The notes beneath the pieces are model-generated. The model saw only the letters and a list, made by a program, of their open reading frames with translations, had not been told where the DNA came from and did not search any database. Below are positions 1 to 45,563 of a DNA stretch of 45,563 bases, piece after piece. This DNA is from a virus. Positions within the stretch are counted from its first letter, which is position 1. Each line of letters starts with the position of its first letter. The DNA lies in the IMG/VR virus record IMGVR_UViG_3300045921_000035, positions 1 to 45,563 of that record. One strand, given 5' to 3'. Made by a program: the position numbers and the translations under genes.

Positions 1-26
1 CTATCAACTACAGGATTGGCCAATGA
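1..26 (+). CDS. 3' end of virion-associated beta-rich protein (complete copy at 45023-45361)
   Basis: The first 26 bases hold the last seven codons and the TGA stop of the gene that is complete at the right end of the window (45023-45361). The stop overlaps the ATG of the next gene in an ATGA arrangement. This fragment exists only because the circular map was opened here and is not a separate gene. Confidence 0.9.
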
Positions 27-228
27 GCCACGGCACACCACCAAGAATGCGAAAAGCTCCCGGTGCAGTGGACTTCGTCGCGCGCGGTCTTGCGCGTCGT
101 GCAGGCATCACCGAACTTAATGACGGTTTTGGCATTGAGACAACCGTTAACTTGCCGGTTGCAACAGTATCAATTGACACTGAGGCACTAGACGCTCGCT
201 ATGACGAAAGAGAGTATTCCACTTATTT
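1..228. repeat. Terminal direct repeat, left copy
   Basis: Bases 1-228 are repeated at 45336-45563. The only difference I find is at base 101, which is G here and A at 45436. The repeat starts inside one gene and ends inside the next, so it is not a mobile element. It is most simply the overlap left when an assembler linearises a circular or circularly permuted phage genome. The physical DNA ends of the virion cannot be placed from this. Confidence 0.95.
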
Positions 229-547
229 GGCATTTCCATTTGAGCAGTCCGAAGTTGTCATGGGATGGATTGCGCCATTTGCTGGCAATCTCGCTGATGA
301 CTTAAGTGATTGGTTGTTTGCCATTACTGGCAGCAATCCTTCTGCTAACACAACATTTACCGTTAAAGTGAATGGCAGTAGTGTTGGCTCGTTTACTATC
401 AACACTAGTGGTGTGTTCTCAGCAACTACAACTGGTGGCAGCGTGCCAATTGCATCTGGCGACCGTGTGACTGTCACGGCAGGTAGCAATGCTGATGTTG
501 CACTTTCTGCAACTAATGTTCTGTTTACCGCTAGACTGAATAGGTGA
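23..547 (+). CDS. Virion appendage protein with C-terminal beta-sandwich
   Basis: This 174-residue protein starts at an ATG that overlaps the previous stop. The N-terminal 35 residues are basic (several Arg/Lys), and the middle has acidic and aromatic residues. From about residue 105 to the end the sequence alternates short Thr/Ser/Val strands with Gly/Asn turns, as in Ig-like or jelly-roll modules of phage fibres and head decorations. It is the first of four linked genes between the small and large terminase genes, a position where head-decoration or appendage proteins are common. The family is not recognised. At the right end of the contig the same gene carries Thr instead of Ala at residue 27, the only difference between the two copies. 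A virion role is inferred from context and composition. Confidence 0.7.
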   Translation: MSHGTPPRMRKAPGAVDFVARGLARRAGITELNDGFGIETTVNLPVATVSIDTEALDARYDEREYSTYLAFPFEQSEVVMGWIAPFAGNLADDLSDWLFAITGSNPSANTTFTVKVNGSSVGSFTINTSGVFSATTTGGSVPIASGDRVTVTAGSNADVALSATNVLFTARLNR

Positions 548-550
548 TGA

Positions 551-1528
551 ATGACTAGGCTTTTGGCTGCTAATCGCACAGCGTTGTGGGGACGCAACAA
601 CACAGGCATCATCTGGCAGACTACTGTTGGCTCGCCAGTTCGTTTTGATGCATCCCGGACTAGTGGTGCTATTCAACTTAGCACCACTCTTGACACGGTG
701 CTGCTTCCCCTTGAAGCCGAAGCACCGAATGTCTTCTTTCGGTATGAAGGCTTTGCATCTAACTCTGTTGCCGGCAACTCTACTCCTCCTTATATGCAGT
801 TTCGTGACGGCTCTAACAACACAATTCTGCGTATTGTTTCTCCTGGCACTATAAGTCCTAACTTCCGTGTCCAATACTGGAATGGTTCTGGATGGACAAC
901 TGTTGGCAGTGACTTTCCTCGTTATGGCATACTTACTGTTGTTCAGATGCAGTTTGTTGCTGGCTCCTCTGGTGCATTTCGTGTTTGGTATGGAAATGTG
1001 CTTCAGTTTGAAGCAACTTCTATTCCATTTAACAGGACTGGCAACCTCGTCAGCATTTTGCATGGCTTTGATTGGAATGGTGGTGTAAATACCATCTCAC
1101 TGATGTTTGCTTCTAACTTTGATATGCGAGGTTACACTTTCGCACAAGACACGCCGAACGCCCTTGGTGCGTTTACTGACGGCACTGGTGCTATTGGTAA
1201 CATTGGTGATGGTAACGTCCTTACTGTTCGTAATCTTGCTGCCGCCAATGACCGTTTTTCTGGTTCGCATCCTGCAAGAACATTGCCAGCGGGCACCACA
1301 ATTGATACGGTGTCGCTGTCTGGTATCATACGTGCAGGTTCGCCTGCTCCCAACGGCAGAATGCTGCTAGAGCTTGGTGGTGTGCAATATGATACTGGCA
1401 GCAATGTTGCTGGTCTATCAACTGCATACTCGCTGAGAACACAGCACTTTGCTTCACATCCTACTGATGGTGCTTGGACACAGGCAAATTACAATGCCAT
1501 CAATAAGGGCGTGCAGGCTAGGGCATAA
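551..1528 (+). CDS. Probable virion lectin-like (concanavalin-type) appendage protein
   Basis: This 325-residue protein begins 3 bases after the previous stop. It has no membrane segment and is rich in Gly, Asn, Ser, Thr and aromatic residues. Residues about 60-190 show alternating strands with Phe/Tyr/Trp such as FFRYEGF, YMQFRDG, FRVQYWNGSGW and FRVWYGNVLQFE. This pattern is typical of LamG/concanavalin-like sandwiches that bind sugars in phage fibres. The C-terminal third (YTFAQDTPNALGAF onward) looks like a second beta domain. Its neighbours are similar appendage-type genes on the same strand with tight spacing. A host-surface or glycan-binding role is inferred from composition and position; no catalytic motif was seen. 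Confidence 0.65.
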   Translation: MTRLLAANRTALWGRNNTGIIWQTTVGSPVRFDASRTSGAIQLSTTLDTVLLPLEAEAPNVFFRYEGFASNSVAGNSTPPYMQFRDGSNNTILRIVSPGTISPNFRVQYWNGSGWTTVGSDFPRYGILTVVQMQFVAGSSGAFRVWYGNVLQFEATSIPFNRTGNLVSILHGFDWNGGVNTISLMFASNFDMRGYTFAQDTPNALGAFTDGTGAIGNIGDGNVLTVRNLAAANDRFSGSHPARTLPAGTTIDTVSLSGIIRAGSPAPNGRMLLELGGVQYDTGSNVAGLSTAYSLRTQHFASHPTDGAWTQANYNAINKGVQARA

Positions 1529-1530
1529 CA

Positions 1531-2364
1531 GTGAGCATCTTCCGTGCAGTAACTAGTGGAGAGTGGCGTGTCACTAGTGCCACGTCTATTACTCCCGGCA
1601 GGACAAATGCGGACAGTGGCAGGGGTAACGAAGGTCTTATCTTCGTGTTTGTGGTTGTTCGTGCAAACGTAACAACTTCAACCACAACTCCTGGGTATAG
1701 CAAGGTTGCAGAAGGTGTTGTTGCTGGATGGACTTATGCAGTCTTTACTGGCAAGCCAGCAACTGCAACAGCCCATCCAGTCATTACATGGTCTGGTGCT
1801 GCAACTGCACAAGCATCCGTCCACTATTTTGAAGGAACTCGGCAAGGCTACAACACTACAATTGGGGCTGTAGTCACAGACAGTGGAACAGGAACATCTA
1901 TTACAAATCCCGGTCTCACTACAACTGCATTTGGTTCATCAGTTTTCATCTTTGCTCACGGCGACAACAACGTTGGAGCAACAGCGCCGGGCGGATATAT
2001 TAAAACACTAGACGGTGGCACAACAGGAATGAGGTTGTGGGGCTTTTATACAGAGCCTCCAGAACCGTCCGGCTCAGCTAGTGGCTCATTCTCTGCAACA
2101 ATTGTAGGTTCAGCGACTTGGATTTCTGTTGCAGTCGAACTGCTTTATGCACCGCCTCCAACTGATGACTTGGCACCAACTGGCCTCGATACTATGGAGT
2201 TTGAAAGCTTGCCGTGGCTGGCTGGTAGCGGCATGGAGGTGAATGAGTTTGAAAGTTTGCTTTGGCTACAAAGTGTCTCGGGGCTAGATGCAAGCGAGTT
2301 TGAAGTGTTGTTGTGGCTTCCATTTAGTCAGTCCGGGCGACGCAGACCACTATACGTCAACTAG
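1531..2364 (+). CDS. Virion appendage protein with C-terminal triple repeat
   Basis: This is a 277-residue protein with a GTG start shortly after the previous stop and a weak AGGG site upstream. Residues 1 to about 205 are Gly/Thr/Ser-rich and beta-prone. Residues 218-267 hold three imperfect 16-17-residue repeats, each centred on an EFE-x-L-x-WL core (EFESLPWL, EFESLLWL, EFEVLLWL) and preceded by GLD or GME. A short basic tail, SGRRRPLYVN, ends the protein. The repeats could be amphipathic docking motifs for a multi-copy partner, perhaps on the capsid surface. It lies in the appendage block upstream of the large terminase. The family is not recognised; the virion role is inferred from context. 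Confidence 0.65.
   Translation: MSIFRAVTSGEWRVTSATSITPGRTNADSGRGNEGLIFVFVVVRANVTTSTTTPGYSKVAEGVVAGWTYAVFTGKPATATAHPVITWSGAATAQASVHYFEGTRQGYNTTIGAVVTDSGTGTSITNPGLTTTAFGSSVFIFAHGDNNVGATAPGGYIKTLDGGTTGMRLWGFYTEPPEPSGSASGSFSATIVGSATWISVAVELLYAPPPTDDLAPTGLDTMEFESLPWLAGSGMEVNEFESLLWLQSVSGLDASEFEVLLWLPFSQSGRRRPLYVN
2182..2331 (+). repeat. Three in-frame tandem repeats encoding EFExLxWL units
   Basis: This stretch encodes residues 218-267 of the preceding gene. Three consecutive units of about 48-51 bases each encode Gly-(Leu/Met)-x3-Glu-Phe-Glu-x-Leu-x-Trp-Leu followed by a short Ser/Gly linker. The DNA of the units has diverged more than the protein core, which suggests selection on the peptide motif rather than recent duplication. 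Confidence 0.8.
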
Positions 2365-2374
2365 GAGAAGAGTG

Positions 2375-2692
2375 ATGGCAATTGTTCGTGACCGTGCATT
2401 TGTTGATGCACCGCTTGACCGGCGCATTCCCAATGATGCGTTGATGGATGATGGCAACTATACAGAAGTTGTCAACGTCACGCCAAGCGATACACTTTAT
2501 CTTGCGCCAAACAATGGTGTTCCCTCGCCGTGTGCTGCTATCTTTGTAGGCACTGCTGGCAACATCAACGGCATTATGGCTGGTGAGACAACTGCTAAGG
2601 TTGTTGCGTATGCTACTGGATGGCACAAGGTTTCGTATCGCCGTATCAACGCAACCAATACCACTGCATCGGGTATCAGAGCTTACTGGTAA
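2375..2692 (+). CDS. Small head-associated protein upstream of terminase
   Basis: This 105-residue protein is placed at the ATG at 2375 because AGGAG lies 7 bases upstream; an earlier in-frame ATG lies inside the preceding gene. It has no transmembrane segment. The second half (YLAPNNGVPSPCAAIFVGTAGNING through GIRAYW) alternates strands and turns, and ends in a K-V-S-Y-R-R-I motif typical of small phage head or tail beta proteins. Its TAA stop overlaps the ATG of the large terminase (TAATG), so the two are translationally coupled. The exact family is not recognised; a head-decoration or stabilisation role is inferred from position. Confidence 0.65.
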   Translation: MAIVRDRAFVDAPLDRRIPNDALMDDGNYTEVVNVTPSDTLYLAPNNGVPSPCAAIFVGTAGNINGIMAGETTAKVVAYATGWHKVSYRRINATNTTASGIRAYW

Positions 2693-4221
2693 TGGCAAAG
2701 CAATACAAGCTGTATGAAGGCAGCATACAGCATCAGTTCCAACAGAGCCGCAACAAAATCCAAATCTTCGGCGGGGGCTTTGGTAACGGTAAAACTACAT
2801 CTGCCGTTATCAAAGCTCTCGAAATTGCGAAGAACTATCCCGGCTCTAACGGGCTGCTTGCTCGTGCTACATACCCCAAACTGAATGACACACTGCGAAA
2901 GGAGTTTCTTTCGTGGTGTCCTGCTGCGTGGATTGAAAGCAAGAACCTGTCCACTGACAACGTTGTGCGTTTGAAGAACGGCAGCGTCATCAACTTCCGC
3001 TACATTTCACAGCAAGGCAGGTCAGAAGAAAGCAGCACGTCAAACCTGCTATCTGCCACGTATGACTATATTGTTGTTGACCAGATGGAAGACCCCGAGA
3101 TTAGTCACAAGGACTTTCTCGATTTGATGGGGCGACTTCGTGGTAATGCTCGATACATTGGTGACGACCCAACAATGCCAGTAACCGGGCCACGTTGGTT
3201 CATTATCACACTAAACCCAACACGTAATTGGGTGTATCGTGAACTTATCAAGCCTTTGCATGATTATCGCAATGGTCGTCACAATACATCGCTGATTACT
3301 GATGCTGATGGCTTGCCTCTTATTGATTTGTTTGAGGGAAGCACATACACCAACAAAGAGAACTTGCCAGAGGACTTCATCCAAAGTCTCGAAAGCACAT
3401 ACAAAGGACAGATGCGCGAACGCTTCCTTATGGGACAATGGGGGGCGTTTGAAGGTCTTGTCTATCCACAGTATGACGCTCAAATCCACATGCTCCCTCA
3501 TGGGGAAATCGTTGACTACCTGAGGGAAATCAGCTATCGTGGATACATGCCTCGGCTGCTGGAAGCGTATGACCACGGCCTTGCGCAGCCTGCTTGTTAT
3601 GGACAAGCTTTTGTCGATTTTGCGGGTAACGTGTTTGTGCTTAGCGGTTTCTATGAGAAGGAAATGACAGTCTCTGAGCTTGCACACTTGATTAAGCAGC
3701 ACAGAGCACGTTTCTCGTCTTTGTCTGTTTATCCACCGGAATGGCAATCTGTGTTAGCTGACCCCTCTGTATTCAAGAGGGCAACAGCGAACTCCAAAAA
3801 GATTGGAACAACAGTAGCCAAGATGTTTGCAGAGAATGGTGTTGATATGGCACCAGCAAACAACGCGATTATGCCCGGCATCATGCAGGTGCAAAGTTAT
3901 CTTGCAGTGGACATGAGCCATCGTCACCCTCTGCGCGACGTTGCTGGCAGCCCAAGACTGTTCTTTAGTGATGAGTTGGACTTTATAGACAAAGAGTTTG
4001 TGGACTACATCTGGAAGCGAAACACTAGCGGGGAGTTTGAAGACCAACCACGCGATGCAAAAGACCACGCAATGGACATGATTAAGTATATGCTATCGCG
4101 TCAGGTTAAAGTTGCACCAATGGTTGCAAAGTCCTATCCAATTCCTAGCAGAGTGATGCAGTTCCACGAACACGAAATTGGCAATAATCAGAACATGAGG
4201 AGCCATCGGTATGGCACGTAG
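2692..4221 (+). CDS. terL: Terminase large subunit
   Basis: TerL is the ATP-driven motor and nuclease that packages phage DNA into the prohead and cuts it. The 509-residue protein is placed at the ATG in the TAATG overlap with the previous gene; an upstream in-frame ATG lies inside that gene. The ATPase shows a Walker A, GGFGNGKT (residues 28-35), and a Walker B-like IVVDQMED (about 127-134). The C-terminal RNase H-like nuclease region contains YDHG, a VLADPS segment and a closing DAKDHAMDMIKY, all familiar from phage TerL proteins. The length is normal. It overlaps the portal gene by 11 bases. The small subunit candidate lies about 5 kb upstream on the circular map (44422-45039), separated by appendage genes. 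Confidence 0.93.
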   Translation: MAKQYKLYEGSIQHQFQQSRNKIQIFGGGFGNGKTTSAVIKALEIAKNYPGSNGLLARATYPKLNDTLRKEFLSWCPAAWIESKNLSTDNVVRLKNGSVINFRYISQQGRSEESSTSNLLSATYDYIVVDQMEDPEISHKDFLDLMGRLRGNARYIGDDPTMPVTGPRWFIITLNPTRNWVYRELIKPLHDYRNGRHNTSLITDADGLPLIDLFEGSTYTNKENLPEDFIQSLESTYKGQMRERFLMGQWGAFEGLVYPQYDAQIHMLPHGEIVDYLREISYRGYMPRLLEAYDHGLAQPACYGQAFVDFAGNVFVLSGFYEKEMTVSELAHLIKQHRARFSSLSVYPPEWQSVLADPSVFKRATANSKKIGTTVAKMFAENGVDMAPANNAIMPGIMQVQSYLAVDMSHRHPLRDVAGSPRLFFSDELDFIDKEFVDYIWKRNTSGEFEDQPRDAKDHAMDMIKYMLSRQVKVAPMVAKSYPIPSRVMQFHEHEIGNNQNMRSHRYGT

Positions 4222-6364
4222 GCCGTCAAAGCTTGACCGCATCCTAGAAGAAGATGGTGTTGTCGAGGCTGATGAAACTGCACCGTCGAATGAGCCTGTT
4301 TACCGCATTGTTGGTGACAGCAAAATCCCTGTTGCGCGCTCAATGGGTTCGCTTTGGCAGTCGCGTCGTGACCAAGGTATTCGTGCGCGCAGCAACGATG
4401 TTGCTTGTTGGGATGAAGCAATCAAGTATTATGAGCACGACCAAAGCAGCTATCGTGTCAGCCGTCACAACTCTTCTGGCAATACTGCGTTCAGTGGACG
4501 CTTGAATGAGGAATGGACTGAGACGGAAAACGTGGTGTTTAGCAACGCAAGCATCATGGTTCCGCTTCTGTATCCACGCAATCCGCACATCAAGATTATA
4601 TCGGAAACAGAAGTCAATGAGCCGCTTGCTCGTGCCGTAGAGCGCCTTATCAACCGTCTTGTGCAGATGAGTGATGCTCCCGGTATCAATCTCAAGCCAA
4701 AGCTTCGCCGCACTATTCTGACTGCTTTGCTCACCAACAATGCTTATGTAAAGATTGGTTGGGTAGAGAAAACAGAAAGCTCTCAAGCAGCGATGGAGCA
4801 AGTTTCCAAGCTTGCAGAGCGTCTAGCCAATGCCAAGAAGATGTCCGAAATCCGAGAGATTGAAGGACAGATTATGGCTATGGAAGAGCGCATCAATTTG
4901 CTTAGTGATGCTGGCCCATATCTCAAGACGTGTTTGCCACAGCAACTTGTTGTTGACCCAACAAGTGTTGAGCCAGACCACAGCGATGCAAACTGGATGA
5001 TGGAGTGGGACTATCTGCCAACTTCATACATCAATGCCGTTTACACCACAGAAGGCGGCAAGACGGTGTATGAGCCTACCCATATTCTAGAAGGTAATAA
5101 GAGCACTGGCGTTGAAGATGAAGTCAACAACTTTACTCTTATTGGCGATGATGCAGACAACAAACCCGAAGTGTATGGGTATCGCACTCCAGCACAGTTG
5201 AAAGCTGCTGAATACTGCAAAGTTTGGTGGGTATGGGACAAGACTACTCGCCGTGTTTACATGTTCCATGACAACAACTGGAAGTGGCCCATTTGGGTGT
5301 GGGATGACCCGCTGCGTCTGCCGCGCTTCTTTCCTTATTTCAAGTTGTGGTTTCACGAAAGCCCTGCAAAGGCCAATGGTAAGGGTGAAGTCACCTATTA
5401 TCTTGACCAACAGGATGCAATCAACGAAATCAACGATGAAGTGCGCCGTGCTCGTCGTTGGTCGCGTCGCAACGTGTTCTTCAACAAGAATGTTATCAGT
5501 CAAGAAGATGTTGAACAGGTTCTTAAAGGGCCTGATGGAACGGCGCGTGGTGTTGATATTGAAGAAGGCATGAAGCTTGACGATGCTATCATGTCAATTG
5601 TTCCACCAGCATTGCGGTTCCCTGAACTGTTCAATACAGAAAGCAAGTTTACAGCAATCAATCGCATCACTGGCATCAACGATGCAATGCGTGGAGCACA
5701 GTTCAAGACCAACACCACCAACAAAGCTATTGAGTTCTACAACTCGAATGTTGAGGTTCGTGTCGATGAACGCAAAGACTTGATGGAAGAGTTTGTTGCT
5801 ACTGTCTGCTGGAACATTGCAATTCTTTGTCTCATGCGCTGGGATAGAGAGAATGTAGAGAGCATTGTTGGGCCAGAGTTGTCACAGGCTTGGCAACAGA
5901 TGCCAAATCCAAAAGACTTCATGTATATGTTCCAGCCTCAAATCGAAGCTGGCAGCACTGAAAAGCCCAACAGCAAGGGACAGAAAGAGGCTGCACTTGA
6001 GTTGGCACAAATCCTTGGCCAATTCGCAAGCGCATCGCCGGCTGTTGTCATGATTGCACTAAAAGTCCTTGAACGTTCGTTCCCAGAGAGCGCAATGAAT
6101 GACGAAGAAAGAGCGTTCTTGAGGCAAACAATTATGATGGCATTGCAGCAAGCTGGAGCAGGCCCACAAGGCGCACAGCCTGCACAAGAGCAAGGTGCAG
6201 AGGGACAAGCACCGCCAGAAGATGAAGCAGCGTTGCGCGAACAACTCGCACAAGAGATTGCTTCTCTACCGCCTGAGGCACAGCAGGAACTTGAACAACT
6301 AGTGCGGCAGGGTGTGCCACCTGCGGAAGCATTGCAACAAGTAACAGGACAGAACAATGGCTGA
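4211..6364 (+). CDS. Portal protein
   Basis: This 717-residue protein starts at an ATG overlapping the end of the large terminase gene. The portal is a dodecameric ring at one capsid vertex through which DNA enters and leaves. Long helical segments with Trp/Tyr-rich strands (WWVWDKTTRRVYMFHDNNWKWPIWVWDD at about residues 338-365, split by charged turns) and the TNTTNKAIEFYNSN region fit podovirus-type portals. The C-terminal 60 residues are Gln/Ala/Glu/Pro-rich, as in the barrel or crown of P22-like portals. Position between TerL and the scaffold is canonical. It overlaps the scaffold gene by 8 bases. Confidence 0.85.
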   Translation: MARRPSKLDRILEEDGVVEADETAPSNEPVYRIVGDSKIPVARSMGSLWQSRRDQGIRARSNDVACWDEAIKYYEHDQSSYRVSRHNSSGNTAFSGRLNEEWTETENVVFSNASIMVPLLYPRNPHIKIISETEVNEPLARAVERLINRLVQMSDAPGINLKPKLRRTILTALLTNNAYVKIGWVEKTESSQAAMEQVSKLAERLANAKKMSEIREIEGQIMAMEERINLLSDAGPYLKTCLPQQLVVDPTSVEPDHSDANWMMEWDYLPTSYINAVYTTEGGKTVYEPTHILEGNKSTGVEDEVNNFTLIGDDADNKPEVYGYRTPAQLKAAEYCKVWWVWDKTTRRVYMFHDNNWKWPIWVWDDPLRLPRFFPYFKLWFHESPAKANGKGEVTYYLDQQDAINEINDEVRRARRWSRRNVFFNKNVISQEDVEQVLKGPDGTARGVDIEEGMKLDDAIMSIVPPALRFPELFNTESKFTAINRITGINDAMRGAQFKTNTTNKAIEFYNSNVEVRVDERKDLMEEFVATVCWNIAILCLMRWDRENVESIVGPELSQAWQQMPNPKDFMYMFQPQIEAGSTEKPNSKGQKEAALELAQILGQFASASPAVVMIALKVLERSFPESAMNDEERAFLRQTIMMALQQAGAGPQGAQPAQEQGAEGQAPPEDEAALREQLAQEIASLPPEAQQELEQLVRQGVPPAEALQQVTGQNNG

Positions 6365-7406
6365 TATTCTCGATGACGAAAACAACGCTTCTGACAGCAA
6401 GCCGGGAGCGAAGACTGATGACGTTCTTGAGGCTGTAATCAAAGAACAGCTTGGAGAGGAACAGGCAAAAGATGAAAGCACGTCCAACACTGATACTGAG
6501 GGTCAAACCGAAGATGGACAGGCCACCAGTGAGGACAAGACTGCTAAACAAGCTGGCGACGGCACTACAACTGACGGAAGTGCGAAACCAGAACAAAAGC
6601 CGCAAGAACAGAAGTCTGGTAATCCCAAAGACCTAATTCTACCTGATGGCACTGTCATCCGCGGTGGCATGGAACGCCGTTTGTATGAACAGAAGGAATT
6701 GTTCCGCCAGCAAGTAGCCAACAAGGACAACACAATCAATCAGCTTCGCAGCAGCAATGAAGCGTTGCGTCGTGACTTGCAGGCGTTCCGCGAGGCCAGC
6801 AGCTTTGTCCAAGGGCTTCCTGTTGAAGAGGTAGCACAAGCTACGCAACTTGCCCGCGCTCTCAAGGAAAACCCGGGAGGCACCCTCAAATTGCTCTTGA
6901 CTGAGGCGGCAAAAGCGGGTATTCAAGTTGAAGGGGCCATCAATGGTGTTGAGGTTCGAGCGGCAGTTGACGCAATTAGACAGGAGCTTGGCCCTGTCGC
7001 ACAACAGCAACAACAGCAGCAAGACATTCTCGCCATTGAACAGGAAGTAACACAGTTTTATGCTGCGTTCCCCGATGCCCGGCTGCATGATAGCCTGTTG
7101 GCTGAAATGCTTAGCCGTGACGATACGCTCACGTTGGGTGATGCGTATTACCAATTGAGAAATGCGTTTATAGAGCGCGGTCTTGATTGGAATATCCCAC
7201 TGTCAGAACAGCTAGACAGTGCGACTAACTCCCCTAACCAGCAGCAGCAGCAACCCGCTGTTGCACCAAAAGCACCGATGACAAATGGTCGCTCAATGGT
7301 GCAGGCTCCGGTTAGTGAACCAAATCGCACCGCAGTTGCACCCGCCGATGCTTCAACAGCAGATATTGTGCGGGAAGCAATGAGAGACGCTGGTCTTAAC
7401 GTTTAA
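6357..7406 (+). CDS. Scaffolding protein
   Basis: This 349-residue protein starts at an ATG inside the portal stop region and lies just before the capsid gene. The first 100 residues are very acidic and low in complexity (Asp/Glu/Thr/Gln/Lys). The centre (about 105-235) is predicted helical with coiled-coil character (LYEQKELFRQQVANKDNTI) and a run of seven Gln encoded by CAG/CAA repeats. The C-terminus is Pro/Gln/Ala-rich and then short helical. This organisation and gene order match phage scaffolds that template prohead assembly and leave before DNA packaging. No protease motif was seen here or nearby, so scaffold exit rather than cleavage is more likely. Confidence 0.78.
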   Translation: MADILDDENNASDSKPGAKTDDVLEAVIKEQLGEEQAKDESTSNTDTEGQTEDGQATSEDKTAKQAGDGTTTDGSAKPEQKPQEQKSGNPKDLILPDGTVIRGGMERRLYEQKELFRQQVANKDNTINQLRSSNEALRRDLQAFREASSFVQGLPVEEVAQATQLARALKENPGGTLKLLLTEAAKAGIQVEGAINGVEVRAAVDAIRQELGPVAQQQQQQQDILAIEQEVTQFYAAFPDARLHDSLLAEMLSRDDTLTLGDAYYQLRNAFIERGLDWNIPLSEQLDSATNSPNQQQQQPAVAPKAPMTNGRSMVQAPVSEPNRTAVAPADASTADIVREAMRDAGLNV

Positions 7407-7421
7407 CAGTGGAGATAACAC

Positions 7422-8372
7422 ATGTCGGTTCTTGCAACCGTCCTCAATTCAATGCTGAACAAGTCTCGGAAGAAGCTGATTATGGCTTCCATCCGCTCCA
7501 ATGCGTTCATGGCATGGGCATTTAGCTCTGGCCGTGTCGAAACGGAAGATGGTGGATACCAAATCAGCAATCCGCTGACTGTTGGACGCAACCCGAACGT
7601 CGCTGCTTATCAGTATTATGATACGCTGCCGATTACACCGACCAATGAGTTCACTACTGTGGAATACTTCTGGTCGCGTGTTGCCGGCACCGTCATCATT
7701 TCTGACCAAGAAGAAGACGAAAACAAGGGCGAAGCACAAATCTTCAAGCTCATGAAGGCAAAGCTGGAAGTGCTTGAGGAAAGCATCAAGGAGAAGTTCT
7801 CTTCTTACTTGTATGCTGCTGGTGGCGGTCTTGACCCCATTGGCCTTGCATCGCTCATTCCGGATGACCCGACAAGCGGCACTCTCGGTGGCATCAACCG
7901 TGCTACCGAAACACAGTGGCGCACGTCTGCTTATGACTTTGCTGGTGCACTGAATAGCACCAACATTGAAGAAGCCTTTGATGACGTGCTGCTTGACCTG
8001 ACGCTCAAGGGTGAACGGCCAGACCTTATTTTGTGTGGCCGCAACATCTGGCGTCACTATCGAGCCGCTGTGCGCGACAAGGTTGTTCTCAACCTGTCGG
8101 ATACCAGCAATGGCAAGCGCATGATTGACCTTGGCTTTGAAGTCACGAAGCACAATGGCATCGACATGCTGTATGATGAAGACTGCGGCAACAACCGTGT
8201 GTATTTCATCAACAGCAAGTATCTGCGACTGCACATGCTGAAGGGCGTGAACATGCGTGTCAAGCAGCTTACTGCACCGTGGAACATGGACGTGACTGGT
8301 TCGCGTATCGTGTGGCAGGGTCAGTATTGCCTGTGGCGCGCATATCGCACTCACGCGGTTGTAATCAACTAA
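7422..8372 (+). CDS. Major capsid protein
   Basis: This 316-residue protein lies directly downstream of the scaffold gene. Its ribosome binding site is GGAG followed by ATAACAC next to the ATG, a strong site suiting the most abundant virion protein. Codon use is visibly more C/G-ending than in its neighbours, another sign of high expression. The sequence has no membrane segment. It shows an N-terminal helix, an acidic spine-like helix (EDENKGEAQIFKLMKAK, about residues 90-106) and a beta-rich C-terminus ending in GQYCLWRAYRTHAVVIN, typical of HK97-fold coats. The assignment rests on position, length and fold-like pattern rather than a named family. Confidence 0.85.
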   Translation: MSVLATVLNSMLNKSRKKLIMASIRSNAFMAWAFSSGRVETEDGGYQISNPLTVGRNPNVAAYQYYDTLPITPTNEFTTVEYFWSRVAGTVIISDQEEDENKGEAQIFKLMKAKLEVLEESIKEKFSSYLYAAGGGLDPIGLASLIPDDPTSGTLGGINRATETQWRTSAYDFAGALNSTNIEEAFDDVLLDLTLKGERPDLILCGRNIWRHYRAAVRDKVVLNLSDTSNGKRMIDLGFEVTKHNGIDMLYDEDCGNNRVYFINSKYLRLHMLKGVNMRVKQLTAPWNMDVTGSRIVWQGQYCLWRAYRTHAVVIN

Positions 8373-8383
8373 GGAGCGGCTAG

Positions 8384-8737
8384 ATGCAACGCAAGGTTAT
8401 TGCACGCTATCAGGTTGTTCCTGCAACCGAAGAAGTCACTTTCAATCGCTGCTCAGTAGAGAAGGATGAAAGTGGTGTTCCGCGTGTGAAGCAAGAAGTT
8501 GTCACGGAAGTGCGTGATTGCTTCTATGTTCACTTCCCCAAAGGCCACAGCATTCGCGTCACATCGCTGGCCAAGCTGAAAGAACTCGGTTTTGACAAGA
8601 AGCCGCGTCTCATTGATGCTGAAACTGGTGACTTGATTGACATTGGCGGTGAAAACTACGACTTCGTGCACGAGGCTCCGAAGTCTGGTGGCAAGAGCCG
8701 TGTCGCCAGCCCGAATGCTGATGCAATTCTCGGCTAA
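8384..8737 (+). CDS. Hypothetical head protein following the capsid gene
   Basis: This 117-residue protein starts 11 bases after the capsid stop, with AAGGAG 7 bases before the ATG. The N-terminal half is beta-prone (KVIARYQVVPA, EVTFNRCSVEKDE). The middle carries a basic FPKGHSIRVTSLAKLKELGF segment. The C-terminus is Gly/Ser/Ala-rich and probably disordered. It lies between the capsid gene and another beta-rich head gene, upstream of a terminator, so it is co-transcribed with the capsid. A head accessory or cement role is inferred from position. The family is not recognised. Confidence 0.65.
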   Translation: MQRKVIARYQVVPATEEVTFNRCSVEKDESGVPRVKQEVVTEVRDCFYVHFPKGHSIRVTSLAKLKELGFDKKPRLIDAETGDLIDIGGENYDFVHEAPKSGGKSRVASPNADAILG

Positions 8738-8751
8738 CAGGAGTAAGATAG

Positions 8752-9417
8752 ATGACTGCTCGTCAGCGTGACTTCTTCCACCCGCGCTACAATGCATACG
8801 TCCCGGCTTGTCGTTACGCTGATGACGTTGTGCATTCTGCTCCGCTGGTGGTCAACTTTGGCGCTCCAGCGGCTGCCAATGCTACTGCGATTTTGAATGC
8901 GCAGAGTATTGCAACTGCTGGTGGTGTCAATGTCAGCTTCACCATGTCGGAAATCTGGGGCCGCAACGTTACTGTTGTTGCTTCTGCTGCTGCAACCTCG
9001 ACTGTTACGGTTATTGGCCGTGACTATCTTGGCCAGCCGATGCGTGAAACTCTTACCCTCAACGGCACTACACCTGTTGTTGGATTGAAGAGCTTCAAGT
9101 GGATTTTCCGCGTGGAGTATGGCGCAACCGCTGGTGTTACCATCAACGTCGGGACTGGAAGCCGTCTTGGTCTTCCTTACCGTGTTAGCAATGTGCTGGC
9201 TGAAAAAGTCAACAGCGTTGCTGGCACTGTTGGCACTCTGACTGCTGCTGTTCTCACTGACCCGCAGACTGCAACTACTGGAGACCCTCGTGGCCAGTAT
9301 ACGCCGAATGCGACAATGAACGGCACCAATCGGATTGAGATTGCAGTGCTGACTGACAACTTTGTCAACGCTTCCGGCAACGGTGGTCTGTTCGGCATTG
9401 CGCACTTCGGCGGCTAA
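8752..9417 (+). CDS. Probable capsid decoration or head fibre protein
   Basis: This 221-residue protein is preceded by AGGAG 8 bases before its ATG. It is rich in Ala, Thr, Val, Gly and Asn and has almost no helix signal. Residues about 55-130 resemble an Ig-like sandwich (VNVSFTMSEIWGRNVTVVASAAATSTVTVIG), and a second beta segment runs to the end. It is the last gene before a strong intrinsic terminator, within the capsid transcription unit. Codon use is close to that of the capsid gene, suggesting high copy number. Decoration of the capsid surface is inferred from position, composition and codon use. Confidence 0.65.
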   Translation: MTARQRDFFHPRYNAYVPACRYADDVVHSAPLVVNFGAPAAANATAILNAQSIATAGGVNVSFTMSEIWGRNVTVVASAAATSTVTVIGRDYLGQPMRETLTLNGTTPVVGLKSFKWIFRVEYGATAGVTINVGTGSRLGLPYRVSNVLAEKVNSVAGTVGTLTAAVLTDPQTATTGDPRGQYTPNATMNGTNRIEIAVLTDNFVNASGNGGLFGIAHFGG

Positions 9418-9438
9418 CTAATCCGGGCCAATGAAGTG

Positions 9439-9474
9439 TTGAGGGGCTGTGTTCTGTCCTGCACAGCCCCTCAA
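9439..9474 (+). terminator. Intrinsic terminator after the capsid gene cluster
   Basis: A perfect 13-bp stem (9439-9451 paired with 9462-9474) has a 10-base loop and a GC-rich centre (GGGGCTGTG / CACAGCCCC), followed by a short TTT. It lies between the decoration gene and the adaptor gene. It probably reduces transcription of the tail genes relative to capsid genes, since no promoter is obvious immediately downstream. Confidence 0.85.
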
Positions 9475-9488
9475 TTTCAGGAAGCGTT

Positions 9489-10145
9489 ATGCGATACGAA
9501 ACTGGCCAACAGCTTGTAAATGACGCCGAACAGTTGCTTTATCAAGCGGCTGGAACGGCTGTTCAGATGTATTCACAGAACATTCTGTTGCGCAAACTGC
9601 AACAGGCATTTGACTTTCTCTTTCTTGAACAGTGGTGGCCACAGTTTGTGGTGCGTGAGCAGTTGACACTGGCTGCTGGCATTCCTACAGCCGCTCCTAC
9701 TGACATTCTGCACTACGAAGATATTCGATATGTGTATCCAGAAGGTAGTAGAACGCCTCTGCCTAAACTGCCTTTGGGGATTAACACACTTCTTCCACAG
9801 CTACAAACAGGTGGTCATCCTCGATACATCGAGTATAATGCTTCAACACTGTTTCGCTGCTGGCCTGCTGATGCATCTGGTGATGTGTTAGTTGTTGGCC
9901 GTCGCCGTCCTGCAAAGTATCTCATAACAGATGTATTTGAAATGGACAGCGAACTGCTGACAACCTATGCAGTTTGGAGTTATTTCACAGATGATGCCTC
10001 TAATCCAGAGGCTGCTGCAAAGTCAAAAGCGCTGTTTGACAGCCGCTACAAAACACTCAGGGACAATAGCTTTAATGAGCCTATTGTTCTTGATGGCGGT
10101 GTGGGTATGTTCCCACTCACTTGGACAGAAAGGCCGTTTCCATGA
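9489..10145 (+). CDS. Head-tail adaptor (tail tubular protein A / gp4-like)
   Basis: This 218-residue protein has AGGAAG 4 bases upstream of its ATG. It is mainly helical at the N-terminus (QQLVNDAEQLLYQAAGTAVQMYSQNILLRKLQQAFDFLFLEQWWPQF). A beta-rich centre contains ILHYEDIRYVYPEG, and a second helical part lies near DSELLTTYAVWSYFTDDASNPEAAAKSKALFDSRY. This helix-beta-helix plan and the length match podovirus adaptor proteins that form a 12-fold ring below the portal. Its location just upstream of the nozzle-like gene supports the call. The stop overlaps the start of the lipoprotein gene (ATGA). Confidence 0.72.
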   Translation: MRYETGQQLVNDAEQLLYQAAGTAVQMYSQNILLRKLQQAFDFLFLEQWWPQFVVREQLTLAAGIPTAAPTDILHYEDIRYVYPEGSRTPLPKLPLGINTLLPQLQTGGHPRYIEYNASTLFRCWPADASGDVLVVGRRRPAKYLITDVFEMDSELLTTYAVWSYFTDDASNPEAAAKSKALFDSRYKTLRDNSFNEPIVLDGGVGMFPLTWTERPFP

Positions 10146-10321
10146 AGCGTGTTATTGTTCTTGGAGCAGTGCTACTGCTTAGTGGTTGTGCGCACACTGC
10201 GACAGTGGTCAATTGCGACAATGCTCAGAATATAAAAACTCTGGCGCTTGCCACTATCGAAGCAATCAACAAAGCGTGTCCGATTGTGGCTGATGATGCT
10301 CAGCAAAATCCGTCTGAGTAA
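10142..10321 (+). CDS. Small lipoprotein (possible outer-membrane spanin or exclusion lipoprotein)
   Basis: This 59-residue protein has a textbook lipoprotein signal: MKR, a hydrophobic run VIVLGAVLLL and the lipobox LLSGC, with Cys at about residue 16. The mature part is about 43 residues and has two more Cys. The ATG at 10142 overlaps the adaptor stop, and an AAAGG lies 9 bases upstream. After processing it would sit in the outer or inner membrane. Rz1-type o-spanins are short lipoproteins but are usually Pro-rich, which this is not. Superinfection-exclusion lipoproteins are another possibility. It lies far from the endolysin gene. Confidence 0.7.
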   Translation: MKRVIVLGAVLLLSGCAHTATVVNCDNAQNIKTLALATIEAINKACPIVADDAQQNPSE

Positions 10322-11906
10322 TAGGGCGAGGCTTCTTCGTTCTTCTACCCTGCGCGACTTTAGCGGTGGCTGGAATAGCGATGATACAAGCCTCAACCTT
10401 GCTCCAAGGTTCTTGACCAAAGCTATCAACATCACAATTGGTGGTGATGGTGCTCCAAAAGTTCGCCAAGGATATGACTTCTTGGCGAACGTCGGCGCGC
10501 CTATTGTCGAAGTAGCCTACTTCAACAACGCATTTGTCGCAATCTGCCAAGATGGTAGATTGTTTCGTGTTGAGGCAAACGGTGCTGTTGACCTCATTTG
10601 GAGTAACGCCATTGCAGCATTTTTGCCGGGAAGCCCTAGTGGCTGGGGTGACACAGACTTTGCGTCCTACGAACAATTCAACGGAAGCCTTATCGTCTGT
10701 AATGGCTCGGACAAGCCAATTAAGATTGACAAGAACTTTGTTGTGGAATATCTACAGGACGAAGCCACTAACAGCAACATCAATGTTCCTGTATGTCGAT
10801 ATGTCGTCGCTGCATCGCGATACCTTTGCATGTTTGGAGACCCGGTAAATCCCAACCGTGTGCATATCAGTGCACGTGATGCTGCTGGCACGTGGTTTGG
10901 AGACCCACCTCCAAACGATGCTACTTTTGCAGACATTGGCTCCAATCTTGCTAATGCTAGTGTTATTCGTGGAGGCGTTGCATTCCGTGGCAGGTTGCTT
11001 GTGTTCTTTGCCGAAGGAACGGTAGTAGGACAGCTTGGAACCTACAATGACAGCAACGAACACACGCCAGATTTTAACGATGCCATTGACCAATACGGCT
11101 GCATCTCTCATCGTGCTGCGGTTGCAGTTGGTGACGATGGCATTATTGCTGACTACACTTCTGTCTCTACCCTCAGACGCACTGTTCTCAGCCAAAACTT
11201 CAAGCCAGAGCCAATCAGTGACCTTATCCGAAAAAATTACGTGTCCGAAGTAAGTCGATTTACTCCAGAGGCAGCAGAAGACCGCATCTTTGCTGTGTGG
11301 GAGCCGATTGACGGTCGTTATATGTTGTTTGTCCCGAACAATGTTGCACCTGATGCAGCTACAGAGACACGGGTGTTTGTGCTCAACTATTCTGCCTCAG
11401 AACGTGCAAACAGATGGACAGAGTTTAGAGGCTGGAACTTCACTTGTGGTTGCCGCACACTGCTTGGAAATGTAGTGTTTGGTGACTACAACGGCAACTT
11501 GTGGCTGCTAGGAAACTCTCAACGTCCTATTAACAGCGACAATGGGAATGACATTGTATTCGAGTTTGAAACGCCTTGGATACCATTTGGCAGTGCTGTT
11601 GACGTTAAGAACAGCAAGTATATCAGCTTTGACACAGAAGGGACTGCGGAGTTTCAGGTTCGCATGTTTGTTGACCGATGGAATGATGCACCAGCTTGTG
11701 TTGGTGATTTCAGTGGCGGCGACCAAGGCGGATTTGGCAACGGGAACCAGCCGTTTGGCGGTGGCCGTAACACGAGTTTCAAGAAGAAGTATGGCTGGCC
11801 TGCAAAGTTCTTGATTGCCAAGTTCAACTTTAGTGGCAGCACAAAACAGCCATTTCGGCTTGTAGGCATGAGCCTTGAGTATCTGCAAGGTGGAACACGG
11901 CGATGA
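10296..11906 (+). CDS. Tail nozzle protein (tail tubular protein B-like)
   Basis: This protein has about 536 residues. The ATG at 10296 is chosen (10293 is equally possible) because the longer version begins with TTG inside the lipoprotein gene. The Shine-Dalgarno signal is weak, so coupling to the lipoprotein is likely. The sequence reads as repeated beta blades: VEVAYFNNAFVAICQDGRLFRV, FNGSLIVCNGSDKPIKID, GVAFRGRLLVFFAEGTVVG and GNVVFGDYNGNLWLL. These fit the propeller-like nozzle of podoviruses that extends the tail below the adaptor. Position between the adaptor and fibre genes agrees. Confidence 0.72.
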   Translation: MLSKIRLSNRARLLRSSTLRDFSGGWNSDDTSLNLAPRFLTKAINITIGGDGAPKVRQGYDFLANVGAPIVEVAYFNNAFVAICQDGRLFRVEANGAVDLIWSNAIAAFLPGSPSGWGDTDFASYEQFNGSLIVCNGSDKPIKIDKNFVVEYLQDEATNSNINVPVCRYVVAASRYLCMFGDPVNPNRVHISARDAAGTWFGDPPPNDATFADIGSNLANASVIRGGVAFRGRLLVFFAEGTVVGQLGTYNDSNEHTPDFNDAIDQYGCISHRAAVAVGDDGIIADYTSVSTLRRTVLSQNFKPEPISDLIRKNYVSEVSRFTPEAAEDRIFAVWEPIDGRYMLFVPNNVAPDAATETRVFVLNYSASERANRWTEFRGWNFTCGCRTLLGNVVFGDYNGNLWLLGNSQRPINSDNGNDIVFEFETPWIPFGSAVDVKNSKYISFDTEGTAEFQVRMFVDRWNDAPACVGDFSGGDQGGFGNGNQPFGGGRNTSFKKKYGWPAKFLIAKFNFSGSTKQPFRLVGMSLEYLQGGTRR

Positions 11907-13378
11907 CTATTAGCACTTACACCTTCAATCTGTCACTTGGTCTGGTCAACTTCAACTCTCCACTTTGGGGTGATGACGTTAACCGCAACTTCAATATTCT
12001 GGATGCAGCTATTGCATCTGTTGAAGGTGACGTTCGATTTGCAAACGCTGTTGGAACCAACGCAATTACTGCAACATACACGCCCCCTATTACAGCTTAC
12101 ACATCTGGACTGAGGCTGTGGGTTCGGTTGCAGAACGCGCCAACAGGTGCAATGACAATCAATGTCAATGGTCTCGGTGCTAAAAACATTCTGTATCGAG
12201 GCAGTGTCATCCAAGCAGGACAGTTGTTTGCCGGCGATGTTATCTCGATACTGTATGATGGCACACAGTTCAACATTCTTGGCTTGATTAACCAAGAGTT
12301 TGCTGCTCTCAACATCATCAACGGATTGAGCGGTGCAACTGCTCCATCTGGAGCAAACCAGGTTGTCATCGAAAGTGACAACACTACTGGTATGTCCATC
12401 CTGACGCCATCAACAGAAACTGTCAACATCAACTTTGGTAACGAAGTTGACAATGACATTGCTGGCATTCGCTACAACCATGCAACTAGTGAGCTTCTGC
12501 TTCGTGCTGATGCAAACTACATTGCAGTGGATGATATTATTGAGTTCTCGTGTGTCGGGCAGGAATACCGCTTCACATTTGGCGGTGGCACTATGCGGAC
12601 GCACTCTGTTGCAGCCAATGTTATCAGGTTTGGCAGCACGCTCAGCACCACCAATGGCCTGTTCATTAACCTATCCAATGGATTTGTTGGCATCGGCAAG
12701 AACAATCCCACTACAGCCCTTGATGTTAATGGTATTGTGAAGGCTACAGGCTTTGAAGGGCCTATCAATCTCAGCGGTGTTTTTGGTGTTTTGGGTATTG
12801 CCCAAGGTGGCACAGGGGGTGATAACGTTACACAAGCTAGAACCAATTTGGGACTTGGAGACTTGGCCGTTAAGGACAAAGTTGACAACACAGATTGGAA
12901 TGCAGCGGGTGCTAAGCTTGCAGTTAGCAATGGTGGCAGCGGTGTTGGCACTCTAACTGGCTACATTAAAGGGAATGGCACTAGTCCTTATACAGCTTCG
13001 CCCACAATTCCTGTTGCTGATATTACAGGGCTAACACCGTTTAGTGGTGATGCGTCTGAAATTGTGTCTGGTGTCTTTGACGATGCACGAATGGGTGCTG
13101 TTGATGACTTTGGTAATGGCGGTGCTACCCTTCCCGGTGGCTTGATTATCAAGTCCGGTGTTATCAGCATCGCAGTTGATGGCAACACTAGTGTAACCTT
13201 TTCAACGGCATTTCCTAATGCATGTCTTGCGGTTGTTATGACAGCCAATAGCAACAATGTTGGCTCAGGTGATGTGAGATATGCTCCCGCAGTTTGGAAC
13301 GCAACTGCAAGCGGGTTTACTGCGTATAACGACGGGGCAACGACCAGCAATTTCTATTGGATAGCTATTGGCTATTAA
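11903..13378 (+). CDS. Tail fibre with Gp53-like C-terminal domain
   Basis: This 491-residue protein starts at an ATG that overlaps the nozzle stop. The N-terminal 150 residues carry NFNSPLWGDDVNRNFNILDAAI and beta repeats, a likely virion-attachment part. The centre has short collagen-like or fibre repeats (GIAQGGTGGDNVTQARTNLGLG, then LAVSNGGSGVGTLTGYIKG), familiar from phage fibres. The final 75 residues (GGLIIKSGVI, TVTFSTAFPNACLAVVMTA with small changes, and FYWIAIGY at the end) match the Gp53-like receptor-binding C-terminal domain. It most likely recognises the host surface. No chaperone gene follows; the next gene begins 10 bases after the stop. Confidence 0.85.
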   Translation: MTISTYTFNLSLGLVNFNSPLWGDDVNRNFNILDAAIASVEGDVRFANAVGTNAITATYTPPITAYTSGLRLWVRLQNAPTGAMTINVNGLGAKNILYRGSVIQAGQLFAGDVISILYDGTQFNILGLINQEFAALNIINGLSGATAPSGANQVVIESDNTTGMSILTPSTETVNINFGNEVDNDIAGIRYNHATSELLLRADANYIAVDDIIEFSCVGQEYRFTFGGGTMRTHSVAANVIRFGSTLSTTNGLFINLSNGFVGIGKNNPTTALDVNGIVKATGFEGPINLSGVFGVLGIAQGGTGGDNVTQARTNLGLGDLAVKDKVDNTDWNAAGAKLAVSNGGSGVGTLTGYIKGNGTSPYTASPTIPVADITGLTPFSGDASEIVSGVFDDARMGAVDDFGNGGATLPGGLIIKSGVISIAVDGNTSVTFSTAFPNACLAVVMTANSNNVGSGDVRYAPAVWNATASGFTAYNDGATTSNFYWIAIGY

Positions 13379-13388
13379 GGAGTATCCA

Positions 13389-13652
13389 GTGAGCACTTCA
13401 CCTGACACCAACTCCCTTTCTTTGGAGAGCAGAGTTGCCGTTCTAGAGAAGGTGGTATCAATGATGCACACAGACTTCAAAGAGCTTCGCACGGCTATAG
13501 TCAATACAGGATTGGGCATTCTTTTCGGTATCATGACTGCGTTGATTGGTGGGCTTTTGTATTTTGCTCAGCAGAAAGATGATGTGCTTCGCCAGATTGA
13601 GCAGATTGTTCGCAATCGTGCTCCAGCTATTGAACAACCGGAGGCAAAATGA
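13389..13652 (+). CDS. Small single-pass membrane protein with coiled coil (holin-associated, XhlA-like)
   Basis: This 87-residue protein uses a GTG start with AAGGAG 6 bases upstream; a farther in-frame TTG has no binding site. Residues 8-37 form an amphipathic helix (LESRVAVLEKVVSMMHTDFKELR). One hydrophobic segment follows (TGLGILFGIMTALIGGLLYF), then a charged helical tail. This order resembles XhlA-type hemolysin/holin-associated proteins and some spanin-like proteins. It overlaps the next gene by 4 bases (ATGA), and that gene also encodes a membrane protein, so the pair is a candidate lysis set although the endolysin lies elsewhere. Confidence 0.7.
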   Translation: MSTSPDTNSLSLESRVAVLEKVVSMMHTDFKELRTAIVNTGLGILFGIMTALIGGLLYFAQQKDDVLRQIEQIVRNRAPAIEQPEAK

Positions 13653-13915
13653 CTGATGAAACTTCTTCTGTTGAGGCCGAGGCTACTCGCGCTACTGCTG
13701 CTATTCACGTTGCAGAGACTGAGCTTAAGGTTGACCTTCGCTCTCCAGAGTTTATCATTGCCTATACGGTCATTATTCTTTTCGGCGCATCGCTGTTCCT
13801 CTACCATACCGAACAACTCCAAACAGCGTTGATTAGTTCAGTATCAATGGCGCTAGGGTATTTCCTTGGCAGTCAGCGCCAGAGAAAGGTTGACCCCTAC
13901 CAAAAAGGGGGTTGA
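13649..13915 (+). CDS. Two-pass membrane protein, holin candidate
   Basis: This 88-residue protein has GGAGG 5 bases before its ATG. It carries an acidic N-terminal 30 residues, then a hydrophobic segment at about 36-55 (FIIAYTVIILFGASLFLY) and another at about 60-77 (TALISSVSMALGYFLG). The C-terminus is basic (RQRKVDPYQKGG). Size, two membrane segments and a charged tail fit class II holins or related phage membrane proteins. The last codons overlap the -35 box of the promoter at 13912. Without the endolysin next to it, the holin call rests on topology only. Confidence 0.62.
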   Translation: MTDETSSVEAEATRATAAIHVAETELKVDLRSPEFIIAYTVIILFGASLFLYHTEQLQTALISSVSMALGYFLGSQRQRKVDPYQKGG

Positions 13916-13939
13916 CACGTGTTCTAGCACGGCTATAAT
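13912..13939 (+). promoter_or_regulatory. Consensus sigma70-like promoter upstream of ejection genes
   Basis: A perfect -35 TTGACA (13912-13917) and a perfect -10 TATAAT (13934-13939) are separated by 16 bp, predicting a start near 13946 and a leader of about 14 bases before the next ATG. The -35 box overlaps the stop codon of the preceding membrane protein gene. It would let the four ejection-type genes be transcribed independently of the upstream late operon. Confidence 0.85.
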
Positions 13940-13959
13940 AGCGAAGCGGGGTTAGACAT

Positions 13960-14973
13960 ATGGGACTACCACTTATTGCAGGTGGCTTAATTGGTGGGTC
14001 ACTGCTGAAAGGCTTGTTCGGCAAGCGCAGGCGTGGGCCATCTCCTGAGCAACTTGCAGCACAGCAAGCTGAGATGGAGCGCATCAACGCCAGTCGAAAT
14101 GCTGCTAACGCAGCACAGACTGCCGAACAACAGCGACAAGCAGAAGAAGCTGCACGGCGAGACAGAGAGCTACAGCAGTTTAACCAGATGCTTGGCAATG
14201 TTCGTAATACGAACATGTCAATCGCAGACCAAGTGTTGAGCAGCTATGGTCTTGACCCGAACATGTTTCGCGGCAACGTGCAGACTGAATTGGACAGGTT
14301 GACTGCTGGTCTGCGCCCCGGTTCTGACCCCACAAACATCATCAACGGTCGCTCTATTGCCGAAAGTGTGGTAAATGACGAACTGCGTCGTCGCCGCATG
14401 GCATATCAGCAACAAGCTGAACAGAAGTTTGGCAGTAATTTCGGCAATCGTCTTATCAGCGATGATGTGTTGAACTCTACTATTGATGATATTCTCAACA
14501 CACAAAAACAGAATGCTGCACAGTTTATTGAGCGTGGCCAGAAGCGTGGTATCATCAATGATGTTGGCGCACAAGCTGCACAGCGGCGGATTGGTGAAGC
14601 TGAACAAACTGGCAGAGGGACACTTGGCAACTTGGCTCTAGGTATTATCGACAAATACCGTAGCCAAGCCAATCAGGTGCGCGACAGAGCGTTTAACCAA
14701 GCCAGCGGATACAACTTCGGCAGCAACATCAACTTTGATGAACTGCTTGGAGAAGGCAATCAGATTGCTGAACGTGCTCGCAACTTTGGTGGTGGCGAAC
14801 TGCGCGGCGCTATTGGTGGCCAGAACTTCTTCGACTTGAGCGAACTACGCAATACGGCAGGGCAAGCTCAAGGTGCAATCAATCCACGTGATACAGAAGT
14901 TGCAAATGCAATCGCAAACAGGCGTCGCATGATGGGCACATCACGCGGTATTGGTAATCAAGGAGCACTGTAA
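13960..14973 (+). CDS. Internal virion (ejection) protein 1 candidate
   Basis: This 337-residue protein starts 21 bases after the -10 box of the promoter at 13912; only a weak GGGG-type binding site precedes the ATG. The N-terminus is a Gly-rich hydrophobic segment (LPLIAGGLIGGSLLKGLFG, glycine-zipper-like) followed by a basic KRRR patch. Residues about 25-75 are an Ala/Gln/Glu/Arg coiled coil. The rest is helical with many Gln, Asn and Arg. This pattern is typical of podovirus ejection proteins that enter the cell envelope with DNA. It overlaps the next gene by one base (TAATG). The virion role is inferred from position and composition. Confidence 0.65.
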   Translation: MGLPLIAGGLIGGSLLKGLFGKRRRGPSPEQLAAQQAEMERINASRNAANAAQTAEQQRQAEEAARRDRELQQFNQMLGNVRNTNMSIADQVLSSYGLDPNMFRGNVQTELDRLTAGLRPGSDPTNIINGRSIAESVVNDELRRRRMAYQQQAEQKFGSNFGNRLISDDVLNSTIDDILNTQKQNAAQFIERGQKRGIINDVGAQAAQRRIGEAEQTGRGTLGNLALGIIDKYRSQANQVRDRAFNQASGYNFGSNINFDELLGEGNQIAERARNFGGGELRGAIGGQNFFDLSELRNTAGQAQGAINPRDTEVANAIANRRRMMGTSRGIGNQGAL

Positions 14974-15938
14974 TGCCGCTTCCTGCTATTATTGCCAAAG
15001 GGCTACCAATTGTAAGTGGCCTTTTTGGTCTTGGTGGTGCGCTAGGCCAGAATGCTGCACAGCGGCGAATGGCTGAACAGCAGCAAGGTTTTGCAACACG
15101 CATTGGAAACAGCGCAGACGAGATTAGCCGTTACGTCGCTGACTTGATGCGTATGCAGAGCGGCCTTTCCGATGAACGCGGTGGCTCCATTCGCATAAAC
15201 CCTGTAACAGGGCAGTGGGAAACTGTTCTGTCGCCACAAGACCGTGCTCTACAAGAAGCTAATGACCGAGAAGCACTGGCTAGAGACACAATTGACCAGT
15301 TCTTGCGTCGTCAAGGCATGTTTGATGCTGAACGACTGCGCGGTCGTGCTGCTACTGCGGCTGACACTCTTATGGATGACCTCGACGCAAATCGTCGTGG
15401 TATTGGCACTGTTGACCCAACGGCTATTGCTAGACAACTTGAAGTTGACCGCACTGGTGCAGTTAATGCCGGTTATGATGAAGTGCTGCGTGGACTTAAT
15501 CGTGTTTCTATGCGAACAGGTAGTGATGGTTCGGCTGTTGCAGCCGCACTAGCACGTAATCGTGCTGCGGACATTGCAAGGACGCGCGGAAGTCCTATGA
15601 TTGAAGGGCTGCAAATCGCACAGAACTACAACACCAATGCTCGCAACAATCTTCTTGGCGAATATGGTGGTATGTTCTCTGGCGGCAGCAACTTCTTGAA
15701 CAGTAGCTTTGCTGGGACTGATAGGTTTGGCAATGCACTTGACCGCACTGCACAGCAACAGGGCTTCGACCTTTCAAGGCGTCAGACTGGTATTCAAGGC
15801 GGTGCTGTTGGTGGACAGTTGTTGTCGAACGCTGCGCGTGGTCTTCGTGAAACTCCTCCAGTTGGCGGCGGTGTTATGAATGCACTCAGCGGATTTACTG
15901 GAAGCCTTGCAAACCTGCTTCGCTCTCCAAAGGGCTAA
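14973..15938 (+). CDS. Internal virion (ejection) protein 2 candidate
   Basis: This 321-residue protein starts in a TAATG overlap with the previous gene. It also opens with a Gly-rich hydrophobic stretch (PAIIAKGLPIVSGLFGLGG), then basic and Gln-rich helices (QRRMAEQQQGF). The central part is a helical Asp/Arg/Ala-rich segment with GRAATAADTLMDDLDANRRGIG. The C-terminus has Gly/Asn-rich stretches. The shared N-terminal plan with the preceding protein suggests related membrane-insertion functions, perhaps from an old duplication. No lytic transglycosylase or peptidase motif was seen. An ejection role is inferred. Confidence 0.65.
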   Translation: MPLPAIIAKGLPIVSGLFGLGGALGQNAAQRRMAEQQQGFATRIGNSADEISRYVADLMRMQSGLSDERGGSIRINPVTGQWETVLSPQDRALQEANDREALARDTIDQFLRRQGMFDAERLRGRAATAADTLMDDLDANRRGIGTVDPTAIARQLEVDRTGAVNAGYDEVLRGLNRVSMRTGSDGSAVAAALARNRAADIARTRGSPMIEGLQIAQNYNTNARNNLLGEYGGMFSGGSNFLNSSFAGTDRFGNALDRTAQQQGFDLSRRQTGIQGGAVGGQLLSNAARGLRETPPVGGGVMNALSGFTGSLANLLRSPKG

Positions 15939-15941
15939 CAT

Positions 15942-17021
15942 ATGACAACTCAACAGAACACAATGCCGATGCGTCGTGGCGGTCGTGTATTCGACACGCC
16001 AGATTGGCTGAGCCCACTGTTGCAACAGATGCAAGCGCAGGAAGATAGTGCTGCTGCTGATGCTGCACAGCAGGCAGTTCTTCGCAATAATGGTGCTCCG
16101 GCTGTTGGGCCGTATGGGCAGGGTTATGCACAGGTGTTGACTAGTCGTGCAGCACAAGGGCCATTCTCAGCCCTTGATGCTGCTGCACTGTTCAATCACA
16201 GTAACGCCGAAGCTCGTGCTATGGCTGAAGCAGCCGCAGCGCAACGTGAGTTGCAGCTTCGCATTAATGATGACAACAACCGCAACCGTCGTCTGATTGC
16301 TGCTTATCCGCAACTAGAAAGCATCTTCCGCACAGGTGTTAAGGTTGATGGTCTTGAAACTGACCCTGTAGTGAATACTGCTTGGCGCGCTCAAGACTAT
16401 GCAGGTAGAAATGCAGACATTCGCAACACTACTGCTGAAACTATTGGAAGGCTCACTGATGCAGGTTTGCCACCTGAACAGGACACGGCAGAGACTTGGC
16501 TGCGCGATGTAAACCAAGCTCCTGACAGCTACGAAGTTACTGACAGTGGCGAAATGGTGCCGAAATGGGCAAGAACGCTGTTTTCAACTTCTAACCGCTA
16601 TTCGCCAGACAACATGGCATCGGTGGAAACGGCCAATATCAATGCCGATGCGACCAAGACTGCTGCTGCCATCAGGGCTGCTAGCAAAGAAGACAATCAG
16701 CCACAAGTAACTGTTCACGTTAGCCCTAGCGGACTTCTTACAGGAACCGACATTAAGGGCGCTCCATCACAAGTCACTCCGTGGCTTACACAACCGGGAC
16801 AGGCGACAAACAATCCCAGTGCTGCATTCCAGCAACCGCTACCAGTGCAGCCAATTCAGATGCAAGGGCCTCGTGCTGCACAAGCATTGAGCATGGCTGT
16901 GCGTGCGAACAAGCTGCCTCCTGACCGCAACAACAGCAACACACGTGTTATGATGGTGCCGGGTAATCCAAATCCAGTCTTTGTTGACGTTGCAACGGGC
17001 TTCATCATTCCTACGCAGTAA
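15942..17021 (+). CDS. Virion protein of unknown function in the ejection cluster
   Basis: This 359-residue protein starts 3 bases after the previous stop. It is Ala/Gln/Asn/Arg-rich. An N-terminal region with helical repeats (LLQQMQAQEDSAAADAAQQA, ALFNHSNAEARAMAEAAAAQRELQ in two pieces) leads to a probably helical middle and a Pro/Gln-rich linker near 280-310. The last 40 residues look folded (TRVMMVPGNPNPVFVDVATGFIIPTQ in part). It has no membrane segment or signal peptide. Its position between two ejection-type genes suggests it is packaged in the capsid or ejected. The family is not recognised. Confidence 0.6.
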   Translation: MTTQQNTMPMRRGGRVFDTPDWLSPLLQQMQAQEDSAAADAAQQAVLRNNGAPAVGPYGQGYAQVLTSRAAQGPFSALDAAALFNHSNAEARAMAEAAAAQRELQLRINDDNNRNRRLIAAYPQLESIFRTGVKVDGLETDPVVNTAWRAQDYAGRNADIRNTTAETIGRLTDAGLPPEQDTAETWLRDVNQAPDSYEVTDSGEMVPKWARTLFSTSNRYSPDNMASVETANINADATKTAAAIRAASKEDNQPQVTVHVSPSGLLTGTDIKGAPSQVTPWLTQPGQATNNPSAAFQQPLPVQPIQMQGPRAAQALSMAVRANKLPPDRNNSNTRVMMVPGNPNPVFVDVATGFIIPTQ

Positions 17022-17032
17022 GGACACTGTTA

Positions 17033-20000
17033 GTGGCTGACTTCTCTGCTCTATTCAGGCAAGCAGGTGCAGGACTTTACGAAGGGACACTTGCTAACTC
17101 GTCGTTGCCGGGTGAAACAGGTTATCGTCCTGCAATTGTTGATACTATTCCGGGCACTATCGGGATTATTCGCACTCTGCTTAATCCCAATGCTCCGAAA
17201 GATGACTGGCTGGCAATAGAAGCTCGCCGTGTGCAGGCTGCTGGTGACAATGCCAACACTACTTTTGGCATCAAGAACCCTGCTAACGCTGCCGAGCTTG
17301 CGGTTCGTGCGGGCGGCAGCCTTGCAATTGGCTTTGGTGGAGCAGTTAAAGCTCTTGTAAAAGGCACAGCCAAGGCTAGTGCCAAAGTTGCACCACAAAC
17401 AACTGCTCGAATTGCTAGTGCAGGCCAGCGATTTGCTGCTGCTAATCCAAAAGTTGCTGCTGCTGCACCTAAAGTCGCTACGGCTGCACTAGAAATTGCC
17501 GCGCCTATTCGTGTCGCAGGCAAAGGCCCGAAACAAGCTGCTGCTATTGCTGGTGGCGCTGGCGCGCTTTCAGTTGGTGTTGCTGAGTTGGTTGACTTCA
17601 ACAGTCCTAACACGGAATACCGCTCGCTGCGTGAGACTATTACCGGTGACAAGGATTGGCTTGGCACATCAGAAGACGGTGCACCTGTTATTGATTGGGA
17701 AGCCTACAACAAGAGTGAACGCAATCTGCGAGATAGCCAAGACATGGATAACGTTATCTATGCTGGCTTGACCGCTGCTGGTATTGCATTTGGCACACGT
17801 TCGTTGCTGCGTATGCACAGTGCAAACGTAAACACGGCTATTGAAGAACAGGGCACCAAAATTGTTGGTAAGTTTTTTCAGTCTAGCACACTTCTAAGCA
17901 ACAAACAAAAGCTGACTGCTAGTGTTGCAGACAACACGCTGCCAATCCGTAAGGCACTCAATGATGTAGTGCCTGGTATGGGTGATAGTATCGCTCGACG
18001 CTTGAGCACTGCGAGCAACATTGGAACGTCTTCTAAACTGCGGCACTTTCTCACAACTGGTGAAGTGAGAAAGCCTAATGGCACACTTGGTCGCTACACG
18101 CCTCTTGGACGGACACTGGAAAACATTGGCAAAGAGCTATCGCTTGACGAATACCGCTTGTTGAATGATGGCTTGATATCGAGGACTGTGCTGCAAGACT
18201 TCTACCGCACGACTAATCTCATTGTCAATAGAACTGTTTACGATGCGCCTATAACAGTGCAAGACCACTGGCGCAAGCTGCAAGCTGCACAAGCCAATCC
18301 CAAAATTGCACGGTTCATGACTGAGATTGACCGTGCATACAAAGAGTTGTTGGAGTTCAAGCGTGACAGTGGTTTGATTACTGACAACATGTTCAATGAG
18401 CTTCGCAAGAAGTATCCAAACTATGCTGAGTTGTCGGCAGACGTTGTGCGTGAGATTGAACAACCTGAGTTCTCGCTGTTCTCTGCCAACAAGATGCAAA
18501 ATCTTATTGGCAGAACCGAGATAGAGGGTGCATCGGTTCGTGGGGGAGCGGCAGCGGCTCCTGTCAACACAATTGTTGATACGTGGGCGTCCACTATCCG
18601 TGCTGCTGAATTGAACGATATTCGTTCAACTGTGCTAAACACGTTGGCAAGCCGTGGCTCTAAGTATGTGAAGCGTGTTGGGACTGCGTATGAGCAGACC
18701 AAGAAGCAGAACCGTGTGCATACGATTTATGAAAACGGTAAGCCTGTTGACTTCGTTGTTAAGGACGACTACCTGAACAACGCTCTGCACATGTATCCAC
18801 GCGTTACCCTACCAGTGCTGGATGCTTGGCGCAGCTTTGGTCAGTCGCTCACTACAGGGCCGATTGGCTCTATCCTGAGTGGGACACTGTTTGCATTTAC
18901 CAAAGCTCCAGTATTCGACATGCTTACATCTATTGGCACAAAGCCCAAAAACATCCATCTCGGTGTCATCAATGCTGCTCTAGAAAAGTTGTCTAGCGGT
19001 CGCCTATCTATTGGCCGTCTAGACCCAACTGTGTTTGTTCAGCAGTATATTGGTGCAGTTGGGTATTTGGCAGAAGGTGCTGAAAAAGCGATTGCAGCTT
19101 CTCTTGCAGAGAGGTTGCAAAACGGAACACTGCGCTTCATGCCTCCACAAGCTGCACAAGCACTTGTTACCACACTTGAGAAGAGTTGGCGTTCTGGCGT
19201 TCGCGCACAAATGGACAGGCTTGGTGCTACTAGCAACACCATGTTCGGCAGTGCTGACTTGGCGCGTCCAGCAGAAGGTTTGGAGCGTGTTGCTCCCAAC
19301 TTCGCACGTCTGCAAACAGACTTTGCATCTGCTGAATTGCAGACTAGTAGCGTCGGCTCTATTCGCAAGATGATGGAGGGCTCTAAGAACGCGGTTGTGA
19401 AGGCCAACGCCAACATCTTGTCGCGTATTGTGCACTCACTTGGTGAGGCAATGCACAATGGCAACCGTTACATGATTTTTGCAGCCAACAGATATAGGTT
19501 CGCACACGACCCACTTGAACTTGCGGGCTATGTGCGTGACATGTCAATTGACACCGCTAAGCATGGACTTCGCGGCGGTATGATTGGTGAGACAGTTGGC
19601 ACACTGACTAGTAACACGATGTATGCCAATCTCAGCATTCAGTCATTGTATAAGATTGGCCAGATGATTACACAAAATCCCGGCCAAACTGCACTCAACT
19701 TTGCTGCACCACTTACTGCACTTATTGGTGCATACCTACATGCTAATGCAACTGACCCTGAAGTATATGAACGCAACATGTCGAAGACTGTGGAGCAGAA
19801 AGTCTCAGCGTTGACACTGTGGGGAGGTATCGAGTTTCCCATTGAACACATATTCCGTCCTTTGTTTGCAATGGTCATGCCCATTGTAGATGAAGTGTTT
19901 GGCCTGAATGCTGGCGTTATTGACATGCCATCTGTGCAGTCCATGTCGCATCTGCTGCAAGACTTCCTCACAGACGAAGAACTCAACACTAGGATTAGTG

Positions 20001-20887
20001 ATGGTCTATCGTCTAGCATTGAAGCAATCTCGCCTGTGCCAATCTCATTGGATGATGGCCCTAAGGTCGTAGGCACTGGCAATCCGCTTATCGACATGAT
20101 TTTTGCATCCTCTGGTGTCAATCAGCAGATGCTTCGCATGACTGGCAATGTGTCTCAAGTTGAGAACAGGGCAAACATTGTTGACCCTAATGACCCAGAG
20201 TTTAATGAGCCGTTGCTTGATGCCGCAGCAGTTAACACTATTGCAACTCTGTTCAGTGCTACTGGCCAAACACTTGCAGAAGTGTCGAACGCTTTTGCAG
20301 GTGCAATAGGACAAGGTGCGTCTATTGGTGATGCTGCAAAACTTGCCGGCAGCGTATATGGAGACAAAGCTGCGAGAGGCTCAGCACTTGTAACTCCTAC
20401 AGCTATAGACATTAACGACCACCTGTTCGGCCCTTATGAATTGAAGCAGGGTGTTGTTGATGCCAACTGGAACATCTTGAGTGACAAGGTCAAGGGTGTT
20501 GAGCAGGCACAAAAGCTGTTTCAAGAGTTTAAGCGTGGTGGCCTGTCCACAACAAACAGCCAAGCCGCAGTTGCACTTGAATATGATACCCAAACAGTGC
20601 CGCTGGAAGGCCGCATGATGGTGATTGCGTCTATGGCAGATGCTTTGATGCGTGATAACCGTATGCAGCTTCTTGGCGAGCGCATGAAGTCTCTAACAAA
20701 AAACAGCCGCGTCATACAGCAGGGCTATATGACAACGGCTGGTGAAAAGAACATTCGTCTCAACGAACTAAATCGTGAGCGCAGAGAGCTTGCTGCCTTG
20801 CGCCTCGAAGTAGTGCGTGAGTATGAGAACTTGGTGCGCGACCAACTTCGAGACCCAAACTTTACTTGGGAAAGCGCTACTCGTTAA
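17033..20887 (+). CDS. Giant internal virion (ejection) protein
   Basis: At 1284 residues this is the largest protein in the genome. It uses GTG with AAGGA 8 bases upstream. The N-terminal 190 residues are rich in Ala, Lys and Gly with hydrophobic stretches (LAVRAGGSLAIGFGGAVKALVKG, split by Lys). A long helical middle follows. Around residues 575-640 a hydrophobic region (LTTGPIGSILSGTLFAFTKAPVF in part) resembles the segment found in large polyvalent-protein-associated phage proteins. Further hydrophobic helices occur near 880-960. Its size and end-of-operon position parallel T7 gp16-type ejection proteins, but no transglycosylase motif is visible. The last codons overlap the convergent replication ATPase gene by 11 bases. 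Confidence 0.68.
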   Translation: MADFSALFRQAGAGLYEGTLANSSLPGETGYRPAIVDTIPGTIGIIRTLLNPNAPKDDWLAIEARRVQAAGDNANTTFGIKNPANAAELAVRAGGSLAIGFGGAVKALVKGTAKASAKVAPQTTARIASAGQRFAAANPKVAAAAPKVATAALEIAAPIRVAGKGPKQAAAIAGGAGALSVGVAELVDFNSPNTEYRSLRETITGDKDWLGTSEDGAPVIDWEAYNKSERNLRDSQDMDNVIYAGLTAAGIAFGTRSLLRMHSANVNTAIEEQGTKIVGKFFQSSTLLSNKQKLTASVADNTLPIRKALNDVVPGMGDSIARRLSTASNIGTSSKLRHFLTTGEVRKPNGTLGRYTPLGRTLENIGKELSLDEYRLLNDGLISRTVLQDFYRTTNLIVNRTVYDAPITVQDHWRKLQAAQANPKIARFMTEIDRAYKELLEFKRDSGLITDNMFNELRKKYPNYAELSADVVREIEQPEFSLFSANKMQNLIGRTEIEGASVRGGAAAAPVNTIVDTWASTIRAAELNDIRSTVLNTLASRGSKYVKRVGTAYEQTKKQNRVHTIYENGKPVDFVVKDDYLNNALHMYPRVTLPVLDAWRSFGQSLTTGPIGSILSGTLFAFTKAPVFDMLTSIGTKPKNIHLGVINAALEKLSSGRLSIGRLDPTVFVQQYIGAVGYLAEGAEKAIAASLAERLQNGTLRFMPPQAAQALVTTLEKSWRSGVRAQMDRLGATSNTMFGSADLARPAEGLERVAPNFARLQTDFASAELQTSSVGSIRKMMEGSKNAVVKANANILSRIVHSLGEAMHNGNRYMIFAANRYRFAHDPLELAGYVRDMSIDTAKHGLRGGMIGETVGTLTSNTMYANLSIQSLYKIGQMITQNPGQTALNFAAPLTALIGAYLHANATDPEVYERNMSKTVEQKVSALTLWGGIEFPIEHIFRPLFAMVMPIVDEVFGLNAGVIDMPSVQSMSHLLQDFLTDEELNTRISDGLSSSIEAISPVPISLDDGPKVVGTGNPLIDMIFASSGVNQQMLRMTGNVSQVENRANIVDPNDPEFNEPLLDAAAVNTIATLFSATGQTLAEVSNAFAGAIGQGASIGDAAKLAGSVYGDKAARGSALVTPTAIDINDHLFGPYELKQGVVDANWNILSDKVKGVEQAQKLFQEFKRGGLSTTNSQAAVALEYDTQTVPLEGRMMVIASMADALMRDNRMQLLGERMKSLTKNSRVIQQGYMTTAGEKNIRLNELNRERRELAALRLEVVREYENLVRDQLRDPNFTWESATR

Positions 20888-22130
20888 AGCGGTCAATCAT
20901 CAAGTTGAGGGCCTTACTATCTGCTAGGTATTTAGTAGCCCTCCAAACTGTTGATGGACGGCCAGCCCCAATAGCGGGCACACTGAACCGCTGCACTAAA
21001 TCAAGTTCATGCATGATTTCTAGTGCAGTGGTTACTTGCTTTGCAGAAAGACGATTGCGGACAGCTTTGGCCAACTCGGATTGTTTTGCTCCACCCATTC
21101 CGGCTGATATGAGTGTGTCTCTGAGTTTGTCAAGTCCTGCGATGATTTCTGCGTTTGCACCTGTCCCCTCAAAAATACTCGCACCGTCTTCTCTTGTCTC
21201 CGTGATAATCTTGATTGCTGTTGTGAGGTGATTAGCTTGGATTTCCCAACATCCATCATTGATTGCCAAAACAGCGGCGAGCTTGAGGATGTGAGCATCT
21301 TCACGCGACTGAAATGACGCTCTGAAACTGTCTTTGTAGAGCGGACGTGACCGATACCAATTCGAGAACCGTTTCTTAGCTGTATCGTTGACCAAGACTT
21401 GCCCATATGACGCACCCTTGGATTGTATATCTCGCAAGTCGGACAGGATTTGCTCTTCTAATCCTGCTTCTGGTGGTTCTGGCCACGGTGACATGCGTTT
21501 TGGTTCTTCGCACACCACGAAGATAACTCGGCTAGTAAATCCTCCCTCGATAACATCCGGATTGACCGCACGAAGAAGCCAAGAGGGTGTAGAGGCGGAT
21601 AGAAACGAGACAAATACACTCTTGAGAATTGATGACCCCCTTGCAAGCGTGCCACCTCCCATTCGCAAGTCTGGACAGTCATACACATCGGTGAGTAGCG
21701 TGGGCATTTGAGCAACATACTTCTCTCTCCCTAGAAACTTTACCAACTCGTCAATCGCTATGACAGCGTGGCTATGACCATGCTCGAATGCATCTTGTGT
21801 CAGATTAAACTCCAACATTTCTGGAGTAATCTTGCTCTCTATTAGTCTAGTCGTCTGCGGCTTAACTTGTCGATACAGCTTCATTGCTCTTCTGACTGCG
21901 GTGCTTTTTCTCGTGACACCACTGTCTGCAACAAGAATTGCGAAGTAGTTGAGATATATTGGAGCGCCCGGTCTGTCAACCACCACATTACGGCCAACCA
22001 CAGAAGTAACAAGCCAAACTGCCGTCCAGAAGTCATACGCATGTGGTGTCTCCGAGTTTGCACAGAAGCGCATATACCTCCCGATAGGTGTATCGGGAGG
22101 CACAAGCTTCATGTAGTTGACGCGGCCCAT
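20877..22130 (-). CDS. DUF3987-type replication ATPase (helicase/primase-helicase candidate)
   Basis: This 417-residue P-loop protein has a variant Walker A, DSGVTRKST (residues 69-77), with Arg where Gly is usual. This form is seen in DUF3987-type phage and plasmid proteins. VIAIDE (123-128) is the Walker B, FLSASTPSWL looks like a sensor segment, and GFTSRVIFV is a likely arginine-finger region. The last 100 residues contain a winged-helix-like segment (AKQSELAKAVRNRLSAKQVTTAL in part). It probably acts as a replicative ATPase or helicase. No primase motif was seen. It is the last gene of the replication operon and starts 2 bases after the stop of the upstream coiled-coil gene. Confidence 0.72.
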   Translation of the reverse strand: MGRVNYMKLVPPDTPIGRYMRFCANSETPHAYDFWTAVWLVTSVVGRNVVVDRPGAPIYLNYFAILVADSGVTRKSTAVRRAMKLYRQVKPQTTRLIESKITPEMLEFNLTQDAFEHGHSHAVIAIDELVKFLGREKYVAQMPTLLTDVYDCPDLRMGGGTLARGSSILKSVFVSFLSASTPSWLLRAVNPDVIEGGFTSRVIFVVCEEPKRMSPWPEPPEAGLEEQILSDLRDIQSKGASYGQVLVNDTAKKRFSNWYRSRPLYKDSFRASFQSREDAHILKLAAVLAINDGCWEIQANHLTTAIKIITETREDGASIFEGTGANAEIIAGLDKLRDTLISAGMGGAKQSELAKAVRNRLSAKQVTTALEIMHELDLVQRFSVPAIGAGRPSTVWRATKYLADSKALNLMIDRFNE

Positions 22131-22132
22131 AG

Positions 22133-22411
22133 CTACTCTCTACAGATTTCTTTTATGCGCTGCATCTGGTCATTGACCCTGTAATAGTCATCTTCCAACT
22201 CCTCCACTCGTATTTTGAGAGCGTCGATTTCTCTTTCCAGAGGTTCAGTCGCGTCTCGGATTTCATCCTCTAGTGTGTCTTGATGTATCCTGTCGCTGAG
22301 CATGTCAAACACCACTTTTGCCCAATCGTGCCCCTCCATATACAGCTTCTCCAACTCGTCAACGGCTGAACGCTCGGGCTGTGTTCCACGGATTTCATCT
22401 TGCCAAGCCAT
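22133..22411 (-). CDS. Small acidic coiled-coil protein of the replication operon
   Basis: This 92-residue protein has AAGGAG upstream of its ATG, followed by GATAACATG. Residues 40-90 are a strong heptad-like coiled coil (LEDEIRDATEPLEREIDALKIRVEELEDDY, broken up), and the N-terminal part is acidic and helical. It has no catalytic motif. It is sandwiched between the polymerase and the DUF3987-type ATPase genes with 2-4 base spacing, so a structural or adaptor role in the replication complex is plausible. The family is not recognised. Confidence 0.7.
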   Translation of the reverse strand: MAWQDEIRGTQPERSAVDELEKLYMEGHDWAKVVFDMLSDRIHQDTLEDEIRDATEPLEREIDALKIRVEELEDDYYRVNDQMQRIKEICRE

Positions 22412-22415
22412 GTTA

Positions 22416-24905
22416 TCACTCCTTCACCTTCACTAGATTGCTCCAACGATGCTTACCTGTTTCATCCTCAACTGACTTCTTCAAGTCACAAGGAATAATC
22501 AGGTCACGTGTTACACCGTCATGGCCTTCAATTGGAATAGGCTCTTCTGCATACTTCTTCATGATGCGCCGAACAAGAGGCCCATGCTTGGCCAGATGTA
22601 GTGCAATCAGCGCATCGTGAATGTTGAGGCAGATGCGAGCCTCACCCGTTGGCCATTCAGGGTCATTGTGGCATTGATAGATGATACGCGAAACCTTGTC
22701 ACCAATGGTTGACTGTGGATAGAATGCCACAATAGGCTCTAACGCTTCATCTGTCAAGGTCTGCAACAGTATCCATCGACGGCCAAACGCATTCTTGATG
22801 AACCTATTCTCTCGAACTAGTTTCGTGTCACTTTCCCATCCTTTCTGCAACTCTGGCGTTGTCTTGTGATATACAGCCCACAGATACGCTGCTCGGTTGA
22901 TTTCAATGTTCAGCGTGGTTGCGAGCCTGTCTGCCATCATTCGGTAATTGAGACCGTGACGGCAACGCTTCGATATATATCTGATTGTGTGTTCGCCGTT
23001 CTCGTCAAAGTCCTCTTTAGGAACTTCATCATAAGGAACGTTGAACATTTCAGAAGCCAAAGCTCTATGCGCGTCATATCCAGAGGCATCTGTTCTGGCT
23101 CTTTCAAATTGGTCAATCCACGCATGTATGGCATAGCGCCACCCCACAACCCTAGCTTCGGCCTGTGATAGGTCGAAATAAGAGAACTCGCAACCTTCAT
23201 CGGCAATATACATTTCCTGTGCAGCGCTCGGTTGGTTTTGAAGATTTCCACCGGTTCCCCATCCAGTGCCTGCACTAGATAGGCGACCGGGTGCAGAGGC
23301 AACACCATGTTGCTTATACTCAGTTCGTATTTTGGCGTCATCGTCGATTGTTGCTTCGACGTAGGTGCCAAGAAACTTCGCAACCTTCTGGATTTCATCC
23401 ACAAGTTCGAGAAGCTTTCGTTGTTCCGCAGTTGTTCGAGGATGCTGCTTGATGCGAGTTCTGTTTTCTTCATCAGTCGATACTCCACGGCCAATGAGGT
23501 TAAGCTTCTTGAAATACAGCTCTTGCATCTGCTTAGGTGATGCAGGGTTTGGCTTGTATTTCTCGTCTTCGCCAGTCAACGCCTGTGCAAGCGACCAAAA
23601 CTGCTCTTTCAACTCGGCAAGTTCTGCACGCAGACGCACCTGTAACTCGTGTTTGCGGTCAACATCAACTTTGATGCCTAGCACACTCATTTCGACAAGT
23701 TCAGGCTGCAAGCGCATGACATGAGAAAAGAAGAACTCTTCCATTCCTTGGTCTCGTAGCTCCTTGAGCATGGCGTAGTAACACTTTAGAGTGATGCACA
23801 CGTCTTTGACGTTATACGACCACTCATCAGTGATACTGCCGCCTTCTTTCCAAAGCTTGCCATCATCCTTGTAGTAAGGATGAGTGGTGTATTGCGTTGT
23901 CAAGAAGGCAAGGCCATGAGGAAGCGATGGGTAGAGCGTATGGTGAGCAAGCATTGTGTCGAAGTAGAAACAATGCTTGTGAACCTTAATGCGCTCTTGG
24001 AACCACAGCCAGCTTGCGTCATACATACCGTTTTGCATGACAAGACGCACATCTGGATGCGAGACAAGGTCAGCCAGCTTTTTGAATAGTTCAGTTTCTT
24101 GTTCGACTGTCCACCAGTTGTCATCTTCTCCACGGAACGGGATACACATGCCTTCGTGAGGGTCATTGGCCAAACCAACACAAATCATCTGTCCAGATGA
24201 CGTTTCAATGTCCAAGCTGACTGGCAACTTGTCATCAATCATCTTCTGCATCCAGCCAATTGCTTCATCGAATGTTGGCCACAGGCGTTCTGTGATTTTG
24301 TATTCCTCGAATTGGCCTGTGATGACTTTGTTCAGCCTTCCACAGTCCATTCGGAATGTGATTTCGTGCTGTGGCTGTCGCAACACGTGTGCAGGATTGT
24401 TGATTGCAACAACCGTAACTACACGCTTCTTGTCTCCAACGCCATGCTGCATCTGCACCGACATAACACTGCCACGATAATTCATGATAGAGTTATACCC
24501 GGTGATTGCTTGCAATGCTCTCGTTCCTAGCACTACAACATACTTTAACTCTGGAAGCTGCGCAAGTTCCCAGAGCAGAATGTTGTAATACAACTGAGCC
24601 TCACCATCTGAGACAGTCAGCTTGTTGTATTTGTCGTTGCCTGTTACAAGAAGCTGACGCTTGATTGCATTGGTGACATACACATTGCGGCGTGTTATGC
24701 CGTAAGGACGCACGACATTCCAAAAGAAGTTGCCACTGCCTCCCACAAGTGGCACCTTCATCTGCCGCTCTTTGTCGCCCGGAGCTTCACCCACAACAGC
24801 AATGGTGGCATTCAAATTGCCATCAGCGCCGCAGTCCCATTCAAGGCCATACGCCCTGCACCGCTCCATGACCTCTCTGTTGAGTTGCTGAACACTTGTT
24901 ATCAT
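22416..24905 (-). CDS. Family A DNA polymerase with N-terminal uracil-DNA-glycosylase-like domain
   Basis: This 829-residue replicative polymerase has three parts. Residues 1-200 resemble family 4 uracil-DNA glycosylase (GEAPG at 39-43, PLVGGSG, VYVTNAIKRQ, NPAHVLR), as in the SPO1 polymerase. The two N-terminal Cys are 9 apart and later cluster Cys are missing, so an Fe-S cluster is unlikely and activity is doubtful. Residues 225-380 are a 3'-5' exonuclease with DIET (232-235), N292/D296 and Y364/D368. Residues about 400-829 are the polymerase: motif A DLSQAEAR (578-585), motif B SKRCRHGLNYR (645-655), motif C HDA (763-765), where most relatives have HDE. Tyr654 occupies the position that is Phe762 in E. 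coli Pol I. A GAGGA site lies 10 bases upstream. Confidence 0.92.
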   Translation of the reverse strand: MITSVQQLNREVMERCRAYGLEWDCGADGNLNATIAVVGEAPGDKERQMKVPLVGGSGNFFWNVVRPYGITRRNVYVTNAIKRQLLVTGNDKYNKLTVSDGEAQLYYNILLWELAQLPELKYVVVLGTRALQAITGYNSIMNYRGSVMSVQMQHGVGDKKRVVTVVAINNPAHVLRQPQHEITFRMDCGRLNKVITGQFEEYKITERLWPTFDEAIGWMQKMIDDKLPVSLDIETSSGQMICVGLANDPHEGMCIPFRGEDDNWWTVEQETELFKKLADLVSHPDVRLVMQNGMYDASWLWFQERIKVHKHCFYFDTMLAHHTLYPSLPHGLAFLTTQYTTHPYYKDDGKLWKEGGSITDEWSYNVKDVCITLKCYYAMLKELRDQGMEEFFFSHVMRLQPELVEMSVLGIKVDVDRKHELQVRLRAELAELKEQFWSLAQALTGEDEKYKPNPASPKQMQELYFKKLNLIGRGVSTDEENRTRIKQHPRTTAEQRKLLELVDEIQKVAKFLGTYVEATIDDDAKIRTEYKQHGVASAPGRLSSAGTGWGTGGNLQNQPSAAQEMYIADEGCEFSYFDLSQAEARVVGWRYAIHAWIDQFERARTDASGYDAHRALASEMFNVPYDEVPKEDFDENGEHTIRYISKRCRHGLNYRMMADRLATTLNIEINRAAYLWAVYHKTTPELQKGWESDTKLVRENRFIKNAFGRRWILLQTLTDEALEPIVAFYPQSTIGDKVSRIIYQCHNDPEWPTGEARICLNIHDALIALHLAKHGPLVRRIMKKYAEEPIPIEGHDGVTRDLIIPCDLKKSVEDETGKHRWSNLVKVKE

Positions 24906-24908
24906 TTA

Positions 24909-25559
24909 TCACAAATCCTCACCGATGCCAAAGAACTTGTTCAACGCTCCTTGAACCATAAGACGATACGTCATACGGTCAAAGAAGTTGGGAATGTCGA
25001 TTACTGTAACCTTTGGATATGGAGAGCGTCCTGGCCCACCACTCTTGATTGCATCACCGACATAACCACGGCTGTCACCTGCAAAAGTCAGTTTTTCGCC
25101 ATTCTGTGTTGCTTGGATTTGCACAATCAACACATTCTTGGCACCGACAAGGTTGATAATCGGCACGGCTTCTTGTGGAAAGCCACAATCACTGAACAAG
25201 AATGTGTTCATGCTTGTTGCTCGCTGTATTCGTCTCGCAGCAATCTGCCCGAAGAAGTCTTCACCATGTATTGGCTTGACCATTTCCTCTGACAGTTGGA
25301 TATACGCCTCTCTTGGTGATAGTCCGAAGAACAAGGCATTAGGTTCGTTCTTCTTATTGCCCTCAAAATACTCAGGCCCAACTGTCACGTCAAACAGCGC
25401 ATGGACAGCTTTCTTTAATGGGTCTGCCATCTTCATGTGCATACACTTCAAGTGTTTCTGTCGCGCAAGGTATTCCATAGCCATGCCAACAGCAGTGTCC
25501 TTGCCACAGCCGGGAGGGCCATTGAATAGAATGGCATAACGAGTTGGAGCCTGAGACAT
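24909..25559 (-). CDS. Deoxynucleoside monophosphate kinase
   Basis: This 216-residue protein has a P-loop GPPGCGKDT at residues 14-22. MADPLKKAVHALFD, SPREAYIQLSEEMVKPIHGEDFF (in part) and FLFSDCGFPQEA follow, a pattern typical of phage dNMP kinases such as T4 gene 1. These enzymes phosphorylate dNMPs released from host DNA to dNDPs to feed replication. The ATG is preceded by AAAGGATAACACGTA. The gene is 3 bases upstream of the polymerase gene in the same operon, consistent with nucleotide supply to the replisome. Confidence 0.85.
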   Translation of the reverse strand: MSQAPTRYAILFNGPPGCGKDTAVGMAMEYLARQKHLKCMHMKMADPLKKAVHALFDVTVGPEYFEGNKKNEPNALFFGLSPREAYIQLSEEMVKPIHGEDFFGQIAARRIQRATSMNTFLFSDCGFPQEAVPIINLVGAKNVLIVQIQATQNGEKLTFAGDSRGYVGDAIKSGGPGRSPYPKVTVIDIPNFFDRMTYRLMVQGALNKFFGIGEDL

Positions 25560-25565
25560 TACGTG

Positions 25566-26888
25566 TTATCCTTTCTTTCTCAGTGACGTTGCTAGACTGA
25601 TTTGGTCAGTAATCACGTGCACATGCTCCATGCCGCGAGAACACGCGGTGTAGAGATTGCGTCGTGACTGCATGAACTGAGTGGACTTGTTGATGACATA
25701 CACCACGCGACGATACTGGCTGCCTTGGGACTTGTGTGTCGTAATCACATAACCCAAGTCAAGTTTCTTGCGTGGGTCAATCTCCACAGTGCGGCCATAA
25801 CGGTTCAGCACCTGCATGATTGGCGGCACAACACGTGTTTTGTCACCGAAGTCAACAACGATTTCTCCATCACTGCTAATCTCGGTGATTTTACCGCTCT
25901 CGCCATTCATGATGTCCAAATCATACATGTTGCTGGTGCAGATAACTTTGTCGCCAACATACATCTTGATTGGACTGCCTTTCTCACCATCAGGGCCAAC
26001 AACCCAATTGTCACGCGGCACCATAATGCCAAAGTTCTGTCCCTGTTGGAACATTGCTTGCATAACAAGGTTTAGCTTTGCAGTGCCAACCCACGACTTG
26101 TTCTGCACAGAGATAATCTGACAGTCAGATGACGCAAAGTCATGCCCTTCTTCTAGTGCATCAAGCACTAGTTTCCGCAGAGCATCAACAGGACGGTCAG
26201 TAAATGTCATGTCCCATTGGTCATTGCGTGTTGGCATTCGGCCATTCAGGATGAGATGCAGGTTGTGCAGAATGCCACTGTCCTTGCCTTGCCGATACAC
26301 AGTTCTCAACCGAACAGTTGTAAACTTCTGCATAATCGTCTGGAAAGGTGTTGGCTGTGGCGGTGCATCCCACTTGCGGCCCTCTTCAATAGGGTCAAGC
26401 TGATTATCGTCACCAAACATGCGAATACAGCCACCCGGAGGCAGTGCAGCAATGAGTGAGTTGTGTTGTTCCCACGCAACCATTGCGTATTCATCACACA
26501 GCACAACGTCAACATCTAAAGGATTTTGACGTGTTCTGCGTGGATAGCTAAACTCAACGGGCTTGCCGGTTTTGGGGTCTGGCTCGCCGGGATGCGTGTA
26601 TTCTAACAGACGATGCACAGTCATCGCGTCGATGCCTGTTGCTTCTTTGATGCGCTTGGCTGCTTTGCCAGTAGGCGCACACAAAACCACGCGATAGCCT
26701 GCTTCAGCTATCGCGTGGTATGTCTTGCGAAGGATGCTTGTTTTTCCTGTCCCTGCTGCGCCTGTTACTGCAACAATTCTGTTTTTCAGGTTACAGGATG
26801 CGTTGATTGCCTCAATCTGGACTTCATCTAGAACCAGTTCAGGCTGTGACGGCTCCACTTCTTGGGAGATTGTAGTATTCGCTTCCAT
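25566..26888 (-). CDS. RecD/Dda-like SF1 helicase
   Basis: This 440-residue protein is placed at the ATG at 26888 because GGAGAGG lies 8-9 bases upstream; a longer reading frame exists but lacks a good site. Walker A is GAAGTGKT (43-50). Walker B is VVLCDEYAM, with Tyr in place of the usual Ala. Other SF1B motifs are present: FGDDNQLDP (III), RTVYRQ (IV), GYVITTHKSQGSQY (V) and YTACSRG (VI). The protein likely unwinds DNA 5' to 3' during replication or recombination, like T4 Dda or RecD2. It lies between the dNMP kinase and a small helical gene, which it overlaps by 50 bases. Confidence 0.88.
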   Translation of the reverse strand: MEANTTISQEVEPSQPELVLDEVQIEAINASCNLKNRIVAVTGAAGTGKTSILRKTYHAIAEAGYRVVLCAPTGKAAKRIKEATGIDAMTVHRLLEYTHPGEPDPKTGKPVEFSYPRRTRQNPLDVDVVLCDEYAMVAWEQHNSLIAALPPGGCIRMFGDDNQLDPIEEGRKWDAPPQPTPFQTIMQKFTTVRLRTVYRQGKDSGILHNLHLILNGRMPTRNDQWDMTFTDRPVDALRKLVLDALEEGHDFASSDCQIISVQNKSWVGTAKLNLVMQAMFQQGQNFGIMVPRDNWVVGPDGEKGSPIKMYVGDKVICTSNMYDLDIMNGESGKITEISSDGEIVVDFGDKTRVVPPIMQVLNRYGRTVEIDPRKKLDLGYVITTHKSQGSQYRRVVYVINKSTQFMQSRRNLYTACSRGMEHVHVITDQISLATSLRKKG

Positions 26889-27087
26889 TGAATTGCCTCT
26901 CCAGTCTTTCGAGAGTTGCAACATCACGGTCACGCAAACGGTTGAGACGCGCAGCATCATCAACGGCCCGCGAGGCCCATTCAATAATCCCTTGTTCGTT
27001 GTGGAGCAGTGCCGTGGTCAACACACGACCAAATGCATCAATCTGCTTTTGCGTCAGGAACGAAAGTCCCAAGAGCTTCTGCAACAT
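26839..27087 (-). CDS. Small helical protein, unknown
   Basis: This 82-residue protein is placed at the ATG at 27087, which has GAGAGG 9 bases upstream; a longer frame begins with TTG far inside the preceding gene. The sequence is helical and charged (LTQKQIDAFGRVLTTALL, RDRDVATLERLERQFNG) with no recognised motif. It overlaps the upstream gene (27038-27328) and the start of the helicase gene by 50 bases each, so expression is tightly coupled. It may assist the helicase or regulate it, but this is inferred from position only. Confidence 0.6.
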   Translation of the reverse strand: MLQKLLGLSFLTQKQIDAFGRVLTTALLHNEQGIIEWASRAVDDAARLNRLRDRDVATLERLERQFNGSEYYNLPRSGAVTA

Positions 27088-27328
27088 GTTCCTTATCCTC
27101 TCCAACAATCTTTGCTGCGACGTAGAAGCAGCACCAACGTCCAAATGAACTTTTGCTTATGCCAAGTGCAGCACAGGCTTGCTCAATTATCTCCATCTCT
27201 TGCTTAGATGTGAAGATTTTGAAGTTGGTGTTGAACTTGTTAACAGCGTAGATACCTCTAGAGCGGGGAATGTGCGATGGACGCGGTATTGTCACAGTCA
27301 GTAGTTGGTAAACTGTGTCATCTATCAC
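27038..27328 (-). CDS. Small protein with helical C-terminal half, possible DNA-binding
   Basis: This 96-residue protein uses GTG at 27328, chosen because GGAG lies 7 bases upstream, while a TTG at 27343 lacks one. Residues about 40-75 (FTSKQEMEIIEQACAALGIS, then KSSFGRWCCFYVAAKIV) have the helix-turn-helix rhythm of ribbon-helix-helix or sigma-like small proteins. The N-terminal part is short strands. It is the first gene after the hairpin region at 27343-27391 and precedes the helicase operon. A DNA-binding regulatory role is possible but unproven. Confidence 0.6.
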   Translation of the reverse strand: MIDDTVYQLLTVTIPRPSHIPRSRGIYAVNKFNTNFKIFTSKQEMEIIEQACAALGISKSSFGRWCCFYVAAKIVGEDKEHVAEALGTFVPDAKAD

Positions 27329-27342
27329 GTCATTGCTCCACA

Positions 27343-27391
27343 ACTACAAGGTTGTTAGGAGTTGTAGTTCTGTCCAACCACAACTCCTAAC
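27343..27391 (-). promoter_or_regulatory. Alternative hairpins before the helicase operon (attenuator-like)
   Basis: On the minus strand a 12-bp perfect inverted repeat pairs 27380-27391 with 27354-27365 (loop 14). A second 7-bp repeat pairs 27362-27368 with 27343-27349. The two use overlapping bases and cannot form together. The second lies just upstream of the GGAG of the 27328 gene. There is no T tract, so a simple terminator is less likely than attenuation, RNA processing or translation control. Confidence 0.55.
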
Positions 27392-27401
27392 ATCTCCGCC
27401 G

Positions 27402-27659
27402 TTACGCAGCAGGAGCAGCAGGCTTGCGCGCCGGAGCAGGCGGCAGGTCAATCTTGATAACCGCTCCGGTCACGGAACCGGCAGTAACCAGTTCCAGCAG
27501 CTTGCCAGTATCGCGCTCAACCTTCAACTCCACATCTTCCTTGCTGAAGTTGAGATAGCCGCCATTGCCATCCTTGATGCGAAGCACGCCATACAGCGGC
27601 TTGGCGGTGCGAGTGAAAGAGGCACGCTTGCGGGTAGTTTCGGTCTTGGCTTCGGCCAT
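27402..27659 (-). CDS. Small basic protein with Ala/Pro-rich tail, unknown
   Basis: This 85-residue protein is placed at the second ATG (27659) because AAAGGA lies 6-7 bases before it; an ATG at 27677 has a poor site. It is basic at the N-terminus (TTRKRASFTRTAKPLYGVLRI in part). A small beta core follows (DGNGGYLNFSKEDVELKVERD), and it ends in a Pro/Ala tail. Codon use is GC-rich compared with its neighbours, suggesting high expression. A sigma70-like promoter with a 17-bp spacer lies upstream (27713-27741). It sits between the DUF669-like gene and the helicase genes. A nucleic-acid-binding accessory role is possible. Confidence 0.68.
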   Translation of the reverse strand: MAEAKTETTRKRASFTRTAKPLYGVLRIKDGNGGYLNFSKEDVELKVERDTGKLLELVTAGSVTGAVIKIDLPPAPARKPAAPAA

Positions 27660-27712
27660 TGCTCTGTCCTTTTTCATAGGTCTAAGTCGTTCCCCTCATT
27701 GGGAACACCTGA

Positions 27713-27741
27713 TTTATACTAAAGAGGCAGATTGCCGTCAA
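27713..27741 (-). promoter_or_regulatory. Sigma70-like promoter, minus strand
   Basis: On the minus strand TTGACG (27736-27741) and TATAAA (27713-27718) are separated by 17 bp, predicting a start near 27706. It would drive the 27402-27659 gene and perhaps the helicase, kinase and polymerase genes beyond. It lacks the TTGACATA extension and the TG before -10 seen in the other early promoters, so it may be regulated differently. Confidence 0.75.
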
Positions 27742-27760
27742 TAGCAAAGTGCCTCTTTAG
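27719..27760. repeat. 11-bp inverted repeat around the promoter
   Basis: CTAAAGAGGCA (27719-27729) is the exact reverse complement of 27750-27760, with 20 bases between. One arm abuts the -10 box and the other lies upstream of the -35 box. It lies just after the stop of the DUF669-like gene, so it could act as that gene's terminator hairpin, as an operator, or both. Confidence 0.7.
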
Positions 27761-27778
27761 CATCACATCATGCGCTTT

Positions 27779-28318
27779 TTACGGCGCAAGCACGCGGTCG
27801 ATTTCCGAGCGGGCTTCACCCTCCCACTCGCCAATCTTGACGCTGACGGTGGCGGTGAGGCCCACCCAGTCGTTAACGTCAATCTGCGAACCCATCTTGG
27901 CACCGATAGCCTCGCAGAACTTGCGGATGCGGTGACGGTCTTTCACCGTATCTTCGAGCACAAGCCGGTTGAACACCAGCGTCATGCCGTCCGGGTCGCC
28001 ATCGGTGAAGTCAGCGGGATACTGGTCAGAGGGAATGTAGAAGGTAATCGCAGCATACTTGTTACCCTTCTGCGAAACCTTCACATCCACTGCACGGATT
28101 TCCGCCGTGTATTCACCCGCAGGAAGCGGGGCCGGAGCCTCTGCATTGGCGATATTCTCCGAGAAAGTAAGAATGCTCTCACTCATCTTCTGTCCTTCGT
28201 TTGTTGCAACAAGAGGCTTGGTTGAAACAGGTGCAGCCGCCTCACATACTGCACTGCTATCCTTGGCGTTATTGCCTTTGGATTTCTTATTGCGGGATAG
28301 GGATTTTGTTGAAGCCAT
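27779..28318 (-). CDS. DUF669-like recombination accessory protein
   Basis: This protein has up to 179 residues from the ATG at 28318. A second ATG at 28186 (MSESILTF) has a better AAGGA site 6-7 bases upstream and would give 135 residues. The N-terminal 44 residues are Lys/Ser/Ala-rich and probably disordered. The core (LPAGEYTAEIRAVDVKVSQKGN, ITFYIPSD, FCEAIGAKMGSQIDVNDWVGLTA in part) resembles DUF669, an OB-like family found beside phage annealing proteins. The Sak4-like ATPase gene is immediately upstream and overlaps it by 32 bases. It probably binds single-stranded DNA during replication or recombination. Codons are GC-rich, indicating strong expression. Confidence 0.72.
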   Translation of the reverse strand: MASTKSLSRNKKSKGNNAKDSSAVCEAAAPVSTKPLVATNEGQKMSESILTFSENIANAEAPAPLPAGEYTAEIRAVDVKVSQKGNKYAAITFYIPSDQYPADFTDGDPDGMTLVFNRLVLEDTVKDRHRIRKFCEAIGAKMGSQIDVNDWVGLTATVSVKIGEWEGEARSEIDRVLAP

Positions 28319-29090
28319 TGTCTTCCCACTCCTTGATAAAGGCTGTAAGACTGTGCTCACCGCCCGCTTCGTCATCTTGCGAATACTTCAAGATGAACTC
28401 GATTTCTTTTCTGGCATCGAACATGCGCGTCTTCATCGGTTTACGCATTCTGCCCGGTCGCACCATGATGCGGCGCTGCTTGCCATCATCTGACAAGTGC
28501 CAAACCTCGCTAATCTGCAATCCAGCTTGCGAAGTCATCTTGCCACCAAGCATTAGCGTGTAGTTGAGGAAGTTGCCTTCTTTGTCATTCTCACGGTCTT
28601 CATGGCTAGTGAAGACAATGTGCTTGTTGTATTTGTTTGTCAAACGCAACAAGCTTGTCATCATTCGCAGGGTAATAGCGTTGCGAGCGCCATACGCACC
28701 TGGAGAGGGGCGTTCGAGAGTTGCGCCCTTAGTGATGCTAACGCCCTTTTCGACAGCCAATTGGCTATACGCAGTTGTGCTGTCCACCACCACACTTTCA
28801 ATACCCACAGCTTCATCTTGCAATAGCTTGCTAAGATTGAGAGGGTCGTCACTGTTGAACTTGTCAACGACACTGCTTTTCTCTCCTGATAAGTCTAGCA
28901 CAATAACATCACTGCGCTGGCCAAGTGATGCAGGGCCATCCGGGTCGAAGTTGATAAGCAACTTCTTACCGGGAGCACTGCACGCATACACAGTCTTTCC
29001 TGTGCCGGGAGGCCCCCATAACAACAGTGACATGCGTTGCTGTGTTTCGGTTAGGCTTTTGACACTAAAGCCGCCAAGGTTGATTTCCAT
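28287..29090 (-). CDS. Sak4-like (AAA_24, RecA-fold) ATPase
   Basis: This 267-residue protein has Walker A GPPGTGKT (26-33) and a Walker B-like ESVVVDSTT near residue 98. HIVFTSHEDREND and a short beta C-terminal half follow. This is the AAA_24 / phage nucleotide-binding family, which includes Sak4 single-strand annealing proteins related to RecA. It starts in a TAATG overlap with the upstream coiled-coil gene and is followed by the DUF669-like gene. Together with the Cas4/RecB-type nuclease gene upstream this makes a plausible phage recombination set. Confidence 0.85.
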   Translation of the reverse strand: MEINLGGFSVKSLTETQQRMSLLLWGPPGTGKTVYACSAPGKKLLINFDPDGPASLGQRSDVIVLDLSGEKSSVVDKFNSDDPLNLSKLLQDEAVGIESVVVDSTTAYSQLAVEKGVSITKGATLERPSPGAYGARNAITLRMMTSLLRLTNKYNKHIVFTSHEDRENDKEGNFLNYTLMLGGKMTSQAGLQISEVWHLSDDGKQRRIMVRPGRMRKPMKTRMFDARKEIEFILKYSQDDEAGGEHSLTAFIKEWEDNGFNKIPIPQ

Positions 29091-29422
29091 TATGGCAACC
29101 TCGATGCTTGATACTCGACAGCATTGAGCAGACTGTCAATGTCCGAAACCAGTTTTGACATAGAAGACACAAGGTCTGGCTGCAACGGCTCAGACATTCC
29201 TGACACATTGTTGTTGGACATTGAAGGCGCTACAGGCTGGTCTAGACCATACACACTGTTTGTGCTGTTACACAAACTGTTACGCAGGATTTCCAGCCTA
29301 CTGGCAAAAGCTTCGAGTGCTGCTCGAATATTCTCCAACCGCTGCCGATTTCTGACGCTTTCACTATCTGCTACTTTCGGCAGAGATGCTGCTGGTGCTG
29401 TTCCAACATGGTATTCCATCAT
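29090..29422 (-). CDS. Helical protein of the recombination operon, unknown
   Basis: This 110-residue protein starts in a TGATG overlap with the nuclease gene and ends in an overlap with the Sak4-like gene. Residues 20-55 form an amphipathic helix (RLENIRAALEAFASRLEILRNS) and 85-108 form another, with a Ser/Asn/Pro linker between. It carries no catalytic motif. The coupling to nuclease and ATPase genes suggests a bridging or regulatory subunit. The family is not recognised. Confidence 0.65.
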   Translation of the reverse strand: MMEYHVGTAPAASLPKVADSESVRNRQRLENIRAALEAFASRLEILRNSLCNSTNSVYGLDQPVAPSMSNNNVSGMSEPLQPDLVSSMSKLVSDIDSLLNAVEYQASRLP

Positions 29423-30528
29423 CAGTCACTCCCTTGATTAACTTCATGCAGAGGCGACCACTCATATGTAGTCATTTCCTCTAACATTAGTTGCTGGTCT
29501 TCACTGCTACTGTCACAAAACGGTATCAAGCTGCATGGCCTGAAATACCGATTACAAGAGTGTGTGTAGTGCGGTGCATTCCAAGGCTCATCCCGAAACT
29601 GCTGGTCAATCAAGGCTGTTGACAAGAACCAATGACACCACCGTGTGAAGTGGAAGTCTTTTCTTGTAACAGGCTCACGGACAACGCCGCCATACTCCAT
29701 TGAGCGAGGAAGTGGCACTGTCATGCCAAACACGTCTGCTGCATTGATTGGTGCACCTGCATGAACGCTCAACGCAAACATGTAACCAGTGATTTGAGTT
29801 GCAAGGGCGAAGGAGTGTCGCCATGCATCATCGAGACGGGAAGCAGTCTTGTTCTCATGTAACACAAGATTGCCTTTGTCGTTTACATGAAGACCATCTG
29901 CCTTCCCTATGTAACGGAAGAGAAGTTCTCTACCATCTTCCAACTCGAATGTCAATACAACATCGAACGGAACCTCGATGCCCACATCACTTTTTTCATC
30001 GGTGGGGTCGCGCACCCATATCTTGTGCCTGCGCCAGTTCCACCTATCTACATATAGTATGCAGGCTTCTTCCAGGTTACTATACGTGCGCCGCTTGTCG
30101 CGCGGGTCATCGTAAAAACCTGTTGTCTCTAGTGCAGCAAGTGCGAAGTCCATTGAGCGACTTCTTTCATCCCCATCGCGGACAGCACCAAGAATAGCAT
30201 TGTAGCGGTCACTGCCAAACAGACGTAACCCATGATAGTGAGCAAGTCCTTCATGGCCATCATACTCCTTCAATTGCCACAAACGAACAGCAGCAAACAC
30301 ATCATGTGCAGCCTGTCCCATTTCTAGTGCCATCGCACGACCACTCAATTCACCCATTCGCTTGTGAAGCGAATAAGTCACAATACCCCAAACGGGGCAT
30401 GTGTTGATAGCTTGTAGCTTGGTGTTGTCATACGCCGGTATGTGTGCGTCAGCTTCCGTTGCCATCCTCAAAGCTACGCTCTTGATTTGGGAAGGAACCA
30501 GCATTTGGGGCAGGGTCTTCATCTGCAT
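29422..30528 (-). CDS. PD-(D/E)XK nuclease with Fe-S type Cys pattern (Cas4/RecB-like)
   Basis: This 368-residue protein is placed at the ATG at 30528, which has AGGAG 5-6 bases upstream; an earlier TTG lacks a good site. Motifs include H75 in GQAAHDVF, D211 in GKADGL, E225-N-K227 in LHENKTAS, and Q245 with Y249 (QITGY). Cys44 (INTCPVW) plus C325, C332 and C338 match the four-Cys Fe-S arrangement of Cas4 and AddB-type nucleases. It likely resects DNA ends for the Sak4-like protein. It overlaps the 30449-30787 gene by 80 bases, which is unusual. Confidence 0.82.
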   Translation of the reverse strand: MQMKTLPQMLVPSQIKSVALRMATEADAHIPAYDNTKLQAINTCPVWGIVTYSLHKRMGELSGRAMALEMGQAAHDVFAAVRLWQLKEYDGHEGLAHYHGLRLFGSDRYNAILGAVRDGDERSRSMDFALAALETTGFYDDPRDKRRTYSNLEEACILYVDRWNWRRHKIWVRDPTDEKSDVGIEVPFDVVLTFELEDGRELLFRYIGKADGLHVNDKGNLVLHENKTASRLDDAWRHSFALATQITGYMFALSVHAGAPINAADVFGMTVPLPRSMEYGGVVREPVTRKDFHFTRWCHWFLSTALIDQQFRDEPWNAPHYTHSCNRYFRPCSLIPFCDSSSEDQQLMLEEMTTYEWSPLHEVNQGSD

Positions 30529-30787
30529 ACTTTCTCCTGAAACGTTCAACTTCTTGTGATATGTTACCCTGCGCTGTTGTTACCTGCTCAAGCAAGCCCA
30601 TCATCTGCTCGAACATAGTTGCCATGTCTGCTACGGCTTTGCTATGCACATGCAAAATCTCAGCCATGTTGATTAACAGCGTAACAACTTTCGGGTCAAC
30701 GTTGGCTTCTTTCAACTCGAAAGCAACGTCACGGCCTCGCAGTGTAAGGCCATCACGTTCACCAACTTTTGTAGCCACTCTGGCCAT
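30449..30787 (-). CDS. Helical protein, unknown, overlapping the nuclease gene
   Basis: This 112-residue protein starts directly after the TAA of the upstream gene (TAAATG). Helical segments such as NMAEILHVHSKAVADMATMFEQMMGLLEQV (split) are followed by a Pro/Asn/Arg-rich tail. Its last 80 bases also encode the start of the nuclease in another frame. Coupled translation and location suggest an accessory to the recombination set. The family is not recognised. Confidence 0.62.
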   Translation of the reverse strand: MARVATKVGERDGLTLRGRDVAFELKEANVDPKVVTLLINMAEILHVHSKAVADMATMFEQMMGLLEQVTTAQGNISQEVERFRRKYADEDPAPNAGSFPNQERSFEDGNGS

Positions 30788-31111
30788 TTAGCTATCTCCT
30801 GATAACTTGTTGAGATTGGACACATTGTCGCCAAGAGATAGACGCAACACAGCAACATCGGCAAGATACTTGTCGAGTGTTCCAAATGCTTTGTCTATCC
30901 GTTGTAGGATGTTGTCGATTTGGTCGAGCCGCTTGTTGAAAAGCTCAATATCTTTCTGCTCTTTGGCTTTTGCCTTAGCAGCTTGAGCCTCTTTGAACAA
31001 GCGCACAGCGGCCATGCGCTTTTCTCTGATACGCAATATGTGCATATTCAGTTCGCCTGCTGTCATTGTCTTGACATGCTGGCGGTCAAAAGGTGTGTCT
31101 TTGTAAGTCAT
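30788..31111 (-). CDS. Coiled-coil protein, unknown
   Basis: This 107-residue protein is Lys/Ala/Asp/Leu-rich, with a long helix from about residue 20 to 100 (RIREKRMAAVRLFKEAQAAK, then DIELFNKRLDQIDNILQRID). The start overlaps the stop of the upstream gene by 4 bases. It has no motif. It belongs to the same operon as the nuclease and Sak4-like genes. Confidence 0.65.
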   Translation of the reverse strand: MTYKDTPFDRQHVKTMTAGELNMHILRIREKRMAAVRLFKEAQAAKAKAKEQKDIELFNKRLDQIDNILQRIDKAFGTLDKYLADVAVLRLSLGDNVSNLNKLSGDS

Positions 31112-31326
31112 TGTGAAGGCAACCCATCAATGAACTTCTCTGCGGCGCGGATAGCAGCGATTTGTGTATCTGCTTCATCCTCGAACACCGTAATATGTGT
31201 TCGCTCTACACGCCACAACCATTTTTTGGTTGCTGGAATAAACTTGACGTAATAGGTCTGCTTCTTGTAAGTCTTGCGAAGCTGTTTTGGCTCTGGCCGT
31301 TTTAGCGGCACTACATTATCTGTCAT
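31108..31326 (-). CDS. Small basic protein, unknown
   Basis: This 72-residue protein has AAGGATAACAC directly before its ATG. It is basic in its first half (KRPEPKQLRKTYKKQTYYVKF) with a small beta core and a helix at the end (ADTQIAAIRAAEKFID). It is the first gene of the nuclease/Sak4 operon after the gap at 31327-31529. The fold is compatible with a nucleic-acid-binding protein. The family is not recognised. Confidence 0.65.
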   Translation of the reverse strand: MTDNVVPLKRPEPKQLRKTYKKQTYYVKFIPATKKWLWRVERTHITVFEDEADTQIAAIRAAEKFIDGLPSQ

Positions 31327-31529
31327 GTGTTATCCTTGATTGGTAAAAGAAACCTTCCCTGATGAATAACATTCATCCGCATCAGGGAACTACAGCCGGA
31401 TTGGCGTGTGCAGTGCACCTGTTATTGCTGTCATGACGTGCGTTGGTGAAGCACTGGTAGGTTTAGTGCTGTCCGAAAGGCAAGACACATGTTATGCTTA
31501 AACACAACACGCTCACCCGCACAGTCATG
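31327..31529 (-). other. Non-coding gap of about 200 bp with terminator, no clear promoter
   Basis: No gene fits here. The gap holds the hairpin at 31355-31389 and a stretch of unmatched sequence. No TTGACA/TATAAT pair is visible on the minus strand, so the downstream operon may use an unrecognised promoter or read-through. A short non-coding RNA cannot be excluded. Confidence 0.5.
31355..31389 (-). terminator. Intrinsic terminator (minus strand)
   Basis: A perfect 10-bp stem pairs CATCAGGGAA (31380-31389) with 31355-31364 around a 15-base loop. On the minus strand it is followed within a few bases by a pyrimidine run containing TTTCTTTT. It lies after the 31530-32187 genes and before the nuclease operon, so it separates two early transcription units. 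Confidence 0.75.
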
Positions 31530-31967
31530 TTAGATGGTGCTGACTTCGATTACGGTGGCGCCAGCACGAGGCTTGGTAGCTGCCTTCAACACTTCTTGTG
31601 CGACTGCTTCACCAAACTTATCGACAAGAACATCTGTTAACATCTTCTTGTCGATTGTGCTGCTTGCCGCGTTGCGCTTGACGCTAACAACAAAGTTGTG
31701 GCCGTTGTAGGTTACATGGCTGCCAACACCGAGCTTGTCGTAGTTCCCCAGCACACCACACGACAAGGCTTCATTCTTTGCAGCCTCCCAACGCTTGTCA
31801 GCAAGCTTGCGAAGGTGATTGGCAATGAACAATTCATGCACTACACCGCCACGATTGTCACGCGGGTCATCGAATTGTGCTGGCATCAGTGGTGCAGTGC
31901 CATTGCTGCGGCCAATGTCGCTAAACTTGCGATTGACCTTGCTAACCAACTGTTCAATCTCGTTCAT
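31530..31967 (-). CDS. Early protein, unknown
   Basis: This 145-residue protein is placed at the ATG at 31967 with AGGA 8 bases and GGAG 3 bases upstream; a longer frame runs into the upstream gene. It is mixed alpha/beta and basic: an N-terminal helix, then FDDPRDNRGG, a helix LFIANHLRKLADKRWEAAKNEAL, a beta hairpin GSHVTYNGHNFVVSVKR and helices at the end. It has no known catalytic motif. It lies at the end of the operon driven by the promoter at 32570-32598 and before the terminator at 31355. Confidence 0.65.
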   Translation of the reverse strand: MNEIEQLVSKVNRKFSDIGRSNGTAPLMPAQFDDPRDNRGGVVHELFIANHLRKLADKRWEAAKNEALSCGVLGNYDKLGVGSHVTYNGHNFVVSVKRNAASSTIDKKMLTDVLVDKFGEAVAQEVLKAATKPRAGATVIEVSTI

Positions 31968-32187
31968 TGGCTCCGTCCTTTCGTGTGTCTGGATGCAAAC
32001 GCTTGTAGTCAGCGATTGCATTCACAATCTGTGTTTGCTGTTGCAGCAGCATATCCATCACGGCTTGATGCCCGCTCAACTGGCTCAGTCGTTTGGATAA
32101 GATGACAAGTTCCGCGGTGACAGCAACTTTTTCGTCATCGTAGATATTGCCATCACTATCTACGAATGCAGTAATCTGCTTAATCAT
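31954..32187 (-). CDS. Small helical protein, unknown
   Basis: This 77-residue protein starts at an ATG that overlaps the stop of the 32187-32516 gene by one base and overlaps the next gene by 14 bases. It begins with a short strand (MIKQITAFVDSDGNIYDDEK) and continues as one long helix with Gln-rich repeats (DMLLQQQTQIVNAI). It has no motif and is part of a three-gene early operon. Confidence 0.62.
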   Translation of the reverse strand: MIKQITAFVDSDGNIYDDEKVAVTAELVILSKRLSQLSGHQAVMDMLLQQQTQIVNAIADYKRLHPDTRKDGANERD

Positions 32188-32516
32188 CAGTCAACCTCGT
32201 CTGATGAAACAGCAGATGCATCAATGATTTGGGGGACTGTCTCGTGCGACAAGGACAGTGGCACGTCAACGCTATCAGGTGTTGATGTTGCGACTTGGAA
32301 CATCTGCACAAACTTTTCCAGTGCATCCCTCATTGTCGTGCCTTTGGCCTCGATGCGTGTCGGATGGTAACACTCAATACACCATGACACTTTTACATCA
32401 CTGCTGATGAACGTCTGTTCCGCGCGCGCGTGAATGTAGATGCTGTAATCCATGTTGCCTGTGCGCTCACGCAGTTCGGCAATCGCTTCGGCAAACTCGT
32501 TCGGCTTGGTAAACAT
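32187..32516 (-). CDS. Early protein, unknown, first gene of operon
   Basis: This 109-residue protein starts at the ATG at 32516, with AAAGGTGGA 5-6 bases upstream; an upstream extension would overlap the promoter. It has a helical N-terminus (EFAEAIAELRERTG), a short beta segment (YSIYIHARAEQTFISSD, VSWCIECYH) and a Ser/Asp-rich tail. It has no recognised family. It follows the promoter at 32570-32598 by about 50 bases. Confidence 0.66.
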   Translation of the reverse strand: MFTKPNEFAEAIAELRERTGNMDYSIYIHARAEQTFISSDVKVSWCIECYHPTRIEAKGTTMRDALEKFVQMFQVATSTPDSVDVPLSLSHETVPQIIDASAVSSDEVD

Positions 32517-32569
32517 ATGTTCCACCTTTCTGCTTGTTTTGTAATGACGCCTTTCGCCATTACACTTAT

Positions 32570-32598
32570 ACCATAGCACAAAACACATGCTATGTCAA
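32570..32598 (-). promoter_or_regulatory. Early promoter, minus strand, with overlapping inverted repeat
   Basis: TTGACA (32593-32598), 17-bp spacer, TATGGT (32570-32575), with TG in the extended -10 position and the early TTGACATA form. The 7-bp inverted repeat CATAGCA (32572-32578) / TGCTATG (32588-32594) overlaps both boxes. Start near 32563. It drives the 32187-32516 gene and those beyond. Confidence 0.82.
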
Positions 32599-32608
32599 GT
32601 TGACACTA

Positions 32609-33028
32609 CTAGTGCACTACTGCTGACTGCGGAACAACACCCCATTCTTCCAACATCAAACTGGTAACACGCAGCAGCAACTGACCAACCTCAAGCAAAC
32701 ACTTGGAGCAATACACATTCTGTGGATGGCCAAACTCGTCGTCCTCGTCATCAGCATCCAACAAGAACCTCACGAAATGTGCCATAATTACGCGGTCAGT
32801 GTCGCTAATGCCAAGCTTGCTGTCACCAAAGCACAGCATCAGCAACACGTGACAGCCATCAAACAAGATGCTTCTTGCGCTGTGCCGGATAACAGTTCGA
32901 GCACTGTTGCACTCCGAGTTCTCAAACTTAGCAAGCTTTTGGCACAAAGAGATGGCCGCTTGGTGCGTGAGCATGAGTATCTCGACGTAATCATCGCGCC
33001 AAGGTGTTGTCCACTTAAGACTGGTCAT
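32609..33028 (-). CDS. Early protein, unknown, with CxxC
   Basis: This 139-residue protein is placed at the ATG at 33028 (33031 also possible), with AGAGG 6 bases upstream. It is largely helical with many Cys. A VYCSKCLLEVG segment (CxxC) near residue 110 and an acidic DADDEDDEFGH stretch are notable. It may bind a metal. It overlaps the HNH gene by 14 bases, so it is co-transcribed with it and lies just before the promoter at 32570. The family is not recognised. Confidence 0.62.
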   Translation of the reverse strand: MTSLKWTTPWRDDYVEILMLTHQAAISLCQKLAKFENSECNSARTVIRHSARSILFDGCHVLLMLCFGDSKLGISDTDRVIMAHFVRFLLDADDEDDEFGHPQNVYCSKCLLEVGQLLLRVTSLMLEEWGVVPQSAVVH

Positions 33029-33482
33029 CATCCACCTCTCTGTATTTCTTGCCTTGCACAATCTCAGTTACGGTGCTTCGACCAAGACCATACAACTTGG
33101 CAATGTGTTCGTGAGTATTGTTTGGGTCTTTCGCTAGTTTGCGAATTGCTCGCACTGTGTGATGCGGCAAGCCGTGTCGCTCTCTGTCACGCATATCCTT
33201 CATGTTCTCAACATGCGTTCCAATCTCGCCATGCTCAGGATTGCAGCATATTGGATTGTCACACTTGTGTCGAAACACGTCTGTGCGCTCAAGCTTTACA
33301 CCTTTGACCAGTTCATACACCAAGCGGTATGCCAGCACGTTCTTGCCTGCAAGCCTGAAATACGGACGGCCATTGCTTGACAATGCAGATGTGAACGGCC
33401 AGCATCGAGTGCCAAGCCGTTCACACATTGGCCCTGTTAGCATATTGATGTGCTTGAACACATCAGTAGGCTGATTAGCCAC
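33015..33482 (-). CDS. HNH homing-type endonuclease
   Basis: This 155-residue protein uses GTG with GGAG 7 bases upstream. FRHKCDNPICCNPEHGEIGTH (residues 70-90, in part) is the HNH_3-like core, with His72, Asn81 and His84 as expected. The C-terminal HTVRAIRKLAKDPNNTHEHIAKLYGLGRSTV is a helix-turn-helix like those of NUMOD-type homing nucleases. Such genes are usually free-standing selfish elements that cut phage DNA. Here the gene overlaps its neighbours by a few bases on both sides, so it is not simply inserted in a gap. An active enzyme is likely from the intact motif. Confidence 0.88.
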   Translation of the reverse strand: MANQPTDVFKHINMLTGPMCERLGTRCWPFTSALSSNGRPYFRLAGKNVLAYRLVYELVKGVKLERTDVFRHKCDNPICCNPEHGEIGTHVENMKDMRDRERHGLPHHTVRAIRKLAKDPNNTHEHIAKLYGLGRSTVTEIVQGKKYREVDDDQS

Positions 33483-33654
33483 GCTTTAACTCCGGCTCTA
33501 GAACACTTGCCATGTGGTCTAGAAGATACTTGGCGTAGTCGGTGAGCAGTATTCGGTCTCCAAACTCAAACTGCTCCTGTTCTAAAATTACTGCGTTGTT
33601 ATACGCATTGCAAAGCAGTTCATACTGCTCCATTGTGTATTGCTTGTTATCCAT
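33475..33654 (-). CDS. Small early protein (59 residues), unknown
   Basis: This reading frame begins at the ATG at 33654 inside the end of the upstream membrane protein gene and ends at the TAA at 33475, overlapping the HNH GTG by 8 bases. The product begins MDNKQYTMEQYELLCNAYNN, carries an ILEQEQFEFGDRILL segment, and ends in HMASVLEPELKRG. It is helical and acidic. Gene overlaps on both sides and the lack of other coding potential here support it. The function is unknown. Confidence 0.62.
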   Translation of the reverse strand: MDNKQYTMEQYELLCNAYNNAVILEQEQFEFGDRILLTDYAKYLLDHMASVLEPELKRG

Positions 33655-33835
33655 AGAACTTCATGCTCCAATCAATTGCCAAGCTTATCAAAGCCATTGC
33701 AGTCGCACCATAGATGAAGCCTGCTCGACGGCCTTCACGGTAGCTCTTTGCAATCTGCTCAGCAGTGCTTAATGCCTGTTTGGATGCGTTAGCATCAACA
33801 AGCCTGCGCGGCAAAGGCATGGGGTCTTTGCTCAC
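33647..33835 (-). CDS. Small single-pass membrane protein
   Basis: This 62-residue protein uses GTG at 33835 with AGGA 5 bases and GGGAG 10 bases upstream; a longer TTG frame lies inside the next gene. One hydrophobic helix (GFIYGATAMALISLAIDW, residues about 39-56) follows a basic helical N-terminus (SYREGRRA). It has no recognised motif. It is part of the same operon as the 33843-34409 gene. A host membrane target is possible. Confidence 0.66.
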   Translation of the reverse strand: MSKDPMPLPRRLVDANASKQALSTAEQIAKSYREGRRAGFIYGATAMALISLAIDWSMKFYG

Positions 33836-33842
33836 TGTTTTC

Positions 33843-34409
33843 CTACTCCCTTTCTTTCTTCCATGCAATAACAGCCTGACGCAATTCGTCAATGTTTACA
33901 CCCTCACGGTCAACCATGTCTTCGGCTTCTTGACATGCCTCTTCAAACTGCTCAGGAGTGCAGCCCAGCCATGCAGCAGTGTGTTGCTTGAATGCAGTAG
34001 TTTCCTCTTCATTCAGGTGCCAGTAGATGGAAACAGCCAGAACGTTGGCGGCAATTTCTAGCACGTTTGCCAGCAGGTCATCTTTCAAGCCTTCTGAAAG
34101 CTCTTTGCCAGTTCGACTGTCAACAGGCACAGCATCAACAATTATTTCCGTATGCGAGAAGTCACCATCGACAGGTCGCAGTCGCATCTTCTGGATTTCA
34201 ACATAGTCAACGGAAGTTGTGGAGCGAATGCCAAGAATTGCGCATACAATGCTGTGCATCTTGTTGTGTGAACCAGCCGTAACACGTGTCATCCAATGCA
34301 CGGAATGTATGTCATTGGCAATACGCTCAAAGATTTCTATCATCTTCTTCTCGCTTTGCCAGGTCAGCAGTTCCTCAGGAACAACATTCAGGTTAGCGGT
34401 GCTGCTCAT
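33843..34409 (-). CDS. Acidic early protein, unknown
   Basis: This 188-residue protein has an ATG at 34409. Acidic overall, it has helices (SEKKMIEIFERIANDIHSVHWMTR), a central beta segment (VDYVEIQKMRLRPVDGDFSHTEIIVDAVPVD in part) and a C-terminal helical region (QEAEDMVDREGVNIDELRQAV). It has no membrane segment or catalytic motif. It lies between the 34412 gene and the small membrane protein gene in a continuous early operon. The family is not recognised. Confidence 0.65.
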   Translation of the reverse strand: MSSTANLNVVPEELLTWQSEKKMIEIFERIANDIHSVHWMTRVTAGSHNKMHSIVCAILGIRSTTSVDYVEIQKMRLRPVDGDFSHTEIIVDAVPVDSRTGKELSEGLKDDLLANVLEIAANVLAVSIYWHLNEEETTAFKQHTAAWLGCTPEQFEEACQEAEDMVDREGVNIDELRQAVIAWKKERE

Positions 34410-34411
34410 TG

Positions 34412-34645
34412 TTATTCATCCTTCTTGTATGTTGGGGCGATGCACACAATGTCATCAGGTGTGCCATCACGATAGGTTGTCACTCGCTCAATCCTGCCAT
34501 CACTATACAACAGCAGCATTGTGCCATATTCCCAATCAGCAGTATGAAGCCAAAGTCTCCACACCCCTCCGGGCAAGAAGTCAATGGCTCCATTCTGCAA
34601 TCTTGTTTGGGATAGCTTAGTCCTTGTCAGTCGAAGCATTGGCAT
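34412..34645 (-). CDS. Small early protein, unknown
   Basis: This protein has about 77 residues from the ATG at 34645; an alternative ATG lies at 34639. Its binding site is weak, and it overlaps the upstream gene by 29 bases. The core (WRLWLHTADWEYGTMLLLYSDGRIERVTTY) is strongly beta and Trp/Tyr-rich, like many compact small phage proteins. It has no recognised motif. Operon position suggests coupled translation with 34617-35075. Confidence 0.58.
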   Translation of the reverse strand: MPMLRLTRTKLSQTRLQNGAIDFLPGGVWRLWLHTADWEYGTMLLLYSDGRIERVTTYRDGTPDDIVCIAPTYKKDE

Positions 34646-35075
34646 TCTTCTGCAAAGCCCGATAAATGGACGCAATCTGGTCTTGGAGTTTTGAAAACTC
34701 ATGTTGCGTCTCGTTTGCGACTTCTTCGATTTGTTGTGAAGTCAGCAAACCTTCGTGCAGCGCACCAGCCATTGCACCTGCTATGACACGCCGAACCAAT
34801 TGTGTCAGGCCCAGCGTCATGAAGGAAAACATATAATTTATTGGATTGAGGATTTGCTGCTGCTGCTCCGTCAAGTCATCTTTGCAGGTTTCAAACAGCA
34901 TCGACTGAACACGGTTCATTTGTTGAGCGTGCTCATATATCTTGTCAACAAGATGTTCGTGAGCGCCTTCAAACGCAGCACGAAACACAACAGGCAAGTC
35001 TTCTGCTGATGTCTTCCCGAATGACGGCTCAACATGACGCATGTTATCAGCGTCAAACATCTTCTTGAAGTTCAT
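34617..35075 (-). CDS. Helical early protein, unknown
   Basis: This 152-residue protein is placed at the ATG at 35075 with AAGGA 8 bases upstream. It is nearly all helical: HEHLVDKIYEHAQQMNRVQS, a Gln-rich LTEQQQQILN, a hydrophobic Ala/Met stretch MFSFMTLGLTQLVRRVIAGAMAGAL, and a final coiled coil. The hydrophobic stretch could be membrane-associated. It is the first gene after the promoter at 35122-35150, so strong early expression is expected. The family is not recognised. Confidence 0.66.
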   Translation of the reverse strand: MNFKKMFDADNMRHVEPSFGKTSAEDLPVVFRAAFEGAHEHLVDKIYEHAQQMNRVQSMLFETCKDDLTEQQQQILNPINYMFSFMTLGLTQLVRRVIAGAMAGALHEGLLTSQQIEEVANETQHEFSKLQDQIASIYRALQKNANASTDKD

Positions 35076-35111
35076 TGTTCCAGTCCTTTCTGCTAGGTCA
35101 GTATTCCCAAC

Positions 35112-35149
35112 TGACATAGACAGCATAGCATAACTAGCTGTCTATGTCA
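35112..35149. repeat. 13-bp inverted repeat overlapping an early promoter
   Basis: TGACATAGACAGC (35112-35124) is the exact reverse complement of 35137-35149, with a 12-base spacer. It covers most of the -35 and the -10 of the promoter at 35122-35150. It could be an operator site for a dimeric repressor or form a hairpin at the promoter. Confidence 0.8.
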
Positions 35150-35150
35150 A
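35122..35150 (-). promoter_or_regulatory. Early promoter, minus strand
   Basis: TTGACA (35145-35150), 17-bp spacer and TATGCT (35122-35127), with TTGACATA and the TG-n extended -10. Start near 35115. It would serve 34617-35075 and downstream early genes. Confidence 0.82.
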
Positions 35151-35164
35151 ATTGGCAACACGCA

Positions 35165-35638
35165 TTACGAAGCCACAACATGGCCACTTTCGATAAGTGC
35201 CTTGTCGATTTCTTCCAAGGCAGACACGTCAAGACCATTCTTCTTGGCAAGTTCAAGAAGCGCAGCCTCTTCTAACTTGTTACGAAGTTCGGTCACAATC
35301 TTCTTGCGCTTTTTCACAAGAGCATCGTGCTTCTTGCGAGCCTCTTCGCGAACACGACTAGCAGCCACAGAGATGTGGGCCAGCGGATACTTGAAGTTTG
35401 CAAACCTCGAAGCATCACCGTGCAGTTCTTCACTCTTGACAACCATTGCAATGGTCATCGAGTTATACTCGTTCGACACCAATACGTAGTCGCCCTTTTC
35501 GGGAGCATTGCCGCGCCACAGATAATCATACTCATTGTAGCTGCTGCTCTTGAAAACAACAGTTACTCTGTGAACCTGCTCATTGCTCTTGTCGAGCAAG
35601 AACACTTCAATGTCATCAACCGTATATACCTTATTCAT
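35165..35638 (-). CDS. Early protein with C-terminal basic coiled coil, unknown
   Basis: This 157-residue protein is placed at the ATG at 35638 with AAGGA 8 bases upstream. The N-terminal 85 residues are beta-rich (VYTVDDIEVFLLDKS, YVLVSNEYNSMTIAMVV). From residue about 95 there is a long basic helix (RVREEARKKHDALVKKRKKIVTEL, split) and an Ala/Leu/Glu coiled coil to the end. This looks like a beta module joined to a dimerisation arm. It ends just before the promoter/operator region. The family is not recognised. Confidence 0.65.
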   Translation of the reverse strand: MNKVYTVDDIEVFLLDKSNEQVHRVTVVFKSSSYNEYDYLWRGNAPEKGDYVLVSNEYNSMTIAMVVKSEELHGDASRFANFKYPLAHISVAASRVREEARKKHDALVKKRKKIVTELRNKLEEAALLELAKKNGLDVSALEEIDKALIESGHVVAS

Positions 35639-36185
35639 TGTTTTGTTCCTTTCCTTCCAAGATGCGCCTCTCTGCATCGAGGTCACGATTGACAGCCCTA
35701 TCTGCATCAAAAGCAGGGCCGTAACGCTTTTCGAGTTTGGCATCATTGATTGCCATAAGCTCGTGCAAGTTGGTTCCCATTGCTTCGGCTCCTAACGTGA
35801 GATACCAAAGAATGTCACCAAGTTCTTCCTTGATGTTCACTTCATCAAGACGCTCGTTCATGTCGAACTCGACCAGATGCGCGCGGATAAGCTCGCCAAC
35901 CTCTGTTGCAAGGCCGAGCACGCTGTGCAACAAATGCACACGATGCGACGGCATGATAGGCAACGGGCTTTCTTCACACGCTGTATCATATGCTATCTGG
36001 TCGCTTACTTTGCTGAACTCAGGCTTTTTGCCATAGAAGATTGCTCGCTTTGGCCTGTCCAGCAACTCAAGGACATTGGCTGCGCGATACAAATCAGCAA
36101 TCATGCGATTGACTGGTGTATTGCCATGGTGTGTGTTAGCTGGAACACGCGCCATGACGCGAGCTTGATACTCGTGAGCGTCCAT
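35631..36185 (-). CDS. MazG-like nucleotide pyrophosphohydrolase
   Basis: This 184-residue protein carries the all-alpha NTP-PPase motif pair: GLATEVGELIRAH (Glu95 and Glu98) and EELGDILWYLTLGAEAMG (Glu120/121 and Asp124). These residues bind Mg for pyrophosphate hydrolysis. Phage MazG-like enzymes are proposed to lower ppGpp or clean odd dNTPs during infection. The N-terminal 85 residues are a helical extension of unknown role. It lies in the early arm before the 36192 gene, with GGAG upstream of its ATG. Confidence 0.82.
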   Translation of the reverse strand: MDAHEYQARVMARVPANTHHGNTPVNRMIADLYRAANVLELLDRPKRAIFYGKKPEFSKVSDQIAYDTACEESPLPIMPSHRVHLLHSVLGLATEVGELIRAHLVEFDMNERLDEVNIKEELGDILWYLTLGAEAMGTNLHELMAINDAKLEKRYGPAFDADRAVNRDLDAERRILEGKEQNNE

Positions 36186-36191
36186 CTTGTG

Positions 36192-36584
36192 TTATTCTCC
36201 GTTGAGAAGTTGGTTCAACATTGGCGTGGAGGCTGTCACAATGACAATCACGCCAACAAGAAACTCAGTTGCTGGTAGATGCTCCCATGCGGTTGCCCAA
36301 AACCTTGTTGCTCTGGGATTTTTTGGCAAAGCCAACAGCTTGCCGTCTTCATTCCCAAATGCAAGACACGGGCTGCTGCCATATGTTTTGAAATGGGGAA
36401 TGACTTCAACATAACCGCCAACAAGTGTTTGGATATCATCCAATGTCAGCTTGTTGCGGCGGTCATGGCGGATTGGTGTGTTTGGAGGAACAATAATCAA
36501 CCCGTATTTTCCATCGTTTTCAGGGAATACAGGTCGTCCCCCGATATTCTCTCTTTGCCGGCGTTTGTTGTATGGTCTTACCAT
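36192..36584 (-). CDS. DUF3846-like early protein
   Basis: This 130-residue protein has GGAG 6 bases upstream of its ATG. The core (TLVGGYVEVIPHFKTYGS, then FGNEDGKLLALPKNPRATRFW) has the GG-Y-x-E-V and N-E-D-G-K pattern of the DUF3846 family. The function is unknown; many phages and plasmids carry this family near small regulatory genes. A hydrophobic C-terminal segment (FLVGVIVIVTAS) may be a membrane or core strand. The N-terminus is basic. It forms one operon with its small neighbours. Confidence 0.7.
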   Translation of the reverse strand: MVRPYNKRRQRENIGGRPVFPENDGKYGLIIVPPNTPIRHDRRNKLTLDDIQTLVGGYVEVIPHFKTYGSSPCLAFGNEDGKLLALPKNPRATRFWATAWEHLPATEFLVGVIVIVTASTPMLNQLLNGE

Positions 36585-36595
36585 GAATTACTCCA

Positions 36596-36808
36596 TCAAG
36601 AGGAGTTGTGTGGGTCTTGCTTGTCAAGTTTTGCTGACAAGCTGCTGCTAGGCCAGTAATTCGGACACTCTGGCCCAACAGGGCTTTGACCATCACGCAA
36701 CCAGAACGATTGGCGATGCGTGTTAGGCTTCGTGCCACTGTCTGAGTGTCGATAACACTTGTTGCTTACACAACAGTTGTCTGCGAGACACATCATAATG
36801 TCCGGCAT
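36596..36808 (-). CDS. Small Cys-rich protein (putative zinc-binding)
   Basis: This 70-residue protein starts at an ATG that overlaps the stop of the upstream gene (TGATG), with GAGGA 7 bases upstream. Its pattern, MMCLADNCCVSNKCYRHSDS, then PECPNYWP, resembles small phage proteins with a C-x-x-N-x-C...C-Y-R and a later Cys-x-Y-F/W, likely zinc-binding. No catalytic motif is seen. Its position is between the DUF3846-like and the 36808-37206 genes. Confidence 0.72.
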   Translation of the reverse strand: MPDIMMCLADNCCVSNKCYRHSDSGTKPNTHRQSFWLRDGQSPVGPECPNYWPSSSLSAKLDKQDPHNSS

Positions 36809-37206
36809 CAGTCCATCCTCGACACTTCAAACTCTTTGGTATCGGGATTGTAGATGTTGACCCATGCACTTTGATACACAAGCACACGTTGGGGATAGAC
36901 GATGAGTTCATCACTTTCCCCATTGACGCGGCTTTGCAAGCGCATTTCAACAAGAGGCATTAGCTTGCGGTCGCCGGGATACACGATTGACAGGTCATCA
37001 AAGTTCATGTTCCATTCTGTCATTGGGCTCCAATAGCCGTAGCCATCTGCAAGCTGCTGTGCAATTGGCTTTCCATTGTTGCTCAAGAACTGTGGGATGA
37101 CACCCACCACATCTAGCCAATCCCATCCAAACTTTTCCAAGTTCTCGGTGAATTGGTAGATTATGACACCACGCATCGTGATGCCCACAAGAGTTGGCTC
37201 GGTCAT
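36808..37206 (-). CDS. Early protein, unknown
   Basis: This 132-residue protein has AAAGGA 8 bases upstream of its ATG at 37206. It is beta-rich (VGITMRGVIIYQFTENLEKF, ELIVYPQRVLVYQSAWVNIYNPD) with Trp/Tyr throughout and no membrane segment. The overall pattern suggests a compact mixed-fold protein. It overlaps the start of the Cys-rich gene and the end of the zinc-ribbon gene by one base each. The family is not recognised. Confidence 0.66.
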   Translation of the reverse strand: MTEPTLVGITMRGVIIYQFTENLEKFGWDWLDVVGVIPQFLSNNGKPIAQQLADGYGYWSPMTEWNMNFDDLSIVYPGDRKLMPLVEMRLQSRVNGESDELIVYPQRVLVYQSAWVNIYNPDTKEFEVSRMD

Positions 37207-37409
37207 TATCTGTTTCCTTTGTGGCTATACGGATTGACAACTTGCTCTCTGCTAGTTGCAATCACGTAATTGGATTTTGGCACTGGCACGATAGTAAACA
37301 CACGTTTGGCAGCGCCATGACGCAAACACGTGTTATAGCCTAGTGCAACGCGGCGAGGGTCAATCCAGTCGCCGCACACGGTGCACCACGTGTCAACTGC
37401 ACACGACAC
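37206..37409 (-). CDS. Zinc-ribbon (TraR/DksA-like) small protein
   Basis: This 67-residue protein starts at a GTG inside the end of the upstream gene; no clear binding site is visible, so coupled translation is likely. CTVCGDWIDPRRVALGYNTC (residues about 9-28) has the C-x2-C...C-x2-H pattern and the I-x-x-x-R-x-x-x-L-G-Y motif of TraR/DksA zinc fingers. These bind RNA polymerase or act as simple zinc ribbons. An early role in modulating host transcription is possible. Confidence 0.7.
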   Translation of the reverse strand: MSCAVDTWCTVCGDWIDPRRVALGYNTCLRHGAAKRVFTIVPVPKSNYVIATSREQVVNPYSHKGNR

Positions 37410-37605
37410 GACGCATCAATCCAGAACGCACGACAGTGTTGTCATGCCGGTGCACAGTAACAATCCAGTTGTTACCCAACAGTTGTTCCAATTCTTCAGC
37501 ACGCGCGATAGCTTCACTCTCACGAATGTTGTAATAGCCACTCGTGTTAAGAGTGATGCCCATATGATGGCGATGACGCACCACAATCTCGAAATGCACA
37601 CTCAT
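37393..37605 (-). CDS. Small early protein, unknown
   Basis: This 70-residue protein is placed at the ATG at 37605 with GGAG 8 bases upstream. It is basic and His/Arg-rich at the N-terminus (IVVRHRHHMGITLN), with a helix near 30-45 (ESEAIARAEELEQLLG) and a short beta end (WIVTVHRHDNTVVRS). No motif was recognised. Its end overlaps the GTG of the zinc-ribbon gene. Confidence 0.64.
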   Translation of the reverse strand: MSVHFEIVVRHRHHMGITLNTSGYYNIRESEAIARAEELEQLLGNNWIVTVHRHDNTVVRSGLMRRVVCS

Positions 37606-37624
37606 TGCCTTTCTCCAGATATGA

Positions 37625-37654
37625 CAACAGGCGGGTTTCCTTGCCCGCCTGTTG
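37625..37654 (-). terminator. Intergenic GC-rich hairpin
   Basis: A perfect 11-bp stem (CAACAGGCGGG, 37625-37635, with 37644-37654) has an 8-base loop and lies between two early genes. There is no T tract on the minus strand side, so it may be a weak terminator, a processing site or an RNA stabiliser. Confidence 0.5.
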
Positions 37655-37664
37655 ATAGGTTGAA

Positions 37665-37841
37665 CTACATAGCACGATATACTTGGGAGGCAATGCGCCC
37701 CAGTATATACGCGACTACGGCACTGAAACACGCAATAAGGAACTTGCCAGCAATAGCCGCGGCAATCATGCCAGCTAATGCAAACAAGAACCAGAAAGAC
37801 AGGATGCAGAAAGCGACAAACAGGCTGCCATGCATGGTCAT
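37665..37841 (-). CDS. Small membrane protein, two predicted segments
   Basis: This 58-residue protein is placed at the ATG at 37841, with GAGGGG 6-7 bases upstream. It contains hydrophobic runs GSLFVAFCILSFWFLFALAGMI and KFLIACFSAVVAYILG, with a short polar C-terminus. It is the first gene after the promoter at 37884-37912, so it is expressed early. Early phage membrane proteins often block superinfection or affect host membrane systems; the function here is unknown. Confidence 0.72.
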   Translation of the reverse strand: MTMHGSLFVAFCILSFWFLFALAGMIAAAIAGKFLIACFSAVVAYILGRIASQVYRAM

Positions 37842-37871
37842 AGTATTCCCCTCACACACATGCGCCCCGTC

Positions 37872-37895
37872 TTGTGTTATATGTATATAACACAA
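37872..37895. repeat. 10-bp inverted repeat centred on an early -10 box
   Basis: TTGTGTTATA (37872-37881) pairs exactly with 37886-37895 around a 4-base centre. It covers the -10 element TATATA (37884-37889). It is another operator-like repeat associated with the early promoters. Confidence 0.78.
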
Positions 37896-37912
37896 AACAG
37901 GGGCTATGTCAA
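37884..37912 (-). promoter_or_regulatory. Early promoter, minus strand
   Basis: TTGACA (37907-37912), 17-bp spacer, TATATA (37884-37889), TTGACATA form and TG-n before the -10. Start near 37877. It serves the membrane protein gene 37665-37841 and the following genes. Confidence 0.83.
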
Positions 37913-37930
37913 ATTGCTGTGTTGACTGTG

Positions 37931-38125
37931 TTAGCGAGGGCAAAACATGCCAACGCGCTTGGAAGGCGAAGCGTTTTCGTAACGCTCTCTTGCGCGTGCG
38001 GCGCGCACATGCTTGCTGACGTGATTGATAGGATGGATGCTGCTGTGCACAACACCTCTGCTGTCAGAAAAGTTGCGCTCCCAGCGTGCCGGCGCAGCGT
38101 TGCCATCATGTTGCCACTTGTTCAC
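37931..38125 (-). CDS. Small basic early protein, unknown
   Basis: This 64-residue protein uses GTG with AAGGAG 7 bases upstream, one of the best binding sites in this arm. It is basic and Arg/Asn/Ser-rich (WERNFSDSRG, HVRAARARERYENAS) with no hydrophobic core strong enough for a large fold. The segment may be helical and bind nucleic acid. It ends just before the promoter at 37907. The family is not recognised. Confidence 0.66.
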   Translation of the reverse strand: MNKWQHDGNAAPARWERNFSDSRGVVHSSIHPINHVSKHVRAARARERYENASPSKRVGMFCPR

Positions 38126-38194
38126 TGTTTTGCTCCTTGTATCAGATAGTTGTTGATGGAATTGGGCAGTTTATTGTGTTGCCCAGCACAGCGC

Positions 38195-38506
38195 TCAAGC
38201 AGTGGGAAGCTTGAACGGTTCAACACCTAACTCTTCCCACGTGGAGGGTTCGTTTGCTTCGATGTTGAATGCCTGATTGACGCTTTCCTCGTCACTATCA
38301 TCATAACGGATGATAACAGCCGGATACTCGCCAAAGTCATGAACTTCGCGCCGCACAACAATGTTAATCTTGTCATGCGGGAACTTCTTTTTCAGCGCGG
38401 CGATGTAGTAGAGAGCTTCTTGCCGCATCTCACCATAGGAATGCAGTCCGAGTTGCAAGCCGGGCTCTTCAGCAGGCGTTGTGCTGATGTAAACATAGTC
38501 TATCAT
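38195..38506 (-). CDS. Acidic early protein, unknown
   Basis: This 103-residue protein is preceded by AAGGAGG and ATAACAC directly before the ATG. It is mixed alpha/beta: an N-terminal strand (MIDYVYIST), a helix (EALYYIAALKKKF) and strands (KINIVVRREVHDFG, YPAVIIRYDDSDEES). The fold pattern suggests a compact ferredoxin-like protein. A small hairpin lies near its end. It is third in the operon led by the promoter at 38885. Confidence 0.68.
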   Translation of the reverse strand: MIDYVYISTTPAEEPGLQLGLHSYGEMRQEALYYIAALKKKFPHDKINIVVRREVHDFGEYPAVIIRYDDSDEESVNQAFNIEANEPSTWEELGVEPFKLPTA

Positions 38507-38519
38507 GTGTTATGCCTCC

Positions 38520-38690
38520 TTAATTTATCAGCTCTTTTACAATGAGCTTGACGTTTTGGTTTTTGTAGGTGTGGCAAGAACTTTGTTCTAGCCATTGAGC
38601 ATAATCAATAGCGGCTTCCTGTGAAAAGAAAGCCTCCAGCAGATAGCTGTCTCTTGGGTCTATAACCCCGAACAGCTTTTCAGCGGCCAC
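38520..38690 (-). CDS. Small early protein (56 residues), unknown
   Basis: This reading frame uses GTG at 38690 with AAGGA 8 bases upstream and ends at the TAA at 38520. The product begins MAAEKLFGVIDPRDSYLLEA, continues with a helix (FFSQEAAIDYAQWLEQSS) and ends VKLIVKELIN. It overlaps the preceding gene by 11 bases and has no hydrophobic membrane segment. The binding site and overlaps argue that it is real, though its function is unknown. Confidence 0.66.
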   Translation of the reverse strand: MAAEKLFGVIDPRDSYLLEAFFSQEAAIDYAQWLEQSSCHTYKNQNVKLIVKELIN

Positions 38691-38826
38691 TTTGTTTTTC
38701 CTTCCTGTAAATCAGCTTAATCATCGTGCCTACCGAGCCACGACACTTCTGTCCGTCAATCTCCCACAGCATATGCGGAAGCATCGTTTCGGAGTTTATG
38801 TCGGTCAGGAATACAACTTGTGTCAT
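38680..38826 (-). CDS. Small early protein (48 residues), unknown
   Basis: This frame starts at the ATG at 38826, with AAGGA followed by CATAACAC and the ATG, the same leader form as other early genes. The product begins MTQVVFLTDINSETMLPHML, continues with a beta strand (WEIDGQKCRGSVGTMIKLIY) and ends RKEKQSGR. It is the first gene after the promoter at 38885-38913, with about 55 bases of leader, and probably a beta-rich mini protein. The function is unknown. Confidence 0.68.
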   Translation of the reverse strand: MTQVVFLTDINSETMLPHMLWEIDGQKCRGSVGTMIKLIYRKEKQSGR

Positions 38827-38884
38827 GTGTTATGTCCTTTCTTGTTGTCGAAGGGGGCGTTCCAATTCCCAACCTTCAATTGCA

Positions 38885-38913
38885 ATTATGGCACAAACTG
38901 GCCTTTATGTCAA
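38885..38913 (-). promoter_or_regulatory. Early promoter, minus strand
   Basis: TTGACA (38908-38913), 17-bp spacer, CATAAT (38885-38890), TTGACATA form and TG-n before the -10. Start near 38878. It serves the 38680-38826 gene and the genes beyond. Confidence 0.82.
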
Positions 38914-38969
38914 GTTGCCCTATCTGGCACGTGGCCCAGATGCTTGTGGCGAGCGCATAATTGCTGCCG

Positions 38970-38985
38970 TATATGTGCACATATA
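38970..38985. repeat. 16-bp perfect palindrome
   Basis: TATATGTGCACATATA is a perfect 16-bp palindrome in the non-coding region between the 39157 gene and the 38885 promoter. It lies about 57 bases upstream of the -35 box. It resembles an activator or repressor site for a dimeric regulator. Confidence 0.75.
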
Positions 38986-39070
38986 TCAGCGATTTATGGG
39001 GCAGCCTAGCCATTTAATTATGTGTTTCGATAGCCTGCAACAGGCATCATGCTGCACAACTGCACTGCAC

Positions 39071-39107
39071 GCGACGCATACGACGCGACGCATGGCACGC
39101 GACGCGC
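39071..39107. repeat. Three direct GCGACGC repeats with 14-bp period
   Basis: GCGACGCAT occurs at 39071-39079 and 39085-39093, and GCGACGCGC at 39099-39107, each 14 bases apart. They form a GC-rich block beside a terminator in a region without genes. Iteron-like spacing suggests a protein-binding array, possibly for replication or regulation, but no further evidence is visible. Confidence 0.6.
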
Positions 39108-39109
39108 AC

Positions 39110-39142
39110 AAAAAAAAAGCGCCGCACCCGAAGGTGCGACGC
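39110..39142 (-). terminator. Strong intrinsic terminator of the 39157-40044 gene
   Basis: On the minus strand a 10-bp GC-rich stem (39133-39142 with 39119-39128, one G-T pair) has a TTCG tetraloop and is followed by nine T residues (39110-39118 as A on the plus strand). This is a textbook rho-independent terminator immediately downstream of the gene, so most transcripts from the promoter at 40095 stop here. Confidence 0.93.
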
Positions 39143-39156
39143 TCTCTTGTGTTGTG

Positions 39157-40044
39157 TTACGCGTTCTTGCTCTCGCTGCTGGAAAGCGGGTCAGCCGCGA
39201 AGTAAGCCGCAAGCTGTTCGGAAAGCCGGAACATGCTGGCGCGAAGCTCGGACGTGAAGGCAATAGGGCTCTCATCACTGCTGTTGATTGCCGCCAGCAT
39301 ATCGGCAGCAAACGTGATGGACTGAGCAAAGGCAATGCCCTTGTCATCGGCGCTGGTAACACGCGTTGCGCGCTGCTTCATGGTAAGCAGCCCATTGTCA
39401 ACAGCCGCGCCCTTGAGCAACGCAATCGCTTCAGTCTGGCCGGGAAGCTTTCCATAAAACGGATGCTCTTTCCCGTTGCACACAACAATTTGATTGGATA
39501 GCCGGCGCAATGCTTCGGCTTCGGTGATTTCTTCACCCTGTAAGCCAGCGCTGGCAATGGCCGCTTCAACAGCCTTGCGACCGCGTGGCGTCAATTCGCC
39601 CTTGTCATTCTTGAAATTGACAACAAGCGGCAGCGGAAGCTTCACTTCATTGTTGCTGTTCACCGATGCGCCACCCACAACGCCGGCTTGGATTGCGAGC
39701 GCCGCACCATAGCAGCGAGAAAACCCCTGCTTGACGGCATTCGTCACGCTCTCGCCTGTTGCCGAAAAGACGGCTTCAAGGATGGCAGCAAGGCGCGCGC
39801 TCTTGCACCGACTGTCAACAGTCACGCCGTCCGACTGGCGCGGGTCAATCGCATAATCGCGCAGAGTGAAGGTATCGGTGACACTGCCGCCCTTGCCTTC
39901 GATGATGGCAGTGATTGGCTTGCTCCAGTCATACGCAAGCAGGGTGCGCAGCGCGATAGCATCACCCTTGCCCTTCAGTTCGTGCGCACCGTTCCAAGCC
40001 TTGATGGCTTCAAAACCGGGATTGGCGTTGCTCTTGTTGCTCAT
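39157..40044 (-). CDS. Abundant early protein, unknown
   Basis: This 295-residue protein has GAAGGA upstream of its ATG. It is the first gene of the early arm, with its own promoter and strong terminator, and is the most GC-rich and C-ending in codon use of all early genes, so it is probably made in large amounts. The sequence is mixed alpha/beta and soluble: ITAIIEGKGGSVTDTFTLRDY, a helical EALRRLSNQIVVCNG region, and a Ser-rich acidic tail (DPLSSSESKNA). No known anti-restriction, DNA-binding or host-takeover motif was recognised. Possible roles include binding host proteins or DNA. Confidence 0.7.
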   Translation of the reverse strand: MSNKSNANPGFEAIKAWNGAHELKGKGDAIALRTLLAYDWSKPITAIIEGKGGSVTDTFTLRDYAIDPRQSDGVTVDSRCKSARLAAILEAVFSATGESVTNAVKQGFSRCYGAALAIQAGVVGGASVNSNNEVKLPLPLVVNFKNDKGELTPRGRKAVEAAIASAGLQGEEITEAEALRRLSNQIVVCNGKEHPFYGKLPGQTEAIALLKGAAVDNGLLTMKQRATRVTSADDKGIAFAQSITFAADMLAAINSSDESPIAFTSELRASMFRLSEQLAAYFAADPLSSSESKNA

Positions 40045-40094
40045 TTCGTCATTCCTTCATTCAGTCAACAGCACCATTGCCATCAACTATCAAC

Positions 40095-40123
40095 ACAATG
40101 CCACAAGCCGCAGCTTATGTCAA
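40095..40123 (-). promoter_or_regulatory. First early promoter, minus strand
   Basis: TTGACA (40118-40123), 17-bp spacer and CATTGT (40095-40100), with the TTGACATA extension and TG-n before the -10. Start near 40088. It drives the 39157-40044 gene and lies about 25 bases from a perfect 11-bp inverted repeat. Confidence 0.78.
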
Positions 40124-40147
40124 CAGCAGCATCAGCAGCATCAGCAC

Positions 40148-40172
40148 AACAGCTAACACGATGTTAGCTGTT
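40148..40172. repeat. 11-bp inverted repeat upstream of the first early promoter
   Basis: AACAGCTAACA (40148-40158) pairs exactly with 40162-40172 around CGA. It lies 25 bases upstream of the -35 box on the minus strand and is a candidate regulatory site for the promoter at 40095. No T tract follows on either strand, so a terminator is unlikely. Confidence 0.75.
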
Positions 40173-40529
40173 TCAGTCAGCGGCAACAGCAGTCATTGTG
40201 TCAAAACACGTGTTGTGAGCAGGGAGGAGTGACGCGCGCCCAAACGCCAAACACCGCAACACATGACACATGCTGCATCATTGCTGCATTGTTGCGCAAG
40301 TAGCCCCCCATTCCCCCGGCCAAATCCCAAAAAGGGGGTGTAAGTGTGTATGTGGTCTGGTATTTGTGCTCCACCACCCCACAATTGCACAACAAAAACA
40401 CAACTGCTGCACAACAAGCACAAACTTGCTGGCTATTGAAATATTATTGCTTTATATGTCACAAAAAAGACACTTGACAAGGTGTGTAGTATGCAGTAGC
40501 GGTGCGTGGCCACACTCAAGGAGACGGCA
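40173..40529. other. Non-coding divergent region between early and late arms
   Basis: About 360 bp without a credible gene. It contains an AACACGTGTT palindrome (40205-40214) and a pair of TGCTGCAT-type repeats near 40270-40293. A plus-strand TTGACA at 40474-40479 lies upstream of the next gene, but without a convincing -10 partner. The two transcription arms separate here. A replication origin or packaging site is possible but unsupported by specific motifs. Confidence 0.5.
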
Positions 40530-40874
40530 ATGAGCCACAACATATCAATGTGGGTGTTGGCTATAGGGCTTATATTAGTTGCCAATTGGCTAATGATATA
40601 TGCTCTATTTCACTCACTGAAAGGATACATCATGGCTGCGATTGAAGAACTGACTGCTGCTGTTACGGAACTGGAGAGTGTCATCGACAGTGCTATTGCA
40701 CTTATCAATGGCATCGCTGATGAAATTGACAACTGCCCCGATGATGAAGCTCTGGCTGCTCTGACTGCTCGTCTGCGCGCACAGGCTGCTGAACTCGCTG
40801 CTGCTGTTGCTGCGAACACTGCTCCTCCGGTTAATGAGCCGGTTGATGTGCCTGTTGATGAAGATGATGAGTAA
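40530..40874 (+). CDS. Membrane/coiled-coil protein with two possible starts (holin-like or moron gene)
   Basis: This 114-residue protein starts at the ATG at 40530, which has AAGGAG 6 bases upstream. A second in-frame ATG at 40632 has its own AAGGA 6 bases upstream and would give 80 residues. Residues 1-35 contain a hydrophobic segment (WVLAIGLILVANWLMIYALF). The remainder is an Ala-rich acidic coiled coil ending in Pro/Val/Asp-rich residues. It is a single-gene unit with a strong terminator after it. A two-start holin or antiholin, or a moron gene, are possibilities. It lies on the plus strand between the arms. Confidence 0.7.
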   Translation: MSHNISMWVLAIGLILVANWLMIYALFHSLKGYIMAAIEELTAAVTELESVIDSAIALINGIADEIDNCPDDEALAALTARLRAQAAELAAAVAANTAPPVNEPVDVPVDEDDE

Positions 40875-40901
40875 GTAACAGGCAATAATTTGATACAAGA
40901 G

Positions 40902-40935
40902 AAGGGCAGCTACAGTGATGTAGTTGCCCTTTTTT
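40902..40935 (+). terminator. Strong intrinsic terminator after the single-gene unit
   Basis: A 13-bp stem (40902-40914 with 40919-40931, one G-T pair) with a GTGA loop is followed by six T residues (40930-40935). It is a canonical rho-independent terminator and ends transcription of 40530-40874 before the late arm. Confidence 0.93.
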
Positions 40936-40992
40936 GTGTCTGTGTAACACGTGTTTTGAAATTGGGTAGGTGAGTAGATGGCTGTGAATGGC

Positions 40993-41001
40993 TGTGGATA
41001 A
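40993..41001. promoter_or_regulatory. Consensus DnaA box
   Basis: TGTGGATAA is the exact reverse complement of the E. coli DnaA box TTATCCACA. It lies in the non-coding stretch between the terminator at 40902 and the promoter at 41036. Only this single perfect copy was noticed, so a host-dependent origin is only a suggestion. Confidence 0.45.
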
Positions 41002-41035
41002 GGTGGTGGGCGGCCCTTCGGCCCGCCCTAGGGGG

Positions 41036-41064
41036 TTGACATAGCCGCGCGGACGTGTTATGTG
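41036..41064 (+). promoter_or_regulatory. Late promoter, plus strand
   Basis: TTGACA (41036-41041), 17-bp spacer, TATGTG (41059-41064), with the TTGACATA form and a TG-n before the -10, as in the early promoters. Start near 41071. A GC-rich hairpin lies just before it (41010-41030). It would drive the late arm beginning at 41196. Confidence 0.75.
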
Positions 41065-41120
41065 TAGCCCCGATGACCGTTGCCCGGAAAAATGTGCTTG
41101 CGTGTCGGTGCGGGTGATGG

Positions 41121-41175
41121 CATACATATAATATATACATGTATATATGTATATGCATGTATATGTATAACTACA
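41121..41175. repeat. AT-rich alternating palindromic stretch in the late leader
   Basis: The sequence alternates A/T with ATATACATGTATAT (14-bp perfect palindrome) and further TATATGTATATG-type repeats, lying between the late promoter and its first gene. It would form hairpins in the mRNA leader or act as an easily melted region. Confidence 0.65.
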
Positions 41176-41195
41176 GTCATTATATGGAGAACACC

Positions 41196-41582
41196 ATGTC
41201 ATCTCTTGCCAATGTCAACATTCGCGGCGGTTTCTACAGCGAACAGGGCAATGCATACACTGGCATCAGTGGTGACATGCCCCGATTGAACAGCATTCGC
41301 CGTGTTGTGAACCGTGATGGTTTTCGTGCGATTGCTCGGCTGTTCGATGCACTGATTGGTGCTAGTCCCGGTGGCACTGCTTCTGGCACGTTTGCGCGTG
41401 TTGGTAACTTTGACAGCAACACAATTGGTAACAACGAAAGCCGTATTGTGACACAGACTGTCATCAATCGTGCTACAACATCTGCTGATGTTACCGAACT
41501 CAAGTCGCACACTGTTAATGTTACTGTGCGTCCTCCGTTCCCGGCTGACCGCAGCGGCAATGGCGGCCCGGCTCTCGCGTAA
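41196..41582 (+). CDS. First late gene, virion-like protein, unknown
   Basis: This 128-residue protein is placed at the ATG at 41196, with GGAG 6 bases upstream; an ATG at 41184 would add MENT. It is beta-prone and neutral, with Ser/Asn/Thr/Gly-rich segments (FARVGNFDSNTIGNNES, VTELKSHTVNVTVRP). There is no membrane segment. It is the first gene of the late transcript and directly precedes the endolysin (TAATG overlap). A virion component is the simplest guess. The family is not recognised. Confidence 0.62.
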   Translation: MSSLANVNIRGGFYSEQGNAYTGISGDMPRLNSIRRVVNRDGFRAIARLFDALIGASPGGTASGTFARVGNFDSNTIGNNESRIVTQTVINRATTSADVTELKSHTVNVTVRPPFPADRSGNGGPALA

Positions 41583-41977
41583 TGTTCAGCCTATCTCAAC
41601 GCTCGTTGAACAATTTGCGCGGTGTGCATCCTGACCTTGTTCGGGTTGTGCACCGCGCAATTGAGATAACAACAGTTGACTTTGTTGTGATTGAGGGTGT
41701 TCGCACTCTAGCACGACAAGAGCAATTGGTGAAAGCAGGCGCAAGTCGCACTCTAAACAGTCGCCATATTCCCGGCAAAGATGGTTTCGGCAAAGCTGTC
41801 GATGTAATGGCTCTTGTTGCTGGCAAAGGTCGTTGGGATTGGCCTTTGTATCCTACAATTGCTCAAGCATTCAAAGCTGCTGCAACAGAACTATCTGTGC
41901 CTATTGTTTGGGGTGGTGATTGGCCGCGCTTTCGTGATGGCCCTCACTTTGAATTGAGCAGAAAGCACTATCCCTAA
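41582..41977 (+). CDS. Endolysin, L-alanyl-D-glutamate peptidase type (peptidase M15)
   Basis: This 131-residue protein starts in a TAATG overlap with the previous gene. SRHIPGKDGFGKAVD (residues 60-74; His62 and Asp74) and DGPHFEL (His122) are the zinc ligands of M15/VanY-type endopeptidases such as the T5 endolysin. IEGVRTLARQEQL and IVWGGDWPRFRDG fit the family. It cuts the peptide cross-bridge of peptidoglycan to release phages. It has no signal peptide, so a holin is needed. The next gene begins in a TAATG overlap. Confidence 0.92.
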   Translation: MFSLSQRSLNNLRGVHPDLVRVVHRAIEITTVDFVVIEGVRTLARQEQLVKAGASRTLNSRHIPGKDGFGKAVDVMALVAGKGRWDWPLYPTIAQAFKAAATELSVPIVWGGDWPRFRDGPHFELSRKHYP

Positions 41978-43404
41978 TGGCTCAGCCGCTACTTGATGCT
42001 GCACAACCTTCTTGGAGTGAGCGTGTAACACAAGCGCTCGCCAATCGCATCAATAGCGTCCTGCCTTCATACAATCAGAACACTGGTAAAGCTGAAATCC
42101 TTGCATCACCTGTTGGCATGGCTTTGGGAATGGTTGACCCGGAGTTGTGGGCAAAGTCTCTCGAACGTGGTGCAAGTGATGCACGTAGCGGTAGTATTGC
42201 ACGTGGTGCACTTACATCGCTTGCTGCAATTCCCGCAATCCCACATCTAAGAGCCTTGAAGCCTGTTGCGGCTGGCATTGATGCTGCAACTGATGGCAGC
42301 AGAGTTGCACAGGTTCTTGCTACGAGAAAAGCTCCTGCTCTTGTTATGCGAGAGCCTGACAGCTTTACGATGGCGCACAGTTCTCCAAAAAGTGGCATCA
42401 AGAAGTTTGATTGGCGCAAGCACAAGCTGACTGGCGAAGGTGCTGCCGTGTTTGGACAAGGCACCTACGGAAGCGAGCGCATAATGCAAAACTTGGGCCA
42501 AGGCTATGCCAGTATGGCCAAGCGCAAGGGTGGTAGTGTTACTCGTGTTGCTGGAGAGCCTGTATCAGAAGTCATTGATGTTTTGCGTCGACAACAGCGG
42601 GATGCTTATAAAGACCTCGAAGAAGCTAAAAGGTTAGAAAAAGAGCTAGGGCGTTCTGACACTGTTAAACAATATCTTGACGAACTTGACCAGCTTGACC
42701 ATCAAAGAGCCGTTATAGACGTTATTGCTAAACGCGCACCGCTTTTGGCTAAAACTCAGCATGAAAACTGGGGTATGGTCAAGCCGTCTTTGTATAGAGA
42801 CGTCAAGAATTATATCCAAGACCACACTGGAGGTCAGTTTGGCATTGGCGAAGCGCCCAAGCTCTTGGAATGGGTTGACTATCTCCGCAAAAGAAATGTT
42901 CCTGTTGACGTTCAAGGCCAAGGCTCCCAATACTTGCTGCGAGTAAACACGCCAAAGTCCAAGCTATTGGAATATGATGTTGAGACCAACCTGACGCCAA
43001 TCAAAAGAGCGTTGATTGGTCGCCTAGAGCAAGAGCGTGACGCACTAAAAAGTGGCGCCAAACCTATGACCGCTGCGACTGAGCAAGATTATGCACGCCG
43101 CCTTACTGAACTGCAAGACAACATCAACGACTTGAACCGAGTTACTCGTGCTAATGTGCCACGCATGGGATATCTAACTAGCCTGTTCAATTATCTTCCC
43201 CGTCAAGATGTTGGTTTGGTATCAGAAGCCGTTCAAGATGCTGGTTATGCAGGCTGGAAGTATCTTGATGGCTTTTCTCGTCGCCGTGCTCGACTTCCAG
43301 ACGCCGGAAATGCGACCTACAACTACGTGATTGTAGATGACACCAATCTGATTGATGTGTTAAAAGAGAGACGGCTAAACAAATCTACGCAATTGGAGTG
43401 GTAA
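41977..43404 (+). CDS. ART-PolyVal-like (ADP-ribosyltransferase in polyvalent proteins) protein
   Basis: This 475-residue protein starts in a TAATG overlap with the endolysin. Residues 130-180 (MAHSSPKSGIKKFDW, then GEGAAVFGQGTYGS, then LGQGYASM) and the end (AGYAGWKYLDGFSRR, YNYVIVDDTNLIDVL) match the ART-PolyVal family: His134 in H-S-S, G-x-G-x-Y164, and a final V-D-D strand. A long helical insert (about 205-400) separates the two halves. Such proteins may modify host proteins after ejection or act as toxins. It is normally part of large polyvalent proteins; here it stands alone. Catalytic function is not proven. Confidence 0.72.
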   Translation: MAQPLLDAAQPSWSERVTQALANRINSVLPSYNQNTGKAEILASPVGMALGMVDPELWAKSLERGASDARSGSIARGALTSLAAIPAIPHLRALKPVAAGIDAATDGSRVAQVLATRKAPALVMREPDSFTMAHSSPKSGIKKFDWRKHKLTGEGAAVFGQGTYGSERIMQNLGQGYASMAKRKGGSVTRVAGEPVSEVIDVLRRQQRDAYKDLEEAKRLEKELGRSDTVKQYLDELDQLDHQRAVIDVIAKRAPLLAKTQHENWGMVKPSLYRDVKNYIQDHTGGQFGIGEAPKLLEWVDYLRKRNVPVDVQGQGSQYLLRVNTPKSKLLEYDVETNLTPIKRALIGRLEQERDALKSGAKPMTAATEQDYARRLTELQDNINDLNRVTRANVPRMGYLTSLFNYLPRQDVGLVSEAVQDAGYAGWKYLDGFSRRRARLPDAGNATYNYVIVDDTNLIDVLKERRLNKSTQLEW

Positions 43405-43405
43405 C

Positions 43406-44422
43406 ATGCCCCAAGGTGTTGGATACGGAACAGTTCTTGCAGGACAAGCCCCACAAGAGCCAGCAATTGACTACGAAACTGGCAAGCCGCTGACTATAGA
43501 AGCGTTGCTTGCTCGTCGTGGCCTGCTGTCTGTTGGTGGCAACATGAACTTGTTTGCACAGATGGACAGGGCCAATCGTGGTGCACCTGCTAGTGGTGGT
43601 GGTGGTGGTGCTTCTGCTGCTCGTGGCGCTGCTGTCGATAGTGCAGGCAATCGTGTTGCTGCTGGCAAAGGACAAGGGCCAAGCGGTTTGCCCGGTGTAA
43701 ATCGTGAAGGTGGTGCACAGGCTGTTGGCTCCGATGCTGCAATGGAAAGCGACCCGAACAAGCAGATGGTTGCACCTGTCAGCACAGATGACCCGGATTA
43801 CATGAGTGCTATTGGTGCTCTTGCTGCTGCTGGTGCTGGTGGATGGGCACTTAATCAACTGCGTAAGCTGTTCGGTATGCGTAAAGCTGCTGGAGCAACC
43901 GTATCGCCGGAAGAAGTCAACGCTATTGTTGTTGCAGAACGTGACCCTGCAATGCGTGCAAGCAGCAACAATTTCGAGTATCTTGGCACTATTCCTCGTG
44001 AGAATGGTGCAGCTCCACAAGAGCGAATTGTTGGCCCTGCTGAACAACGCCAGATTGGTGGTATGATGCAAGAAGTGGCAATGGCCGATGCGGCCACACA
44101 AGCCTTGCCATCTAGTGGCGTTATTTATGGCCAAGCTCCAGAAGCACAAGCTGCAATCACTGAACAGCGCAAGCTTCCTGCACCAGAGCGTGCTACCTCT
44201 CGCAGTGTTACAGGCCCTCGCACTAAACAAGTGTTGAAGCCTGATAATGCTGAAAAGATGGCTGTCAAAGATGCAATGATGAAGCGTTCTATGAAGACAA
44301 AGAGCAGTGGTCGTGGTGTTTACCAAGGTGCTACTGATGAAGAGCTTCGTAAACGCCCCGCTGACCAAGCAGAACGCCTTCGTGCATTGAAGCAGAAGCG
44401 CATTCCACGTGTGAGGTTGTAA
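43406..44422 (+). CDS. Low-complexity Ala/Gly-rich virion protein, unknown
   Basis: This 338-residue protein starts one base after the previous stop. It is Gly/Ala/Arg/Pro-rich: a polar, partly disordered N-terminal 130 residues with GGGGGASAARGAA, then a short hydrophobic segment (AIGALAAAGAGGWALNQL) and a helical, basic C-terminal third (RKRPADQAERLRALKQKRI). It has no catalytic motif. It lies between the ART-like protein and the small terminase, so it may be a packaged or ejected component. The family is not recognised. Confidence 0.6.
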   Translation: MPQGVGYGTVLAGQAPQEPAIDYETGKPLTIEALLARRGLLSVGGNMNLFAQMDRANRGAPASGGGGGASAARGAAVDSAGNRVAAGKGQGPSGLPGVNREGGAQAVGSDAAMESDPNKQMVAPVSTDDPDYMSAIGALAAAGAGGWALNQLRKLFGMRKAAGATVSPEEVNAIVVAERDPAMRASSNNFEYLGTIPRENGAAPQERIVGPAEQRQIGGMMQEVAMADAATQALPSSGVIYGQAPEAQAAITEQRKLPAPERATSRSVTGPRTKQVLKPDNAEKMAVKDAMMKRSMKTKSSGRGVYQGATDEELRKRPADQAERLRALKQKRIPRVRL

Positions 44423-45039
44423 TGCTTGCAGAAACAGTTGAGCCGCTTGTTTTGGCGGATGGTCGCATGATTGACCCTGCAACAGGTAAAGTCATGAAGC
44501 CTGCCAACAAAACAAAGATGGTTGAAGTTCCAAAGCACAGTGAAGCACAAGCTCTTGTTGTGCGTGCTCGTCGCAGTGTTGCAGACTTGCCTGCACCGCC
44601 AGAGAAGCTGACTAGTGTTGGACTTGTTGCATTCTACACACTGTTTGGTCTGGATGACGTGAGCATCAGTATTGCCCTCGAAAACCGCTTGACAGTCGAA
44701 CAGATAAAGCGTATTCGGGATTTGGAGGTATATCAGCAGTTTATGGCTGATGCACGCGAAAGCCTGATAACGGCAGAGCGTGACAACGTGCAGGCAATCC
44801 TTGTAGAACATGCAAAGAATGCAGCAGAGAAAGTTGTTGAGCTTGCATCTAGTGACAATGACGTTCTTGCATTCAAAGCCAGTCAAGACATTCTCGACCG
44901 CACCGGCAACCGTCCTGTTGACATTGTAGAACACCGTCATCGAATGGTTGATGCTCTACAAGTTGTATTCATCAAGCGTGATGCAAACGAAAGCATTCCA
45001 ACTATTGACGTGGAGGCTACACATGTTGATTGTCAGTGA
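44422..45039 (+). CDS. Terminase small subunit candidate
   Basis: This 205-residue protein overlaps the previous stop (TAATG). The N-terminal 50 residues are polar. Residues about 65-125 are helical with a DNA-binding rhythm (GLVAFYTLFGLDDVSISIALENRLTVEQIKRIR, split). A coiled-coil region with the typical VLAFKASQDILDRTGNR signature of small terminases follows. It recognises the packaging site and delivers DNA to TerL. Its location upstream of a run of virion genes before TerL is slightly unusual but fits phages with insertions between terS and terL. It overlaps the next gene by 17 bases. Confidence 0.72.
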   Translation: MLAETVEPLVLADGRMIDPATGKVMKPANKTKMVEVPKHSEAQALVVRARRSVADLPAPPEKLTSVGLVAFYTLFGLDDVSISIALENRLTVEQIKRIRDLEVYQQFMADARESLITAERDNVQAILVEHAKNAAEKVVELASSDNDVLAFKASQDILDRTGNRPVDIVEHRHRMVDALQVVFIKRDANESIPTIDVEATHVDCQ

Positions 45040-45361
45040 CAAGAGTGGCAATGGCAAAGGTGCTGGCTTCTCTCGTCGTGCCGAAATCACTGGCACAATG
45101 GAAGAGGATGGACGCTCTCTTGCTGTTGTTGTGCTTGGAGAGTTCAACTTGAGCTTGTCAGGCGTTTGGGATGCAACCGTCACTCTTGTTCGCAGTCTTG
45201 ACGGTGGAGAGACCTATCAGCCGTTGACTGCGCTAGGTGGCGACTTTACATTTACCAACAACTGTGAAGAAGTGTTCAATGAGCCACAGCCGGGTGTGTT
45301 GTATGCCATTGAAGTGACTGATTATGTTAGCGGCACTATCAACTACAGGATTGGCCAATGA
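45023..45361 (+). CDS. Virion-associated beta-rich protein (possible head decoration)
   Basis: This 112-residue protein is placed at the ATG at 45023, with GGAGG 6 bases upstream. The LSGVWDATVTLVRSLDGGETYQPLTALGGDFTFTNNCEEVFNEPQPG section (in parts) and the ending GVLYAIEVTDYVSGTINYRIGQ resemble small Ig-like or sandwich proteins common beside phage head genes. The stop overlaps the ATG of the next gene. Its last codons reappear at 1-26 of the window. Confidence 0.68.
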   Translation: MLIVSDKSGNGKGAGFSRRAEITGTMEEDGRSLAVVVLGEFNLSLSGVWDATVTLVRSLDGGETYQPLTALGGDFTFTNNCEEVFNEPQPGVLYAIEVTDYVSGTINYRIGQ

Positions 45362-45563
45362 GCCACGGCACACCACCAAGAATGCGAAAAGCTCCCGGTG
45401 CAGTGGACTTCGTCGCGCGCGGTCTTGCGCGTCGTACAGGCATCACCGAACTTAATGACGGTTTTGGCATTGAGACAACCGTTAACTTGCCGGTTGCAAC
45501 AGTATCAATTGACACTGAGGCACTAGACGCTCGCTATGACGAAAGAGAGTATTCCACTTATTT
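45336..45563. repeat. Terminal direct repeat, right copy
   Basis: This copy matches bases 1-228 except for A at 45436 in place of G at 101. In the appendage gene that changes codon 27 from GCA (Ala) to ACA (Thr). A real variant in the sampled phage population or a read error could explain it. Confidence 0.95.
45358..45563 (+). CDS. 5' part of the virion appendage gene (complete at 23-547)
   Basis: The first 68 full codons of the gene complete at 23-547 lie here and stop at the contig end. The overlap with the upstream stop (ATGA) is the same. Residue 27 is Thr here and Ala in the other copy. This fragment disappears when the map is closed into a circle. Confidence 0.92.
   Translation, partial: MSHGTPPRMRKAPGAVDFVARGLARRTGITELNDGFGIETTVNLPVATVSIDTEALDARYDEREYSTY

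Follow-up and report, generated by a model that had tools for sequence, protein, structure and literature searches.

A structure-conserved hairpin interlaced with the promoter at the SSB/replication-operon boundary of an uncultured phage family

The inverted repeat at 27.7 kb, between the SSB-like gene and the replication operon of a phage (IMG/VR record IMGVR_UViG_3300045921_000035; the window is the whole stretch of DNA analysed, 45,563 nucleotides), forms a hairpin that is conserved among relatives, biased toward the mRNA strand and registered with the promoter that it overlaps. Comparative data reveal here a promoter repeat selected as a single-stranded structure, its sequence free to change and the -35 and -10 boxes left unpaired. 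Annotation routinely takes an inverted repeat that covers a promoter for an operator, and this case would be a warning for operator prediction. With moderate confidence, the repeats of the early region are regarded as gene-end mRNA hairpins (3'-end or terminator-like elements that lack a U-tract) interlaced with the promoter of the next operon. If confirmed, this would be a compact design in which ~50 bp hold both an mRNA end and a promoter, and it raises the question of whether the hairpin only ends the upstream message or governs the promoter too. No description of hairpin-promoter interlacing was found in the literature searched, most subscription papers being outside its reach. The features concerned are:

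27779..28318, minus strand: SSB-like gene upstream of the hairpin (PHROG 378, single-strand DNA binding protein, E 8e-8)
27716..27763, minus strand: gene-end hairpin where the SSB-like gene meets the replication operon, its inner stem enclosed by arms 27750-27763 and 27716-27729
27713..27741, minus strand: replication-operon promoter predicted from sequence, TTGACG (27736-27741), 17 nt, TATAAA (27713-27718)
32572..32594, minus strand: 7-bp repeat CATAGCA/TGCTATG, mostly a by-product of the promoter consensus
32570..32598, minus strand: promoter TTGACA-17-TATGGT
35112..35149, minus strand: perfect 13+13 inverted repeat, extended with G-U pairs in the hairpin of the read-through RNA
35122..35150, minus strand: promoter TTGACA-17-TATGCT, overlapping the 13-bp repeat
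37858..37909, minus strand: imperfect 25+25 palindrome with an 11+11 core (RNA dG -28.9; reverse complement -25.0)
37884..37912, minus strand: promoter TTGACA-17-TATATA, overlapping the palindrome 37858-37909

All four inverted repeats of the preliminary description are present where it placed them, with some revision of their geometry. The repeat at 35112-35149 has perfect arms of 13+13 bp and a spacer of 12 nt, and that at 32572-32594 is 7+7. The position 37872-37895 stands, but its arms are 11 bp rather than 10, with 2 nt between them, and form the perfect core of the palindrome at 37858-37909 (80%). At 27.7 kb the perfect 11-bp core (CTAAAGAGGCA at 27719-27729 and TGCCTCTTTAG at 27750-27760) does exist; rather than simply flanking 27713-27741, as had been proposed, it has one arm in the -35/-10 spacer and the other just upstream of the -35. 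When 68 family promoters were shuffled with their boxes fixed, arms of 11-13 bp were expected at most ~0.02 times per length, and 7-bp arms 3.0 times as against 4 seen. Thus, the 13-bp and 11-bp repeats exceed chance, whereas the one at 32572, of 7 bp, does not and arises mostly from the promoter consensus. Among these 68 strict and the 112 broader family promoters, 35112 and 37858 stand out as the two strongest dyad outliers.

A generic sigma-70 scan of the region found promoter-like sites no commoner than in shuffles (16 vs 15.0). The family pattern TTGACNTA-N14..16-TA...[TA] is enriched (85 vs 22 in reversed sequence), its position-weight version is more strongly so (137 vs 6), and TTGACA/TATAAT boxes with a 17-bp spacer, the host sigma-70 type, stand above background in family promoters. 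The earlier observation that the repeats are partly built from TTGACATAG is true but trivial, TTGACATAG being the extended -35 of this family-wide promoter. At the SSB boundary of relatives, TTGNNN-17-TANNNT occurs far above shuffles in the same place as the window's promoter; the promoter score is at least 9.5 in 33 of 53 loci (2.4 in shuffles), and the spacer is 17 in 31 of 38. A promoter upstream of the exonuclease gene, at a distance equivalent to that of 32570..32598, is also found in G001, G002, G007 and L033.

Roughly 330 relatives were detected. The hairpin was compared across 46 de-duplicated relatives with a promoter after the SSB-like gene, which as related phages do not represent 46 independent origins, and 7 loci without a promoter. 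A repeat brackets the -35 and fills the 17-bp spacer in 33 of the 46 loci (stem score at least 12, against 2.3 expected with halves swapped), and the score is at least 20 in 12 of the 46, against 0.0 expected for swapped halves. The arm sequences are wholly different among phages and the loops range from 4 to 23 nt, with the pairing retained. Seven phages compared in a fixed register gave 75 Watson-Crick, 18 G-U and 5 broken pairs, both sides changing while the pairing stays. Both the swapped halves and the register table thus reveal compensatory change at an orthologous position, as in a conserved RNA hairpin.

The stems also exhibit a transcript-strand bias of the kind shown by conserved RNA hairpins, both in G-U excess and in folding energy. 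Their non-Watson-Crick pairs are G-U or A-C in a ratio of 48:6, as against 1.27:1 in chance stems (P 1.8e-7); G-U exceeds A-C in 23 loci and the reverse holds in 0. The sense strand folds better in 40 of the 45 loci with a difference (means -26.5 vs -20.2 kcal/mol, Wilcoxon P 2.9e-8), and in the window the hairpin has a dG of -26.6 (reverse complement -22.6; shuffle z -7.7). Because the pairs are G-U rather than A-C, the selected unit is a single-stranded hairpin of the mRNA-sense strand and not a DNA dyad; that it would be RNA rather than single-stranded DNA is the simplest reading and a well-supported one at 27.7 kb. The hairpin alternative offered in the preliminary description is therefore borne out at 27.7 kb by retained structure, sequence turnover and the strong bias of G-U over A-C. 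A hairpin occurs in 41 of the 46 loci with a promoter and in 2 of the 7 without (Fisher P 0.0015). Its centre is at most 5 nt from the -35 in 24 of 38 (15 permuted, P 0.0002), and its left arm begins a median of 11 nt past the stop codon.

According to the favoured reading, read-through transcripts would carry these hairpins directly behind the upstream gene, and each would be interlaced with the host-type promoter that serves the following operon, such that one stretch of DNA would be both a 3'-end or terminator-like hairpin of the mRNA and a promoter. At 27.7 kb, with one arm upstream of the -35, the -35 in the loop and the other arm in the 17-bp spacer, the promoter boxes would be free of pairing constraint. 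RNA from the downstream promoter would lack the hairpin, and RNA from the exonuclease-Sak4-SSB operon would carry it. Most likely the hairpin sets the 3' end of the upstream mRNA or shields it, either through trimming to the stable hairpin after Rho-type release or through weak intrinsic termination, and the same site would restart transcription. The elements at 35112 and 37858 may be of the same kind.

The E. coli frd and ampC operons overlap, and there a terminator and a promoter share DNA. The phage boundary is similar in that the end signal of one operon and the promoter of the next would occupy the same DNA; it differs in that the arms lie around and between the -35 and -10, no U-tract is present, and the arrangement recurs family-wide with complete sequence turnover. 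The virion-RNA-polymerase promoters of phage N4 are hairpins with conserved sequence, short stems and 3-nt loops. They too place a hairpin at a promoter, but are read by the virion polymerase, whereas the promoter here is of the host sigma-70 type. Canonical intrinsic terminators share the GC-rich stem after a stop codon, and one clade (L105, L108, L111) has a U-tailed terminator hairpin directly before the same promoter; most members of the family, however, lack a U-tract. The SSB-boundary hairpin is not a canonical intrinsic terminator, because no U-tract follows the stem (the next 8 nt are 37% T and 12% G); true U-tracts are found at 39113-39148 and in L105 and L108. Hairpins without a U-tract have been described at 3' ends that are Rho-dependent and trimmed and have G-poor sequence downstream of them (PMC13289151). 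The phage element is similar in having such a stem after the stop codon followed by G-poor sequence. Those hairpins stabilise mRNA ends trimmed by exonuclease; the phage hairpin differs in being interlaced with a promoter. The extended start-associated sequences (ESAS) of Cluster K mycobacteriophages are likewise phage inverted repeats whose spacer varies; they lie upstream of some of the genes, with conservation between orthologues (PMC3203893). ESAS share a consensus within the genome and adjoin translation starts, whereas here pairing alone is conserved and the repeat lies on the promoter boxes.

A mere 3'-end element would not require so tight a registration on the -35, and in L105 an additional hairpin brackets the -35 despite a terminator already being present; both observations speak against the 3'-end reading. 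They would suit a hairpin that forms either in nascent read-through RNA or in the non-template DNA strand once displaced, and that acts on the promoter by stopping polymerase stalling or backtracking, by preventing an R-loop, or by switching it during transcription of the upstream operon. This is possible but rather unlikely: the apex is centred on the -35 above the permutation level, and the hairpin shares its presence or absence with the promoter, but the same phages' other promoters (112 promoters), which are probably read through too, lack the hairpin, and two arms may simply find free room in the spacer and in the stretch upstream of the -35. Similarly doubtful is a promoter-embedded RNA switch, in which the structure-conserved, sequence-free hairpin of the read-through transcript or displaced coding strand, registered on the -35, would control the promoter beneath it; if true, in a large family of uncultured phages the replication operon would be coupled to transcription of the recombination/SSB operon.

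Repression of the early promoters by a dimeric phage or host regulator that binds the repeats as duplex DNA is quite improbable. The dyads do overlap the -10 and -35 in the manner of operators, the 13-bp and 11-bp repeats are above chance, and the family promoter consensus is mildly symmetric (TA(A/G)GCAC-N7-GTGCTA, centre in the spacer; for arms of at least 5, 13 observed vs 8.35 swapped, z 2.1). However, the four repeats have no half-site or constant spacing in common, so the dimeric regulator proposed earlier finds no support. The arms at 35112, 37872 and 27719 bear no relation to one another, CATAG/CTATG lie 13 nt apart at 32572, and the repeats at 35112 and 37872 differ in sequence, spacing and register. 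One shared operator for the window's promoters was rejected, since the four sites differ in their arms, spacing and register; no dominant shared dyad was found across the 112 family promoters, and dyads at any centre are only in slight excess at the 68 strict and 112 broader promoters. The suggested comparison with related phages also went against operators: the repeats are absent at orthologous places where comparison is possible, and at 27.7 kb the arms are replaced in sequence, with complete turnover and loops of 4-23 nt. The repeats at 35112 and 37872 were not found at promoters of relatives, and a search of relatives for orthologues of the genes lying behind 35112 and 37858 found none. 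The asymmetry of G-U over A-C (48 vs 6) is unexpected for a duplex site, and this asymmetry together with loops of up to 23 nt disfavours cruciform DNA. Downstream of the 27.7-kb site lies the gene of a possible ribbon-helix-helix protein (27038-27343, DNA-binding-like, listed earlier among the candidate early proteins); the protein exists, with a weak NikA-like match (E 0.0046), but does not track the hairpin, being detected, with limited sensitivity, in 16 of 46 loci with the promoter and 1 of 7 without. Autoregulation by this protein was rejected on the same grounds. Divergent transcription from pseudo-symmetric bidirectional promoters is highly improbable: at 37872-37895 each strand has an extended -10 through TGTGTTATAT, and bidirectional promoters have been described in E. 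coli as pseudo-symmetric sequences (PMC12825309), but the other strand has no -35-like box at the right distance, no rightward gene lies at 37872, and 35112 and 27.7 kb are left unexplained. Chance repeats at A+T-rich promoters, which account for the 7-bp repeat at 32572, are equally hard to credit overall, being refuted at 27.7 kb, 35112 and 37858 by the shuffled-promoter and swapped-halves tests.

Megablast found no near-identical or named phage relatives, and tblastn none for the exonuclease. No match to the phage was found in the bacterial genomes searched and thus no prophage or host link, and no Rfam 15 match exceeded the gathering threshold anywhere in the window. Other hairpins in the window are:

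27353..27392, minus strand: gene-end hairpin after 27402-27677, no promoter overlap, the strongest stem found in the genome
31355..31389, minus strand: gene-gap hairpin, no promoter overlap
32540..32564, minus strand: 5'-UTR hairpin TGTAATGGCG/CGTCATTACA, beginning near the expected transcription start (dG -12.0, z -6.4)
35093..35119, minus strand: possible 5'-end hairpin CTATGTCAGT/ACTGACCTAG of RNA started at 35122-35150, weak alone
37625..37654, minus strand: gene-end hairpin, no promoter overlap
39113..39148, minus strand: hairpin and T-run after gene 39157-40044, an ordinary intrinsic terminator, for contrast

Of the 10 early gaps that measure 30 nt or more, 8 hold a hairpin, in some cases without a promoter. 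Sense RNA is the better-folding strand in each of the gaps at 35112 (dG -38.9; reverse complement -29.0), 37858, 32572 and 27.7 kb. The possible hairpin at 35093..35119 is mutually exclusive with the read-through hairpin at 35112, and 5'-proximal hairpins are enriched family-wide (35 vs 6.3 expected).

Re-examination of the window sequence bears out the positions of four inverted repeats that the preliminary description had proposed as operator-like elements at early promoters:

35112-35149: perfect inverted repeat, 13+13
37872-37895: perfect core, 11+11, within an imperfect 25+25 palindrome (37858-37909)
32572-32594: inverted repeat, 7+7
27719-27729/27750-27760: inverted repeat, 11+11, one arm filling the space between the -35 and -10 boxes of a promoter (TTGACG-17-TATAAA)

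When 68 family promoters (host sigma-70-type, common to this phage and its relatives) are shuffled outside their fixed boxes, no 11-bp or 13-bp arms are expected by chance, and 7-bp repeats number 4 against 3 expected. The strong promoter common to the relatives has a 17 bp spacer and reads a(c/t)TTGAC(a/t)TA(a/g)(g/c)(c/a)-N7-TGTG(c/g)TATAAT. Its conserved TA following the -35 is no search artefact, since it is kept when only TTG and the -10 side are fixed (of 56, 45 have T at position 7 and 51 have A at position 8), and because the consensus has this TA, TTGACATAG is the promoter itself. The consensus flanks TA(A/G)GCA (left) and TGCTA (right) are partly complementary and so produce centre-16 dyads (13 observed versus 8.35 with halves swapped between phages), among them the 32572 repeat, which requires nothing beyond the promoter consensus to explain it.

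The window record is 45.6 kb with a nearly perfect terminal repeat of ~228 bp (1 mismatch); terminase and structural genes run rightward, and primase/helicase-like, DNA polymerase, kinase, RecD-like helicase, SSB-like, Sak4-like and nuclease genes leftward. Named phages gave no match to the early region at the DNA level or to the exonuclease in translated searches, and no relatives were found in the bacterial genomes searched. Syntenic relatives (G001, G002, G007) and ~80 exonuclease-encoding loci turned up in IMG/VR. Searches of the family loci detected no relatives of the early genes that lie behind the repeats at 35112 and 37858 (34617-35075, 37665-37841) or of their neighbours (35165-35638, 37931-38125, 38195-38506, 32187-32516), which marks these genes, within 32187-38506, as lineage-specific.

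The 27.7-kb site, the gap after the SSB-like gene, was compared in 53 de-duplicated loci, 46 with a promoter there; these are related phages, and the counts do not represent independent origins. Promoters scoring at least 9.5 number 33 versus 2.4 after shuffling, with a spacer of 17 in 31 of 38. The stretch upstream of the -35 pairs with the spacer at a score of at least 12 in 33 of the 46 loci (2.3 with halves exchanged between phages) and of at least 20 in 12 (0.0 exchanged). A stem anywhere from stop codon to -10 occurs in 41 of 46 promoter-bearing loci, versus a hairpin, counted by eye, in 2 of 7 promoter-less ones (Fisher P 0.0015). The arms AGGCATGGTGCAT/ATGCACCATGCCT (G002), TAAAGGGCCAC/GTGGCCCTTTA (G007) and GTAGCACACAT/ATGTGTGCTAC (locus L092) and the 16 bp stem of locus L045, including 3 G-U pairs, all bracket a TTG... 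box 16-18 nt ahead of the -10. In phages of identical register both sides of the pairs vary and pairing is kept.

Although G-U and A-C were penalised equally in scoring, these stems contain 48 G-U pairs versus 6 A-C mismatches (1.27 to 1 in chance stems from swapped halves, P 1.8e-7; 38 to 5 outside promoter boxes), with a G-U excess in 23 loci and an A-C excess in none. The sense strand folds at lower energy than its complement in 40 loci and the opposite holds in 5. Duplex operators or cruciforms would not prefer one strand and are thus disfavoured at the 27.7-kb sites. A structure in single-stranded DNA of that sense is an alternative, but transcription of the upstream operon runs into the site, which makes RNA the simpler interpretation.

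Such RNA could serve the end of the upstream gene or act on the promoter itself. The latter, the main rival, is suggested by registration of the hairpin on the -35: in 24 of 38 loci, versus 15 by permutation, no more than 5 nt separate the hairpin apex from the centre of the -35. The left arm starts a median 11 nt past the stop codon, 8 of 10 early gaps of at least 30 nt in the window have a hairpin in or across them, and these structures include hairpins that overlap no promoter, as well as a terminator:

27353-27392: hairpin, no promoter
37625-37654: hairpin, no promoter
31355-31389: hairpin, no promoter
39113-39148: T-tailed terminator

In one clade an orthodox U-tailed terminator immediately precedes the corresponding SSB-boundary promoter. 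Given the stop-codon proximity, the promoter-free gap hairpins and the terminators, the 35112, 37858 and 27.7-kb repeats probably encode hairpins that form at gene ends in read-through mRNA and are interlaced with the promoter that follows. The first two sites have no orthologues and are placed in this class by analogy. All three gaps fold better as sense RNA than as the complement: -38.9 and -29.0 kcal/mol (35112 gap), -32.5 and -27.9 (37858 gap) and -41.5 and -34.5 (27.7-kb gap). No U-tract follows the SSB-boundary stems (next 8 nt: 37% T, 26% C, 12% G); 3' ends that are trimmed after Rho release typically have such hairpins, lacking a U-tract and with G-poor sequence downstream (PMC13289151). 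A polymerase that a terminator has released is able to restart at nearby promoters (PMC6978380), and the arrangement would be useful if this occurred here. At loci L105 (12822 onwards) and L108 (4253 onwards) a true terminator's U-tract pairs with the following promoter's spacer (ATTTTTCTC...GAGAAAAAT), which again places the -35 in a loop.

Downstream of family promoters, 5' hairpins from about the expected transcription start scoring at least 10 occur at 35 of those tested (6.3 by swapping) and at least 12 at 20 (1.1 by swapping), as if family transcripts begin with a protective stem-loop. That of the 32570 promoter lies at 32540-32564; these hairpins span +1 to about +28, with further examples at L033 7920 and G007 28473. 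At the 35122 promoter the same bases can pair upstream in read-through RNA or downstream in RNA started there, and the two structures are thus mutually exclusive.

Several gene-end loops contain GGAC (GGACAG, AGGACG, CAGGACAGAA, CAGGACGGTGTA, CGAGGACCAGA), possibly an RNA motif; they lie at 27353-27392 and 9439-9474 in the window and at comparable places in the relatives G002 (16953-16992, 36668-36701) and G001 (27277-27311). At L069 8687, L105 7261 and L111 2304 only a few bases separate a consensus promoter from a strong hairpin downstream of it, such as AGGCATCGTTAC-GAAA-GTAACGATGCCT, possibly giving very short early RNAs or attenuators. The small conserved protein at 27038-27343 (minus strand), with weak NikA-like ribbon-helix-helix similarity, is a candidate regulator, and many relatives encode one in the replication operon. 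The stretch 40900-41170, between the leftward and rightward operons, is possibly a control or origin region: the promoter TTGACA-17-TATGTG at 41036 points rightward, and an A+T-rich near-palindrome occupies 41131-41166.
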